Source: Peribacillus simplex (GTDB lineage Bacteria > Bacillota > Bacilli > Bacillales > DSM-1321). Taken from it: 64,000 nt of DNA. The stretch's first letter is position 1. Every line of letters begins with the position of its first letter. Under the pieces are notes generated by a model. That model was not told the origin of the DNA, searched no databases, and worked only from the letters and a program-made list of their open reading frames with translations. Positions 1 through 64,000 of this stretch are shown here, piece after piece. Location: positions 5,112,001 through 5,176,000 of the forward strand of contig NZ_CP011008.1 in NCBI RefSeq assembly GCF_001578185.1. Reading direction: 5' to 3'. A program made the translations under genes and the position numbers.

Positions 1-2661
1 TCCATTGAAGCGGGGATCCCCGTACCGGATTTCACTAATCTTCAGTTGGACTCCATCGGCTGGAAGCTGCCGGAAGAGGTAGAGGAGGAGTTCGTCCCTT
101 CCTTTTGGGAGGAAGAAATATCTTTAGATCTCCCTTCACCAGAAGTTGAAACCAATCGGACTTTTATCGAGAAATGGTATAACGGTGCCGCTAATATGTA
201 TTTAAAAAACTACTCACCTATGCAGCATAAATGGAGTGAAGCAGTCGGGGCATTAAAGGATTCAAGACTTTCCCCCGAAGAATTGCAGGCCTTTTTTGAC
301 AAAGACAGCTGGCAGGAATGGCTTGGGACCCAGCCCGATCCCAAACCATTCACTATAGGCCTCCGTTTGACTGAGCCTCCGGATGGGAATGGGCCCTGGG
401 TACTTGATGTTACCCTTCGTTCCAAAAGGGATGAGAATATCATCGAAACCTATACAGGAAAAAAACTGCCGCGCGGCTGGAATAAGTATGCAAGTGAAGT
501 GGTGCGTGCTACGAAACGCTGGCAACTCGTCGTACCATGGCTTGGAGAGAATGGACGTCTAAAAAGGGAGATTTCGGAAACGGATGCATGGGAATTCTTG
601 ACCGACGCAAGCGAAAAACTCCTGTTTCTTGGCGTCGAAATTCTCCTTCCATCCTGGTGGCTTGCCTTGAAGGAGTCCTCTTTGAAGGTGAAGGCGAAAG
701 TAAAGAGCCAATCGAACCGCGGCCCTTCTTATGTAGGGTTAAAAGCTTTAATGGACTTTGATTGGCGGTTCTCTTTAAATGGAAAAGAGCTCACTGAGGC
801 GGAGTTCGAGGAGCTCGTCGATGAAAAAAGGCGGCTTGTTTTCATCCGCGGCCAATGGGTCAAGCTTGACCCCGCTTTCATTAAACAAATTCAGGAGCTG
901 ATGGAAACAGCTAATGAAAAAGGAATCCAACTGACTGACTTGCTGCAGCAGGAACTGTTGAACGGCGAAAATGAAGATGACGATAGTGATTCTGAAAACG
1001 ACGAAATGCTCCGAATTCAATTTGAATTGAACCAGGAGCTTCGTAAAATGGTGGGAAGACTCAGGGAAACCAAAAACATCTCCATCCTGCCCGTCCCTAA
1101 TGCACTTCAAGGCGATTTACGCCCCTATCAAAAACTGGGCATGAGCTGGCTCCTTTTTTTAAGGGAGCATGGCTTTGGTGCTTGTCTAGCTGACGATATG
1201 GGGCTTGGAAAAACAGTCCAGATGATAGCCTACCTCCTTCATGTAAAAGACAAAGAAGGAGCCAGTAAAGAGCTGCCCACTGCCCATATGGACGAACAAA
1301 AGAGTGAACCGATCATTGTTGATGAGGATAGTAACGAAGAGAGCTGCGAAGAGGCTGAGGTCAATACCGCTACATGCGAATCGGTCTCTGTACAATCGTC
1401 GCTCATCGTATGCCCAACATCCGTCCTAGGCAACTGGCAAAAGGAATTGGAGAAATTCGCACCAACACTAAAAGTTCACCTTCACTACGGGTCTAATCGG
1501 GCTAAAGGTGAAGCATTTGCTAAAATAGCAGTGGATCATGATATTGTCTTAACATCATATGGCCTTACCCACCAAGATGCAGCTGAACTATCCTCCATCC
1601 ATTGGAGCAGCGTGATCCTTGATGAAGCACAAAACATCAAGAATGCCCAAACAAAGCAATCCAAAGCGGTCCGCAAGCTAAATGGCAGGCATCATATTGC
1701 CTTATCGGGTACGCCTATGGAAAACCGTTTAAGTGAGCTATGGGCGATTTTCGATTTCATAAATAAAGGGTATCTTGGAACGCTAGGACAGTTTCAGGAA
1801 AAATATGTGGCAACCATTGAACGTGATGAACAGAAGGATAAAATCAAAGAATTACAGCGTTTGATACAGCCATTTTTGCTCCGCCGTACAAAACGCGATA
1901 AAGAAGTCGCCCTTAATCTGCCGGATAAGCAAGAACAAAAGGAATTCGTACCGCTTACCACCGAGCAAGCATCGTTGTATGAACAACTGATCAAAGATAC
2001 ATTCACTGATATCGAACAACTGTCGGCCTTCGAAAGAAAAGGCATCATCCTGCAGATGCTGAATAAGCTAAAGCAACTTTGCAATCACCCGGCTCTTTAC
2101 TTAAAAGAGATGGAAAAGGAAAACATCATGAAGGCGCCTAACCGTTCTGGCAAACTCGAGAAGCTGACTGAGCTTGTCGATGCTGTCCGCGAACAGGATG
2201 AAAGCTGTCTCATTTTCACTCAATATATTGGCATGGGCAATATGATGAAGGAATTGTTGGAAAAACGGTATGGCTTTGAAGTGCCATTCCTGAACGGGAG
2301 TGCGAACAAGAAGCAGCGTGATGATATGATCACTCGATTCCAAGATGGGGAATTCCCTGTCTTTATCCTGTCGTTGAAAGCAGGCGGCACGGGACTGAAT
2401 CTAACAGAAGCAAACCACGTGATTCACTATGATCGCTGGTGGAACCCAGCTGTTGAAAATCAAGCAACCGACCGTGCATATCGAATTGGACAACAGCGTT
2501 TCGTTCATGTTCATAAGCTAATTTGCACAGGGACACTGGAAGAAAAAATTGACCAGATGCTTGACAAAAAGCAGGCCCTGAACGACGAGATCATCAGCAG
2601 TGACAACTGGATCACCGAACTTTCCACAGAGGAAATCAAGGACTTGGTTGCTCTTCAATAA
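1..2661 (+). CDS. SNF2-family DEAD/DEAH helicase (YwqA-like), 5' end outside window
   Basis: ATP-dependent Snf2/Rad54-type DNA translocase with the bacterial SNF2-associated N-terminal domain. The reading frame is open from base 1, so the start lies outside the window; the TTG at 46 is only an internal start-like codon. Visible motifs, numbered from base 1: Walker A in DDMGLGKTVQ near residue 401, the DEAQ box in VILDEAQNIKN near 541, then SGTPMENRLSELW, and a C-terminal helicase lobe with AGGTGLNL and the arginine-finger motif DRAYRIGQ. A very acidic stretch (about residues 425-465) separates Walker A from motif Ia. About 886 residues are visible; the family is usually a little over 900, so only a short N-terminus is missing. 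A strong hairpin terminator follows at 2743. Likely a repair or transcription-recycling ATPase; the exact role is unknown. The protein ends normally and shows no lesion. Confidence 0.93.
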   Translation, partial: SIEAGIPVPDFTNLQLDSIGWKLPEEVEEEFVPSFWEEEISLDLPSPEVETNRTFIEKWYNGAANMYLKNYSPMQHKWSEAVGALKDSRLSPEELQAFFDKDSWQEWLGTQPDPKPFTIGLRLTEPPDGNGPWVLDVTLRSKRDENIIETYTGKKLPRGWNKYASEVVRATKRWQLVVPWLGENGRLKREISETDAWEFLTDASEKLLFLGVEILLPSWWLALKESSLKVKAKVKSQSNRGPSYVGLKALMDFDWRFSLNGKELTEAEFEELVDEKRRLVFIRGQWVKLDPAFIKQIQELMETANEKGIQLTDLLQQELLNGENEDDDSDSENDEMLRIQFELNQELRKMVGRLRETKNISILPVPNALQGDLRPYQKLGMSWLLFLREHGFGACLADDMGLGKTVQMIAYLLHVKDKEGASKELPTAHMDEQKSEPIIVDEDSNEESCEEAEVNTATCESVSVQSSLIVCPTSVLGNWQKELEKFAPTLKVHLHYGSNRAKGEAFAKIAVDHDIVLTSYGLTHQDAAELSSIHWSSVILDEAQNIKNAQTKQSKAVRKLNGRHHIALSGTPMENRLSELWAIFDFINKGYLGTLGQFQEKYVATIERDEQKDKIKELQRLIQPFLLRRTKRDKEVALNLPDKQEQKEFVPLTTEQASLYEQLIKDTFTDIEQLSAFERKGIILQMLNKLKQLCNHPALYLKEMEKENIMKAPNRSGKLEKLTELVDAVREQDESCLIFTQYIGMGNMMKELLEKRYGFEVPFLNGSANKKQRDDMITRFQDGEFPVFILSLKAGGTGLNLTEANHVIHYDRWWNPAVENQATDRAYRIGQQRFVHVHKLICTGTLEEKIDQMLDKKQALNDEIISSDNWITELSTEEIKDLVALQ

Positions 2662-2742
2662 TGTTCTAACACTCAAAAATCCGCTCTCACGATACGAAGT
2701 TGAATGAGGGCATGCTAGCTTATCAAGACATAAGAAAATAAA

Positions 2743-2776
2743 GGAGAATACATATTCGATATGTATTCTCCTTTTT
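2743..2776 (+). terminator. Rho-independent terminator of the SNF2 helicase gene
   Basis: Perfect 13-bp inverted repeat (2743-2755 and 2759-2771) with a 3-nt TCG loop followed by TTTTT. It lies 80 bases past the helicase stop. The 2662-3116 interval otherwise holds only this, the opposing terminator at 2997, a short hairpin at 3046-3067 followed by a T-rich stretch, and no gene I can support. Confidence 0.85.
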
Positions 2777-2996
2777 ATTCAAAAAGCACCGGTTAATGCT
2801 GCAAAAATGACCTCAGTTACTTCATTTTTCAAACTCCGAAAACCTTTCATAGCTTTCTGGACTGGTATATAACTTTCCCTGCAATGAATGGAAAGAAGAT
2901 GGCAAATTGGACATGGCAAGGTCCAAAAATGGCCTAACATAGTGGGCTCGTAGAGACCCAATTCCTTAATATTGAGCAAAATTCAAAGGAATTTTC

Positions 2997-3033
2997 AAAA
3001 GGGTTCGGAATGTTTTAATTCCGAACCCCTTTT
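2997..3033 (-). terminator. Terminator downstream of the LysE-family gene
   Basis: An 11-bp perfect stem (3001-3011 with 3018-3028) with a 6-nt loop and an A run on the left, which gives a U tract in minus-strand RNA. A short T run on the right may make it work in both directions. Confidence 0.75.
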
Positions 3034-3116
3034 GTCTATAAACTGAGATTACGCAAATGGGTAATCTATTCTTTTTCCGGAGTAGTCAAGTTCGAACTCA
3101 GATGTCATTTTCTGTT

Positions 3117-3725
3117 TCAAAAGATCGATTTCACCATATAGAGTGCCGTAATCCAAATGATGATTGCAGAGATTTTATTTAATATTCCAAGGAATTTGCC
3201 TGATGCATCAACCTTTTTCAACAATCTTCCCGCAAAACATAATCCATGGAACCAGCACCATGACACAACGATGCATGTTCCCGTGAAAATCACTTTATCC
3301 ATTCCTGAATAAACAAGTGAGCTCGAACCGATTACACCTATCGTATCCAAGATTGCATGTGGATTCAGTAATGATACTGATAAGGCAAATACAATTTGTT
3401 TTTTGGTGGACATTTGCATAGTTTGAGCGTCCGACTGTGGGTTCGCTTTGGCAGACCAAATTTGAAAACCCATATACAATAAAAAAATGACTCCGAATAT
3501 GATTAATGTAAGACGCAACCAATCATATTGCATGACAATCAACGAAACACCCAAAATAGCTAACAGGATGAGCACTGTATCACAAATGGCAGCTGTGATC
3601 GTTGCAGGCAATGCTTTTTTTAAGGTCGGTTGGATTGCACCTTGATTAAAAATAAATACATTTTGCACTCCTAATGGAAGTATCAGCCCCAATGCCAATA
3701 ATAATCCATGAAAAAATGGTCCCAT
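3117..3725 (-). CDS. LysE/RhtB-family amino-acid exporter
   Basis: Predicted integral membrane efflux protein of 202 residues, the usual LysE/ArgO length. It is very hydrophobic with about six membrane segments; the N-terminal segment carries the family pattern LILPLGVQNVFIFNQG, and SLLNPHAILDT matches the conserved N-P-(H/K) motif of the family. I chose the ATG at 3725, which has GGAGGG about 10 nt upstream, over the ATG 18 bases earlier, which has no ribosome binding site. It is transcribed divergently from a MocR-type regulator, and a palindrome lies between them, so the regulator probably controls it. LysE members export lysine, arginine or other amino acids; the substrate cannot be read from sequence. 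Confidence 0.88.
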   Translation of the reverse strand: MGPFFHGLLLALGLILPLGVQNVFIFNQGAIQPTLKKALPATITAAICDTVLILLAILGVSLIVMQYDWLRLTLIIFGVIFLLYMGFQIWSAKANPQSDAQTMQMSTKKQIVFALSVSLLNPHAILDTIGVIGSSSLVYSGMDKVIFTGTCIVVSWCWFHGLCFAGRLLKKVDASGKFLGILNKISAIIIWITALYMVKSIF

Positions 3726-3787
3726 ACGAATACTTCCCTCCATTCACATTCAGTATAATGAAAAAGACAAAGGAATTGACCCTCCAT

Positions 3788-3811
3788 TTGGTTGGTATTC
3801 AACCCAACCAA
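3788..3811. promoter_or_regulatory. Palindromic operator candidate between lysE-like and mocR-like genes
   Basis: Perfect inverted repeat TTGGTTGG-N8-CCAACCAA in the 124-bp divergent intergenic region. It ends two bases before a TATAAT hexamer (3813-3818) that would serve the regulator gene. MocR/PdxR regulators usually bind paired short repeats near their own divergent promoters; assignment to this regulator is inference. Confidence 0.5.
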
Positions 3812-3849
3812 TTATAATGAATTTAGAACATGAAGGGGGTGGTTTTCGT

Positions 3850-5295
3850 ATGTTTATCGAATGGAGGCCAAACCGGCCGTCGAGCATATCACTACACCAA
3901 CAAATAGTAGATTGGATGAAACAACAAATTACACAAGGGGAATGGCCGGTTGCGACCAAGCTTCCCTCACAACGCTCATTAGCCGATTCTTTTGGCGTAA
4001 ACCGAAGTACCATCATTACAGCTATGGATGAATTGATTGCGGACGGATTATTAGAAACTAGGGTTGGATCTGGTACATTCGTTTCGAATAACACATGGAA
4101 TGTGCTCGTCTCTAGCAAACAGCCCGACTGGAAAAACTATGTCCGCAATGGCCTTCATGAACCTAATTTAAAAACGATTCAGGACATTAATCAGCATGAA
4201 ACGGACTCTGCCATCATCAGATTGGGCACCGGCGAACTTTCTCCAACTCTATTGCCTATTAAAAAAATCGAAAAGTCTTTGCAATCCACTTCTTTTGACG
4301 CCCACTCATTAGGTTATTCTGAACCCAAGGGTGATAAGAGGCTACGCCAAAGTATAAGTGTTTATTTAGAAACAAAAGGAATCAACGCTAGCCCAGGCTC
4401 CCTCATGATCGTTTCTGGCGGGCTTCAAGCACTCCAGTTGATTTCAGTTGGTTTACTTCAAAAGGGCTCAATGGTTTTACATGAATCCCCTTCCTATTTA
4501 AATTCTGTTCATCCCTTTCAATCTGCAGGGATGCACTTAGTAGGTTTATCAAAACAAGGCCGGGAAAGTATTCCGACACAAATAAAGCGCATCAATGGAA
4601 GAAAGAAAGCGTCACTGTTTTATACTGTTCCAACGTTTAACAATCCAACCAATACTACATGGACTAAAGAAGAAAGACTAAACCTCTTATCCACATGTAA
4701 AAAAGAACAGATTCCGATTATTGAAGATGACGTATATAGTGACTTGTGGTTTGAAAAGAGACCACCGCTACCTATAAAATCCCTTGATACAGATGGCCTT
4801 GTATTGCACATTGGCAGTATGTCCAAAACATTGAGCCCCGGATTGCGCATCGGATGGATTGCTGGTCCAATAACTGTGATTGAACGTTTAGCAGATATTA
4901 AAATGCAAATGGATTACGGTTCCAGTGCACTGTCTCAACACCTTGTCGCAGAATGGTTAGAAAGTGGTCAATATACAAAACATTTAGAGTGGCTAAGGCA
5001 TCAGTTGATAGTACGTAGAGATTTTACATTATCTCTTCTCAATCAGTATTTTAAGGGACTTGCAGAATGGCAAATACCTCAAGGCGGATTTTATATATGG
5101 GTAAAGATATGTAAACCAATTGTGAATCAAAACCTTTTCAAGCAAGCGATAAAGGAGAATCTTCTCCTTAATCCGGGGTACATATATGAACCAAATAACA
5201 ATACGCATCTACGGCTTTCATATTCATACGCCACGGAGGAACAATTAGCTTATGGTATCCAAACCCTCTCAAAGATCATTCGGCGGTTGATTTGA
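3850..5295 (+). CDS. MocR-type transcriptional regulator (GntR HTH fused to aminotransferase)
   Basis: 481-residue PLP-dependent regulator. Residues 1-70 are a GntR winged helix (LHQQIVDWMKQQI, LPSQRSLADSFGVNRSTI, LIADGLLETRVGSGTFV). The rest is a class I aminotransferase-like domain with the PLP lysine in SMSKTLSPGLRIGW (K326). I chose the ATG at 3850 because AGGGGGTGG lies just upstream; the ATG at 3817 has no ribosome binding site and lies in the promoter. Family members sense PLP, GABA or amino acids and often control a divergent transporter or biosynthetic gene, here the LysE-type exporter. The effector is unknown. A weak hairpin follows at 5326. Confidence 0.9.
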   Translation: MFIEWRPNRPSSISLHQQIVDWMKQQITQGEWPVATKLPSQRSLADSFGVNRSTIITAMDELIADGLLETRVGSGTFVSNNTWNVLVSSKQPDWKNYVRNGLHEPNLKTIQDINQHETDSAIIRLGTGELSPTLLPIKKIEKSLQSTSFDAHSLGYSEPKGDKRLRQSISVYLETKGINASPGSLMIVSGGLQALQLISVGLLQKGSMVLHESPSYLNSVHPFQSAGMHLVGLSKQGRESIPTQIKRINGRKKASLFYTVPTFNNPTNTTWTKEERLNLLSTCKKEQIPIIEDDVYSDLWFEKRPPLPIKSLDTDGLVLHIGSMSKTLSPGLRIGWIAGPITVIERLADIKMQMDYGSSALSQHLVAEWLESGQYTKHLEWLRHQLIVRRDFTLSLLNQYFKGLAEWQIPQGGFYIWVKICKPIVNQNLFKQAIKENLLLNPGYIYEPNNNTHLRLSYSYATEEQLAYGIQTLSKIIRRLI

Positions 5296-5325
5296 TACAT
5301 GACATCATCGTGTTGAGACATTGAT

Positions 5326-5351
5326 GGAGCTGCCTTGGCAGCCCCATTCTT
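5326..5351 (+). terminator. Possible terminator of the mocR-like gene
   Basis: 9-bp stem with one mismatch (5326-5334 with 5337-5345) and a 2-nt TT centre, followed by a weak T-rich stretch. It lies 30 bases past the stop. The U tract is poor. Confidence 0.45.
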
Positions 5352-5441
5352 ATTGAACTGAACAATCTGAGTGGGTAAAGAAGTTGTCGAATTACGTTTC
5401 ACTTAACGAAAGTCACCTGCCTAAGAAAGTTAAAGAGGATA

Positions 5442-5858
5442 TCACGGGGTAGCGGCCTTCCTTTTTACATTCCACTCTTTCGGTTGGATGATGAAAAAAG
5501 AATGGTGATTTCCATGATTGATCATAATATGATCGAGGATTGCGGTAAGCGCCTCACCCTTATTCTGCTGATATTCATCTGAACTTTCCTCAATGGTGAT
5601 TTTTTCTTGGTGGGGGTCATAATTAATGGATGTTTTAGCACCCTTTTCAAAAAAGGAAAGGGTAACCTCCTGACATAGGGGATAATCCTGATAGGGTGAA
5701 TCCGAGCGGGGCTCCTTTTCAAATGGAGAATTGACGTGCTGAAGTGCATCAAAAAAACTCGGTTTTGTAAGATTTGACCTGTGGTTTCCTATTTCTTCTA
5801 ATTTCACTGTAATCCCACGACTATATACCTTTTTGCTCGATTTCTTCTTATAAATCAT
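5442..5858 (-). CDS. Hypothetical protein, 138 residues
   Basis: I do not recognise this protein. The start is the ATG at 5858, which has GGAGGG 5-10 nt upstream; the longer open frame to 6053 has no ribosome binding site. The N-terminus is basic (MIYKKKSSKKVYSRG), the middle is polar, and the C-terminal half has alternating hydrophobic strands ending in HSFFIIQPKEW. There is no signal peptide, membrane segment or Cys/His metal cluster. It is probably cytoplasmic. It stands alone between the MocR-like regulator (convergent) and the repeat region at 6.0-6.4 kb. The strong ribosome binding site is the main reason to call it a gene. Confidence 0.6.
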   Translation of the reverse strand: MIYKKKSSKKVYSRGITVKLEEIGNHRSNLTKPSFFDALQHVNSPFEKEPRSDSPYQDYPLCQEVTLSFFEKGAKTSINYDPHQEKITIEESSDEYQQNKGEALTAILDHIMINHGNHHSFFIIQPKEWNVKRKAATP

Positions 5859-6020
5859 AGACACCCTCCTTTTTTCTGATTCCTTATACCTAATTCCTTT
5901 ATCTTTCACCAAATACCTGCTAGATAATATAAATAATTCCCCATTAATAGATTTCCATATTAGCACAGTGAAAACACAGGAAACTACACCTAAAGAATTA
6001 TACTTCAAATCCATAATCCG

Positions 6021-6049
6021 AAAAAAAAAGCCCTCTTGGATAAGAGGGC
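6021..6049 (-). terminator. Terminator, left copy of a duplicated hairpin
   Basis: 8-bp stem (6030-6037 with 6042-6049), 4-nt loop, with nine A bases on the left that give a U tract in minus-strand RNA. It is the working minus-strand terminator for transcripts from the subtilase gene. An identical 22-base copy lies at 6407-6428. Confidence 0.7.
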
Positions 6050-6050
6050 T
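6029..6050. repeat. 22-bp direct repeat, left copy (partner 6407-6428)
   Basis: The 22 bases 6029-6050 recur exactly at 6407-6428 and contain the hairpin AGCCCTCTT/AAGAGGGCT. The left copy keeps the A run on its left, and the right copy keeps T-rich sequence on its right. This is what a bidirectional terminator split by duplication would leave. Confidence 0.8.
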
Positions 6051-6148
6051 CATACTGAAGACAAATTTGAATAAAGCGAGTTTGCAATCAGTTTTTTCTT
6101 TAGGCTCTTTTCGTAAAGATTGTTGTTTTTAAAACGAAACTATTTAAG

Positions 6149-6346
6149 GTTGATTGGAGCGGAAGTGCGAGACTCCTGCGGGAGCAGCAGGACAGGTGAG
6201 ACCCCACAGGCGTTTACGTCGAGGAGGCTAACCGCCCGCCCCACGGAAAGCGAGCATCTGGAGGGGAAATCGACCACAACTCACTACCTGGTAAATAGCA
6301 ACAAAGTATGTGAAAACAGCCTTTCTTTAAAAAAGTTCCAATCAAC
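6149..6346. repeat. Bacillaceae-type palindromic intergenic repeat, about 198 bp
   Basis: Bounded by a perfect 10-bp terminal inverted repeat, GTTGATTGGA at 6149-6158 and its complement at 6337-6346. The GC-rich interior contains nested palindromes (CTCCTGCGGGAG and similar), unlike the AT-rich flanks. From memory, related sequences with GGAGCGGAAG near one end and GGAAAGCGAGCATCTGGAG near the other are scattered through intergenic regions of Bacillus, Fictibacillus and Peribacillus genomes. It has no protein-coding capacity I believe. It may be a non-autonomous mobile element or a structured RNA element; function unknown. Confidence 0.65.
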
Positions 6347-6406
6347 GTTCGAATTACACAAACCCTAAAAAAACTATCGGTAAAATCAATTATGTCTACA
6401 AACTGC

Positions 6407-6428
6407 AGCCCTCTTGGATAAGAGGGCT
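6407..6428. repeat. 22-bp direct repeat, right copy, with hairpin
   Basis: Exact copy of 6029-6050. It sits only 8 bases past the stop of the subtilase gene but lacks a U tract in the minus direction; on the plus strand it is followed by GTTTT and then TTTTTTT. Confidence 0.75.
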
Positions 6429-6436
6429 GTTTTCGG

Positions 6437-9400
6437 TCATTTTTTTGCTTTATTGATGTTAAAGGATTTCTTCGATTCATTTCCTGCAAGATCGGTCACC
6501 TTAAATTCGAACTTGTTGTTGCCTGATTTAAGCGGCAGTTCCAAATCCTCTATCTTCTTCTTATAGGCACGCATTTTATATGGTTCCTTGAATTCATTAT
6601 AGAAAACTTCGCTTCCGTTTAGATAAAGGCGGATTTCATCGAAATTATCTTCTACCGTAACATCCACTTTTGGATTTTTGCCTTTGACTCCCACAGTTGC
6701 CGGTACACCTTTTACTTTTAAACCTGGTTTTGTTGCATCGACCATAATCGTCCGTTTAAAGGAAACCGTGTTATCCCATTTGTCCGTTGCTTTAACCGTA
6801 AAGTTTTGGACGCCATCTTCAAACTTCTTTTCATAAGTGAATTCATATTTATTATTCGTTTTGTTATACGTTACAGGGACCGTTTTATCATCGATTTTAA
6901 ATTCTTTGATTTCCGACGCTTCTTCAATATCTCCTGTTATTTTGATTTTATTTTTATTGTTCACGCTTAAGGCCTCAGGACTTTTGATCTTTACAGCTGG
7001 TGCATGATTATCGATTGGAGCTGAATCATTAGCTAATTCAGTTTCAGCCGTTTTTTCATTACCTGCATAGTCAATTGCCACTACCTGAACCTTTTCCCCT
7101 TTTACATCAGGTAGAGTGAATTGTTTCGCATTCGCTGGAAGCGGCTCTTCCATTATGGATGCTCCATCGACTTGTACATCGTAATAGGCAAGTCCTGAAC
7201 CATTCAAATTATCCTTACCTTGGATGGTTAATACCTTACCTTTTTTCGAAATCTTGACTGTTGGCTTTACCGTATCGATTTTGATAGGCATTTTAAACGT
7301 CTGCCATTTTGCACCCTCGTAATCTATCATCGCTTTGATTTCAAAATAATAGACCCCATCCTTAGCGAGTGCATTATTGATTTTACCGTCCCATTTACGG
7401 GCTGGATTAATTGTGTATGCAGACCCTTTTCCACCATCATAATAGTCCTTTCGCACATTATTCTCCGTGCGAATTTTCCGGACTGATTTGTTCTCACCAT
7501 TCAATATATTGAACTCTGCCTTTTTCGCATTCCTCAAGAATGATAGGACCGGCACGAAGTCATCCTGTGCTCCATCGCCATTGGGGGAAATCGCAATATT
7601 TTTGCCATTAAATGTTTTTCCTGCAGGGTCATAGCCAAGATAAGTGAAATCTTTCCCTGCTGTCGATACTCCTCCTGCCCTGCCATAGAAAGACTCTTTA
7701 TCATATATAGTGCCATCCAGGATCGGCGCCTTGTCCCATTTCCCTTTAAACCCTACATACGGTACATGCAGTTCCGGATGAGTGTCAGCTGGATCCTTCA
7801 ATGATATGAACCCTTCAACAAAATATCCATTTGGGAAGACCTTGTCAATGTCTACAAGAGTCTGAAGGTCATCTCCAAGCACCTTTGCATTGGATATGTC
7901 CACTTTCACTTCGAATGTAACCGATTTTTTTGCAGGTACGGTAATCTTATTTGTATTTCTATTATTGATTTTAATTGAAGCGTCCTTAATTTCCTGTGCT
8001 TCTAACTGGTTAGCGGAATAACCCAGTTGTCCCTGGATTGCATAGTCTGTTTGGATATTTCCTTTTACATCATATTTGACTGCTTTGTTGCTGAAGTTTT
8101 CAACCTTTAAAGTAAACGCGAACTTATTGCCGATCTCCTTCATTGCAACCTTCGCTTCTTTCGTGAATGCCTCCGTCACGACAGCTGGTGTGGACAATGC
8201 GGCTTGCAGCTGCATGACTCCAGCTCCTTGCCTGCGAGGCGAGTAAGGGTTATCCCAGTCAAGGGCCTTATTTACGACACCCTGATCCGTTAATGGTTTT
8301 GAAGTATTCATCATCAGGTTCTTAGCCAAATTTGCCCGGGCAAATCCATCTAATTTAAAGTCTTTATCCACTCTTTCAAGAACCAGTGCAGAGCCGCCGG
8401 AAACATGTGGTGCAGCCATCGAAGTACCGCTCATCATACCATATTCATCATTGTTCAACGTCGAATAAATTTGTCCGCCTGGAGCAGTGATTTCCGGTTT
8501 GAAGTCCAGGTTCGGTGCGACTCCCCATGAACTGAATGAGCTCATTTTTCCTGCTTCTGGATTTACAGCTTTTGTTTTATCACCATTAAAGGTAATCTTC
8601 ACCTTTTCTCCATCCATTAAGGCCGTTTTCAGCTTTGCACCATCCGATTTCAACATAAACAGCTGCGGAATGGTGATGCTTGGATCTGTAGCCATGGAGA
8701 TATATCCGTCAGCATTATTGAAAATAATCACGCCAGCCGCTCCTGCTGCCTGGGCATTTTGCGCTTTTTCTATAAAAGAAAGCGTGCCGCGCTCGATGAG
8801 GGCGAATTTTCCTTTTACATCCACTTTGGAAAGCTCCCCTGGCGTCCCAAGACCTGCAGCGACCAAGTCATATGTTTTATCCTTTAATGCATTGGGATGT
8901 ACGCTTGAGGCCGACATGAACGGCGCTTTTCCTGCTTGCCCGTTTATATCATATGTCGCCGCATCCAAATCCATATAGTTATTCTCGACCGATGCAACTT
9001 GTACCGAATCATAAGCAAGTCCAGGTGAACCTGAAACTCCAATATCCGGGTTCGAGGCTGACGGGTTTGCAAATCCATTTCCAAAGTGAGCCGAGTTTCC
9101 TGCTGAAATCGACATGAGAATCCCATTATCAACAGCTCTAGATACCGCCTGCTGCTCAGGATCTTCTGCTGATACAAAACCTGCAGTGGAACCAAGGCTC
9201 ATATTCAGCACATCTGCCCCAAGGATGATTGCATCGTCAATTGCCTTAATATATATATCGCCCCAAGTTGTTTGCATGGCGGGATCATTTCCGAAGACCT
9301 TCAATGCTAGCAGCTGGGCTTCAGGAGCAACCCCTTTAATGCCGCCATTCTCTTCATCCCCATTGGCGCCAGCGGTTCCTGCTACATGCATTCCATGCAT

Positions 9401-10171
9401 GGAGGCCCCTTCACCAAGGTCAAGGATTTCTTCATTTTCATCCATGTAATTGTATCCATAAGGTACCTTCGCCGTATAATAGTTGCCTAATAGATGGCTA
9501 GATTCCTTTATTCCGCTAATTTCACTTTCAGTCAGTTCTGCCTTATTCTCATCGTTTAGGACCATATCACGGTGTGATGGGTCGATTCCAGTATCGATAA
9601 TCCCGACGACCATCCCTTCGCCTTTATATCCATATTCCCGCCAAGCTTCCTGGGCTTGGACAAGTTCTTTACTATAAAGCATCTCGGGTTTTTCTACAGG
9701 ACGTTCATATTCATTCGCTATATGTACCTCAGCAACTTCAGGCATGGCTTCCACCTTTTTGATTTCACCATACTGAAGTTCACCACTGAACCCATTGACG
9801 ACTGTCGTAAAGCTTTCAAGTTCCTTGAAAGCTATTTTTTTCGCTTTCACCTTTTTTTTCAATTTCTTCTGGTTAGCCAGCTTTTCAGACTTTAATTGTT
9901 GTTTCTTACTTTTCGATAACTGTTTAAATAGCTTACCCTCTTTGGAAGCCATTTCTATCGCAGGCGCTTCCTTCATCTCTACGATGACCCTGACCTTCTC
10001 GTTACTTTTATAATTCTTTCCCATATCGTTTTTCTTCAACTTCAGGATATTCTGCTGATTTTTCTTCCCTTCACCAGAGCCGCTCGGTGAATTCGGAAGC
10101 TGGGCAGCGGAAACGCTTGCAGTAAACACTAATAGAAAGATTGCTAGAATGGACAAGCTACGTTTAATCAA
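6437..10171 (-). CDS. Large secreted S8 subtilisin-family serine protease (Vpr/lactocepin-like)
   Basis: Extracellular endopeptidase, 1244 residues. Sec signal peptide at 1-22 (MIKRSLSILAIFLLVFTASVSA). A lysine-rich inhibitor I9-type propeptide spans about 55-160. The catalytic domain has Asp193 in GIIDTGID, His259 in MHGMHVAGT, oxyanion Asn359 in SAGNS and Ser584 in SGTSMAAPHVSGG. A PA domain is inserted at about 410-535. After residue 600 comes a Fn3-like region, then several Ig-like or Big-type beta repeats (KPTVKISKKGK, APAVKIKSPEAL) and a C-terminal segment ending GNNKFEFKVTDLAGNESKK. There is no LPXTG anchor. The start is TTG with a strong AGAGGAGGA upstream; an ATG is not available there. 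Monocistronic. Probably a nutritional or matrix protease; substrates unknown. Confidence 0.93.
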   Translation of the reverse strand: MIKRSLSILAIFLLVFTASVSAAQLPNSPSGSGEGKKNQQNILKLKKNDMGKNYKSNEKVRVIVEMKEAPAIEMASKEGKLFKQLSKSKKQQLKSEKLANQKKLKKKVKAKKIAFKELESFTTVVNGFSGELQYGEIKKVEAMPEVAEVHIANEYERPVEKPEMLYSKELVQAQEAWREYGYKGEGMVVGIIDTGIDPSHRDMVLNDENKAELTESEISGIKESSHLLGNYYTAKVPYGYNYMDENEEILDLGEGASMHGMHVAGTAGANGDEENGGIKGVAPEAQLLALKVFGNDPAMQTTWGDIYIKAIDDAIILGADVLNMSLGSTAGFVSAEDPEQQAVSRAVDNGILMSISAGNSAHFGNGFANPSASNPDIGVSGSPGLAYDSVQVASVENNYMDLDAATYDINGQAGKAPFMSASSVHPNALKDKTYDLVAAGLGTPGELSKVDVKGKFALIERGTLSFIEKAQNAQAAGAAGVIIFNNADGYISMATDPSITIPQLFMLKSDGAKLKTALMDGEKVKITFNGDKTKAVNPEAGKMSSFSSWGVAPNLDFKPEITAPGGQIYSTLNNDEYGMMSGTSMAAPHVSGGSALVLERVDKDFKLDGFARANLAKNLMMNTSKPLTDQGVVNKALDWDNPYSPRRQGAGVMQLQAALSTPAVVTEAFTKEAKVAMKEIGNKFAFTLKVENFSNKAVKYDVKGNIQTDYAIQGQLGYSANQLEAQEIKDASIKINNRNTNKITVPAKKSVTFEVKVDISNAKVLGDDLQTLVDIDKVFPNGYFVEGFISLKDPADTHPELHVPYVGFKGKWDKAPILDGTIYDKESFYGRAGGVSTAGKDFTYLGYDPAGKTFNGKNIAISPNGDGAQDDFVPVLSFLRNAKKAEFNILNGENKSVRKIRTENNVRKDYYDGGKGSAYTINPARKWDGKINNALAKDGVYYFEIKAMIDYEGAKWQTFKMPIKIDTVKPTVKISKKGKVLTIQGKDNLNGSGLAYYDVQVDGASIMEEPLPANAKQFTLPDVKGEKVQVVAIDYAGNEKTAETELANDSAPIDNHAPAVKIKSPEALSVNNKNKIKITGDIEEASEIKEFKIDDKTVPVTYNKTNNKYEFTYEKKFEDGVQNFTVKATDKWDNTVSFKRTIMVDATKPGLKVKGVPATVGVKGKNPKVDVTVEDNFDEIRLYLNGSEVFYNEFKEPYKMRAYKKKIEDLELPLKSGNNKFEFKVTDLAGNESKKSFNINKAKK

Positions 10172-10339
10172 TGAACTTTTCCTCCTCTAAAATAATGAAT
10201 ATTTGGAATTTTCTTACTGAGTATAAAAGTATCACAACTTTTGGGGTGATTTTAAGAGATAATAGTCACTATTTTCCTATTTAGAACTAGGATATTGTCA
10301 TTATTTTTCATATATTAATAGATTCACAAGATAATCGAC

Positions 10340-10371
10340 AAAAAGATGGTGATGTTAAAAATAACATCACC
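10340..10371 (-). terminator. Terminator of the peptide ABC transporter operon
   Basis: 10-bp perfect stem GGTGATGTTA/TAACATCACC (10348-10357 with 10362-10371), 4-nt loop, followed in the minus direction by ATCTTTTTG. It lies 10 bases past the last operon gene. Confidence 0.85.
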
Positions 10372-10380
10372 CATTTACTT

Positions 10381-11283
10381 CTAGTTTTTCATTCTTGGAT
10401 CCAAAGCATCGCGCAGTCCATCACCCATTAAGTTAAAGCCGAGGACAGTTAGCATAATCGCAAGACCAGGAAACAGCACCGTCCATGGTGCCTGAATGAT
10501 AAATGACCTCGAATCGGCAAGCATTTTACCCCACTCTGGTGCCGGCGGTTGAGCACCGAGACCAAGGAACCCGAGTGCTGCACACTCAATGATGGCGGTG
10601 GCAATCGCCAAAGTACCTTGAACGATGATGGGTGCAAGGCTGTTCGGAAGGACGTGGTGAAGTAGAATCCTGCCATCCCCCATTCCTATTGCCTTGGCAG
10701 CTGTTACATATTCCTCTTCTTTCACCGTTAAAACTCTCGAACGTAAAAGCCTCCCGAATATCGGGATGTTGACAATGGCAATGGCAATGAGTGCATTGCG
10801 AAGAGAAGGCCCCAAAACGGCCACTACGGCAATGGCAAGCAATATACTTGGGAATGCCAGAATGATGTCAAAGACCCTCGATATGATTGTATCTATCCAC
10901 TTACCGTAATACCCGGCAATGATTCCAAAAAAAGATCCAACCACGACAGACCCTGCCACAGATAAAAAGCCGACTCCTATTGATATGCGCGCGCCATAAA
11001 TGACCCTGCTCAAAATATCACGGCCAAATTCATCCGTTCCAAACCAGTGTTCCGCAGACGGTGCCAAATGTTTGTCACTTAGCTTTTGCCCCTCAAATGA
11101 ATAGGGTGCTATAAGCGGCGCGAAGATGGCGATTAAGATGAAAAATAAAACAATCCCCATACCAACAAGGGCTACCTTATTTTTCTTAAAGCTTTTCCAT
11201 CCTTCCTTCCAGGGAGAGATGACTTTTTCCTCTGTTTCTTTAGGAGGAAGGATTGGCGATGTATTCGTTGCAATTTCAGGCAT
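10381..11283 (-). CDS. Peptide ABC transporter permease, DppC/OppC type
   Basis: Second membrane subunit of a peptide importer, 300 residues, the typical length. It has a cytoplasmic N-terminus with the OppC_N pattern (WKSFKKNKVALVGMGIVLFFILIAIFAPLIAPY), the insert HWFGTDEFGRDILSRVIYGARIS, and the inner-membrane EAA loop EEYVTAAKAIGMGDGRILLHHVLPNSLAPI that couples to the ATPases. About six membrane segments. It is the last gene of the operon, 12 bases after the DppB-type permease, and is followed by the hairpin at 10348. It follows the ATPase and binding-protein genes, so the whole importer is made from one transcript. Confidence 0.92.
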   Translation of the reverse strand: MPEIATNTSPILPPKETEEKVISPWKEGWKSFKKNKVALVGMGIVLFFILIAIFAPLIAPYSFEGQKLSDKHLAPSAEHWFGTDEFGRDILSRVIYGARISIGVGFLSVAGSVVVGSFFGIIAGYYGKWIDTIISRVFDIILAFPSILLAIAVVAVLGPSLRNALIAIAIVNIPIFGRLLRSRVLTVKEEEYVTAAKAIGMGDGRILLHHVLPNSLAPIIVQGTLAIATAIIECAALGFLGLGAQPPAPEWGKMLADSRSFIIQAPWTVLFPGLAIMLTVLGFNLMGDGLRDALDPRMKN

Positions 11284-11295
11284 GAGTTTCCCTCC

Positions 11296-12300
11296 CTATT
11301 TATACTTAATCCTAGGATCGATCGCTGCATACAACAAGTCCACAACAAGATTAATCATGACAAACAAAAAGGCGATGACCAGAATTCCGGACTGTATGAC
11401 CGGATAATCCCGGGATAGTATTGCATCATAAATATATGTACCGATACCTGGCCACCCAAAAATGTTTTCCGTTAAAATGGCGCCGCCTAAAAGTAATCCT
11501 GTCTGCAGACCGATAACCGTCACCACTGGAATTAATGCATTCTTGAAGGAGTGCTTGTAAACGACCCAAAACATTCTCATTCCCTTAGCACGGGCTGTAC
11601 GGATGAAATCCGACCTCATAACCTCCAGCATGGACGAACGTGTCATCCTTGCAATGATGGCCATCGGAATGGTCGCAAGCGCAATTCCTGGCAAAATGAG
11701 ATGTTTGATCACTTCAAAAAACTGATCCACCCTGCCAGCAATGAGTGTATCCATCAAATACAAGCCCGTTATGGCCGCAACGGGATCCCTGATATTATCC
11801 CGCCCTGTCGTCGGAAGTAAATCCCATTGAATTGAAATGATGTATTGCTCCATTAATCCCAGCCAGAATATAGGCATGGACAACCCAATCAATGCAATCA
11901 CCATGGCTACATAATCAAACCATGAGTTTTGGAACCATGCTGATATTATCCCTGCATTTACACCAATGACCACTGCGATGATCATGGCGATCAATGCAAG
12001 CTCAATAGTGGCCATTAGGTATGGCCCGATTTCTTCGGAAACCGGACTATTCGTTTTTAACGATACACCCAGGTCACCCTTTAACAGGCCAGATAAATAA
12101 TCCCAAAATTGAATGAACCAAGGTTTATCCAAACCGAGTTCCTTTGTCATTGCCGCAACTGCCTCTTTTGTTGCTTGCTGTCCTAAAATTACTTGTGCTG
12201 GATTTCCAGGGATCGCCCGAATCATCATGAATACAATAAATGCCATTCCGAGTAACACTGGAATGAGAGATCCTAAACGTCGTACGGTATAGGAAAACAA
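11296..12300 (-). CDS. Peptide ABC transporter permease, DppB/OppB type
   Basis: First membrane subunit of the peptide importer. It carries the family N-terminus YTVRRLGSLIPVLLGMAFIVFMMIRAIPGNPA and the coupling loop DFIRTARAKGMRMFWVVYKHSFKNALIPVVT, then six or so membrane segments and the C-terminal DLLYAAIDPRIKYK. The start is uncertain: the frame is open to 12372, but the TTG at 12300 has AAGGCGGG about 9 nt upstream and gives 334 residues, close to the family's usual 306-335; the extra N-terminus would be polar and unlike the family. It sits between the binding-protein gene (115-base gap) and the DppC-type gene. Confidence 0.88.
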   Translation of the reverse strand: MFSYTVRRLGSLIPVLLGMAFIVFMMIRAIPGNPAQVILGQQATKEAVAAMTKELGLDKPWFIQFWDYLSGLLKGDLGVSLKTNSPVSEEIGPYLMATIELALIAMIIAVVIGVNAGIISAWFQNSWFDYVAMVIALIGLSMPIFWLGLMEQYIISIQWDLLPTTGRDNIRDPVAAITGLYLMDTLIAGRVDQFFEVIKHLILPGIALATIPMAIIARMTRSSMLEVMRSDFIRTARAKGMRMFWVVYKHSFKNALIPVVTVIGLQTGLLLGGAILTENIFGWPGIGTYIYDAILSRDYPVIQSGILVIAFLFVMINLVVDLLYAAIDPRIKYK

Positions 12301-12415
12301 AACAATCACCCGCCTTTTAAATAAGGGTCCTTCGAAGCGCCCTCGATCATTTTGAAATGCATTCCATAACAAAACCGGGCAGCATGCATAAATCCATACT
12401 CCCCGATTCGTACGG

Positions 12416-14032
12416 TTAATTCTCTATAGACACGTTAACTAAAGATTGAGAACCGGTTGGATGCGGAACGAATCCTTTTATTGTCTTAGTTCCAGCAAGT
12501 TGTGGTAAAGAGTGTACAAGTGGAACCCATGGTGCTTCTTCATGAATGATTTCCTGAGCTTTTCCGTATAACTCATTACGCTTGGCTTCATCAGCAGTGG
12601 ACTGAGCTTCGATCAATAGCTTATGGACTTCCTCGTTTGCATAACGGGCATAGTTGTTGGAGCCGATATTATCTTTATCCAATAATGTGTAAAGAAAGTT
12701 ATCCGCATCTCCATTATCGCCTGTCCAGCCTAGCATGAAAGATTGAGCTTCACCAGCCTGCACTTTCTCTAAGTATGCAGCCCATTCATACGAAACGATA
12801 TTTGCTTCAATGCCTACTTGTTTTAAGCTTGCTTGAATGGCTTCAGCCACTTTTTGACCATCTGGCATATATGGACGTGGTACCGGCATTGCCCAAAGGT
12901 CCATTTTGAACCCATCTTCTAGTCCAGCCTTTTTAAGTAATTCCTTAGCTTTTTCTACATCGTAGTCATAGTCTTCAATGTTGTCATTGTAGCCAGAAAC
13001 AGATGGCGGCATTGGATTCTTGGCAGGCTCTGCTGTGCCTTCGTAAAAGTTATCAATGATTTCTTTTTTGTTGATTAGGTGAGAGATGGCTTGGCGTACC
13101 TCCTTTTTGTCGAATGGTGCTTTTTCAACATTGAATGCAAAGTAGCCGACATTCATGGATGGACGTTCGAATATTTGTAGTTTGTCATCCCCTGTTACTT
13201 TGCTTATATCACTTGGATTTAACCCGTCCATTAGATCAACTTCACCTTTGATTACAGCATTTAAACGAGCGGAGTTATCTTTAATGACTTTAAACGTGAT
13301 TCCATCAAGCTTTGGCAGTCCATCTTGCCAATAATCATCATTTTTCACCACTTCAATCGTATCGCCTGGTTTCCATGATTTGAATTTGAATGGACCTGTT
13401 CCAGAAGGATTCTTACCGAAATTGTCTGCATCTTTTTCAAAGCCAGTTGGACTTGCTATGGCAAATGTAGGCATCGCAATGTTTTTCAAGAATGGTGCCT
13501 GCGGACGATTTAACGTGAATTCCACTGTATTATCATCAATGGCTTTTACCTCTTTGATAACATGACCTTCATCACCTTCAAAGCCGCCAAACATAGAGGC
13601 ATAGTATGCAAATTTAGCTTCATCCTTACTTTGTGCCCAGCGCTGAAAGTTTTTAACAACTGCTTCTGCATTGAAATCCGAGCCATCATGGAACTTGATG
13701 CCGGTTTTCAATTTGAATGTATATGTCTTTGCGTCATCTGAAACTTTCCATGATTCTGCAAGACCTGGCTTTATTTCCGTATTATCTTCCCCGTATTTTA
13801 CAAGTGTTTCAAAAACCTGCTGTGTGACGATAAATGATTCACCATCCGTTACTATAGCGGGATCTAGTGAAACTGCATCGCCGCCTTTACCGTAAATCAA
13901 TACGCCCCCTTTTGCTTCATTTGATCCCCCTTTATCATCATCTTTCTCTTTTGATGTAGACGAGGAGCATCCTGCAAGTGCAAGTGAGAGCGCCAGGATA
14001 GTAGTCAACAATAAAGCCAATGTCTTCTTCAT
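12416..14032 (-). CDS. Peptide-binding lipoprotein, SBP family 5 (OppA/DppE type)
   Basis: Extracytoplasmic substrate-binding protein of the peptide importer, 538 residues. The signal peptide ends in lipobox LALAGC with the lipidated Cys at residue 22, followed by a Ser/Lys/Asp linker. The family signature appears as VSDDAKTYTFKLKTGIKFHDGSDFNAEAVV, with GTGPFKFKSWKPGDTIEVVKND later. Binds peptides outside the membrane and hands them to the two permeases. Substrate length preference cannot be judged from sequence. It lies third in the operon after the two ATPase genes. Confidence 0.92.
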   Translation of the reverse strand: MKKTLALLLTTILALSLALAGCSSSTSKEKDDDKGGSNEAKGGVLIYGKGGDAVSLDPAIVTDGESFIVTQQVFETLVKYGEDNTEIKPGLAESWKVSDDAKTYTFKLKTGIKFHDGSDFNAEAVVKNFQRWAQSKDEAKFAYYASMFGGFEGDEGHVIKEVKAIDDNTVEFTLNRPQAPFLKNIAMPTFAIASPTGFEKDADNFGKNPSGTGPFKFKSWKPGDTIEVVKNDDYWQDGLPKLDGITFKVIKDNSARLNAVIKGEVDLMDGLNPSDISKVTGDDKLQIFERPSMNVGYFAFNVEKAPFDKKEVRQAISHLINKKEIIDNFYEGTAEPAKNPMPPSVSGYNDNIEDYDYDVEKAKELLKKAGLEDGFKMDLWAMPVPRPYMPDGQKVAEAIQASLKQVGIEANIVSYEWAAYLEKVQAGEAQSFMLGWTGDNGDADNFLYTLLDKDNIGSNNYARYANEEVHKLLIEAQSTADEAKRNELYGKAQEIIHEEAPWVPLVHSLPQLAGTKTIKGFVPHPTGSQSLVNVSIEN

Positions 14033-14078
14033 ATTCTTCCCCCTTTATTTTTTTAAAAATTTATGTGTACGTTAAATG

Positions 14079-15047
14079 TCAATTGTATAAATGACAAGCA
14101 ACGTAGTGACCGGGTTTATGCTCATGCAAGACAGGTTTTACTGATTTGCACTCTGCCATGGCCTGCGGGCATCTCGTATGGAAGGGACAACCGCTTGGCG
14201 GGTTAGATGGGCTTGGAACATCACCCTGCAGGATTACCCTATCCCCTTTGTATTCCACATCCGGGATGGGCACGGCTGATAGTAAAGCCTGCGTATATGG
14301 ATGAAGCGGATCTTCATAAAGTCCTTCACTTTCCGTCAATTCAACGATATGTCCAAGATACATGACACCGACACGGTCGGAGATATGCCTCACCACTCCA
14401 AGATCATGGGCAATGAAAAGGTAAGTCAAATCAAAATCTTCCTGCAAATCCTGCAGGAGGTTCAAAACCTGGGCCTGAATCGACACATCCAGTGCAGATA
14501 CCGGCTCATCGGCAATGATCAGCTTTGGGTTTACCGCAAGTGCCCTGGCGATGCCAATACGCTGCCGCTGGCCCCCACTGAATTGATGCGGATACCTTTT
14601 AGCATGGTAACTGCTTAAGCCAACAACCTTAAGAAGTTCCTGCACACGTGCCTTACGCGCCTTTTTATCTTTAACCCCATGAACGATGAGCGGTTCCTCC
14701 AATATTTTTTCAATAGTATGCCTGGGATTGAGGGAAGCGAATGGGTCCTGGAAGACCATCTGCATTTCACGGCGCATCTTTCTCATTTCACGGGAAGATA
14801 AAGCCGTCAGGTCCTTTCCTTCGAAATAAACATTCCCTTCACTCGGCTCAAGCAATCGAAGCAATAATCTTCCCGTCGTCGACTTTCCGCAACCGCTTTC
14901 ACCGACAAGACCTAAGGTTTCCCCTTTATAAATGGAAAAAGACAAACCATCAACTGCCTTGACCTCTCCGATGGTCTTTCCGAGAACCCCTCCTTTGATT
15001 GGAAAATGCTTCTTTAGGTTTTCTACCTTAACCAATGTTTGATTCAT
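14079..15047 (-). CDS. Peptide ABC transporter ATP-binding protein, DppF/OppF type
   Basis: 322-residue ATPase subunit. The start is ATG 15047 ([17 protein letters not shown]) with AAAGGAG 9 nt upstream; it overlaps the end of the preceding ATPase gene by 20 bases, which suggests translational coupling. Motifs: Walker [14 protein letters not shown]-loop [14 protein letters not shown], signature [15 protein letters not shown], Walker [15 protein letters not shown], then H-loop [15 protein letters not shown]. The C-terminal oligopeptide/dipeptide extension carries cysteines in [15 protein letters not shown], the arrangement that ligates an Fe-S cluster in some homologues. Confidence 0.93.
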
Positions 15048-16032
15048 GCAAGGCAGCTCCTTTCCCATCTTCATACAGCCAGCAGCGAACATGCCTGCCC
15101 TCATCAAATTTCAATAGAGACGGGGTCTCATTTATACATTGCTCCATGGCATGGGAGCACCGGGGGGCAAACTGGCACCCGAGGTTGCTTGTCCCAGGTT
15201 TTGGCACATTGCCCGGTATCGAGTAAAGGCGATCTTTCTTTATTCGCATATCGGGAATCGACTGAAGTAAACCGACCGTATAAGGATGTTTAGGGTTTTG
15301 GAAAATCGTTTGCACATTTCCTTCCTCTATCACCTTGCCGGCATACATGACAATGACACGTTCACACATTTGCGCCACAACGCCAAGATCATGGGTAATC
15401 ATCATGATTGCCGTGTCTGTTTCTTTATTTAAATTCTTCATTAACTCTAGGATTTGTGCCTGGATCGTCACATCCAAAGCCGTTGTCGGTTCATCGGCTA
15501 TAAGGAGTTTCGGCTCGCAAATCATGGCCATTGCTATCATGACCCTTTGTCTCATTCCACCCGAAAGCTGATGCGGATATTCTTTGAGCAATTCCTCGGC
15601 ACGGCCAAGCCCAACCAGCTTCAACATTTCCACCGCTCTATGTCGGGCCTGTTTTTTGTTCCATTTTTTATGTATCCGAAGCGTCTCAACCAACTGCTCT
15701 CCAATAGTGAACACAGGATTCAAGCTTGTCATCGGTTCCTGAAATATCATCGCTATGTCATTCCCGCGAATCTTTCTCATTTTCGCTTCAGAGGCATTTG
15801 CGATATTCTCCCCTTTAAAGAGGATTTCTCCCTCCACCTTACCAGCAGGTGAAGAAACCAGACCCATGATGGATAAAGAAGTTACGCTTTTTCCGCATCC
15901 TGATTCTCCTACAATCCCTAAAACTTCACCAGGATTGACGTGAAAATCGATTGAATTTACGACAGGAATCACCCCATCGTCAGTACGAAAGCTGGTTCGC
16001 AGCCCATTCACCTTAATAATTGGTTCTTCCAT
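15028..16032 (-). CDS. Peptide ABC transporter ATP-binding protein, DppD/OppD type
   Basis: First gene of the importer operon; 334-residue ATPase. The start is ATG 16032 with AGGAAGTG just upstream; the longer open frame to 16065 has no ribosome binding site. Motifs: Walker [18 protein letters not shown]-loop [15 protein letters not shown], signature [15 protein letters not shown], Walker [15 protein letters not shown], and the C-terminal peptide-transporter extension [16 protein letters not shown]. It pairs with the OppF-type ATPase that follows with a 20-base overlap. The AT-rich upstream region holds a CodY-like box at 16112, so repression during amino-acid sufficiency is likely. Confidence 0.93.
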
Positions 16033-16111
16033 CAAATCACTTCCTATATATAACTTTTTTCCCATTACATTATTTGGTTTATTATTGCATCAAAATTAAA
16101 ATTTTACAATA

Positions 16112-16126
16112 TATTTTCTAAAAATT
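16112..16126. promoter_or_regulatory. CodY-box candidate upstream of the peptide transporter operon
   Basis: The 15-mer matches the CodY consensus AATTTTCWGAAAATT at 13 of 15 positions. It lies 80 bases upstream of the first operon start, within an AT-rich stretch. CodY repression of peptide importers such as dpp is established in B. subtilis; binding here is inference, and AT-rich DNA raises the chance of a fortuitous match. Confidence 0.5.
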
Positions 16127-16176
16127 CTAATTTAACAGAATAATTTTTTTATTTTTTATACACTCACATTTTGGCA

Positions 16177-16203
16177 TAAAAAAAGACTGCTTATTTGCAG
16201 TCT
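16177..16203 (-). terminator. Terminator of the coiled-coil protein gene
   Basis: 7-bp stem AGACTGC/GCAGTCT (16184-16190 with 16197-16203), 6-nt loop, then seven U in the minus-strand RNA. It separates the coiled-coil gene from the peptide importer operon promoter. Confidence 0.75.
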
Positions 16204-16271
16204 ATGAAAGAGGGGAATCAGAAAACTTGATTCCAAATGAGGGTAAATCGGAGTTTCCAGCGAGGAAAAAG

Positions 16272-16559
16272 CTATATTTGCTTTGGGGAAGTAAGGGATG
16301 AAAATGAACTAATACTACAGTCAAGCTTTAAGGAAGTTTTTTCGTCATCGGAATATTTTATGCTTTGTTCAAGTGCTGAAATTCGTTGCATTAATTTTTC
16401 ATTATGTTCGTATAAATACTTGTTTTGTGTTTTCAGTTGAGTAAGCATCAAATTAATCTGTACTAATTCATATTCATTATTCGAAGTTTTCACATGGGTC
16501 TTCGCCACATGACGGATCAAATCACTTATGAGTTCTTCCATCCGCTTTTTCTCATGCAT
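16272..16559 (-). CDS. Small coiled-coil protein, 95 residues, unknown function
   Basis: I do not recognise this protein. It is charged and mostly helical; about residues 25-75 (LVQINLMLTQLKTQNKYLYEHNEKLMQRISALEQSI) show heptad spacing of hydrophobics typical of a coiled coil. There is no signal peptide or membrane segment. In B. subtilis, small genes such as ywpG flank ssbB, but I cannot claim orthology. The ribosome binding site is weak. The gene sits between a hairpin downstream of the ssb-type gene and its own terminator at 16184. Real expression is likely but not certain. Confidence 0.55.
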   Translation of the reverse strand: MHEKKRMEELISDLIRHVAKTHVKTSNNEYELVQINLMLTQLKTQNKYLYEHNEKLMQRISALEQSIKYSDDEKTSLKLDCSISSFSSLTSPKQI

Positions 16560-16564
16560 TGTCT

Positions 16565-16597
16565 AAAAGCGAGCTTGCTCCTGCCCGGAGGCAAGCT
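16565..16597 (-). terminator. Terminator of the ssb-type gene
   Basis: Stem of about 9-10 bp with one bulged base (16572-16581 with 16587-16597), followed by CGCTTTT in minus-strand RNA. The U tract is short. Confidence 0.55.
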
Positions 16598-16633
16598 TTA
16601 TATCCTTTACTCATGCTCGACCTCCACGTAAGA

Positions 16634-16996
16634 CTATAAGCCAATATGTTCAAAATCCTTGGGTTTAATATCGTTTTGTTTAGATGCGATGAATTGAACC
16701 CTCTCGGCGACCACTTCAGTAACATATACATTTTTACCCTCTTGATTTTCGTATCTCCTTGTCTGTATTCTGCCTGTGATACCGATTAAGGCACCCTTTT
16801 TACAGTACTGAGCAGTATTTTCAGCAGACCTTTTCCATATGATGCACTGTACAAAGTCCGCCTCATATTCACCAACAGTATTACGGAAGTTCCGGTTGAC
16901 TGCTAACGTTATATTGGAAACAGCCTTGCCGTCTGGTGTATATCTTAATTCGGGATCCTTCGTAAGCCTGCCGACGAGGGTAACTTGGTTAATCAT
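16634..16996 (-). CDS. ssbB: Single-stranded DNA-binding protein, SsbB (YwpH) type
   Basis: 120-residue OB-fold protein: [23 protein letters not shown], then [34 protein letters not shown] and [26 protein letters not shown]. It lacks the acidic C-terminal tip (DDDLPF) of the essential SsbA, ending instead in [12 protein letters not shown]; this truncation is typical of the competence-associated paralogue SsbB. AGGAAGGAGTG precedes the ATG. It neighbours ywpF as in B. subtilis. SsbB protects incoming single strands during transformation. A ComK-type AT-box pair lies upstream at 17095-17128, which fits that role. Confidence 0.88.
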
Positions 16997-17094
16997 TTTT
17001 TCACTCCTTCCTCTTTAATATGCTTTTATCATACTCGTTCTACCTTCGAATAAAAAATGAAGGAAATGGCATTATTCCACCCTTTTCCTTCTTA

Positions 17095-17128
17095 AAAAAC
17101 CGTTTGAATTGATGTAAAATCAATTTTT
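17095..17128 (-). promoter_or_regulatory. ComK-box candidate upstream of ssbB
   Basis: A perfect AT-box AAAA-N5-TTTT at 17116-17128 and a degraded one (AAAA-N5-TTGA) at 17095-17107 are separated by 8 bases, one of the spacings allowed between ComK AT-boxes. The pair lies 100-130 bases upstream of the ssbB start. The whole 16997-17365 interval is AT-rich, so chance matches are possible. That interval also carries the divergent promoters of ssbB and ywpF, including a TATAAT at 17257-17262 ahead of ywpF. Confidence 0.4.
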
Positions 17129-17365
17129 TTCGATTAAAATCAAGTAATAAACGCATTGTTAACAAAATTTAATATTTTGCAAATTTTTATTCTATCCTGC
17201 ATAATTTAGACAATTGCTGGGTTTTCATTTCATTAAGGGACTATCTTTTAGTATGATATAATTACCTTTAAAAGGATTAATCGACATGAACCATTCCAGA
17301 TAAAATAAAATTCACGTTTAAGAAGGGGCTTTTATCACTCTTCTGGCAAGAAATGGAGGAATTAG

Positions 17366-17800
17366 ATGAAATCATTTAAATTAATTTCGTTGCAAATTGT
17401 TACTGAGAATTTACAATTGATTGATATTGTATTAACAGATGGACTAATAATAAATAAAGAAAACGATGCTAGAACATGGTTACTGGAAGCCTTTGTAGAA
17501 GAAAAGCATTTCAAAGAGCTTGAACCCTCACTCCCCAATATAGACGGAGAGGTTTATATCCAGGCCGTCATTACCAAAAAGGACAATGAACCGGCATTGT
17601 TTCACACTGTTTTACGCACCATAAGAAAAGTAGGCAACCATTATAGCCTATTATTCCTTGGTCACATCCAAAAAACGCGTAGCAAATATGCTGAACTTCT
17701 TCTTGAAGATTTAGTCCAAAAAGGTCTCGTCGGCGATGAATTAATAAATGAGTACAAGCAAAAAATCCGTTCAAAGCCTAAATTAGCTACGAATAAATAA
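17366..17800 (+). CDS. ywpF: YwpF-family protein
   Basis: 144-residue protein resembling the YwpF family of Bacillus, which has no assigned biochemical function. The start MKSFKLISLQIVTENLQLIDIVLTDGL and the middle section with EVYIQAVITKKDNEPALFHTVL fit my memory of that family. It is soluble and has no signal peptide. GGAGGAATTAG precedes the ATG. It is divergent from ssbB, as in B. subtilis, and convergent with the lipoprotein gene, sharing the bidirectional terminator at 17837-17895. The family assignment rests on both similarity and position. Confidence 0.78.
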   Translation: MKSFKLISLQIVTENLQLIDIVLTDGLIINKENDARTWLLEAFVEEKHFKELEPSLPNIDGEVYIQAVITKKDNEPALFHTVLRTIRKVGNHYSLLFLGHIQKTRSKYAELLLEDLVQKGLVGDELINEYKQKIRSKPKLATNK

Positions 17801-17836
17801 CCCCCCCCTTTATTTCCCTAATCGAATATACACAAA

Positions 17837-17895
17837 AAAGACTGACTTAGACGAATAAGGATGATAATCCTCTTCTTAACTAAGCCAGTCTTTTT
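17837..17895. terminator. Bidirectional terminator between ywpF and the lipoprotein gene
   Basis: Inverted arms of about 14 bases with one mismatch (17837-17850 with 17880-17893), A-rich on the left and TTTTT on the right, spanning a 29-nt loop between convergent genes. Confidence 0.65.
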
Positions 17896-17908
17896 CAATC
17901 TGTGCTAA

Positions 17909-18190
17909 TTACTTATTGTCGTCGTGTTTCTTGTCAATCAAGTCATTTGCATCATTATTGTCATTGTCATTGTCATTATCATTATCAATCACATCATTAT
18001 TATCATCATTCATGTCGTTATTATCCGTGCCGTTGTTATCCTTTACACCATTTTTATCCTTATCTATGATGTTGTTATTATCTTCTGGTGCGGGTTTGTT
18101 GTCATTATCCTTATCATTCGTTCCACATCCAGCAAGGAACATAATAGATAATAAAGATCCCCCAATTAGTGCAAAAATTCTTTTCTTCAT
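17909..18190 (-). CDS. Asp/Asn-rich small lipoprotein
   Basis: 93-residue predicted lipoprotein. Start ATG 18190 with AAGGAGGTTGCC upstream; the frame is open 30 bases further without a better site. Signal peptide MKKRIFALIGGSLLSIMFLAGC gives a lipidated Cys at 22. The mature part is low complexity and dominated by Asp and Asn (DNDNDNDNDNNDAND), resembling calcium-binding or simply disordered surface tails. The coding DNA is a run of GAT/AAT-type codons and may vary in length between strains. No family recognised beyond Bacillus spore or surface lipoproteins of this style. Monocistronic. Confidence 0.75.
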   Translation of the reverse strand: MKKRIFALIGGSLLSIMFLAGCGTNDKDNDNKPAPEDNNNIIDKDKNGVKDNNGTDNNDMNDDNNDVIDNDNDNDNDNNDANDLIDKKHDDNK

Positions 18191-18315
18191 TTTTGGCAAC
18201 CTCCTTTCCTTCTTTATCATTAGTTATTTTGCCCGAACGAGAAAATAACTTGCGTCCTATTTTTAATTTTAAAAAGGAAATACACTTACCTCATATTTAT
18301 TGGAATTTAATAATT

Positions 18316-18348
18316 AAAAAATGCCGGACATATAAAAATGTCCGGCAT
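18316..18348 (-). terminator. Terminator downstream of fabZ
   Basis: 11-bp perfect stem (18321-18331 with 18338-18348), 6-nt loop, and an A run on the left that gives a U tract in minus-strand RNA. It lies 140 bases past fabZ; nothing else recognisable occurs in 18191-18490. Confidence 0.8.
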
Positions 18349-18490
18349 TCAAAGGGAGAATGGAAAGGGTCTAATTAAAAAAGCCCATGCAGTGCTCTTT
18401 AATATATACACCGCTGCACGATTCCTTAAACCACTTTTAAAAATATAGTCATATTAGTCCATTTTCTTTCCCCGAAAATGAATGCACTTC

Positions 18491-18919
18491 TTATTTGTCA
18501 CCAAAGGCAAACATGATTTCGGCTTCACATGCTACTTCTCCGTCTACCGTTGCCACTGCTTTCCCTTTACCCATTGACCCTCTCATACGCACTATTTCCA
18601 CTTCCAGGCGCAGTTGATCACCTGGTTTTACTTGCTTTTTAAAGCGGCAATTATCAATTCCAGCAAAAAATGCAAGCCGTCCTTTATATTCTTCTTGTTT
18701 CAAAACCGCTACAGCGCCAACTTGCGCTAAAGCCTCTACAATTAAAACACCAGGCATAACTGGGTAATCCGGAAAATGACCATTAAAGAATTCTTCATTA
18801 GCTGAGACATTCTTCAAACCTACCGCTCTTTTCCCTTCATCTATTTCTATGATCCGGTCCACTAATAAGAATGGGTAACGATGCGGAATAATTTCCTTTA
18901 TTTGTGTGATATCAAGCAT
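18491..18919 (-). CDS. fabZ: 3-hydroxyacyl-[acyl-carrier-protein] dehydratase FabZ
   Basis: Dehydrates 3-hydroxyacyl-ACP to trans-2-enoyl-ACP in type II fatty acid synthesis. 142 residues, full length for the family. Hot-dog fold signature [21 protein letters not shown] carries the catalytic His48 and Glu62. TAGGAGG precedes the ATG. It follows the EpuA-like gene with a 121-base gap holding two hairpins, and the flagellar flhO-flhP pair further upstream, the same neighbourhood as B. subtilis ywpB. A terminator follows at 18321. Confidence 0.95.
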
Positions 18920-18964
18920 TTTTGTTCCTCCTATGATTTAAATATTTCTAACATAACGTTAACT

Positions 18965-19030
18965 CGCCCCTGCCATAAAGACAGAGGCGTAGTTGCTATG
19001 TAATATAAATCCGTTAACGACAGCAACTAC
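18965..19030 (-). other. Two consecutive intergenic hairpins between epuA-like gene and fabZ
   Basis: Stem 1: GTAGTTGCT/AGCAACTAC (18989-18997 with 19022-19030). Stem 2: 8-bp with a central mismatch (18965-18972 with 18982-18989). Neither is followed by a U tract in the minus direction, so they are not simple terminators. They could be an RNA processing or stability element ahead of fabZ. Confidence 0.35.
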
Positions 19031-19040
19031 CTCAATGGAA

Positions 19041-19295
19041 CTACGCATCCTTGTTCACTATATCAATAATATGGGTCCATGTGGATTTTTGGAAAACATC
19101 CATTGCATGTCCTCCACCGATCACACTGTATCCTATAAGTGCCCCGGATAACACAGCAATGAAAATCAATCCGATAACAATGAGTAAACGAAGCCAAATT
19201 GGCAAAAGACGGACCTTGATTCTACGATTCGGTTTCGTCTCAACTTCCTTTATCTCTTCTTCAATTTGTTGTCTCATTACACGATTTTGTTCCAT
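19041..19295 (-). CDS. EpuA-like / 'RNA polymerase subunit beta'-annotated single-pass membrane protein
   Basis: 84 residues from the ATG at 19295 (MEQNRVMRQQIEEEIKEV). Basic segment KPNRRIKVRLLPIWLRL precedes one membrane helix (LLIVIGLIFIAVLSGALIGYSVIGGG), then a short outside tail with DVFQKSTWTHIIDIV. This layout and the GYSVIG...DVF...TW motif match the EpuA family, often mis-titled as an RNA polymerase beta subunit. The start is not secure: GGAG is 14 nt upstream, and the frame is open to 19349. Function unknown. It sits between flhP and fabZ. Confidence 0.7.
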   Translation of the reverse strand: MEQNRVMRQQIEEEIKEVETKPNRRIKVRLLPIWLRLLIVIGLIFIAVLSGALIGYSVIGGGHAMDVFQKSTWTHIIDIVNKDA

Positions 19296-19455
19296 ATAGA
19301 ATGTGAAAGCTCCTTTTTCTAAGAAAACTCGCCGACTGATTCCCCCCATACTCCAGAAAATAGGCAGCTATGGACAAACGATTCTCTTTGATATGAATTC
19401 ATTATAACCGATTTGCTATAATTCCGCAGGGAGACATTTTATTTTCCCCGATAAC

Positions 19456-20304
19456 TTAACGGATTCCATTGATTAATCCGCTCATTTGATCAGCCATCGT
19501 TACAGCCCGGGATTGAAATTGATAAGACCGCTGAACATTGATAAGATCCGTCATTTCTTCGGAAAGATCGACATTTGAGGACTCCAGAGTTCCTTGACGG
19601 ATAGCTATCTGGTTGCGGGAATCCCCTGTTAATGCGGTCATGATATCGTCATCAGTTACACCCAATTCATTGATGTTTTCGGGCAGGCCAAGTAAATTTC
19701 CGCCTAGCCGCTCAAGAAATTGCGGCTTCTTTATCGAGACGATGCCGAGCCCAAAACTCTTTTTTCCGTATTCTTCCGTATCGACCGTCAAAAAACCATT
19801 TTTCGAAATTTTAATGTCTCTAACATTTCCGTCAATAAGGATCGGGTCACCATTTTCATCAAGCACCTGATGTCCAGCAGAGGTAACGAGCACCATTTGG
19901 TCCTGATCATTCGCATTTGGAGATAAATAAAAGGCGCCATCCCTTGTAAGCCTTGTATTAACCCCTTTACCGTCCTGAACGCTTACGGTGAAGAATTGGT
20001 CTTCACTAGTGAATGCAGCATCAAGATTACGGTCCGTAGTCTTTAAGGACCCCTGTGAAAGCACCAATTGAGACTGGCTTATCTTAGCACCTGTTCCCTG
20101 CCTTATGCCAGGTGCGGTCAACCTTCCTTTTTCCTTGGTCTCACTTGGTTGATTATTGAAACTCTGGGTCAGTAAGTCATTAAAGCTCGTTTGGGTCTTT
20201 TTGTAGGCAGTCGAGTCCACATTAGAGATATTATTACTTATTTGATCGATTTTACTTTGAAGCTGGTTCAGCGTATTTGTCGCTGTCATCATGGTACGAT
20301 TCAT
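19456..20304 (-). CDS. flhP: Flagellar rod/hook-basal body protein FlhP (FlgG-like)
   Basis: 282-residue member of the FlgF/FlgG axial family, made in the cytoplasm and exported through the flagellar type III apparatus. The N-terminal motif TNTLNQLQSKIDQISNNISNVDSTAYKKTQTSF and the C-terminal ESSNVDLSEEMTDLINVQRSYQFQSRAVTMAD are the paired helices that pack into the rod. AAGGGGAATATAC precedes the ATG. It follows flhO with a 55-base gap, as in B. subtilis, where both are needed for rod completion. The stop codon is followed by 160 bases with no terminator before the EpuA-like gene. Confidence 0.9.
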   Translation of the reverse strand: MNRTMMTATNTLNQLQSKIDQISNNISNVDSTAYKKTQTSFNDLLTQSFNNQPSETKEKGRLTAPGIRQGTGAKISQSQLVLSQGSLKTTDRNLDAAFTSEDQFFTVSVQDGKGVNTRLTRDGAFYLSPNANDQDQMVLVTSAGHQVLDENGDPILIDGNVRDIKISKNGFLTVDTEEYGKKSFGLGIVSIKKPQFLERLGGNLLGLPENINELGVTDDDIMTALTGDSRNQIAIRQGTLESSNVDLSEEMTDLINVQRSYQFQSRAVTMADQMSGLINGIR

Positions 20305-20359
20305 GTATATTCCCCTTACATGTCCAAATTTCCAAAGGCGGTTTTCTGCTAATGTTCAA

Positions 20360-21199
20360 TTAAAGCCTGCCAACTTCATTGACCGCTTTATCCAAACTTT
20401 TATCATAGGCTTGGAGAACCTTCTGACTCGCTTCAAAAGAGCGGTATGCCGACATCATTTCTGTCATCGTTCTCGATTGGTCGACATTAGAGCCTTCAAG
20501 GAACCCTTGCTTAGTAGAAAAACCGACCCCTTCAGACGTGTATGCGCTAGGTAACTTCCCATCATTCACAGCCTTATAAAGGCCTTCCCCATCCTTAATG
20601 AGCTGTGATGATGGATCATCTGAATAACCGATGCCGAGACGTGCCGTTTGAACATTCCCTTCTAAAATAACACCGTTTTCCGTTACGGTGAACTGATCGC
20701 TATCAAGCTGGATTCGATTATTATTTTCATTCAATACATAATGACCGGCAGGTGAAGTCAGATAACCTTGTCCATCTAGAGTGAAACTGCCGTTGCGCGT
20801 ATAACGGATGCCACCATCACCATCCTGAACAGTAAAAAACACCGACCCTCGCAGACCGGTTTCTTCATTGATCGGAAGGCTTTCATCGGCCAAGGAAATA
20901 TCTGTATTAAGCTCGGTTTCCTCCAATGTACCCTGGGTAAATAAAGGATTTGCCTCCTGTACGTAAACCCCAGTACTGAGCCCCCCGACCTGGGATAATT
21001 CAGGCAAGTTCAATTTATTCTCCGCAGGAACCGTTTTGCCTTCTATGTTGCTGATAAGCATTTCCGGAAAAGACCTTACACTCATTTGATCTGCTTTATA
21101 CCCTGTTGTATTCGCATTGGACATATTGTTTGTGAGCAATTCTGTGCGCCTTTGCTGTGTAAGCATCCCGGAAGCAGCTGTATAAAAACCTCTTAACAT
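20360..21199 (-). CDS. flhO: Flagellar rod/hook-basal body protein FlhO (FlgG-like)
   Basis: 279 residues from ATG 21199 (MLRGFYTAASGMLTQQRRTELLTNNMSNANTTGYKADQ), with GAGGAG 8 nt upstream; a GTG nine bases earlier is inside the ribosome binding region. It is the partner of FlhP, with the same axial-protein helices at both ends (C-terminal EGSNVDQSRTMTEMMSAYRSFEASQKVLQAYDKSLDKAVNEVGR). It forms part of the distal flagellar rod. It lies downstream of mbl; the 278-base gap between them shows no clear terminator, so the mbl-flhO-flhP stretch may be partly cotranscribed. Confidence 0.9.
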   Translation of the reverse strand: MLRGFYTAASGMLTQQRRTELLTNNMSNANTTGYKADQMSVRSFPEMLISNIEGKTVPAENKLNLPELSQVGGLSTGVYVQEANPLFTQGTLEETELNTDISLADESLPINEETGLRGSVFFTVQDGDGGIRYTRNGSFTLDGQGYLTSPAGHYVLNENNNRIQLDSDQFTVTENGVILEGNVQTARLGIGYSDDPSSQLIKDGEGLYKAVNDGKLPSAYTSEGVGFSTKQGFLEGSNVDQSRTMTEMMSAYRSFEASQKVLQAYDKSLDKAVNEVGRL

Positions 21200-21477
21200 C
21201 CTCTTCACTCCTCATTCTACATAACTTATCCCGTTCAATTTCTCATATTTATCTTATCGGTCATGAACGTCAGTATCTTAAGGAAAGGACTAGCATTAGG
21301 CAGAAGAATTTATATGTATCGTAGGCTAGGTCAGATTTAAAGGAATGGTGTTAAATTCTCGACTAAAAGAAGAGGGCCTATTGCTCATCAGTACTAGAAC
21401 TGCACGCACTTTCACTATGCCTCATGTTTGTCTGAACCTTAGACCCCTATCTTATGATGCAGATTTCCATCCGCTTT

Positions 21478-22479
21478 TTAGTTGAATTTGTGCCGTGGCA
21501 ATTTATCCATATTATCAAGCATGATTCCAGTTCCAATCGCTACACAATCCATCGGGTGTTCGGCAACGAGTACTGGGACCTTAAGCTCTTCAGCGAGGAG
21601 TAAATCAATCCCGTGAAGCAACGCTCCCCCGCCTGTTAAAATGACGCCGCGATCGATGATATCAGCAGAAAGTTCAGGCGGTGTCCGCTCAAGTACGCTT
21701 TTTGCAGCTTGTACAATGATTGAAACCTGCTCACGAAGAGCTTCCTCAATTTCTTCCGAATTGACCGAAATGGTTCTAGGTAATCCTGATACCATATCTC
21801 GTCCACGAATATCGATGACTTCATTACGGGAACCAGGGAAGACTGTTGCAACCTGAATTTTAATGTTTTCCGCTGTACGTTCACCAATCAGAAGCTTATA
21901 CTTCCGCTTGATATAATGTAAAATTTCATTATCGAATTTGTCACCGGCCATTTTAATGGAAGAAGATGTAACGATATCCCCCATTGAAAGGACGGCAATA
22001 TCCGTTGTACCCCCGCCAATGTCCACGACCATATTGCCGCTAGGTTGAAAAATATCCATGCCGGCACCGATTGCAGCCACTTTTGGTTCTTCTTCAAGGA
22101 ATACTTTCTTCCCTCCGCTTTTTTCAGCAGCTTCTTTAATCGCCTTTTGTTCGACACTTGTTATGTTCGTCGGGCAGCAGATCAAAATTCTAGGCTTTGA
22201 AAGGAAGCCTTTCACATTCAATGTATTGATAAAATGCTTAAGCATCGATTCTGTTACATCAAAATCCGCAATGACCCCGTCTTTTAATGGACGAATTGCG
22301 ATGATGTTTCCTGGAGTACGGCCTACCATTTTACGAGCTTCTTCCCCGACAGCAAGAACACGGTTCGTATTCTTATCAATCGCTACTACCGAAGGCTCAT
22401 TTAACACAATTCCTTTACCTTTGACATGTATAAGAACATTGGCTGTTCCAAGATCTATCCCAATATCTCTAGCAAACAT
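21478..22479 (-). CDS. mbl: Rod-shape-determining actin homologue Mbl
   Basis: Cytoskeletal ATPase, 333 residues, that guides cell-wall elongation together with MreB. The sequence has the actin fold nucleotide motifs IGIDLGTANVLIHVKGKG (phosphate 1), MVVDIGGGTTDIAVLS (phosphate 2) and VILTGGGALLHGID (adenosine). It is called Mbl rather than MreB because of its position upstream of flhO-flhP and downstream of spoIIID, exactly the B. subtilis order, and because its N-terminus begins MFARDIGIDLGTANV. AAGGAGG precedes the ATG. The 308-base gap to spoIIID holds a probable spoIIID terminator. Confidence 0.93.
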   Translation of the reverse strand: MFARDIGIDLGTANVLIHVKGKGIVLNEPSVVAIDKNTNRVLAVGEEARKMVGRTPGNIIAIRPLKDGVIADFDVTESMLKHFINTLNVKGFLSKPRILICCPTNITSVEQKAIKEAAEKSGGKKVFLEEEPKVAAIGAGMDIFQPSGNMVVDIGGGTTDIAVLSMGDIVTSSSIKMAGDKFDNEILHYIKRKYKLLIGERTAENIKIQVATVFPGSRNEVIDIRGRDMVSGLPRTISVNSEEIEEALREQVSIIVQAAKSVLERTPPELSADIIDRGVILTGGGALLHGIDLLLAEELKVPVLVAEHPMDCVAIGTGIMLDNMDKLPRHKFN

Positions 22480-22664
22480 TTCTTAAATCCTCCTTGAATA
22501 TCCTCACATATAACCTACTTCTGTCCTAATTGTTTATTTTACCATATTGCATTGGCACAAGTAAGTATGAATTATAAATAAACACTAATACTGACTATTT
22601 TTACCTCTTTTTCCAATATGTAAAAAAATCCGATGCCTTATGTACTATCTTCGGTCTTTCCCCA

Positions 22665-22690
22665 CAAAAAAATTCCGGCAAGGAACCGCA
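22665..22690 (-). terminator. Probable terminator of spoIIID
   Basis: Short stem in minus-strand RNA, GGTTCC-TTGCC-GGAATT with two terminal G-U pairs, followed by TTTTTTT. The stem is weak, but the U tract is good. The rest of the 22480-22787 interval carries the mbl promoter region and nothing else I recognise. Confidence 0.45.
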
Positions 22691-22787
22691 GTCAAGGTTA
22701 AGAAAAAAGCTGACACAATTCCATGTCTCTTTATTCATCCCCTGATTGCTGGATTCGCTTCCAAATGCCGGAATGATATCACAAAGA

Positions 22788-23060
22788 TTATTTGACGATT
22801 TCTTCTTCTCTTTCCGATCGTTTATATTTTAACTTTGTCGCTTCTCCACCTCGAAGGTGACGAATGGATTTGTGATAATCCAATATATCCTTCACTTCGT
22901 TAGCCAAATCAGGATTAATTTCTGGCAGCCTCTCAGTTAAGTCTTTATGAACTGTGCTTTTAGAGACTCCGAACTCTTTTGCAATGACGCGGACTGTTTT
23001 TCTAGTTTCCACGATATACTTTCCTATCTTGATAGTTCTTTCTTTGATGTAATCGTGCAC
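22788..23060 (-). CDS. spoIIID: Sporulation transcription factor SpoIIID
   Basis: 90-residue mother-cell transcription factor that switches sigma-E and sigma-K regulons. The helix-turn-helix VRVIAKEFGVSKSTVHKDLTERLPEINPDLANEV and the basic C-terminal helix HLRGGEATKLKYKRSE match the family closely. I chose the GTG at 23060 because the protein then begins VHDYIKERTIKIGKYIVET, the known N-terminus, and GGGGAGG lies 9 nt upstream; the frame extends 18 bases further without support. It lies between spoIIQ and mbl as in B. subtilis. The upstream 23061-23496 gap must hold its sigma-E promoter, which I could not place with confidence. Confidence 0.95.
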   Translation of the reverse strand: MHDYIKERTIKIGKYIVETRKTVRVIAKEFGVSKSTVHKDLTERLPEINPDLANEVKDILDYHKSIRHLRGGEATKLKYKRSEREEEIVK

Positions 23061-23383
23061 ACCACTCGACCTCCCCAAATTGGATGTGAGAAGTGTGAAA
23101 TGAGATTCGTATTTTTCGAATCGAATACCGCTGCCCTATAAACAATGAAAGATAGAATTATTCACCTATTAGATAATTTGTAATAAACGATTCCTCACCT
23201 CAAACACTCTCTTTGCATGGTTTATAACATCTTATTAGCTTGGTTAAGAATATATGCCTAATGGGACAGGAGGTTTGGATTTATTTCTGATTTTTAACTG
23301 TTTATTTTCCTTAAGAACAAATTATTTCCCGAGAAATTTGTCGCAAATTCAAATGTTTCAGCATATCGGCCAATATTTCCTCG

Positions 23384-23425
23384 AAAGAAAAAAAGGAAGC
23401 CGTTCAAAATGAACGGCTTCCTTTT
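23384..23425. terminator. Strong bidirectional terminator after spoIIQ
   Basis: 11-bp perfect stem GGAAGCCGTTC/GAACGGCTTCC (23395-23405 with 23411-23421), 5-nt loop, A-rich left flank and TTTT on the right. It lies 70 bases past the spoIIQ stop in the minus direction. Confidence 0.85.
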
Positions 23426-23496
23426 ACCAAATTTTCAGTTGTTGTCATTCGTAACGCTCAAGGTTTTTTGTTTTGATATTATTAAAAATCTTGATC

Positions 23497-24474
23497 TTAA
23501 TTAGATTGTTTTAACGAATCTTTTAAGGAATCGCTTTCCTCAGTTGTATCTTCACCTGGGACAGAGCCTTCTTCATCTGTGCCACTCTCTAAATCAGTGC
23601 TCTCGTCAGTTTCATCAACGGCAGGCGATTCATCCGTGCCAGTTTCAGATTCTTCGATTGCAGGTGATTCTTTCTTATCCGTTTTAGGTCCTTCGACTGC
23701 AGGTGCTTCTTCTTTATCAGTCTCAGTTTCGTCAACCGCAGGTGTTTCTTCTTTTTTAGCTGAATCGTCAAGTTCGCTGCCTTCAGCTTCAGTTGCCGAT
23801 TGAATGGCAGAAGCTTGTTTATCAACAAAATCAAGTGGATTTAACGCAATGTTATCTTTTCTGATTTCGAAGTGGACATGCACGCCCGCCTCTTCGTTGA
23901 TTTGGCTTTTTCCAGCTGTAGCAATTGCTTGCCCTTGTTTCACTTTGTCACCGACTGCAACTTTAATGTCTTTAACAGATTGATAACGAGTAACTACACC
24001 ATCTTCATGCTGTACTTCAACTAAATTTCCAAGTAACGCATCGTCTTGGACTTTCGATACATTTCCACTTAGTGAAGCTTTTACATCGAAAGATTTTCCA
24101 TCTTTCATTGCAATGTCTATACCTTTGTTTTGCTCATATCTATTGTTGTAGAATACCAACGCTTCTTCTTGTGCCTTTTCATCCGCATTCACATCATAAA
24201 ACTGTTTCTTAATAACCGTTTTGTCTGCATCGGCTACAGGCATCTTGATTGTCTCAAGATTACTATTAACCTCGACAGAAGGCTGACCATAGTTTTTTCC
24301 TGTTTCAGCTGATTCCTCTTTGCCATCCTTAGCTGAATCATTAAAACTATTTTGTAATAAGAAGGCCGCGGCTAAGATTATGGCTGCACTTGCGATATAG
24401 ATTGCTGATAATGCCCAACGTTGTTTTAGTATACGTCGGATTGTGGAAGTTGGTTTCTTTTCTTCCTCTCTCAT
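23497..24474 (-). CDS. spoIIQ: Stage II sporulation protein SpoIIQ (degenerate M23 peptidase)
   Basis: Forespore membrane protein that binds mother-cell SpoIIIAH across the intermembrane space. 325 residues from ATG 24474 (GAGGTG upstream). Membrane helix at about 21-41, then a LytM-type domain. The first zinc-ligand position reads NKGID (Asn116 instead of His, Asp120 kept), while the HVHFEI motif (His199, His201) remains, so it is probably not an active peptidase, as in B. subtilis SpoIIQ. After about residue 225 there is a 100-residue low-complexity acidic tail with repeated APAV/SPAI-E-T-D blocks. A sigma-F promoter lies at 24494-24522. Confidence 0.93.
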   Translation of the reverse strand: MREEEKKPTSTIRRILKQRWALSAIYIASAAIILAAAFLLQNSFNDSAKDGKEESAETGKNYGQPSVEVNSNLETIKMPVADADKTVIKKQFYDVNADEKAQEEALVFYNNRYEQNKGIDIAMKDGKSFDVKASLSGNVSKVQDDALLGNLVEVQHEDGVVTRYQSVKDIKVAVGDKVKQGQAIATAGKSQINEEAGVHVHFEIRKDNIALNPLDFVDKQASAIQSATEAEGSELDDSAKKEETPAVDETETDKEEAPAVEGPKTDKKESPAIEESETGTDESPAVDETDESTDLESGTDEEGSVPGEDTTEESDSLKDSLKQSN

Positions 24475-24493
24475 ATTAATCACCTCAGCAATC

Positions 24494-24522
24494 ATTCTGA
24501 ACATTTTGGTAAGATTATATAC
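24494..24522 (-). promoter_or_regulatory. Sigma-F promoter candidate for spoIIQ
   Basis: On the minus strand: GTATA, 15-bp spacer, GTTCAGAAT. The sigma-F consensus is GYWTA-N15-GGNNANANT; only the second base of the -10 box deviates. It places the transcript start about 13 bases upstream of the spoIIQ start codon. B. subtilis spoIIQ is sigma-F dependent. Confidence 0.65.
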
Positions 24523-24626
24523 ATTCAGATAAAAAAATTTTTAGATTTATTTTGTGGAAATGAAACCGATTTTATTCGTAGAATGGTAAAATGTTTGGTA
24601 TCTAACTATTGAAGGGTGTTTAATTC

Positions 24627-25052
24627 ATGAAAAAAGCCTTTAAAATCGTGTTAACGTTATTGCCTTTTCTATATATGATTGCCATTTGGATAATGTCGAG
24701 CAACCCCGATGATATGATTCTTGATCTTCCATCATCCTCAATTGACCGATTTATCAAAGAGGCACTTCATCTAGTCGAATTTGCCCTTTTGTATATATTA
24801 TTGGTTTCTGCTCTTGCTGCAAACCAAAAACTGAAACCTGGATTAAGCTTGTTGGCGGCCATAGCAGCATGCTTTTACGGAGTTATAGATGAATATCACC
24901 AATCATTCATCCCATACCGCTCCGCTACCTTAATAGATGTCATTAAAGATATCATTGGAGTAGCTGCTGTGTATTTTCATGTCCAATATCATTATTTCAA
25001 GCATGAACGAGGCTTTTTGACCATTATAGAAAAAATAAGCACAAAAAAATGA
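24627..25052 (+). CDS. VanZ-family membrane protein
   Basis: 141-residue protein with a VanZ-like domain: four hydrophobic segments, an N-terminal IWIMSSNPDD motif, and the family signature YGVIDEYHQSFIPYRSATLIDVIKDIIGVA. VanZ-like proteins are widespread in Firmicutes; most have no proven role, though VanZ gives low-level teicoplanin resistance. The gene runs opposite to its neighbours and is convergent with spoIID; its stop codon lies inside the terminator shared with spoIID. Function here is unknown. Confidence 0.85.
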   Translation: MKKAFKIVLTLLPFLYMIAIWIMSSNPDDMILDLPSSSIDRFIKEALHLVEFALLYILLVSALAANQKLKPGLSLLAAIAACFYGVIDEYHQSFIPYRSATLIDVIKDIIGVAAVYFHVQYHYFKHERGFLTIIEKISTKK

Positions 25053-25081
25053 GAGATGGGATTCCCCATCTCTCATTTTTT
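25044..25081. terminator. Symmetric bidirectional terminator shared by the VanZ-like gene and spoIID
   Basis: 13-bp perfect stem AATGAGAGATGGG/CCCATCTCTCATT, 4-nt loop, seven A on the left and a matching T run on the right. Both convergent genes end in it: each reads AAA AAA TGA entering the stem. Confidence 0.9.
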
Positions 25082-26110
25082 TGCCGTCATCGTATTCAGC
25101 CACTTACTTGAAGACTGAACTTTAACTCCTTTATAATAATATTTTACGATGTCTTCATAGGTTTTCCCTTCCCTTGCCATTCCATTAGCACCGTATTGGC
25201 TCATTCCAACTCCGTGCCCAGATCCTTTTGTCGTGATGACAATCTGGTTGCCTTGACGCTCCCAGTTAAAATCGGATGATGTCAGACCCAGCTTTTCACG
25301 GATTTGTTTTCCTGTCATTTTCTTTCCTCCGATTTTCACCACACCTACGCGATTGCCTGATGTTCTTTCAATGACAGTTCCTATTGTTGTTCCCGATGAT
25401 AGACTTACACCCAGTTTGCTTTCAAAATCTGCAGTGTTCACAACAACTTTATTATAAAACTTTGGTGATTCCTGTTTATCCCAAGGACTGGATACGCTTT
25501 TTAAATAGGGGAAATCCGCTTGCCAATAGTCCTCGGAATTCTCAGTGTAGCCATTGCTGGTCGAAAAAAAAGTCGCAGTAATCGGTTTTCCTTCATAGGT
25601 TAGAATTTGACCCGCTGTTTCCTTTATTGCTTTGTTAATTTTCTTCATCTTCCATTTATAATCAGAGCCCCACTGTTTTTTCAGCTCATCATTATTCTTA
25701 TAAACTTGGTGCATGACCGTATCGCTTACATCGGCACCATCAGGCAAGCCTAATCGACTTTCGCTTAGGAGCTGATTGACAATGTAGGTTCTCGCTGTCA
25801 ATGCTTGTGCCTTAAGTGCTTCTTCCTCGAAATCCGCTGGCATTTCAGCCGCTACTACACCAGCTAAATATGTTTCAATCGGCAGTTTTTCAATCTTTCT
25901 TGCAGATGTACGGTAAACAGCAACTTCAACGGAACTCATTTCATTTGCACTTACCTCTTTACCTTCATTCTTCACTTTTTTTTCTAATTGTTCGGCTAAC
26001 TCTCCACTTGTCTTATCATTTGAAAATGGAAGCACAAGCACTGCTGGAATCATGATAATTACGAATGCTACTGCTATGAATAGTACAATCATCGGTTTGA
26101 TTGCTTTCAA
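25073..26110 (-). CDS. spoIID: Stage II sporulation protein SpoIID (lytic transglycosylase)
   Basis: Mother-cell enzyme that thins septal peptidoglycan for engulfment. 345 residues; N-terminal membrane helix at about 7-28, then the SpoIID domain with the catalytic Glu89 in VAAEMPADFEEEALKAQALTARTY. Also conserved: TFFSTSNGYTENSEDYW and the C-terminal GHGVGMSQYGANGMAREGK. The start is TTG with AGGGAGG 9 nt upstream. It follows murAA as in B. subtilis. It is likely sigma-E controlled, but the promoter could not be placed in the 26111-26260 region. Confidence 0.95.
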   Translation of the reverse strand: MKAIKPMIVLFIAVAFVIIMIPAVLVLPFSNDKTSGELAEQLEKKVKNEGKEVSANEMSSVEVAVYRTSARKIEKLPIETYLAGVVAAEMPADFEEEALKAQALTARTYIVNQLLSESRLGLPDGADVSDTVMHQVYKNNDELKKQWGSDYKWKMKKINKAIKETAGQILTYEGKPITATFFSTSNGYTENSEDYWQADFPYLKSVSSPWDKQESPKFYNKVVVNTADFESKLGVSLSSGTTIGTVIERTSGNRVGVVKIGGKKMTGKQIREKLGLTSSDFNWERQGNQIVITTKGSGHGVGMSQYGANGMAREGKTYEDIVKYYYKGVKVQSSSKWLNTMTAKK

Positions 26111-26260
26111 ATTCCTGAGCCTCCCTACACTTGTTTTCTCTGCCGTAAATCACTATCCGGCAGGTATCTTTACATAACAAATGTATGTCGAAGGACAAGC
26201 TTTTATGAATAGAAAAACGACAACCATTTAGCTGGAGGCCATGAATGCCTGATACAAGAC

Positions 26261-26302
26261 AAAAAAACCATTCACGTTTCAATGACTCGAACGTGAATGG
26301 TT
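26261..26302 (-). terminator. Terminator of murAA
   Basis: 13-bp perfect stem AACCATTCACGTT/AACGTGAATGGTT (26266-26278 with 26290-26302), 11-nt loop. Its 5' strand carries an A run that gives a U tract in the minus direction. Confidence 0.85.
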
Positions 26303-26314
26303 TTATAAGCTATC

Positions 26315-27616
26315 TTATGCGTTTAAATCGGCAATTTTTTTTGTTTCTGCAGGTACATCTTCGTTAATACGTTCCACATCGGCACCTAGAGAAGCCAATT
26401 TACCATGGAAATTCACGTATCCTCTGTCAAGATGCTTTAATTCTGTAACACGAGTAATGCCATCTGCAACCAATCCAGTCAGGATGAGCGCTGCCGCGGC
26501 ACGTAAATCTGTTGCAGCTACTTCAGCACCTTGTATGTTAGTTGGTCCATTAACGATAACAGAACGACCTTCAATTTTAATATTGGCATTCATGCGACGG
26601 AATTCCTCAACATGCATAAAACGGTTTTCGAAAACGGTCTCCGTAATCATACTTGTTCCTTCAGCACGCAATAATAATGCCATCATTTGCGATTGCATAT
26701 CAGTCGGGAAACCAGGATGCGGCATTGTTTTGATATCAATGGCCTTCAAGGTTTTTGGACCGATAACGCGTAATCCATCTTCTTCTTCAAGAATTTCAAC
26801 ACCCATTTCTGCCATTTTAGCAATAAGGGAAGTAAGGTGTTCAGGTACAGCGCCTTGAACAAGAACATTGCCGCCAGTAAGAGCAGCAGCCGTCATAAAT
26901 GTACCGGCTTCGATACGGTCAGGTATAATCGCATGTTCAGTGCCATATAATTTATCGACACCCTCGATTCTCATCGTACCAGTACCAGCACCTCTGACTT
27001 TGGCACCCATTTTATTAAGGAAATTCGCAAGATCTACAATTTCAGGCTCTTTGGCCACATTTTCAAGAACAGTTATACCTTCTGCAAGTGTTGCTGCCAT
27101 CATGATGTTTTCAGTGGCACCCACACTTGGGAAGTCAAGATACACTCTTGCACCCTTAAGTCTGCCTTCTACCTCGGCATCAATGAAACCATTGCCGACC
27201 TTCACTTTTGCTCCCATCGCTTCAAAGCCCTTTAAATGCTGGTCGATAGGACGTGATCCGATGGCACAGCCACCAGGAAGAGCAACGCGGGCCCGGCCAT
27301 TCCTTGCTAGTAATGAGCCCATCACTAAAACGGAAGCTCTCATTTTTCGTACATATTCAAATGGTGCTTCTTCTAATAACTCTCTTGATGCATCTACAGT
27401 TACTTGATTGTCATGAAAGGCAACATCTGCATTTAAGTTGCGCAATACTTCATTGATTGTATATACATCGGAGAGCGTAGGAACATCTTTAATGATACTT
27501 TTCCCATCACTTGCTAATAATGTTGCAGCGATAACTGGCAAAACGGCGTTTTTAGCACCTTCTACTTTAACTGTCCCGCTAAGCCTTTTTCCGCCGCGGA
27601 CGATGATTTTTTCCAA
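26315..27616 (-). CDS. murAA: UDP-N-acetylglucosamine 1-carboxyvinyltransferase MurAA
   Basis: First committed step of peptidoglycan precursor synthesis: transfers enolpyruvate from PEP to UDP-GlcNAc in the cytosol. 433 residues, full length. Substrate-binding lysine in [15 protein letters not shown], active-site Cys117 in [15 protein letters not shown] (the fosfomycin target), and the EPSP-synthase fold throughout. TTG start with GGAGGGG 7 nt upstream. It is in the B. subtilis order ywmB-murAA-spoIID, with 32 bases to ywmB. The position identifies it as the essential MurAA, not the paralogue. Confidence 0.95.
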
Positions 27617-27648
27617 AAGTATTCCCCTCCGCGTCCATTTTCTCTATA

Positions 27649-28398
27649 TTAATATTCAAACGTTATGATTGGTGTGCCAACTACAAAGTTCGTTCGGTCA
27701 CCCAATCCTTCTGTCCGTAGCCCAAACTGCAAATTTAATTTTTCTTTTGTCAAAGGTTGTTTAAACAATGTTGAATGTGCAGATATAGATGTAAAGTTTG
27801 TTTCATGCACACTCTCAATTTCCCTTGCTTGGAACATATCTAACAGGTCTTCAGTTTTAGAGTTTAAAACCGAATCCATATTATCATTGATAGACCCTTT
27901 AATACAAGAAAAAATTGAAGGAGTCCCTATAAATAGTTCATTCACCCTGTTCTGGAACGTAGTTGTAAAAAATGCCGAATTAGCTTTTTCCCACTCTTTT
28001 CCCTTCACTTCGTAAATGACATAGGTAACTTTATCAAATTTCTCTTCCGTTGTCATTATTTTGATGGACTCGGTTAGACCTGAATCGACATTGTAAGTTA
28101 ACGCCTCAGCCTTCCAGCCGGAAGCATCATCTTTCCGGTGCCATTGAAATTGAGGGTATTTTCGTTTTAAAGCCGTAACTTCTCTTTCAAACTCTTGTTT
28201 AGTTGTAATCTCTTTATTTATTTCTCTAGCGAGTACAGACCAATCCCCTATGTTCAAATCCTTATCCTTTTGTAACAGTCCCACCAATTTAACTATATCT
28301 GGTTTACTTTCTGCCACAATCGTACTATTCCCAATTAAAATCACCATCAAACCAAGAAATACTATGTATGTTAACATTTTTTTGTTTAAATTATACAT
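27649..28398 (-). CDS. ywmB: YwmB-family secreted/membrane-anchored protein
   Basis: 249 residues from ATG 28398, with GGGGAGGGA upstream; the longer frame to 28482 has no ribosome binding site. N-terminal hydrophobic segment MLTYIVFLGLMVILIGNSTIVAES looks like a signal peptide. The rest resembles the YwmB family, which structural databases describe as having a TATA-box-binding-like fold; its function is unknown. It lies between ywzB and murAA, as in B. subtilis. Confidence 0.82.
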   Translation of the reverse strand: MYNLNKKMLTYIVFLGLMVILIGNSTIVAESKPDIVKLVGLLQKDKDLNIGDWSVLAREINKEITTKQEFEREVTALKRKYPQFQWHRKDDASGWKAEALTYNVDSGLTESIKIMTTEEKFDKVTYVIYEVKGKEWEKANSAFFTTTFQNRVNELFIGTPSIFSCIKGSINDNMDSVLNSKTEDLLDMFQAREIESVHETNFTSISAHSTLFKQPLTKEKLNLQFGLRTEGLGDRTNFVVGTPIITFEY

Positions 28399-28555
28399 GT
28401 TAAATCCCTCCCCTTTTATCATTCTTTCCATAAGGAGAGAGATCATACTTCGAGTTTTCCGACAATTGGTGACACCTTCCACCTCAAATGGCAGGAAGCA
28501 AAAGCGAATACAAGAGTAGAATCATATTTTGCTATAAGAAGAGCCTTACAGCTTA

Positions 28556-28798
28556 TCAGTCATCACTAAACATATACGGGAGTTGGTTTGCAAATCCCAG
28601 GTAGTCAAGGAAGAAATTACTCACAACTGAACCGATGGCAACCGTTAATAAAATATATAAAACCCTGGCCTTGATGACCGAATTGGATCTTAAGATTTTA
28701 TCAAAGTGTAATGCCTGTAAAGCCCACCAGGTAACTGCAATGAAAAACAAGTGTGCAATTATTCCTGTTAAAGCCTGCTGTCCCATTGCTGAAAACAT
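28556..28798 (-). CDS. ywzB: YwzB-like DUF1146 membrane protein
   Basis: 80 residues; start ATG 28798, 7 nt after TAGGAGGT (an ATG six bases upstream overlaps the ribosome binding site). Two hydrophobic helices (GIIAHLFFIAVTWWALQAL and VLYILLTVAIGSVVSNFFLDYL) with a basic middle (DKILRSNSVIKARV) define the DUF1146 family. No function is known. It is located between ywmB and the complex I operon; in B. subtilis the same gene neighbours ywmB. Confidence 0.82.
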   Translation of the reverse strand: MFSAMGQQALTGIIAHLFFIAVTWWALQALHFDKILRSNSVIKARVLYILLTVAIGSVVSNFFLDYLGFANQLPYMFSDD

Positions 28799-28895
28799 GT
28801 ACATACCTCCTAAAAGACACCCGTCTTCTATTCTAACACAAAACCCCTTCGTATTTGGAATATAAAAGGAAGAATTGCAAAATTTCTTTTTAAAA

Positions 28896-28939
28896 CTGTA
28901 AATAGAGGCTTGATCCAATGGAGCAAGCCTCTGATACAG
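28896..28939 (-). terminator. Terminator-like hairpin after the nuo operon
   Basis: 9-bp stem AGAGGCTTG/CAAGCCTCT (28904-28912 with 28924-28932) extended by CTGTA/TACAG across a small internal loop. Only a weak U stretch follows. It lies 15 bases past nuoN. Confidence 0.5.
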
Positions 28940-28947
28940 GCATTATA

Positions 28948-30474
28948 TCATTTACTCGAAATAAAGTCTGTAAATTCACCGAATTGATCATGAATAAAAT
29001 CTAAGGCAATATTTGGCGCCACCCCGAAAAGTATGGTGCCTATTACGCAAATGATCAACACGGCGGATAGACCCGAACGAATTTTAATGACCTTCTCTGA
29101 ATGAATGGGCCGGAAAAAGACTTGAACCAATATTCCGAAATAATACACATAGGACACAACAGTACCGGCAATCATGATTCCCGCAAGGACAAAATGTCCA
29201 GGTTCCGTAATGAATGTTCCAAGGAATATATTGAGTTTGCCAATGAATCCTGTCGTCCCGGGAATTCCTGCAAGCGATAGGATAAATACAGTAAATCCTA
29301 TGGCAAGAAACGGTGATTTCCTCCCAAGTCCTGCAAGAATGCTAATGTCTTCTGATCCACTTTGGCTGGCGAGCAGCTGAATGACTGCAAATGCACCGAT
29401 ATTCATTAATACATAAGCCATTAGGTAAAACCAGACTGTATCGATCAGGAAATATCCCCCGCCCAATGTAGCCACCGCTACAAGGAGGTAACCCGCATGG
29501 GCAATGCTTGAATAAGCGAACAATCGTTTTAGATTATGCTGCCTTAACGCAACCACATTTCCAATGATGATTGTCAGACCTGCCAATGAAGCTATATAGA
29601 TATTATTTTTTTCCAAAAAGTCGAGTGCTCCGAAGGTATCGCCGGAAGCTGTTAGGAACAACGAAAGAAAAATGCGCAGGATGATGACGAAACCCGCTAT
29701 TTTCGAAATTACACTTAAGAAGGCTACAACTGGTGTCGGTGCCCCCTCATATATATCAGGTGCCCACATATGAAATGGGGCAGCAGCTATCTTGAAGGAT
29801 AAACCGACAAATACCATGAAGAAAGCGAGGCCCATAATATATTGCAGCTGACCATCCGTCATCGCAGCCATCGTCCGGCTCATCTCGCCTAGATTGACAG
29901 AACCAGTCACTCCATATAAATAGCTCATCCCGAATAAAGTGATCGCCGTGGAAATACCTCCGTTTATCACATACTTCATGGACGCTTCGTTAGACTTCCG
30001 ATCATGTTTACGCATTCCGACTAATATATAGGATGAAAGTGAAAGAAGTTCCAATCCAACGAACAGTGTTATCAAATCCCCGCTTGAGGACATGACCATC
30101 GCTCCAAGCAAAGCGGTCAGGAACAGATAATAAAATTCCCCCCGATGCTCTCGCAGCCCCTCTTGCGGTTCATAGCCTTCAGCCAGAAGGATGATTAGGC
30201 CCGCCCCGAATAATAGGAGTAGCTTAAATGCTTTTGCAAAAGAATCTAAACGAAACGTATCGGATAAGATACTGACTGTCTCAAAGGATAGTAAGCTAAT
30301 CAGTGACAAACATGCCAAAATGATTCCGGTTAGCGCGAGCCATGCCAGTTTTCTCCGATTAAAGTGCTTCGGCCAGAATAAATCCAATATCGAAAGGATC
30401 ATGGCCGTTCCAAGGATGATGAATTCCGGCATCATCGCTCCCCAATCATAAGAAAGCATCGTGTTCCACTCCAT
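28948..30474 (-). CDS. nuoN: NADH-quinone oxidoreductase subunit N
   Basis: Antiporter-like proton-pumping membrane subunit of complex I, 508 residues, about 14 helices. It carries the Proton_antipo_M domain with the conserved Glu/Lys network: KYVINGGISTAITLFGMSYLYG, KIAAAPFHMWAPDIYEGAPTPVVAFLSVISK and FAYSSIAHAGYLLVAVATLGG. It is the last gene of the 11-gene operon, beginning 3 bases after nuoM. A hairpin follows at 28904. Confidence 0.95.
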   Translation of the reverse strand: MEWNTMLSYDWGAMMPEFIILGTAMILSILDLFWPKHFNRRKLAWLALTGIILACLSLISLLSFETVSILSDTFRLDSFAKAFKLLLLFGAGLIILLAEGYEPQEGLREHRGEFYYLFLTALLGAMVMSSSGDLITLFVGLELLSLSSYILVGMRKHDRKSNEASMKYVINGGISTAITLFGMSYLYGVTGSVNLGEMSRTMAAMTDGQLQYIMGLAFFMVFVGLSFKIAAAPFHMWAPDIYEGAPTPVVAFLSVISKIAGFVIILRIFLSLFLTASGDTFGALDFLEKNNIYIASLAGLTIIIGNVVALRQHNLKRLFAYSSIAHAGYLLVAVATLGGGYFLIDTVWFYLMAYVLMNIGAFAVIQLLASQSGSEDISILAGLGRKSPFLAIGFTVFILSLAGIPGTTGFIGKLNIFLGTFITEPGHFVLAGIMIAGTVVSYVYYFGILVQVFFRPIHSEKVIKIRSGLSAVLIICVIGTILFGVAPNIALDFIHDQFGEFTDFISSK

Positions 30475-30477
30475 CCT

Positions 30478-32001
30478 TCATCGCCCCCCTAGAGCTAGCA
30501 TCATGGCTTTAATCGTTCCTTGAAGAGGCCCGCCTAACAAATTTGGGTATACCCCAACGGATATTATCAAACCGAGAAGAACCGTTGCTGGTACAAGCTC
30601 CCAGCCTCTAAGGTCCCGTTTCTCTTTCTCTACCAATCTATCATTTTTCCCGAACGTCATCAACATGACCGCCCTCAGTATATAGACAGCGGTTAATACC
30701 AGCCCGATCACACCAATTGCTGCAAGCAATGGCTGACTCTTGAACAAGCCAAGAAATACCATGAATTCACTGATGAAGCCCGACATGCCAGGCAAACCGA
30801 GTGAGGCCAGCCCGCATGCTAACATGAAGCCTGAAAAAATCGGCATCGACTTGGCCAATCCCCCAAGCTTAGGAAGCATGGTGGTTCCCGTCCGCTCATA
30901 CAACACAGCCACCAAGAAAAATAACAAAGCAGCAATAAGACCATGTGAGATGACTTGAAAAATTGCTCCCTGAATGCCCGCTTCATTCAAGGCTCCCAGC
31001 CCCATCATGACGATTCCCATATGTGAGATTGACGAGTATGCTAAAACAAGTTTAAAATCCGTTTGTACCAATGCTAAAAATGCACCATATAAAAAACTGA
31101 GGACCCCAAATAGGACAACGGTAAAGGCCAAGCTTTTATATTGTTCAGGAAATATCCCCATTCCAAACCGGATCATTCCATATGCCCCTATTTTCAATAG
31201 TACACCTGCATGAATCATCACTATGGATGGAGGTGCTTCTGCATGGACTCGCACCATCCAGCTGTGAAAGGGAAATACGGGCAGCTTTATCGCAAATGCA
31301 ACGAGAAAGGCCAGACATAAACCAAACTTCATCGAACCGGATATTGGTGCAAAAAGAGAAACACCGCCCATTGTCATAATCTGTGTCAAAGCCGCAATAT
31401 TGGTCGTACCTGTCCTGGCAAACAAAACCAAAATAGCCACCAATAAAACCGCCGAACCAATGCCATTATAAATCAGAAAACTATAAGACGCTTTCTCCCT
31501 CTCCAGAAAGCCCCATCTACCAATTAAAAAGAAAGCGGGAATCAGCGTCATTTCAAAAAATATGAAAAAAAGGATCAAATTTTCTGCCGTGAAGACACCA
31601 AGCATCCCAATCTCCAAGATTAAAAATAACAAATAATAACCTTTCCATCCTTGTTTTATATAAATGGAGGCGATTGCGGCCAATGAAGAAATGATTGTCG
31701 TCAGTAATATGAAGATAAGACTTAATCCATCCAGCCCCAACTCAAAGTCAACCGTGAAGAGCTTGGGATCATACATCTCCAAATTCCCAAATCTTATCCA
31801 ATTCAACTTAATGTCAAATAAGGATAGGGCCACACCCGAATAATATTGGCTGCATAGAAAGAACGATAGGAAAAGGGGAGGCAGTGTTCCGAAAAATCCA
31901 AATTGTTTAATCGTCCTTTCCTCTTTTTTCGGCATAAGGGCAACCATCACTATGCCCAGCAGAGGTGAAAACACTAAAAGCGAGAGCAAATGGACATTCA
32001 T
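30478..32001 (-). CDS. nuoM: NADH-quinone oxidoreductase subunit M
   Basis: Second antiporter-like membrane subunit, 507 residues. Signatures: FFIFFEMTLIPAFFLIGRWG (key Glu), FAIKLPVFPFHSWMVRVHAEAPPSIVMIHAGVLLKIGAYGMIRFG and YSSISHMGIVMMGLGALNE. Its start overlaps the nuoL stop by 4 bases, indicating translational coupling. It translocates protons together with NuoL and NuoN. Confidence 0.95.
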   Translation of the reverse strand: MNVHLLSLLVFSPLLGIVMVALMPKKEERTIKQFGFFGTLPPLFLSFFLCSQYYSGVALSLFDIKLNWIRFGNLEMYDPKLFTVDFELGLDGLSLIFILLTTIISSLAAIASIYIKQGWKGYYLLFLILEIGMLGVFTAENLILFFIFFEMTLIPAFFLIGRWGFLEREKASYSFLIYNGIGSAVLLVAILVLFARTGTTNIAALTQIMTMGGVSLFAPISGSMKFGLCLAFLVAFAIKLPVFPFHSWMVRVHAEAPPSIVMIHAGVLLKIGAYGMIRFGMGIFPEQYKSLAFTVVLFGVLSFLYGAFLALVQTDFKLVLAYSSISHMGIVMMGLGALNEAGIQGAIFQVISHGLIAALLFFLVAVLYERTGTTMLPKLGGLAKSMPIFSGFMLACGLASLGLPGMSGFISEFMVFLGLFKSQPLLAAIGVIGLVLTAVYILRAVMLMTFGKNDRLVEKEKRDLRGWELVPATVLLGLIISVGVYPNLLGGPLQGTIKAMMLALGGR

Positions 32002-33869
32002 CTTAGATACCCCCCAGTTACTGCAAAAATCACCAACAGTACCGCAAGTCCCAGAAAGGCTATCATTCCATATTGCTGTACCTGCCCCGTTTGCAATTTA
32101 GATCCTATTTTCCCCAATCCTTCTATTGAACTTGTAACAGTGGATACCAAGCCACCGACAATGAATCTTTCGAAATAAGATAGGAATATACTGAAGCCTT
32201 TGATTGCATGGCCTACAGTGAAATGATAAATCTCATCAATATAATACTTATTTTCCAAAATTCTATATAACTCGGAGTTATCCTTAACAAGCCAGTCCGG
32301 ATGTAACCTCTTTTTAGCGTAAATCGTATAAGCAAGGAATATCCCGGCCAGCGATACAAGAACGGCCATGAACATGATCCAAACAGGTCCTTCACTATGG
32401 CTGGCGCCTAGAAGATTTTCATTTCCCTCCACAAGCCACTCTCCCAGGAAATCTCCAAACCAAGGTGTTTGGAGATATCCACTGATTACAGCAAGCAATC
32501 CCAATACGAGCATGGGAAGTAGCATGATGGAAGGTGATTCCTTGACCTGTTTTACTTGACTGCGTGAAGCTCCTGCAAAGATCATGAAAAACAGCCGGAA
32601 CATATAAAACGCAGTTAAAAAGGAGGTAATAGCCGCTAGTCCAAACAAAACATAATTTCCATTCTCCCAGGCTGCCATTAGAATTTCATCTTTACTGAAA
32701 AAACCCGAGAGCAAGGGGAATCCTGATATCGCCAAAGTGCCAGTCAAGAACAGCGGCCCAGTCCAATTCAATTTACCCCATAATCCCCCCATCTTTTCCA
32801 AATCCTGTGTATGTATAGCGTGAATAACACTGCCTGCTGCCAAAAACAGCAATGCTTTAAAAAAGGCATGGGTCATTAAATGAAACACCCCCGCCACATA
32901 TCCAGCAGTACCCAAAGCAAGCATCATAAAACCAAGCTGAGAGATTGTCGAATAGGCCAATACGCGCTTAACATCCTTTTGCACTATAGCAATGCTTGCG
33001 GCAAAGATGGCTGTAAATCCACCTGTTATTGCTACGACCTGCATCGCAGCAAAACTAGCCAGGAATAACGGAAACATGGTCGCCACCAGGTAAACCCCTG
33101 CAGCAACCATAGTTGCTGCGTGAATCAATGCGGAAACCGGAGTCGGTCCCTCCATTGCATCCGGAAGCCATGTGTGTAGTGGAAATTGTCCCGACTTCCC
33201 AACCGCACCGATAAAAATCAAAATAGCGATCAAAGTCAACCTTCCATTTGATATAACGTCCGATTGAACGGCTTGAAAGATCTCCCCATATTCAAAGCTG
33301 CCTGTTTCCCAGAATAGTAGAATAATACCGATTAAGAGCCCTACATCCCCAATCCTTGTCATGATGAATGCCTTCTTTGCTGCATTCTTAGCTTCCTCTT
33401 TATAAAAGTAAAACCCAATAAGCAGGAAAGACCCCACCCCGACCAATTCCCAAAAGAGATATAGTTGTAATAAATTAGGTGCCATGACAAGCCCAAGCAT
33501 GGCAAAGGTGAAGAAGCCCAGATAAGCATAAAAAATGGAGAATCGCACTTCACCCTTCATATACCCCTTCGAATATATCTGAACAAGCAGGCTGACAAGG
33601 GAAACGATCACAAGCATCAAGGCATTAAGCTGATTGATTTCAAATCCCGCTGTTAGTTGCGTCCTTCCGAAGGAAAGCCAATCAATCGATATTTTATAAG
33701 TAGGTTCTTTAAACCGTTCTATCAAGGCAAGCAAAGATAAAACAAACGAAGCCAAAGTACATATAATTCCTATATGAGCCCCTCGTTCCCTCAACCGCCC
33801 ACCTGATAGAAGCAGAACCAGAAACGTGACGAGTGGAAAGATCGGTATGAGCCAAGCGTTCTCCATCAT
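31998..33869 (-). CDS. nuoL: NADH-quinone oxidoreductase subunit L
   Basis: Distal antiporter-like membrane subunit with the long lateral helix, 623 residues. It has the N-terminal Proton_antipo_N domain and then the core: FLLIGFYFYKEEAKNAAKKAFIMTRIGD, GKSGQFPLHTWLPDAMEGPTPVSALIHAATMVAAGVYL and AYSTISQLGFMMLALG. The C-terminal extension ends in a helix-rich region characteristic of the traverse helix. It overlaps nuoM by 4 bases and follows nuoK by 34 bases. Confidence 0.95.
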   Translation of the reverse strand: MMENAWLIPIFPLVTFLVLLLSGGRLRERGAHIGIICTLASFVLSLLALIERFKEPTYKISIDWLSFGRTQLTAGFEINQLNALMLVIVSLVSLLVQIYSKGYMKGEVRFSIFYAYLGFFTFAMLGLVMAPNLLQLYLFWELVGVGSFLLIGFYFYKEEAKNAAKKAFIMTRIGDVGLLIGIILLFWETGSFEYGEIFQAVQSDVISNGRLTLIAILIFIGAVGKSGQFPLHTWLPDAMEGPTPVSALIHAATMVAAGVYLVATMFPLFLASFAAMQVVAITGGFTAIFAASIAIVQKDVKRVLAYSTISQLGFMMLALGTAGYVAGVFHLMTHAFFKALLFLAAGSVIHAIHTQDLEKMGGLWGKLNWTGPLFLTGTLAISGFPLLSGFFSKDEILMAAWENGNYVLFGLAAITSFLTAFYMFRLFFMIFAGASRSQVKQVKESPSIMLLPMLVLGLLAVISGYLQTPWFGDFLGEWLVEGNENLLGASHSEGPVWIMFMAVLVSLAGIFLAYTIYAKKRLHPDWLVKDNSELYRILENKYYIDEIYHFTVGHAIKGFSIFLSYFERFIVGGLVSTVTSSIEGLGKIGSKLQTGQVQQYGMIAFLGLAVLLVIFAVTGGYLR

Positions 33870-33903
33870 CGTATCAAATCCCCTTCTTCATTTATATAAA
33901 CCT

Positions 33904-34218
33904 TCAATGCTTCATGATATCCATTTCATCGACATTGACCGTCTTCCGGTTGCGATAAAGGGACATTAAAATAGCGAGCCCTACAGCTGCCTCGGCTGCA
34001 GCGATTGTAATCGTGAATAATGAAAACACTTGACCCGTAATGGATGGCGTTACCCCGAATTTACTGAAGGCAATTAAGTTAATATTCGCAGCGTTCAGCA
34101 TCAGTTCGATTGAAATCAATACAATGACCGCATTTCTTTTCGTCAAAGCGCCATATAGCCCTATACAAAATAAAACGAGTGCCAATACAAGATAGGCCGA
34201 CAAAGGAACTCCCGTCAT
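33904..34218 (-). CDS. nuoK: NADH-quinone oxidoreductase subunit K
   Basis: 104-residue, three-helix membrane subunit. The conserved glutamate stretch [19 protein letters not shown] and [18 protein letters not shown] are present. Its start overlaps the nuoJ stop by 4 bases (ATGA-type). It is part of the proton path between the quinone site and the antiporter-like subunits. Confidence 0.95.
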
Positions 34219-34733
34219 GATTGATCTCCCTCCTCATCATCCTTTTTAGCCAATACGATGGCGCCGACTAAAGCAACAAGCAGGAGTACCGACATTACTT
34301 CAAATGGAATCACATATTTTGAAAAAAGTTCGATTCCTATTTGTTTTGTATTTTCCTCATGCAAGGCGGTAGGCTGTACGGGTATATCCAGATTATAAAT
34401 CCCTAGATAAACCGCCACGGCAAATCCAGCAATCGCTGCCAGCAAGGAGAATTTCCCCCACCCCCCTTTAGCGGGTTCATCACTTTCTTGGTGTTTCGTG
34501 AGCATAATTCCAAATAACATCACGATCGTAATTGCCCCTGAATAAATAAGGATTTGGACAATGGCGACGAACTCGGCCGAAAGTACCATATAAATGCCAG
34601 CAATGCTCAAGAAAGTAAAAACGAGTGCAATTACCATGTGCACTACTTTAGTTAAGGTAATTAGCAGTACCCCGCCTAAAATGGCGACGAGTGCCAATCC
34701 AAAAAAGGCAATTAATTCACCGGACAAACTCAT
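34215..34733 (-). CDS. nuoJ: NADH-quinone oxidoreductase subunit J
   Basis: 172-residue membrane subunit with five helices. The family pattern [46 protein letters not shown] is clear. It overlaps both nuoI (4 bases) and nuoK (4 bases). It contributes the pi-bulge helix in the proton channel. Confidence 0.94.
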
Positions 34734-35149
34734 ACTTTATTCACCTTCCGGATATTCTCATCATTTTCATCCAGCCACTCCAGATTTTTAAATAAATGTT
34801 CACGGCTATACTCCGCCAGCTCAAATTGGTTCGTCATCACGATTGCTTCTGTAGGGCAGACCTCCGTACATAAATCACACAAAATGCAAATTTCGAAATT
34901 AATGTCATACGTATCAATGATTTTACCTTTTTTCGACTGGTCCGGATGTTTTTTACCAGTTAATTGAATACAATCGGTTGGACAAATCGTCACGCATTGA
35001 TTACATACAATACACTTTTCAGGATAAAATTTTTGGATTCCTCGGAATCGGTCAGGGAGCGGCAGCGGCTCATTCGGGTAGTCATAGGTCACTTTTTTCC
35101 TCGTCAAGTTCTTTAATGTATAGGTCAAACCTTTTGCTAAACCAAGCAT
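34730..35149 (-). CDS. nuoI: NADH-quinone oxidoreductase subunit I (8Fe ferredoxin type)
   Basis: 139-residue subunit carrying clusters N6a and N6b. Two CxxCxxCxxxCP motifs are visible: CIVCNQCVTICP and CILCDLCTEVCP. It relays electrons to the N2 cluster in NuoB. In this complex, without NuoEFG, NuoI is the likely electron entry point for an external donor. It overlaps nuoJ by 4 bases and follows nuoH by 33 bases. Confidence 0.95.
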   Translation of the reverse strand: MLGLAKGLTYTLKNLTRKKVTYDYPNEPLPLPDRFRGIQKFYPEKCIVCNQCVTICPTDCIQLTGKKHPDQSKKGKIIDTYDINFEICILCDLCTEVCPTEAIVMTNQFELAEYSREHLFKNLEWLDENDENIRKVNKV

Positions 35150-35182
35150 ATAAATCCCTCGCTTTCTGACCAGCTCAAGTTT

Positions 35183-36190
35183 TTAAAAAAGCTTAATTAA
35201 TTCTTTTATAATTGCCGTCAAAAATATATTTGCTAATGCAACCGGAAGCAGCACTTTCCATCCGAATTCCATCAATTGATCTGCCCTTATACGAGGAAAA
35301 GTTACACGGATCCAGACCAACACATAGAAAACAGCACTGAACTTCAGACCGAACCAGATGGCTGCCGGAATAAAATCCAAAAACGGAATAGAATTCCATC
35401 CCCCTAAAAATAATACAGTGGTTAGTGTAGCCATTGCAAACATATACACATATTCGGATAACATAAAGAAGGCCCAGCGAAATCCAGAGTATTCAACATG
35501 ATAGCCTGCAACAAGCTCGGACTCCGCTTCCGGAAGGTCAAAAGGAACCCTGTTCAGTTCGGCAACCGATGCAATAAAAAACACGATGAAAGCAAGCGGC
35601 TGAAGAAAAATGAACCAAACCTTCTCCTGGGCTGCGACTATTTCATTCAAATTTAAACTCCCTGTTAAGAGGACTATTCCCACTAGCGACATCACCAACG
35701 GAATCTCATAAGATATCATTTGAGCGGCTGCCCTCATTCCGCCAATCAAAGAATATTTATTATTGGATGCCCAACCCGCAGTGACGATGCCGATTGTCGA
35801 TATGCCGGAAATAGCGATATAATAAAGCAGTCCGACACCTATATCAGCAAATTGGAAGGCATCGGTGAACGGCAAGGTTGCCAGGACCATGAAAGCCGGA
35901 GCAAAAGCAATCACTGGAGCTAATATATATAGCGGCTTATCGGCTTTTTTTGGTATAGTATCCTCCTTGATCAGAAGTTTCAAAACATCTGCAACGGTCT
36001 GCAAGAGCCCCCATTTACCACCAATTTGATTGGGGCCGACACGCAGCTGCATGAACCCCATGATTTTCCGCTCTGATAGGATTCCATATGTTACAAACCC
36101 TAATACAACGAATAACAGCAGGACTGCCAAACCAAAAAATATGCCAAAGTTCAGTAGGCTTGGAGTGGAGTGGAGCAAATCCTTGATCAT
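35183..36190 (-). CDS. nuoH: NADH-quinone oxidoreductase subunit H
   Basis: Membrane subunit forming the quinone tunnel, 335 residues, about eight helices. Signatures: ERKIMGFMQLRVGPNQIGGKWGLLQTVADVLKLLIKED and SVAELNRVPFDLPEAESELVAGYHVEYSGFRWAFFMLSEY. Its start codon directly follows the nuoD stop with no gap, so translation is coupled. Confidence 0.95.
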   Translation of the reverse strand: MIKDLLHSTPSLLNFGIFFGLAVLLLFVVLGFVTYGILSERKIMGFMQLRVGPNQIGGKWGLLQTVADVLKLLIKEDTIPKKADKPLYILAPVIAFAPAFMVLATLPFTDAFQFADIGVGLLYYIAISGISTIGIVTAGWASNNKYSLIGGMRAAAQMISYEIPLVMSLVGIVLLTGSLNLNEIVAAQEKVWFIFLQPLAFIVFFIASVAELNRVPFDLPEAESELVAGYHVEYSGFRWAFFMLSEYVYMFAMATLTTVLFLGGWNSIPFLDFIPAAIWFGLKFSAVFYVLVWIRVTFPRIRADQLMEFGWKVLLPVALANIFLTAIIKELIKLF

Positions 36191-37288
36191 TTATCCATCC
36201 ACCTCCCCTAAAACGATATCGATAGCCCCTAATATCGTTATCAAGTTCGCCATATTTTCCCCTTCCAATAATTTCGGAAGAATTTGCAGATTATAAAATG
36301 AAGGTCTTCGAAATTTCAAACGATATGGCTCCTTTTTGCCTTCACTCGCGATATAACAGCCGATTTCCCCTCTTGGTGATTCAATCCGGACAAACGCTTC
36401 ACCCTTAGGAACCTTTATTATTTTCGGGACCTTAGCAAGGACCGGCCCTTCTGGAAATTGCTCAACCGCCTGCTCGATGATTTTCAGTGATTCTTCGATT
36501 TCTTCCATTCTACAGTGATAGCGTGAAAAGGCATCACCCTCTTCCCGTGTAGGAACATCAAAGGTGAACCTGTCGTAAATGGAATATGGTTCATTCTTTC
36601 GCAAATCCCATTTCACACCCGTACACCTTAAGTTAGCACCGCTAAGTGAATACTGCAGCGCTTCTTCTTTCGTATAGATGCCCACCCCTTTAACTCGATT
36701 CACAAAGATTTCATTCCCTGTTACAAGCTCATGGTAACCGATAAGCTGCTCCCTCATATAAGGTACAAACTCGGCCACCTTCACAATCCAGTCGTCAGGA
36801 GCATCCCATTTCACACCTCCAACACGCATATAATTGAATGTGAGTCGTGCCCCTGACAATTCAGTCAATAAGTTAACGATCATTTCACGTTCTCGAAAAG
36901 CGTATAAGAAAGGGCTCGTCGCACCTATATCAAGCAGGTATGTACCCCACCAGACAAGGTGGCTTGCAACTCTGCCCAATTCCATCGCGATAACACGCAA
37001 ATATTCTGCCCTTTCGGGGATATCCACTCCCATCATTGTTTCAACAGCATGGCAAAGTACATAATTATTTGTCATTGCGGCTAGATAATCGAGCCGGTCG
37101 GTATATGGAATTATTTGTGTATATTGCAGATTTTCCGCTAGTTTCTCCGTACCTCGATGCAAATACCCAATGACCGGGGTAGCCTCTTTTATAATTTCAC
37201 CGTCAATCTTGATGACAAGCCTAAAAACACCATGTGTACTCGGATGTTGCGGCCCGACATTGAGAAGCATTTCTTCCGTCCTTAACAT
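36191..37288 (-). CDS. nuoD: NADH-quinone oxidoreductase subunit D
   Basis: Large peripheral-arm subunit of the quinone site, 365 residues. The N-terminal LLNVGPQHPSTHGVFRLVIKIDGE motif contains the quinone-site histidine; the C-terminal EAFVRIESPRGEIGCYIASEGKKEPYRLKFRRPSFYNLQ is the conserved hydrogenase-large-subunit-like end. It is a stand-alone NuoD, not the NuoCD fusion of enterobacteria. It follows nuoC with a 5-base gap. Confidence 0.95.
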   Translation of the reverse strand: MLRTEEMLLNVGPQHPSTHGVFRLVIKIDGEIIKEATPVIGYLHRGTEKLAENLQYTQIIPYTDRLDYLAAMTNNYVLCHAVETMMGVDIPERAEYLRVIAMELGRVASHLVWWGTYLLDIGATSPFLYAFREREMIVNLLTELSGARLTFNYMRVGGVKWDAPDDWIVKVAEFVPYMREQLIGYHELVTGNEIFVNRVKGVGIYTKEEALQYSLSGANLRCTGVKWDLRKNEPYSIYDRFTFDVPTREEGDAFSRYHCRMEEIEESLKIIEQAVEQFPEGPVLAKVPKIIKVPKGEAFVRIESPRGEIGCYIASEGKKEPYRLKFRRPSFYNLQILPKLLEGENMANLITILGAIDIVLGEVDG

Positions 37289-37293
37289 TGGGC

Positions 37294-38343
37294 TTACACC
37301 TCCACATCATAAGGCTGATAATCTTTTCTAAGGGGATACCCTTTCCAATCATCACCAAGTAAAATTCGCTTTAAATCAGGGTGTTCCTGAAAATTAATAC
37401 CTAATAAATCATACGCCTCACATTCCGGCCAATTTGCTCCTGACCATAATGGAACCAATGATGGAATAATGGGAGAATCCCTATCCAGTTTCACCTTTAA
37501 GGCAACCGATTGGTTCATATTGAATGAATGTAAATGCACATAGATTTCCATATGAGATTCAAAATCCGTACCATGAAGTTCCGATAAATACGAAAAGTTA
37601 AGCTGCTCATCATTTCGCAGAAATTTTGCTATTGAGAAATATGTATCCGGATTAGCCACTAAAGTGGGTACATCTTTTGATAGTCTATTAATATAGTGGT
37701 CTATTAATGCCTCTTGTCCTACATGCCTTTCAATAGCATGAACAATTCGATCAAGTTTAGCCTGATTTGGGGAAGGTTCGTCTGGGGTGTTATCTTCCGT
37801 GCTTTCCTTTACAGTGGTCCTGGTCTTCGCAGCAGCAGCAGCTTTCGCTTTGGCAGCTGCAATAGCCTTTGCCTTGGCCGCTGCCGCCGCCTTTTGCTTC
37901 GCTATATCCGTTTCGCCCTCCGGCTTTTCCGCACTTTCAGCTTTCGCCTTTTTCCGAGCCAATGCTGCAGCCTTCGCCTTGGCTGCTGCCGCCGCCTTTT
38001 GCTTCGCTATATCCGTTTCGCCCTCCGGCTTTTCCGCACTTTCAGCTTTCGCCTTTTTCCGAGTCAATGCTGCAGCCTTTGCCTTGGCTGCTGCCGCCGC
38101 CTTTTGCTTCGCTATATCCGTTTCGCCCTCCGGCTTTTCCGCACTTTCAGCTTTCGCCTTTTTCCGAGCCAATGCTGCAGCCTTCGCCTTGGCCGCTGCC
38201 GCCGCCTTTTGCTTAGCTATATCTTTTTCGCCTTCCGGCTTTTCTGCCGCTTCCCCTTTCGCCTGTTTTCTGGCTAACGCTACAGCCTTCGCCTTGGCCG
38301 CTGCCGCTGCCTTTTGTTTCACTAAGTCTTCCTTCTCACTCAT
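37294..38343 (-). CDS. nuoC: NADH-quinone oxidoreductase subunit C with a repeat-rich N-terminal extension
   Basis: 349 residues; the true NuoC (30-kDa subunit) domain occupies about 200-349 and carries the signature ECEAYDLLGINFQEHPDLKRILL. It connects the peripheral arm to NuoD. Residues 7-146 are four nearly identical 35-residue repeats rich in Ala, Lys and Glu (KQKAAAAAKAKAAALARKKA), and a partial fifth follows before a Thr/Pro linker. The repeats should form long charged helices. The N-terminal extension roughly doubles the protein; usual NuoC is about 150-220 residues. The repeats are 105 bp in DNA and highly similar, so copy number may differ between strains. Confidence 0.93.
   Translation of the reverse strand: MSEKEDLVKQKAAAAAKAKAVALARKQAKGEAAEKPEGEKDIAKQKAAAAAKAKAAALARKKAKAESAEKPEGETDIAKQKAAAAAKAKAAALTRKKAKAESAEKPEGETDIAKQKAAAAAKAKAAALARKKAKAESAEKPEGETDIAKQKAAAAAKAKAIAAAKAKAAAAAKTRTTVKESTEDNTPDEPSPNQAKLDRIVHAIERHVGQEALIDHYINRLSKDVPTLVANPDTYFSIAKFLRNDEQLNFSYLSELHGTDFESHMEIYVHLHSFNMNQSVALKVKLDRDSPIIPSLVPLWSGANWPECEAYDLLGINFQEHPDLKRILLGDDWKGYPLRKDYQPYDVEV
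37906..38325 (-). repeat. Four tandem 105-bp repeats inside nuoC
   Basis: A marker hexamer-rich motif (CTTTTG) recurs at 37891, 37996, 38101, 38206 and 38311, exactly 105 bp apart, and the units between are almost identical in DNA. Two of the middle units differ by only a few bases. This indicates recent expansion or homogenisation by recombination. Each unit encodes 35 residues, so copy changes keep the frame. Confidence 0.9.
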
Positions 38344-38856
38344 CTATATCACCCGCTTTCCGGTTTTTGCCTCGTAACGGATTTTTTCTTTTAATTTATT
38401 GATTCCATAAATAAGTGCAGCTGGGTTTGGGGGACACCCCGGTATATATACATCAACAGGTACAATTTGATCTACTCCTTTGACCACAGAGTATGAGTTC
38501 ACATAGGGCCCTCCCGCAGTTGCACAGGATCCCATTGCAATGACCCATTTCGGTTCTGGCATTTGGTCGTATAATCTACTTATTATTGGAGCCATTTTTT
38601 TCGTTACCGTTCCTGAGACAATCATGACATCCGATTGTCTCGGTGATGTCCGAAAAAATGAACCAAAACGGTCCAAATCATAATGAGAGGAACCTACACC
38701 CATCATTTCAATTGCACAGCAAGCTAAACCAAAAGTCATTGGCCAGAGCGAGTTACTTCTAGCCCATCCTTTTATTTGTTCAAGTGTGGATAAAAAAATA
38801 CTGTGACGCATTTCTTCCATTTCTTTAGCGGTAAGTTCATCTAACTTCAATTCCAC
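38344..38856 (-). CDS. nuoB: NADH-quinone oxidoreductase subunit B
   Basis: 170-residue peripheral subunit with the terminal cluster N2 ligands: the tandem cysteines in [13 protein letters not shown], then [11 protein letters not shown] and [14 protein letters not shown] chose the GTG at 38856 ([21 protein letters not shown]) because GAAGGTG lies upstream and the length then matches B. cereus-type NuoB; the frame is open 21 bases further from a TTG. It overlaps nuoA by 10 bases and ends directly before the nuoC start. Confidence 0.94.
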
Positions 38857-39221
38857 TTTAACACCTTCTTTTTCCAAGCGTAGATTAGCCCTAGCATAAG
38901 GATAAGGACAAAAAATAGCATTTCAATCAGCGCAAACAGCCCGAGTTCATCGTAGGCAACCGCCCATGGATAGAGAAAAACCGTTTCTACGTCAAATATG
39001 ACGAACATCAATCCGAATAGATAATACCTGACATTGAATTGAACCCTTGAATCATGAAAAGGCTCGATTCCACTTTCATAAGTCGTATGCTTCATATCTG
39101 TAGGTTTATAAGGTCTTAGCAGTCTACCAAGAAATAATGCGATTACAGGTAATAGAATCCCAAGACAAAGAAAAACAAATACAATTAAATAGTTATTTTG
39201 GTAAATATGCAGCTGTCCCAT
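38847..39221 (-). CDS. nuoA: NADH-quinone oxidoreductase subunit A
   Basis: First gene of the complex I operon; 124-residue, three-helix membrane subunit. Conserved loop [42 protein letters not shown] contains the family's Cys-free variant of the quinone-site loop. Start ATG 39221 with GGGAG 6 nt upstream; the ATG six bases earlier is inside the ribosome binding site. The sigma-A promoter at 39380-39408 gives a leader of about 150 nt. Confidence 0.94.
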
Positions 39222-39379
39222 GTTCATCTCCCTTTATGGATAAATCATGATAAATGTGCATTAAAAATTTGCTTGTCTTCTTTTTTGTTGGATACCATTT
39301 TTAAATATTATGCAGGGCAACATTCTTTTAGAAGCAAAGTGACAAGGAGGGGTATGAAGCAATTGATGTAAGCGTATAC

Positions 39380-39408
39380 ATTATATCATCAAGACAATCT
39401 AATGTCGA
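39380..39408 (-). promoter_or_regulatory. Sigma-A promoter for the nuo operon
   Basis: Minus strand: -35 TCGACA (5 of 6), 17-bp spacer, -10 TATAAT (perfect). It lies about 160 bases upstream of nuoA in the 364-base nuo-atp gap. The leader between it and nuoA shows no riboswitch I recognise. Confidence 0.65.
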
Positions 39409-39532
39409 CGATCGTAAGGATTAATATGGTAAAAAAACTATATTCTAAAATTCGATTTTTATGTCGAATGATCAACAGTTTTTTCCTAATTACGACGTTC
39501 AATGACAAAAATCCTCAAAACCATTTGGGTAA

Positions 39533-39577
39533 ATAAAAAAACACCTGATTTTACCACGAATGGTTCAATCAGATGTT
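39533..39577 (-). terminator. Terminator of the atp operon
   Basis: 11-bp stem with one G-U-type mismatch (39540-39550 with 39567-39577), 16-nt loop, and an A run on the left that gives a U tract in minus-strand RNA. It lies 14 bases past atpC. Confidence 0.75.
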
Positions 39578-39591
39578 TTCATCATTTAAAG

Positions 39592-40014
<423 letters not shown>

Positions 40015-40018
40015 TTAA

Positions 40019-41437
<1,419 letters not shown>

Positions 41438-41504
41438 TTATAACGACTATCGAGTTTATGGAACGGCCAAGCTTCGTCCGGGCCGACCGTCCCCTTTAAT
41501 GATT

Positions 41505-42365
<861 letters not shown>

Positions 42366-42402
42366 TCATTCTCACCACCCTTTATAAATTAGTTAGACCT
42401 TA

Positions 42403-45044
<2,642 letters not shown>

Positions 45045-45080
45045 CTATCAGTGCCATAAATGTTCACTTTAACACAGAGC

Positions 45081-45116
45081 AATGGCGAAGGGTCTCCTTG
45101 GATCATCTTCGCCATT
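45081..45116 (-). other. Intercistronic hairpin between atpE and atpF
   Basis: Perfect 10-bp stem AATGGCGAAG/CTTCGCCATT (45081-45090 with 45107-45116), 16-nt loop, 22 bases after the atpE stop and with no U tract in the minus direction. It looks like an RNA stabiliser or processing site rather than a terminator. It could help atpE mRNA outlast the downstream part, since many c subunits are needed per complex. Confidence 0.5.
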
Positions 45117-45137
45117 ATTGAACTTTTTCAAGTTATC

Positions 45138-45389
<252 letters not shown>

Positions 45390-45434
45390 TTATTTTTTTC
45401 ATCAATATAATGTTCGAAATGAACAATTTTATAA

Positions 45435-46157
<723 letters not shown>

Positions 46158-46170
46158 TCACCTCTCTTCT

Positions 46171-46542
46171 TTACTTCCTACGTATGTTTTGCATAAAATA
46201 ATCTATCATAATGACAAAATAAACTGTCATTAATCCCACAACCACACAGACCACTTGAAACTCATATGGATATCTCAATGCAATAATTGCAGCTAAACCC
46301 GCTACAGACATTCTAGTTAAACTACCAAGGGAACGCGTTTTCTTACCTTCCGCAACCTCTTGAGAGAACTTTTTGTTTTTTTTGACCATTGACCAGAATA
46401 TAAATAGGCTGAAGGCAGTACCAAGCAATAATCCTTGGAAGACTGAATCATATGGAGTGAATCCCACACCAAGTACATAAATACCCATTAAATACAACAT
46501 GTATTTTAGTTGCCTATTGAACATTTTTTCCAATTCTAGCAT
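46171..46542 (-). CDS. atpI: ATP synthase assembly factor AtpI
   Basis: 123-residue protein with four hydrophobic segments; AtpI helps c-ring assembly or magnesium supply. The start used is ATG 46542 (MLELEKMFNRQ). Its only GGGAG lies 13 nt upstream, but a four-codon mini-ORF with the proper spacing starts at 46550 and its stop overlaps this ATG, so translation may be coupled. First gene of the atp operon, with a sigma-A promoter at 46691-46719. Confidence 0.88.
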   Translation of the reverse strand: MLELEKMFNRQLKYMLYLMGIYVLGVGFTPYDSVFQGLLLGTAFSLFIFWSMVKKNKKFSQEVAEGKKTRSLGSLTRMSVAGLAAIIALRYPYEFQVVCVVVGLMTVYFVIMIDYFMQNIRRK

Positions 46543-46550
46543 TTTGTCAT
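46536..46550 (-). other. Four-codon mini-ORF overlapping the atpI start
   Basis: On the minus strand, GGGAG then 5 nt then ATG ACA AAA TGC TAG. The last bases read ATGCTAG, so the stop codon of the mini-ORF shares bases with the atpI start. This is well placed for termination-reinitiation coupling. Nothing besides sequence supports its translation. Confidence 0.35.
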
Positions 46551-46690
46551 GTAATCTCCCTAGAAATATTGTAGAATCTGTGGTTAGCTAGTGAAGTTTC
46601 CCGTAACAAGTCCAATTAAAAAGTCAATAATAAACTTCTTTTTGACACGTTATTTACGTATGAAACCCCTCTCATTCTATATCCTTTGTT

Positions 46691-46719
46691 AGCATACAAT
46701 AGGCAAGAATCATTGTCAA
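46691..46719 (-). promoter_or_regulatory. Sigma-A promoter for the atp operon
   Basis: Minus strand: -35 TTGACA (perfect), 17-bp spacer, -10 TATGCT. It gives a leader of about 140 nt before atpI. The remainder of 46543-46827 is AT-rich with no further element seen apart from the hairpin at the end of the neighbouring protease gene. Confidence 0.7.
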
Positions 46720-46809
46720 TGAGTGGTTAGTGAAATTTGTCACAGGTTTGTAATTATTAACGAATTGTTCACAAATTATCTTTTTTATACTATTGACAAG
46801 CATTTTATT

Positions 46810-46842
46810 TTACTTATTGTCCCGTGTTCACTCAATAAGTAA
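46810..46842 (-). terminator. Hairpin enclosing the stop codon of the second subtilase gene
   Basis: Perfect 10-bp stem TTACTTATTG/CAATAAGTAA (46810-46819 with 46833-46842); the stop codon at 46828-46830 lies in the 13-nt loop. No good U tract follows in the minus direction, so termination may be weak and read into the atp promoter region. Confidence 0.4.
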
Positions 46843-49056
46843 CGTCTTTTCTATCCGATCTTCCCTTCCGCCCTTCCTGGCAAAGATTATTGCTTTATAC
46901 ACTCCTTTAGGCGGCAAGTTCTTTTTCAACACTTCTTTTTTGATCAAACCGGAAGGTGCCGGTCTCGACCAATCCAAATATCCCACGAATTTCAAGCTAT
47001 CTTCTTCATATAGGGCAACCCCGAATTCATCAGCCCCCCGGGGAAGGTACATTTCGTATCGATATGTGCCTTTCTGGTCTCCTTGGCCAAAATCAAAACC
47101 CATTACCCTTGGATAATCAGGTTCTTCTTTTACATATAAATAAGGAAGGGATATTCTTTTGGTTCCTTCCATTATAATAAGGTATCCATCAAAGACTCCT
47201 TTCCTCAGCTTGGCTGGGTTGACCTGCAGTCCCACTTTAATCGTTTTCTTTTCCTTTGGATTCAAAGTAAGGGATTTCGGCAATTCCCAAGTGAGTCCCG
47301 TCTCTTTTAATGGGACCATAAAAGAGTACTTCATCACGTTCTTTCCGGTATTTTCAATGACTATCGTTTCATGATGCTCTTCAATTCCATCTTTTTTTGT
47401 ATACATCCCGAATGACAATGAACTTGGATTCAAGAGCGTGTCCGCTTTTAGAGCCTCGTCGATCTGGATGCGTCCAGCCCCCTGTTCGTATGTGTGATAC
47501 AATTGTTTTCCAGATTTCCTCAATGGCTTGGAAGTACTCATCAACGCAGATTTCACTTGATCAGGAGTCCATTCCGGGTGTTTTTGCAGGATTAAAGCGC
47601 ATGCTCCTGCAACATGCGGTGCGGACATACTTGTTCCATCCAGGGACATATATCCTTTAGGAATGGTGCTTTCAATTTCCACTCCTGGTGCCAATACGTC
47701 AGGCTTTATTTCCCATGATACGGTTACCGGTCCCCTAGAGCTAAAATCAGCGAGCCTATCTTGTTCATTCTTATAAACAAATTGAACGGTTTTACTGTGA
47801 TCCTGCTCCATAACTTGCTTAAGTTGCAACCCATCTCTTCTATTAATAGAAGCAGCCGGTATATTCATTTCTTTTTCCAAGGTTCCAGCAAAGGTCCCGC
47901 CCGTATTATTATAAACAATTACCCCTTTTGCACCTGCCTTTTCCGCATTGGATACTTTTTGCTGAAAAGTAAGTGTGCCTCGCTCCAACAACACAATCTT
48001 ATCCTGAACATGCTTCAGGTCTCTTTCATTTCCCAATCCCCCATATATGACATCCTCAGAAAATGTCAGGTTCCACTTTTTGGAGCCTTGAAACAAGGTT
48101 AAGTGAGATTGATACTTTTTCGAGCCAAGTCCGTAAACCATATATGGAACCCTTAAGGGGGGAGTCGATGCCCCAACGGAAATCGCTTTTTCTGCTGTTC
48201 CGGGTGATCCGACGGTCCAAACAGCCGGACCGGAATTCCCGTTTGATGTCACGGCAACGATCCCGCTTTCCACAACCTTATTCAAAGCAAGAGAAATAGG
48301 TAAATCAGGGCCATTGACGTTATTCCCCAGAGAGAGGTTCAATACATCCACATTATCCTTCATGGCCGACTCAATAGCAGTCAAGACTTGCTCTGTATCT
48401 CCTGCACCACCTGGTCCCAAAGCCCGATATGCATATATCTCCGCTTCTGGCGCGACTCCTTTCATTTTTCCATTGGCCGCAATGATACCTGCCACATGAG
48501 TTCCATGTAATGTATCCAGATGACCTTGATTTTTGGTTTCCATCGGGTCCTCATCACCATCAACTAGATCCTTCCCTCCTTTGTAAGCACGGTCTAAATC
48601 TGGGTGTGTATAATCAATTCCAGTATCGATGATTCCTACTTTTACCCCTTTCCCGGTGATTCGATGATTCTCCTTATCGAAGAACCCCCTCACCCTGCCT
48701 CCTCCTATGTATGGCACACTTTTATCCAACACGGCATGATACATGGATACTTCCGTTACAGTCTGAATTTCATTCTCCTTTTTGAGTTGTTCTATTTCAT
48801 TCAGTTTCCCATGTAAAGAAAAACCATTCAGGGCAACCGAATAAACATTCCGCAATTGAAGGGAAGGATATTTTTCAATCAGTTTATTGATCTTTTTTTG
48901 CTGAAGTTCCCTATCCAAAGTGACAACTACCGTTACTTCCTTAGCTTCAGATATTTTTGGTAAAGGCGGCAGAGTGACGGACGCCAATCCCTTTTCATTT
49001 GAATAAATACATATAAAAACGAAAACAAACACTATGAACGTTTTCTTTCCCAACAT
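46828..49056 (-). CDS. Secreted S8 subtilisin-family serine protease (Vpr-like)
   Basis: Extracellular protease, 742 residues from ATG 49056, which has AAGGGGGG upstream. Signal peptide 1-26 (MLGKKTFIVFVFVFICIYSNEKGLA), I9-type propeptide to about 110, then the catalytic domain: Asp144 in GIIDTGID, His184 in LHGTHVAGI, Asn274 in SNGNSGP and Ser476 in DGTSMSAPHVAG. A PA domain is inserted at about 310-430. After 540 comes a Fn3-like region and a beta-rich C-terminus. This is the classical Vpr layout, without the extra Ig-like repeats of the 1244-residue paralogue at 6437. It lies between mnaA and the atp operon. Confidence 0.93.
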   Translation of the reverse strand: MLGKKTFIVFVFVFICIYSNEKGLASVTLPPLPKISEAKEVTVVVTLDRELQQKKINKLIEKYPSLQLRNVYSVALNGFSLHGKLNEIEQLKKENEIQTVTEVSMYHAVLDKSVPYIGGGRVRGFFDKENHRITGKGVKVGIIDTGIDYTHPDLDRAYKGGKDLVDGDEDPMETKNQGHLDTLHGTHVAGIIAANGKMKGVAPEAEIYAYRALGPGGAGDTEQVLTAIESAMKDNVDVLNLSLGNNVNGPDLPISLALNKVVESGIVAVTSNGNSGPAVWTVGSPGTAEKAISVGASTPPLRVPYMVYGLGSKKYQSHLTLFQGSKKWNLTFSEDVIYGGLGNERDLKHVQDKIVLLERGTLTFQQKVSNAEKAGAKGVIVYNNTGGTFAGTLEKEMNIPAASINRRDGLQLKQVMEQDHSKTVQFVYKNEQDRLADFSSRGPVTVSWEIKPDVLAPGVEIESTIPKGYMSLDGTSMSAPHVAGACALILQKHPEWTPDQVKSALMSTSKPLRKSGKQLYHTYEQGAGRIQIDEALKADTLLNPSSLSFGMYTKKDGIEEHHETIVIENTGKNVMKYSFMVPLKETGLTWELPKSLTLNPKEKKTIKVGLQVNPAKLRKGVFDGYLIIMEGTKRISLPYLYVKEEPDYPRVMGFDFGQGDQKGTYRYEMYLPRGADEFGVALYEEDSLKFVGYLDWSRPAPSGLIKKEVLKKNLPPKGVYKAIIFARKGGREDRIEKTLLIE

Positions 49057-49108
49057 AAGCACCCCCCTTAGCAGTTATCTTTTCTCAACAACCTTGGAGT
49101 ATGCAAAT

Positions 49109-49142
49109 AAAAAAGGAAAAGCCACGTGGCTTTTCCTTTTTT
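49109..49142. terminator. Bidirectional terminator after mnaA
   Basis: Perfect 34-base palindrome centred at 49125/49126, with A runs on the left and T runs on the right. The mnaA stop codon overlaps its right edge. Confidence 0.9.
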
Positions 49143-50283
49143 ATGAATCAAATCTAGTTGGCGGTATATTTATTTGCTTAAAATAGTATCGGATGGCTTC
49201 AGCAATACGGGCCGAAGCATTTCCATCCCCATATGGATTTGAAGCCTTGGACATTTTTTCGTGTTCCCCTCGATTGGTGAGCAATTCATGTGCCATATTG
49301 AATATGGTTTGTTCATCAGTACCCGACAACCTTAAGGTTCCAGCTGCAATTCCCTCTGGGCGTTCAGTCGTATCCCTCAAAACAAGAACAGGTACACCTA
49401 GTGACGGTGCCTCTTCTTGGATTCCTCCAGAATCGGTCAAAATCAGATAAGCTCTTGAAGCGAAGTTATGGAAATCCAATACATCCAGCGGCTCGATTAA
49501 ATGTACCCGTGGATCGTCCCCGAGAATTTCGTTTGCTAATTCTTGAACAAGAGGATTCAAATGGACTGGATAAACCACTTGAACGTCCTCATGCTCAGCA
49601 ATGATTCTCTTGACGGCCCTAAAGATATTCCTCATGGGTTCCCCTAGATTTTCTCTGCGGTGGGCGGTAAGTAAAATGAGCCTGTCTTCTCCAAGTCCAT
49701 TTAAAACCGGATGGGAATATGTGGACCGCACAGTCGTTTTTAAAGCATCTGTTGCCGTATTTCCCGTCACGAAGATATTGTCTTTCTTGTTTTCGTTCAG
49801 CAGATTCTCCTCCGCTTTTGAAGTCGGTGCAAAATGCAAATCCGCCATCGTACCGGTAAGCTGCCGATTCATCTCTTCCGGATATGGGGAATACTTATTC
49901 CATGTGCGCAGCCCCGCTTCTACATGACCAATGACGATCTGATTATAAAAAGCAGCCAGACTTGCGACAAACGTTGTGGTTGTATCACCGTGGACAAGAA
50001 CAATATCGGGTTTAGCTTCCTTCATTACGGAATCAAGACCATTTAATGCTCTTGTTGTAATGTCAGCAAGCGTTTGCCTTTCCTTCATTATGTTCAAGTC
50101 ATAATCCGGCTGAATGGAAAATAATTCGAGAACTTGATCTAACATTTGGCGATGCTGAGCCGTAACAGCAACGATCGGCTTGAAATATTCTGGGTGTTTT
50201 TGAAATTCGAGTACTAAGGGAGCCATTTTGACAGCTTCTGGTCTCGTCCCGAAAATTGTCATGACCTTTATCGGTTTGTTCAT
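49141..50283 (-). CDS. mnaA: UDP-N-acetylglucosamine 2-epimerase (non-hydrolysing)
   Basis: Interconverts UDP-GlcNAc and UDP-ManNAc, the precursor of the teichoic-acid linkage unit. 380 residues from ATG 50283 (GAGGTG upstream), the same length as B. subtilis MnaA. Motifs: MTIFGTRPEAVKMAPLV, VHGDTTTTFVASLAAFY, GHVEAGLRT and LTDSGGIQEEAPSLGVPVLVLRDTTERPE. It follows upp by 22 bases, so it forms an upp-mnaA operon. Confidence 0.94.
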   Translation of the reverse strand: MNKPIKVMTIFGTRPEAVKMAPLVLEFQKHPEYFKPIVAVTAQHRQMLDQVLELFSIQPDYDLNIMKERQTLADITTRALNGLDSVMKEAKPDIVLVHGDTTTTFVASLAAFYNQIVIGHVEAGLRTWNKYSPYPEEMNRQLTGTMADLHFAPTSKAEENLLNENKKDNIFVTGNTATDALKTTVRSTYSHPVLNGLGEDRLILLTAHRRENLGEPMRNIFRAVKRIIAEHEDVQVVYPVHLNPLVQELANEILGDDPRVHLIEPLDVLDFHNFASRAYLILTDSGGIQEEAPSLGVPVLVLRDTTERPEGIAAGTLRLSGTDEQTIFNMAHELLTNRGEHEKMSKASNPYGDGNASARIAEAIRYYFKQINIPPTRFDS

Positions 50284-50305
50284 TCGTGACACCTCAGTTT
50301 CTTTC

Positions 50306-50935
50306 TTATTTTGTGCCGAATAAACGATCTCCTGCATCTCCAAGACCCGGAACGATATAACCATGTTCATTCAGTTTTTCGTCAAGTCCCGCAATATAAA
50401 TATCAACATCAGGATGGGCTTCTTTTAGTGCTTCTACACCCTCTGGCGCTGCGATCAAACACATGAATTTAATGTTGACTGCACCGCGCTTTTTAATGGA
50501 ATGGATCGCTTCGATGGCTGAACCGCCAGTTGCTAACATCGGGTCAACGACAATGCATTCTCTTTCTGCCAAATCACTTGGCATTTTCGCATAATATTCA
50601 ACTGGTTTCAATGTTTCAGGATCACGGTAAAGTCCAACATGTCCAACCTTTGCAGCTGGAATCAGCTTAATGATTCCGTCCACCATCCCTATGCCTGCAC
50701 GTAAAATCGGGACGATCCCTACTTTTTTACCAGAAAGCATTTTCACTTTCGCCGTGCTTACAGGTGTTTGGATTTCCACCTCTTCCAGTGGCATATCCCT
50801 TGTAATTTCAAATGCCATCAATGATGCAACTTCGTCCACTAGTTCGCGGAATTCTTTTGTTCCTGTATTTATATCACGTATATAGGCTAATTTGTGTTGA
50901 ATTAACGGGTGATCGAAAACATAAACTTTTCCCAT
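50306..50935 (-). CDS. upp: Uracil phosphoribosyltransferase
   Basis: Salvages uracil to UMP with PRPP. 209 residues. Conserved [36 protein letters not shown], the PRPP-binding region [16 protein letters not shown] and the C-terminal uracil site [17 protein letters not shown]. It lies between glyA and mnaA; B. subtilis has glyA-upp-atpI in the same direction. The 235-base gap to glyA contains the glyA terminator and presumably the upp promoter. Confidence 0.96.
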
Positions 50936-51132
50936 TCAGCATCTCTCCAATTCCATTGCTTATTTTTGCGCTTTTTTATGATTTCCCTAATTGAATAGAA
51001 AAATTGTCGTGTCTTTTATAATTCACTTCAACCTATTTTACAGAAAAATGTTTCAATCTTCAATAAAGGTTTAGATGTCAGACCTTTTTTACTATTCGGA
51101 CTATTCTAATATACTCACCTTCTTTAAAATAC

Positions 51133-51162
51133 AAAAAAACCGCTCCCTTTAAAAGGGAGCGG
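51133..51162 (-). terminator. Terminator of glyA
   Basis: Stem CCGCTCCCTTT/AAAGGGAGCGG (51140-51150 with 51152-51162), tight loop, seven A on the left giving a U tract in the minus direction. It lies 8 bases past the glyA stop. Confidence 0.85.
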
Positions 51163-51170
51163 CTCCGATA

Positions 51171-52412
51171 TTACATTGAAGGATATAATTCAAATTTGCT
51201 CGTTAATGATTCAACGCGCTGTTTTGCTTCTTCAAGTTTAGCTTCGTCTTCATTATTTTTCAAAACAAGTCCGATGATTGAAGCTATTTCATCCATGTCT
51301 TCCAACCCGAAGCCACGCGATGTCACTGCAGCAGTCCCAATACGAATACCACTTGTAACGAATGGTTTTTCCGGATCATAAGGAATCGCATTTTTGTTAA
51401 CTGTAATACCGATTTCATCCAAAACATGTTCTGCGATTTTTCCTGTTAATCCTGTTGAGCGTACATCAAGAAGAATCAAGTGATTGTCCGTTCCATCAGA
51501 AACAAGGGTGAATCCTTCTTTCTTCAAACCTTCGCCCAAGCGTTTAGCATTATCGATGATTTGTTGTGCATACACTTTAAAATCATCTTGAAGCGCTTCG
51601 CCGAATGCAACAGCCTTAGCGGATATCACATGCATCAATGGCCCACCTTGAATACCAGGGAAAATGGATTTATCAATTTTCTTACCGAATTCTTCTTTAC
51701 AGATGATCATTCCTCCGCGTGGTCCGCGAAGTGTTTTGTGAGTAGTTGTCGTTACAAAGTCTGCATATGGAATTGGACTTTGATGCAATCCTGCTGCAAC
51801 TAAACCTGCGATATGCGCCATATCGACCATTAAATAAGCTCCAACTTCATCTGCAATTTCACGGAATCGCTTGAAATCAATTTCACGTGGATATGCACTT
51901 GCACCAGCTACGATCAATTTCGGTTTATGCTGACGGGCTTTCTCCAATACATCATTGTAATCAATACGGTGATCTTGTTCGTCTACACCATATTCAACAA
52001 AATTGTAGTTAACACCACTGAAGTTAACTGGACTTCCATGTGTTAAGTGGCCGCCATGAGAAAGGTTCATCCCAAGCACTGTGTCGCCAGTTTGAAGTAC
52101 TGTAAAGTAAACGGCCATATTAGCTTGAGCTCCAGAGTGAGGCTGTACGTTTACATACTCCCCGCCGAAAATTTCTTTTGCACGCTCACGTGCTAGATCT
52201 TCAACGATGTCAACATACTCACATCCGCCATAGTAACGTTTTCCAGGGTATCCTTCTGCATACTTATTAGTTAAGACCGACCCTTGCGCTTCCATGACAG
52301 CTTCACTTACGAAGTTCTCAGAAGCAATAAGCTCAATCTTACTTCTTTGACGCCCTAATTCCAGTTGAATTGCGTTAAACACTTGCTCATCTTGCTTTGC
52401 TAAACGATCCAT
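51171..52412 (-). CDS. glyA: Serine hydroxymethyltransferase
   Basis: PLP enzyme that converts serine and tetrahydrofolate to glycine and methylene-THF. 413 residues from ATG 52412, which has GGGGAGG 9 nt upstream; the open frame runs 72 bases further without support. Motifs: [35 protein letters not shown] and the PLP lysine in [16 protein letters not shown]. Monocistronic, with its own terminator. A possible weak PurR-type box pair lies upstream at 52562-52602. Confidence 0.96.
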
Positions 52413-52739
52413 TCCGTAATTCCTCCCCAAATTGTGCGTGATTCGCTTTTTAGATTTATGTGCAACATGCCTTCTAAAAGACATGAAAAAGCCTTACCAA
52501 TAATAATTAGAAAATTCTACTCCATTTTAACATGTCTAATTTAGAAGTGATAGTCTAATTTTATCGAACATTAGATGTTTTTTTATTAAAAAACGTTCGT
52601 ATTTAACAGTTAAATTAAGTTAAATAGCTCTTTTACCCTATATTTAATCAGTGAAAAAACCATTTTATTGGCACTAAAAAATTAAGGATTTTTTGTGAAC
52701 ATTATCTTAAGCTTTACACTTCCGCTATCATTCTATACG

Positions 52740-52771
52740 AAAAACAGCATTCCCCACCCGAGAAATGCTGT
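52740..52771 (-). terminator. Terminator of ywlG
   Basis: 8-bp stem ACAGCATT/AATGCTGT (52744-52751 with 52764-52771), 12-nt loop, followed by TTTTT in minus-strand RNA. It lies 11 bases past the ywlG stop. The remaining 52413-52739 interval is the AT-rich upstream region of glyA. Confidence 0.75.
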
Positions 52772-52781
52772 CTAACTTTAC

Positions 52782-53378
52782 CTATAAAGTACAACTCTTG
52801 TTTTCAATGAGGTCCTGATAAACGGCCCGTTCCCCGCCTATTAGTTTCGGGCGGGTTTTTGCCATGGTCACATGTGCATGTCCTATTTCTTTAATGGCAG
52901 ATCGAACTGGAACCGCCACATGCTTTAAATGCATGCCAATGAAGGTATCCCCAATGTCTATCCCCGCTTCCGCTTTAATATGCTCAACGACGACAGCATC
53001 CTTCCATTGTTGATAGGCGAACGTTGCCATCGATCCCCCAGCTGTTCTGACCGGCACAACCGAAACTTCTTCATAATCGTTTCGCACTGCGGTTTCCCTT
53101 TTCAAAACCAGGGCCCTATTTAGATGCTCACAACATTGATATGCAACCTGAATGCCCGTTTTTTCTTGAAAATCCCTCACTACGGAATAAACCATCCCCG
53201 CAACGTCGAGCGTCCCTTCCGTACCGATTCGTTTTCCGATCACTTCACTTGTACTGCAGCCGATTACCAGTAGCTGGTTTTCTTTTAAAGCTGCCTCTTC
53301 TTGAAACTCATGTAATAGTTTCCGAAACTGGTTTTCCCATATCTCAAGCTCATTCGAAAATATAGCATCATTTGTCAT
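52782..53378 (-). CDS. ywlG: YwlG family protein (DUF436)
   Basis: 198 residues from ATG 53378 with AAAGGATG upstream. The YwlG/DUF436 family is conserved in Firmicutes and has an alpha/beta fold; I know no confirmed activity. Conserved blocks [36 protein letters not shown] and [25 protein letters not shown] include two adjacent cysteines. It lies between rpiB and glyA as in B. subtilis. Confidence 0.9.
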
Positions 53379-53460
53379 GAAAACGCATCCTTTCAATAAG
53401 AAAACTTGCTATTGGAAGAAAAGAGTGGACTCTCTAAATTCTTTTCCAGAACCTTAACGA

Positions 53461-53907
53461 TTAGCTGTGTTTACCTTCATATTCCGCTATCTTACCAATC
53501 CTGTTTTGATGACGCCCGCCTTCGAATTCCGAAGTCAGCCATGTTTGTGCAATTTCCCTGGCAAGACCCGGACCAATGACACGTTCCCCCATAGCTAACA
53601 TATTGGTATCATTATGCTGACGGGTCAACTTTGCACTATAGACATCATGAACCAATGCACAACGGATCCCTTTGACCTTATTAGCCGCAATGCTCATTCC
53701 AATTCCAGTACCACAGATTAAAATCCCCCGATCGAACTCACCCTTTGCAACTTTTTCTGCAACCGGCAATGCATAATCCGGATAATCCACTGACGTACTG
53801 CATTCACAGCCAAAGTCCTCAAATGGAATCTGTAATTCATTCATTAAATTCTTTATTTCTTCACGGATATGTATGCCACCATGATCCGAAGCAATCGCAA
53901 CTTTCAT
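53461..53907 (-). CDS. rpiB: Ribose-5-phosphate isomerase B
   Basis: Sugar-phosphate isomerase of the pentose phosphate pathway, 148 residues. ATG 53907 with GGGGAGG 8 nt upstream. Motifs: VAIASDHGGIHIREEIKNL, ECSTSVDYPDYALPVAEKV and the catalytic Cys in ILICGTGIGMSIAANKVKGIRCALVHD. Same position as B. subtilis ywlF. Confidence 0.94.
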   Translation of the reverse strand: MKVAIASDHGGIHIREEIKNLMNELQIPFEDFGCECSTSVDYPDYALPVAEKVAKGEFDRGILICGTGIGMSIAANKVKGIRCALVHDVYSAKLTRQHNDTNMLAMGERVIGPGLAREIAQTWLTSEFEGGRHQNRIGKIAEYEGKHS

Positions 53908-53998
53908 CAAAATCCTCCCCTAGCTTTTTTATTTGATTTTATTGTGTCACAAAATTATGAAAAGATAAAGGACGGCCAACCTTTTTCTCCCGTAAAGA

Positions 53999-54026
53999 AG
54001 CAGGAAACCAACTAAGGTTTCCTGCT
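53999..54026 (-). terminator. Terminator of the chemoreceptor pseudogene
   Basis: 11-bp perfect stem AGCAGGAAACC/GGTTTCCTGCT (53999-54009 with 54016-54026), 6-nt loop; the U tract is short (TTCTTT). Confidence 0.65.
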
Positions 54027-54034
54027 GAAAAATG

Positions 54035-55310
54035 TCAAGTGTTAAAGCGTGTAATGGTCCCGTTCAACTTTTCCGCTTGCACTTTAAGGTCCATCGCCGA
54101 TTTTTTGACGTTTTCCATGACTATTGCTTGTTCGCTCGTCATAGCTGTTACTTCTTCCGCTCCAGCAGATGTTTCTTCTGCAATGGCAGCCACCTCTTGG
54201 GACTGCCTAGATGTTTCTTCTACACTTTCCATTTGACGGTCAACAAGCTCAGTAATATCTTTTACTGCAACGACCACATTATGTACCGTTTTTGTCATTC
54301 CTTCTATCGCTATATCCGTATTTGTCCCGTTTTGGGCTTCTTCATTTGCCGATATGACCTGATCGCCGATTTGTTTCACAACTGCCTGGACCTCAACTTG
54401 AATATTTTGAACCAGGTTCGAAATGCCCTGAACAGCTTTCGCACTCTGATCAGCTAACAACCGGACTTCTTCGGCTACAACCGCGAACCCTTTTCCATGT
54501 TCTCCTGCCCGTGCAGCTTCAATGCCAGCAGGTTCGTCTGTGCCGCAATCTCGCCGACAAGTTCGATGATTTGCTCCACCTTTTTTGCATTTCCCTCTAA
54601 ACGATTGACTGTTTTCAGCGACTTTTGATTTTCTTTAGCCAATTGTTTAATGCCATGAACCAAGGAATTGACTACCGCTTTGCTCTGAACAAGTTCTGTA
54701 GCCATATCACTGGATAGTCCAACGGATTCCTGTGCTTTGCTTTGAACCTTTTTGGCAATCATGACGACATCATCAATGGATTCAGCAGTATTCATGATGG
54801 AAGCGGCAGATGTATCCGCCCCTTTTGAGATTTCCTCTATGGTTCTTCCTATATTATCTGCCTGTTCGGATGCTTTTGAAGATTCTTGAGAGATATGGAG
54901 GACCTTTTTGTTGGTCTCACGGAAATTCTCTTCAATATTCCGAACCATGTCCTTAAGGTTAGAAAGCATATGATTGAAAGCAGTGCCTAATGAACGGATT
55001 TCATCATCCGTCTTCGATAACACCACTTCTTCGTTTATACTTCCATCAGCAGCACTTAATACGGCTTTTTCTAGTCTTTTTATGGTTTAGTAATAAGACC
55101 AGAAGCGAAAAACGAAAGAATCCCCGACCACAGTATGCCTAATAAAAGCGCCCCTACACTAAAACTTAGCAAACTCGTTTTTCCAAAAAACATTGGATGG
55201 ATCACGAAAATAAAAAATGCCGAGGTTGAATAGGTGATCAGAGCAAGGACTGTAGTGAAGATAACCAATTTTTTTCGCAAGCCAAATTTATAATGTGTTC
55301 TTTCCTCCAT
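54035..55310 (-). pseudogene. Methyl-accepting chemotaxis protein, broken by two frameshifts
   Basis: A chemoreceptor-like gene in three frames. Piece 1 (55310-55080) gives two membrane helices and ends at ITKP, the start of the HAMP domain. The frame then continues one base out of phase as LKRLEKAVLSAADG... (piece 2, to 54475), giving the HAMP and the N-terminal signalling coiled coil up to [12 protein letters not shown]. There the highly conserved NASIEAA is missing, and the gene continues in another frame from about [17 protein letters not shown] to the normal C-terminus at 54035 (piece 3). The first lesion looks like a one-base deletion, the second like a 13-base deletion between GCATTGAA repeats. 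No periplasmic sensor domain is present even in the intact parts: the two helices are almost adjacent. Confidence 0.85.
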
Positions 55311-55332
55311 ACCGCTCCCCCCTGTAGACTGT

Positions 55333-55776
55333 TTACTCTTTCAGCCTTATGACTAATTCTTCCATTAATTCCTGCAGCTCCCTGAAGGTTTCCCGATAGA
55401 TGCCTTCAGAACCGCCAAACGGATCTATTATGTCTCTATCATATTTATCGTCAATAACGAATTCTTTTAAAGTAAAAGTCTTATCGATCATCTTAGGATA
55501 TGTACGGATAATGACCGCTTTATGCCCTTCCGTCATGGTGAAAATATGAGTCGCCCACTCCATTTCCTTCTCGGATAAAGGCGTTGAATGATGATTATGC
55601 ACTATGTCATTCTCAACCAATACATTTTTAGCATGCACGGAAGCATCCTGGCCCACTGAAGCATAAACACCAGCGGACTTCACTTCAACACCTGCAATAT
55701 GCTTATTTTTTAATATCGCTTCTGCCATGGGGCTTCTGCATGTGTTACCTGTACATACAAATAATACTCGGATCAT
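55333..55776 (-). CDS. ywlE: Protein-arginine phosphatase YwlE (low-molecular-weight PTP family)
   Basis: 147-residue phosphatase that removes phosphate from arginine placed by McsB. The P-loop VCTGNTCRSPMAEAIL has Cys8 and Arg14; Thr12 in the loop is the residue that gives YwlE specificity for phosphoarginine over phosphotyrosine. General acid Asp lies in DIIDPFGGSEGIYRETFREL. Ribosome binding site AAGGAGG upstream. It lies just upstream of the chemoreceptor pseudogene and 146 bases from mntP. Confidence 0.93.
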   Translation of the reverse strand: MIRVLFVCTGNTCRSPMAEAILKNKHIAGVEVKSAGVYASVGQDASVHAKNVLVENDIVHNHHSTPLSEKEMEWATHIFTMTEGHKAVIIRTYPKMIDKTFTLKEFVIDDKYDRDIIDPFGGSEGIYRETFRELQELMEELVIRLKE

Positions 55777-55860
55777 ATTAACGCCTCCTTTTTATTCATT
55801 ATAAGCTATCGCCCGTTCTATATAGGCAAAAAAATAAACACTCTCTTTATGTCATGAGAA

Positions 55861-55892
55861 AAATAAAAACCGTCCCGATAATCGGAACAGTT
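55861..55892 (-). terminator. Terminator of mntP
   Basis: Imperfect stem with G-U pairs (about 55868-55878 with 55882-55892), short loop, A-rich left flank that gives a U-rich tail in the minus direction. It lies 31 bases past the mntP stop. Confidence 0.6.
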
Positions 55893-55922
55893 GAGGAAGG
55901 AAAGGTATGAGGTCAAGTGGAT

Positions 55923-56489
55923 TTAAAAAGAGAACAATAATTTTAATCCAAACGCACACAGGATGCTTCCGCCAAGAATCTCACTATAAACTCCGAGCAC
56001 CCCCTGTATTTTTCTACCCAGTAATAGCCCTCCCCACGTTAACAGAGTGGCAGCCAACCCAAAACAAAGAATGGTTATAATCGTTTTCGCACCGTAAATC
56101 CCCAGGGTTAATCCTACTGAGAAGCTATCCAGGCTTACCCCTAAAGCAAAAATGAATAGGCCTTTCCCGACAGGAGCCAGCATCTTAATTCCCCTGGCAT
56201 CAGCTTCACCCTTTTTACCCGGGATGAACATCTGTATACCAAGAATGACCAACAAGAGACCTCCGGCGTATGTAGCAAAGGTCCCGAATTTTTCTGAAAT
56301 GAAACGACCTGCCCCCATACCAAGCAAGGGCATCCAAATATGAAAAATACCTACTATCAGCCCTATAAAAAATACTTGCCTCAACCTTAGCTTAAACATT
56401 CCCATTCCTAGGCCGACGGAAAAGGCATCCATTCCCAACGCGAATGCCATGAGCAATAAGGTGATGATTTCCCCAGCAAATGTATTCAT
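55923..56489 (-). CDS. mntP: Manganese efflux pump MntP
   Basis: 188-residue, six-helix transporter of the MntP/YebN family. The two inverted repeats each carry the Asp motif: [21 protein letters not shown] near the start and [22 protein letters not shown] in the second half. It exports manganese. The upstream 75-base gap to tsaC is too short for a yybP-ykoY riboswitch. Same position as B. subtilis ywlD. Confidence 0.92.
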
Positions 56490-56564
56490 TCCAATCCTCC
56501 CTCGGACGTGCCTATTACATGTTATGCATGTCCGAAAAGAAATAGAAGAATAAATCAGTCCTCG

Positions 56565-57614
56565 TTACACATGTTCCTCGATGATTTGATGACCTGCCGC
56601 CTTCTCAAGCCGGTTCATGACAGCAGCCCCGATACCGTAGTCAGGAAACATTTCACTGAAAATGATATCGACCTCCAGCTCATCAAATTGTCGTAAAGTA
56701 TCATATAAGCCTGTCGCAACTGTATGTAAATCCGATAAAGAACCTGGGGCAACCACATAATCCGCATTATAATCCTGTTGATGTTCTAAAGCCGTTATGA
56801 TGCCTACCTTTAACCCGTCATTTCTTTTTTCATTCACAAGCCTCTGAAGGAATGATTGATTACCCTTGACTAAAAATAGCGGGGCTTTTGGAGCATAGTG
56901 GGTATATTTCATGCCCGGAGCTTTTGGCGCCGTTTCCTGATTCTTCAAAGCGACATCTTGCCTGACTTCTCCTATTACCGCTTCCAACTGTTCCAAGGTC
57001 ACCCCACCAGGCCTTAAAATAACAGGGACTTCCACAGTGCAATCCAGTACTGTGGATTCTACGCCCACACCCGTAGTACCGCCATCGACAATGCCTGCAA
57101 TCCGGCCCATCAAGTCATCTTCAACATGTTTGGCTGAGGTGGGGCTTGGTTTTCCTGAAGTATTTGCACTTGGAGCCGCAATGGGCAAATCACTCGCACG
57201 AATAAGACCGAGGGCAACCTGATGATCTGGCATCCTGACAGCCACCGTGTCCAATCCAGCTGTCACAAGAGTTGATAGCTGGCCCGGTTTTCGTTTCATG
57301 ATCAAAGTCAAAGGACCCGGCCAAAATTCCGCCATTAGCTTCCGTGCCTTTACCGGGATCTCTTCTACAATACCTGACAACTGGTCATCTGAGGCTATAT
57401 GAACGATTAAAGGATTATCACTCGGACGCCCTTTTGCTTCAAACACTTTTTTGACCGCCTCGTCACTTTTGGCATTCGCGCCTAGTCCATAAACGGTCTC
57501 CGTAGGAAAGGCAACCACTTGATTAGCCATTAATAATTCAGCTGATTGTGTAATCTGGGGATAACTTTGTAAATTATCCACATTTTTATCCACTGACCAA
57601 ACTTTCGTTTTCAT
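56565..57614 (-). CDS. tsaC: L-threonylcarbamoyladenylate synthase (Sua5/YwlC type)
   Basis: Makes threonylcarbamoyl-AMP for the t6A37 modification of ANN-decoding tRNAs. 349 residues: an YrdC-like catalytic domain (VAFPTETVYGLGANAKSDEAVKKVFEAKGRPSDNPLIVHI ... PIAAPSANTSGKPSPTSAKHVEDDL) and a C-terminal Sua5 domain (PKAPGMKYTHYAPKAPL ...). The start is the ATG at 57614, matching MKTKVW of B. subtilis YwlC; ATG 57626 and GTG 57623 are alternatives. The N-terminal coding region already contains DnaA boxes that continue upstream. Confidence 0.94.
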   Translation of the reverse strand: MKTKVWSVDKNVDNLQSYPQITQSAELLMANQVVAFPTETVYGLGANAKSDEAVKKVFEAKGRPSDNPLIVHIASDDQLSGIVEEIPVKARKLMAEFWPGPLTLIMKRKPGQLSTLVTAGLDTVAVRMPDHQVALGLIRASDLPIAAPSANTSGKPSPTSAKHVEDDLMGRIAGIVDGGTTGVGVESTVLDCTVEVPVILRPGGVTLEQLEAVIGEVRQDVALKNQETAPKAPGMKYTHYAPKAPLFLVKGNQSFLQRLVNEKRNDGLKVGIITALEHQQDYNADYVVAPGSLSDLHTVATGLYDTLRQFDELEVDIIFSEMFPDYGIGAAVMNRLEKAAGHQIIEEHV

Positions 57615-57856
57615 TTTTAACACCATCGCCTTTTAACATTTCTTATTTTATATGATTGCTTTTATATGAACGATATTTTCAACTTATCTTACTAATTTTA
57701 CTTAAAAGATACTTTGAAAGTATAAAAGAAGTATACACATAATTCAAGTGTTATCCACAAATTGGGGATAACTATATCGAATCCGTGGATAAGTTTGTGG
57801 ATATTAAAGATTAATGACAGACTTTTTTGATTTTTTGTTAATAACCCTGTGGATAT
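57556..57856. promoter_or_regulatory. DnaA-box cluster at the tsaC (ywlC) start
   Basis: Eight 9-mers matching TTATCCACA within one mismatch in 301 bases: perfect at 57574 and 57751; one mismatch at 57586 on the same strand; and on the other strand at 57556, 57763, 57784, 57796 and 57848. The boxes span the 5' end of tsaC and the 262-base gap to spoIIR. Such clusters bind DnaA away from oriC, and from memory one is known near ywlC in B. subtilis. No AT-rich unwinding element with DnaA-trio repeats was seen, so this is not proposed as the origin. Confidence 0.75.
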
Positions 57857-57876
57857 GTTTTTTAAATTATCTGATC

Positions 57877-58758
57877 TTAAAAAAGCTCATTGAAGATTTC
57901 TGCAAATAAGGACTTCACTTCTACCTCAGGCTCCTTTTCACCTTTATAAAATTGTTGACCCTGTTCATTGGATGCCGCAAGCTTCTCTTTGTTTTCCTTA
58001 CCATTCCCATCAATGACTTCCTCCGTTAATTCCTCGTTCCCCTTTACTTCTGTCACTTCACCTTCTACCTCTGGCTCGATAACCTTTACCGTTTCTTCCG
58101 GTACTTCCTCTTTTACACTTTCATCTTTTACCTTTTCTTCAACTTCTTCCTCTTGAATAGGTTCTTTCTCTTCATTCGTTGCAGCATAAGCCTTCCCTCC
58201 CGAAGTTTCGGATTCTTTATCTTCATCCTCGACAATCGGACTTTGACTTACAGCCGTCCCATTTGAAAAATCCAAGAAACATAATGGAGGAAATAACACA
58301 CACCACCAATTAGCCCCTTCCCCTTCACCCAGTGTAATGATCACAGCTTCATAATCCCCTGCCGGATATAAATACTGCCCGTAAAGTTTTGTTGGAAATT
58401 CCGCTTGTCCAAAATCTACTTTTACTGACTGTTCCAAACCATGTTCCTTTATAACCGCCTCAGCCGTGGCCTGGATATCCGGTAGATGTGAGGTGATCAC
58501 ATCCCTCGCGTCATCCAAAGAAGTAAGCTCCTCGACCCACTTTGTGATATCTTTATTTACCTCATCCCTAATCAGCCGCTTAACCGATTGATCCTCTTCT
58601 GTATCACTATTAGCAAGTATCCGCAGACGAATCGCCTCATCCGGGATCACCATCGTTTCCTCTGCACCGACCATTTCCGCTTTAGGCATATATATACTTA
58701 CGATCGTTCCTATAGTTAAGATTAATAGATAAATAATGGCTAAATGTTTAGTTTTCAT
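57877..58758 (-). CDS. spoIIR: Stage II sporulation protein SpoIIR with an extended acidic tail
   Basis: Secreted forespore signal that activates SpoIIGA to process pro-sigma-E. 293 residues against about 224 in B. subtilis. Signal/membrane segment at 1-24, SpoIIR domain at about 38-170 (EAIRLRILANSDTEEDQSVKRLIRDEV, LYPAGDYEAVIITLGEGEGANWWCVLFPPLCFLDF). Residues 172-279 are a Glu/Lys/Val-rich low-complexity insertion before the C-terminal hydrophobic helix (VKSLFAEIFNELF). ATG with GAGGGG upstream; sigma-F promoter at 58783. Confidence 0.94.
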   Translation of the reverse strand: MKTKHLAIIYLLILTIGTIVSIYMPKAEMVGAEETMVIPDEAIRLRILANSDTEEDQSVKRLIRDEVNKDITKWVEELTSLDDARDVITSHLPDIQATAEAVIKEHGLEQSVKVDFGQAEFPTKLYGQYLYPAGDYEAVIITLGEGEGANWWCVLFPPLCFLDFSNGTAVSQSPIVEDEDKESETSGGKAYAATNEEKEPIQEEEVEEKVKDESVKEEVPEETVKVIEPEVEGEVTEVKGNEELTEEVIDGNGKENKEKLAASNEQGQQFYKGEKEPEVEVKSLFAEIFNELF

Positions 58759-58782
58759 CGCCTTCGCCCCCTCACATGAATT

Positions 58783-58811
58783 AGTCTCACCATTTTCCAG
58801 CTATCTTAAAC
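58783..58811 (-). promoter_or_regulatory. Sigma-F promoter candidate for spoIIR
   Basis: Minus strand: GTTTA, 15-bp spacer, GGTGAGACT, a full match to the sigma-F pattern GYWTA-N15-GGNNANANT. Transcription would start about 18 bases before the spoIIR start codon. spoIIR is sigma-F dependent in B. subtilis. Confidence 0.75.
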
Positions 58812-58880
58812 TAGTAAAAATCAAAAAAGTTGATAGTTGGAAATATAGATTCCAATTTGATAGTGAGGGGGGAGATTATA

Positions 58881-58907
58881 AAAAAAACCGCCTCTAAGTA
58901 GAGACGG
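58881..58907 (-). terminator. Terminator of the prfA-prmC operon
   Basis: 8-bp stem with one mismatch (58888-58895 with 58900-58907), 4-nt loop, and a run of seven A on the left giving UUUUUUU in minus-strand RNA. It lies 125 bases past prmC. Confidence 0.75.
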
Positions 58908-58979
58908 ATCCAGACTGTTGACCAACTCGATATTTTATTGATTTTTTTGCACACTGTTTTTTGAGGGTTTGCACTATTA

Positions 58980-59015
58980 GAACGTTGATTGGTACGTAGG
59001 GCACTCGCTTTCCGT
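58980..59015. repeat. Remnant of the palindromic repeat found at 6149-6346
   Basis: Two words of that repeat recur here on the opposite strand, in the same relative order but close together: the 13-mer CCAATCAACGTTC (complement at 58980-58992; original 6338-6350) and the 12-mer ACGGAAAGCGAG (complement at 59004-59015; original 6243-6254). This suggests a decayed copy or end fragment of the same element between prmC and its terminator. Confidence 0.5.
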
Positions 59016-59032
59016 CCCAAAGAAGAGACGGA

Positions 59033-59908
59033 TTATTTTAATACGGCAAAGACCATTCTATCTTTTTCGTTAATGTCATTTACAATGGATACTTCTGCGG
59101 CGGGAAAGGTTCGCTTCAATAAATCGGCAACCGCCTGACCCTGTCCAGTACCCACTTCAAAACCGATCAGTCCAGGCACCTTCATGATTAGAGGTAACTG
59201 TTCCATAAAACGGCGGTAAAAATCCAGCCCGTCGACACCAGCAAATAATGCACGATGTGGTTCATGGCCTGTTACGACTACAGACATGGATTTTTGATCA
59301 TCATTTGGTATATATGGCGGATTCGATAAAAGGATGTCCACCTTCTGGTTCGTGTTAATGAAAGGCTGAAGCAAATCACCCTGCATGAACTGCACTTCGG
59401 CACCAAGTGATTCGGCATTTTCCCTCGCTACTTCAAGTGAAGGATCTGCTATGTCCGTGGCCATCACCAACAAGCTTGTTTTTTCAAGTTTCATCGTAAT
59501 GGCGATTGCACCGCTGCCCGTCCCAATATCAGCTAATCGGAGCTTCTGTCCCTCCATAAAAATGGCCGGGAGTTTACGTAATGTATAATAAATCAATTCT
59601 TCTGTTTCAGGTCTCGGTATCAGCACTTCCTCATTTACAAAGAAGGTCCGTCCATAAAATTCTTCACTGCCTATTATATATTGGATGGGTGTTCCATCAG
59701 CGTGAAGCTCAATAGCTGCCTTAAATTGTCCAAAATCATCTTCACTAAGCTCATCATGAAGGTTGGCTAGTAGCTGGGAGCGAGTTTGTTTTAATAAATG
59801 CTGTAACAGGATTTCCCCTGCATTGGCGTCACGATCATTTTCCTTTAAAAAAGAAGAAGCCCACTTAAGGGCTTCAAACACTTTCAGGCCAGAATTATTC
59901 ATCTGCAT
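59033..59908 (-). CDS. prmC: Release factor glutamine methyltransferase PrmC (HemK)
   Basis: Methylates the glutamine of the GGQ motif in RF1 and RF2. 291 residues: N-terminal helical RF-binding part, then a Rossmann methyltransferase domain with [18 protein letters not shown] (SAM) and the catalytic NPPYIPND motif. Its ATG lies 14 bases inside the 3' end of prfA, so translation is coupled. AAGG spaced 6 nt supports this start. Confidence 0.95.
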
Positions 59909-60965
59909 TTTCCAGCCTTGAAGATTGGTCTTCCATGATTAAAGCATCCACGACATCATCCAGTTTACCTTCCATGATTTGATCCAGCTTTTGAATCGTT
60001 AAACCAATGCGGTGGTCAGTAACGCGGTTTTGCGGGAAGTTATACGTGCGAATCCTTTCGGAACGATCGCCCGTACCAACAGCAAGCTTCCTATTTTGAT
60101 CATATTCCGCCTGCACTTCGCGATGGATTTTATCATACACCCTGGCACGCAAAACCTTCATCGCTTTTTCTTTGTTCTTGATTTGTGATTTTTCATCTTG
60201 ACAGGATACAACCGTATTAGTCGGAATATGAGTCAATCGCACCGCTGACATGGTCGTATTGACACTTTGCCCTCCAGGACCGCTTGATGCAAAGGTATCG
60301 ACACGAACATCCTTATCATGGATCTCGACTTCCACTTCCTCGGCTTCGGGTAAAACGGCAACCGTGGCTGTAGATGTATGAATCCGTCCACCTGATTCAG
60401 TTTCAGGCACTCGCTGAACCCGATGGGCTCCATTTTCGAATTTCAATTTTGAATAAGCGCCATTGCCATTAATCATGAATATGATTTCCTTGTAGCCTCC
60501 AAGCCCGGTAGGACTCGCTTCAATGACTTCAGTCCGCCAACCCTGCACTTCTGCAAAACGGCTATACATTCGGTATAAGCTACCTGCAAATAAAGCCGCT
60601 TCATCTCCGCCTGCCGCTCCGCGGATCTCCATGATTACGTTCTTATCATCGTTAGGGTCTTTCGGAATGAGCAATATTTTCAGTTTATCCTCAAGGCCTT
60701 GTATGGTCTCTTCGAGTTCATTGATCTCTTCTTTTACCATTTCACGCATATCCGCATCAAGTTTGTCCTCCAGCATAGCCTTAGCTTCCTGAAGTTGCTC
60801 ACGAACCGCTTTATATTCTTTATAAGTCGATGCGGTCTCTTGAATACTGGATTGCTCCTTAGAATATTCCCTTAGCTTCTTATTGTCATTAATGATCTCC
60901 GGGTCACTTAATAGTTCATTCAATCTTTCATATCTATCTTCTACTGCTTGCAATCGATCAAACAA
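59895..60965 (-). CDS. prfA: Peptide chain release factor 1
   Basis: Terminates translation at UAA and UAG. 356 residues from the TTG at 60965, exactly the length of B. subtilis RF1, with GAGGTG 5 nt upstream; the open frame extends 54 bases further. Motifs: [14 protein letters not shown] (codon-recognition region), [22 protein letters not shown] with the GGQ peptide-release motif, and [21 protein letters not shown]. Overlaps prmC by 14 bases. Confidence 0.96.
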
Positions 60966-61124
60966 ATTATTCACCTCATAATTTTCCAAAACATCTGAAA
61001 CGAATTGGAAGTAATCCATCTTTTCTAACTATAAATAAGTAGTTCAGTGTCCCAGCTCAGTTCACTTCTAGGTTAATTATAGTATAGGTGAATAATCAAC
61101 GTCAAAGAGGATTCAAAATTGTGG

Positions 61125-61580
61125 TTATTTCTTTAACTTAACATCTATTTTATATTGGGGCACAACCCTGGTTATCATGTCTTGAATTCGCCGCTTTTCC
61201 TCATTTCTTTTCTCTTCCGTCTTGATTTCGCCTTTATCATGGACCGTAACATGTATGGTATTGCCATTTAACCACACGGTGCCCGCTTCATAATTAGTTT
61301 TCGACTTAACGACCTCTCGGATTTTATCAATTTCCTGCCCCATGGAAGGGGAATTATTCGATGTTTGATGCGGAGTGTTTAGGACTTGATCCGATGGCCG
61401 TTCCGTTTCATTGTCCCAATCATTATTAGACATACGTTTTAAACCTTTGCCAACAAAAGCCTTTCCATCCCGGGATTGATCGCCATATTCCGAATCATTA
61501 TTTATTGCATTGTCATTTTGACCGCATGCTGTTAGTGCAGCAAGAAAAAAGGCCATCATAAAAACCAGTATTGATTTCAT
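61125..61580 (-). CDS. Small lipoprotein, possibly of the YhcN/YlaJ sporulation type
   Basis: 151 residues from ATG 61580 with GAGGG 6-8 nt upstream. Signal peptide ends in lipobox LTAC (Cys at 19-20). The polar middle is low complexity; the C-terminal 70 residues (IDKIREVVKSKTNYEAGTVWLNGNTIHVTVHDKGEIK ... VVPQYKIDVKLKK) show the I-K-V-x-TVxxNxxxIxV pattern of YhcN/YlaJ-family lipoproteins, which are spore-associated. The family assignment is by eye and moderate. Located between tdk and prfA. Confidence 0.65.
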   Translation of the reverse strand: MKSILVFMMAFFLAALTACGQNDNAINNDSEYGDQSRDGKAFVGKGLKRMSNNDWDNETERPSDQVLNTPHQTSNNSPSMGQEIDKIREVVKSKTNYEAGTVWLNGNTIHVTVHDKGEIKTEEKRNEEKRRIQDMITRVVPQYKIDVKLKK

Positions 61581-61782
61581 ATTATTTCCCTCCATTTTGA
61601 CTAGTTAAACAAGGACATTTCCTAAGTTAGCCTTCCCAAAATGGGGCAATATTTATCTTTTATTTCCCTTCCATGTATTGGTCTTACCACCTGAATGCCT
61701 TTAGAAAGTTTTTTCAACATGGCTTATCCTCTTTCAGAATAAACTCAATTTCCCGTATAAATTACTTAACCATTTCTTCATA

Positions 61783-61816
61783 AAAAAGCACCCTAAGATC
61801 TCAATCGATCCTAGGG
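61783..61816 (-). terminator. Terminator of tdk
   Basis: 10-bp stem with one mismatch (61791-61800 with 61807-61816), 6-nt loop, A run on the left giving a U tract in the minus direction. It lies 10 bases past tdk. Nothing else was seen in 61581-61782. Confidence 0.75.
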
Positions 61817-61825
61817 CACCATCAT

Positions 61826-62431
61826 TCAAATATGTTCTTTAATCCCGACAGCCTGCTTACCTGGAACTTCGTGATGATGGCGGCAGCGGGGCTCGTATGA
61901 TTCCGATGCACCCACAAGGATGATCGGCTCATCATAGGAGGCCGGCGCCCCATCTATCAATCGCTGTGTCCTGCTCGCAGGTGAACCGCACACTTCACAC
62001 ACAGCCTGCAGCTTAGTCACTGATTCTGCTAGCGACAATAGAACAGGCATAGGACCGAATGGTTCACCTCTGAAGTCTTGATCTAGTCCAGCCATAATCA
62101 CTCGATAACCGCTGTCCGCAAGATGCTGGGCAACCCCGATAATTTCATGATCAAAAAATTGCACTTCATCTATAGCAATGATATCCAGGGGCTTGTCCAA
62201 ATGCTTAAAAATATCAGTTGAATGGGCAATCGGTTTTGCCATCACAGAAGAGCCATTGTGCGATACGACAGCCTCTTCCGCATAGCGATTATCTATAGCC
62301 GGTTTAAATACAGCTATTTGCTCTTTAGCAAATTGAGCACGGCTGACTCGTTTAATCAATTCCTCAGATTTACCTGAAAACATGCTTCCGCAAATAAGCT
62401 CAATCCAGCCTGTTTGTTTCATTACATACAT
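61826..62431 (-). CDS. tdk: Thymidine kinase (type II)
   Basis: Salvage kinase making dTMP. 201 residues. Walker [18 protein letters not shown], Walker [12 protein letters not shown], catalytic Glu in the latter, lasso region [34 protein letters not shown] with a CxxC zinc pair completed by CRHHH near the C-terminus. GGGAG is 11 nt upstream of the ATG. It lies between rpmE and the small lipoprotein gene, as in B. subtilis. Confidence 0.95.
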
Positions 62432-62522
62432 GGAAACAGCTACTCCCTTCCACCTGTCGATCCCTTAGCCATAATTGAAGTGGACCCGGCTTTATAAAAA
62501 TTCTTACCTGTTTACAGAAAAT

Positions 62523-62557
62523 AAAAAACAGGCAAGAAAAATACTTGCCTGTTTTTT
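62523..62557. terminator. Terminator of rpmE
   Basis: 14-base arms AAAAAACAGGCAAG/CTTGCCTGTTTTTT (62523-62536 with 62544-62557), 7-nt loop, functional in both directions. It lies 13 bases past the rpmE stop. Confidence 0.9.
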
Positions 62558-62569
62558 AAAAAGTCCGGC

Positions 62570-62770
62570 TTATTTAATACCGTATTTTTTGTTGAAACGA
62601 TCAACACGTCCGCCAGCTTCAGCGAATTTTTGACGACCAGTATAGAATGGGTGGCACTCTGAACAAGTCTCAACTTTGATCTCTTCTTTAACTGAACCAG
62701 TTTCAAAAGTGTTTCCGCAAGAGCAAGATACTTTTGAAAGTTTATAATTTGGATGAATTCCAGTTTTCAT
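62570..62770 (-). CDS. rpmE: 50S ribosomal protein L31 (zinc-binding type)
   Basis: 66 residues from ATG 62770 with GGAG 9 nt upstream. It has the four zinc cysteines, Cys16, Cys18, Cys36 and Cys39 ([19 protein letters not shown]), so it is the zinc-dependent RpmE and not the zinc-independent YtiA/RpmE2 form made under zinc limitation. Its own promoter and a leader hairpin lie between it and rho. Confidence 0.95.
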
Positions 62771-62824
62771 TCTTTTCAGCTCCTTCTGCCCTGAATCATT
62801 CGAAACAGAGTTATATACTTCAAG

Positions 62825-62845
62825 GTGAGGGAAAAGCACCCTCAC
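62825..62845 (-). promoter_or_regulatory. Leader hairpin of rpmE, possible L31 autoregulatory element
   Basis: Perfect 7-bp stem GTGAGGG/CCCTCAC (62825-62831 with 62839-62845), 7-nt loop, in the about 95-nt leader between the promoter and rpmE. Several bacterial groups carry L31-binding leaders; the match to a known motif was not tested. Confidence 0.4.
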
Positions 62846-62870
62846 ATTTATTGTAAAAACACATGAACCC

Positions 62871-62899
62871 ATTATAGCAACTTAAGACTAGTTGTGCAA
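62871..62899 (-). promoter_or_regulatory. Sigma-A promoter for rpmE
   Basis: Minus strand: -35 TTGCAC, 17-bp spacer, -10 TATAAT (perfect). It lies directly past the rho stop and gives rpmE its own transcript. Confidence 0.6.
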
Positions 62900-62919
62900 C
62901 AGTTTGTTTCTTTCACTGT

Positions 62920-64000
62920 TTAAGAACGTTTAACGCTCGCTGGTCCCTTTTTCATTTCTGACATCTCTTCATCCAACTTACTGAAAAACTCTTCATTACC
63001 TTTTGTCTGTTTTAGACGGCGAAGGAATTTCTCTGAGAAATCAGGTGAATCTGACATCGTTTTCCTAATAGCCCATAATTTATCCAGGCGATCTTTCGGA
63101 ATTAACAATTCTTCTTTACGAGTGCCTGAGCGACGGATATCGATTGCAGGGAAGATACGTCTTTCGGCAAGGGCACGGTCTAAATGCAGTTCCATATTAC
63201 CCGTACCTTTAAATTCCTCATAAATGACATCGTCCATTCTCGAACCCGTGTCTACCAATGCCGTAGCAAGGATCGTCAAGCTGCCGCCTTCCTCGATATT
63301 CCTCGCCGCACCGAAAAAGCGTTTTGGACGATGGAATGCAGCAGGGTCAATCCCTCCGGATAGTGTACGCCCGCTCGGCGGAATGACAAGGTTATAAGCA
63401 CGGGCAAGCCGGGTAATGCTATCCATTAAAATGATGACATCCCGTTTATGCTCCACAAGGCGCATAGCTCTTTCCAACACTAGCTCTGCCACCTTTATAT
63501 GGTTTTCAGGCACTTCATCGAACGTTGAACTCACCACGTCTCCAGCAACGGAGCGTTCAATGTCCGTCACTTCTTCCGGGCGTTCATCGATCAACAGTAC
63601 AATCAATTCCGATTCAGGATGGTTCGTGGTTATCGCATTGGCAATTTCTTTGATAAGCATCGTTTTACCAGCTTTTGGGGGTGCGACAATCAGACCACGC
63701 TGTCCAAAACCTACCGGTGCCAAGACATCCATAATTCTAGTTGATAAGTTCTTCGGTGTCGTTTCCAGTTTAATTTGTCTGTTTGGATACAGCGGTGTTA
63801 AGCCTGGAAAATGTACACGCTCCTTAGCCGATTCCGGATTATCGCCATTGACGGCTTCAACATGCAGCAATCCATAATAACGCTCGTTTTCTTTTGGAGG
63901 TCTTACCTTACCGGACACTTTATCTCCATTTCGCAAATCGAATCTGCGGATCTGTGAAGCAGAAATATAAATATCCTCCGAGCTTGGAGAATAATTAATT
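62920..64000 (-). CDS. rho: Transcription termination factor Rho, 5' end outside window
   Basis: RNA-dependent ATPase that ends transcription. The frame is open to the window edge ([25 protein letters not shown]...), so the ribosomal start and the N-terminus are missing; about 360 of roughly 423 residues are visible. Motifs: RNA-binding OB end in [12 protein letters not shown], Walker [16 protein letters not shown], Walker [17 protein letters not shown], and the R-loop/Q-loop region [36 protein letters not shown]. It sits upstream of rpmE as in B. subtilis. No lesion. Confidence 0.96.

Follow-up and report, generated by a model that had tools for sequence, protein, structure and literature searches.

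The cluster of DnaA boxes at the 5' end of tsaC (ywlC) in Peribacillus simplex is under strong nucleotide-level selection, tied to the tsaC promoter and to the first codons of the gene, and, judged from the gene it adjoins and from intermediate relatives, it is the positional counterpart of the ywlC DnaA-box cluster of Bacillus subtilis. DnaA is the protein that starts chromosome copying. Within the window (the whole analysed stretch of 64,000 nucleotides, positions 5,112,001 to 5,176,000 of contig NZ_CP011008.1), eight 9-mers that differ from TTATCCACA at no more than one base lie on both strands between 57556 and 57856, three of them (57556-57594) inside the tsaC reading frame and the other five in the gap that separates tsaC from spoIIR (Table 1). 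The two perfect and six one-mismatch copies reported by a first-pass annotation of this DNA are thus all present, and so is the density far above chance that it claimed: a first-order Markov model at the local 28% GC gave on average 0.11 boxes per 301 bases, with no trial out of 5000 above 2, versus 8 seen. Over the whole window, boxes with at most one mismatch were not in excess (25 seen, 19.9 expected), and no other locus in it approached 8 boxes per 301 bases. The cluster lies about 176 kb from dnaA on the 5.35-Mb contig and is not a part of oriC, the oriC-type clusters (DnaA-box clusters flanking dnaA) being found beside dnaA itself. TsaC of the window has 92-94% identity with its counterpart in several records of Peribacillus frigoritolerans, P. 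simplex and relatives; PrmC was also confirmed among the neighbours, by the curated model TIGR03534, while spoIIR is a neighbour outside the element and was not judged part of it. The first ATG of the tsaC open reading frame is at 57626, and comparison with relatives suggests that the true start is likely the ATG at 57614 (MKTKVW...).

Table 1. Positions in the window of the DnaA boxes, the predicted promoter and the two flanking genes.
Feature	Position	Strand	Remarks
tsaC (ywlC), L-threonylcarbamoyladenylate synthase	56565..57626	-	TIGR00057 214 bits, above cut-off
In-gene box C3, TTATCCCCA (1 mismatch)	57556..57564	-	+62 from first ATG
In-gene box C2, TTATCCACA (perfect)	57574..57582	+	+44 from first ATG
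In-gene box C1, TTATCCACT (1 mismatch)	57586..57594	+	+32; overlaps codons of TsaC VDKNVDN stretch
Predicted sigma-A promoter of tsaC	57719..57747	-	Consensus scan
Elements of predicted tsaC promoter: -35 TTGAAT, -10 TATACT	57742-57747 (-35), 57719-57724 (-10)	-	Spacer 17 nt
Intergenic box U4, TTATCCACA (perfect)	57751..57759	+	3 nt from -35 element
Intergenic box U3, TTATCCCCA	57763..57771	-	
Intergenic box U2, TTATCCACG	57784..57792	-	
Intergenic box U1, ATATCCACA	57796..57804	-	Quartet U1-U4, start-to-start 12/21/12
Two-mismatch box TTATTAACA	57836-57844		12 bp from U0
Outlying box U0, ATATCCACA	57848..57856	-	Conserved in 21 close relatives within Peribacillus
spoIIR, stage II sporulation protein R	57877..58758	-	TIGR02837 207 bits, above cut-off

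The boxes form two rigid modules, an intergenic quartet and a set of in-gene boxes at fixed codon phase, joined by a linker of variable length. The quartet has start-to-start spacings of 12, 21 and 12, with one-base variants in some genomes, and its last box is inverted; at 8 or fewer total mismatches it was found in 66 of 158 genomes, some 30 of these 158 being Peribacillus, and in 19 families, while in the gene-body control the best match had 10 total mismatches and the threshold was never reached. In about nine genera, a promoter resembling TTGNNT-N17-TATACT begins 3-4 nt past U4; the other quartet-bearing genera have no such promoter at that place beside U4. In one family (f33), the last quartet box lies only 22-46 nt ahead of the first ATG, and therefore the promoter must be elsewhere and a model with DnaA on both sides of it misfits as drawn. 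Within the gene, the phases of the window's three boxes recur within one mismatch in other Bacilli: (i) +32 (C1) in 63 of 83 genomes, versus 28.5 expected from synonymous resampling, (ii) +44 (C2) in 38 of the 83, and (iii) +62 (C3) in 44.

We counted boxes between -260 and +110 of tsaC and found at least three in 90 of 129 Bacilli genomes (one entry per genome), a biased estimate since TsaC similarity and family guided the sampling; 39 of the 129 were without the cluster. Genomes with the cluster mostly hold 4-9 boxes, where shuffled sequence gives roughly 0.1 on average, and none of 40 Bacillota genomes from outside class Bacilli reached three at the tsaC 5' end. Conservation of the position, from which the first-pass annotation would have argued for selection, was found class-wide, and the box counts in orthologous regions that it had proposed showed that close relatives keep the boxes, U0 included (21 Peribacillus genomes). 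On a TsaC tree computed without the N-terminal columns, the cluster required 14 state changes, 8 of them forced by well-supported branches, versus about 31 for shuffled labels. This tree shows cluster presence to be clustered among TsaC sequences, gain and loss not being separable by it. A DnaA-control site of the tsaC promoter is probably old within class Bacilli, and the cluster in the window probably descends from it.

Selection on the boxes could be separated from selection on the protein by drawing synonymous codons according to each gene's own usage. Across the 83 genomes, 177 in-gene boxes were seen versus 62.8 expected (sd 5.7; maximum 79 in 500 resamplings), about a threefold excess over what the protein and its codon usage would give, and this resampling would understate the effect if the boxes had themselves moulded the VD[KN]xVD[NK] protein sequence. 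Among the 21 close Peribacillus genomes, all 9 third codon positions within boxes were invariant, versus 18% outside them across the gene (P = 4e-7) and 46% outside them within its first 105 nt (P = 0.005), and intergenic box positions were 93% invariant versus 55% (P = 3e-7), these P values treating sites as independent.

The start of a gene identified as tsaC by TIGR00057 thus has several boxes in about 300 bp, and the quartet spacing and in-gene phase are common to many families, which supplies the intermediate relatives for positional homology. The quartet also occurs in family f26, presumably that of B. subtilis, and TsaC of genus g27 resembles, we assume, B. subtilis YwlC; over 338 amino acids, DnaA is about 90-91% identical between the window's genome and this genus. 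In the YwlC-like genus, the in-gene boxes lie at +51, with +62 in some, instead of at +32, +44 and +62. The B. subtilis ywlC cluster (region 6 of Smith and Grossman 2015) occupies the same end of the same gene, is likewise origin-proximal and has 9 boxes versus 8 here, but its gene is preceded directly by ywlB, whereas spoIIR lies directly upstream in Peribacillus. The cluster at ywlC that the first-pass annotation named is indeed documented, as a region with 9 DnaA sites and an in vitro apparent Kd of 0.25 uM for ATP-DnaA (PMC4447404), so the kind of element is already known; what is new is how tightly it is kept, although earlier reports of its conservation may exist. In B. subtilis, ywlC is described as DnaA-repressed, and a PywlC-lacZ fusion (-240 to +73), which would span both modules, falls when DnaA rises (PMC12112137). 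The E. coli loci datA, DARS1 and DARS2 likewise consist of DnaA boxes grouped away from oriC and influence how much DnaA is available or in which state it is, but datA uses IHF and DARS2 IHF and Fis, in an IHF-assisted hydrolysis or exchange of the nucleotide on DnaA, and we claim no sequence or positional relation between these loci and the tsaC cluster; IHF and the datA and DARS loci are reported to be absent from B. subtilis (PMC13220808).

For the box density, layout, synteny, conservation, nucleotide-level selection and promoter geometry that we observed, the best explanation, and to our mind a quite probable one, is that this Peribacillus counterpart of the ywlC cluster serves both DnaA repression of the tsaC promoter and titration near the origin. 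By analogy with B. subtilis, DnaA would bind the boxes in Peribacillus, on the upstream side at the quartet U1-U4, nearly touching the -35 element, and on the downstream side at C1-C3, about 120-155 nt past the predicted transcription start. Complexes on both sides would then repress tsaC by blocking RNA polymerase, by looping, or by both, and several DnaA molecules held about 176 kb from oriC would leave less free DnaA soon after each initiation. It counts against this explanation that 6 of the 8 boxes carry a mismatch, as does the lack of the cluster in 39 of the 129 sampled genomes.

A less likely reading, to which we give only a minor share of probability, is that the boxes only take up DnaA close to the origin, with tsaC as a passive host. 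In B. subtilis, six clusters outside oriC jointly restrain initiation, according to the accounts of Okumura et al. (2012) in PMC5295017 and PMC13220808; in that of PMC5295017, initiation comes early once all six are deleted, and its timing is partly regained with an ectopic copy. The site is also close to the origin, lying 129-627 kb from dnaA and on either arm in 27 genomes, and a cluster between convergent genes at tsaD is likewise widespread. However, titration requires neither a fixed promoter distance nor a codon phase, and both are conserved; tsaC is origin-proximal too in several genomes that have no cluster (e.g. G061, G273 and G345), and origin proximity was rejected as the cause, tsaC being found near the origin both with the cluster and, in these several genomes, without it. 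We infer that repression, and not titration, would be what fixes the layout.

The genome also has counterparts of the B. subtilis clusters at gcp/tsaD-ydiF, yqeG(-sda), yydA/rlmH and trmE-jag (genes named by eye), which adjoin tsaD, yqeG, rlmH and mnmE and differ in box spacings from the tsaC cluster. In a set of 30 chosen genomes, at least three boxes were found at tsaC in 27, on the 3' side of tsaD in 22, 5' of rlmH in about 20 and 5' of yqeG in about 15, a comparison that favours tsaC because tsaC guided the choice of genomes. Since some of these clusters sit between convergent genes, as does that on the 3' side of tsaD, promoter control alone does not explain why clusters persist, and for those between convergent genes titration is the likelier use. 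Both the tsaD-ydiF cluster (L097:2256-2401) and that at tsaC adjoin genes of t6A synthesis, which may be a coincidence. By the trmE cluster, between mnmE (trmE) and jag, we noticed by eye an open reading frame like a group II intron reverse transcriptase (L102:2558-3820; about 5340557-5341819 of contig G000:C1). Three more groups of 5-7 boxes, at about 188056, 816567 and 4965341 of the same contig (L096:2057-2261, L098:2068-2237 and L100:2142-2336), have no obvious match to the B. subtilis regions in PMC4447404.

The first-pass annotation had also proposed that the position beside spoIIR, if conserved, is under selection and may couple replication to sporulation, a link that we now regard as very improbable. 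It is true that spoIIR is the upstream neighbour of the cluster in the window, and that spore formers commonly carry the cluster, SpoIIR being present in 86 of the 90 cluster genomes; but the boxes are phased to tsaC, anchored to its promoter and coding region and not to spoIIR, and in 20 of the cluster genomes with SpoIIR the spoIIR gene fell outside the upstream DNA retrieved, while in 25 it was 700-1600 bp off. Four genomes keep the cluster without a SpoIIR match (G062, G187, G064 and G147), two of which (G064 and G147) have no Spo0A above the cut-off either, whereas it is present in G062 and G187. Conversely, 29 of the sampled genomes have SpoIIR and no cluster. Each feature being found without the other, we rejected the link to sporulation. 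In family f33, the cluster is retained whichever arm of the chromosome carries tsaC. Of the interpretation given in the first-pass annotation, the ywlC counterpart, the reported restraint of initiation by the six B. subtilis clusters and the conservation stand, and the tie to sporulation does not.

That AT-rich DNA and the VDKNVDN protein motif yielded the boxes by chance has next to no probability: GTGGAT codons (Val-Asp) do resemble part of a box, and protein conservation alone accounts for the expected number given above, but the Markov and synonymous controls, on which both the chance and the coding-constraint readings were rejected, fall short by wide margins, and the intergenic boxes, free of coding constraint, are conserved nonetheless.

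DnaA-box clusters outside the origin are known mainly from B. subtilis, where titration and promoter control are debated as their role. A layout kept across dozens of families, a promoter spacing fixed in many of them and selection at the level of codons point to a site-specific job at tsaC, and sporulation is removed as a likely reason for the position of the cluster. It is possible, though we put it forward tentatively, that DnaA control of tsaC is an old and strongly selected feature of Bacilli, in which the in-gene boxes would have shaped the TsaC N-terminus (VDKNVDN), linking DnaA level to t6A synthesis and thereby to translation. Together with the second widespread cluster beside a t6A gene, tsaD, this could amount to a coupling of replication and translation.
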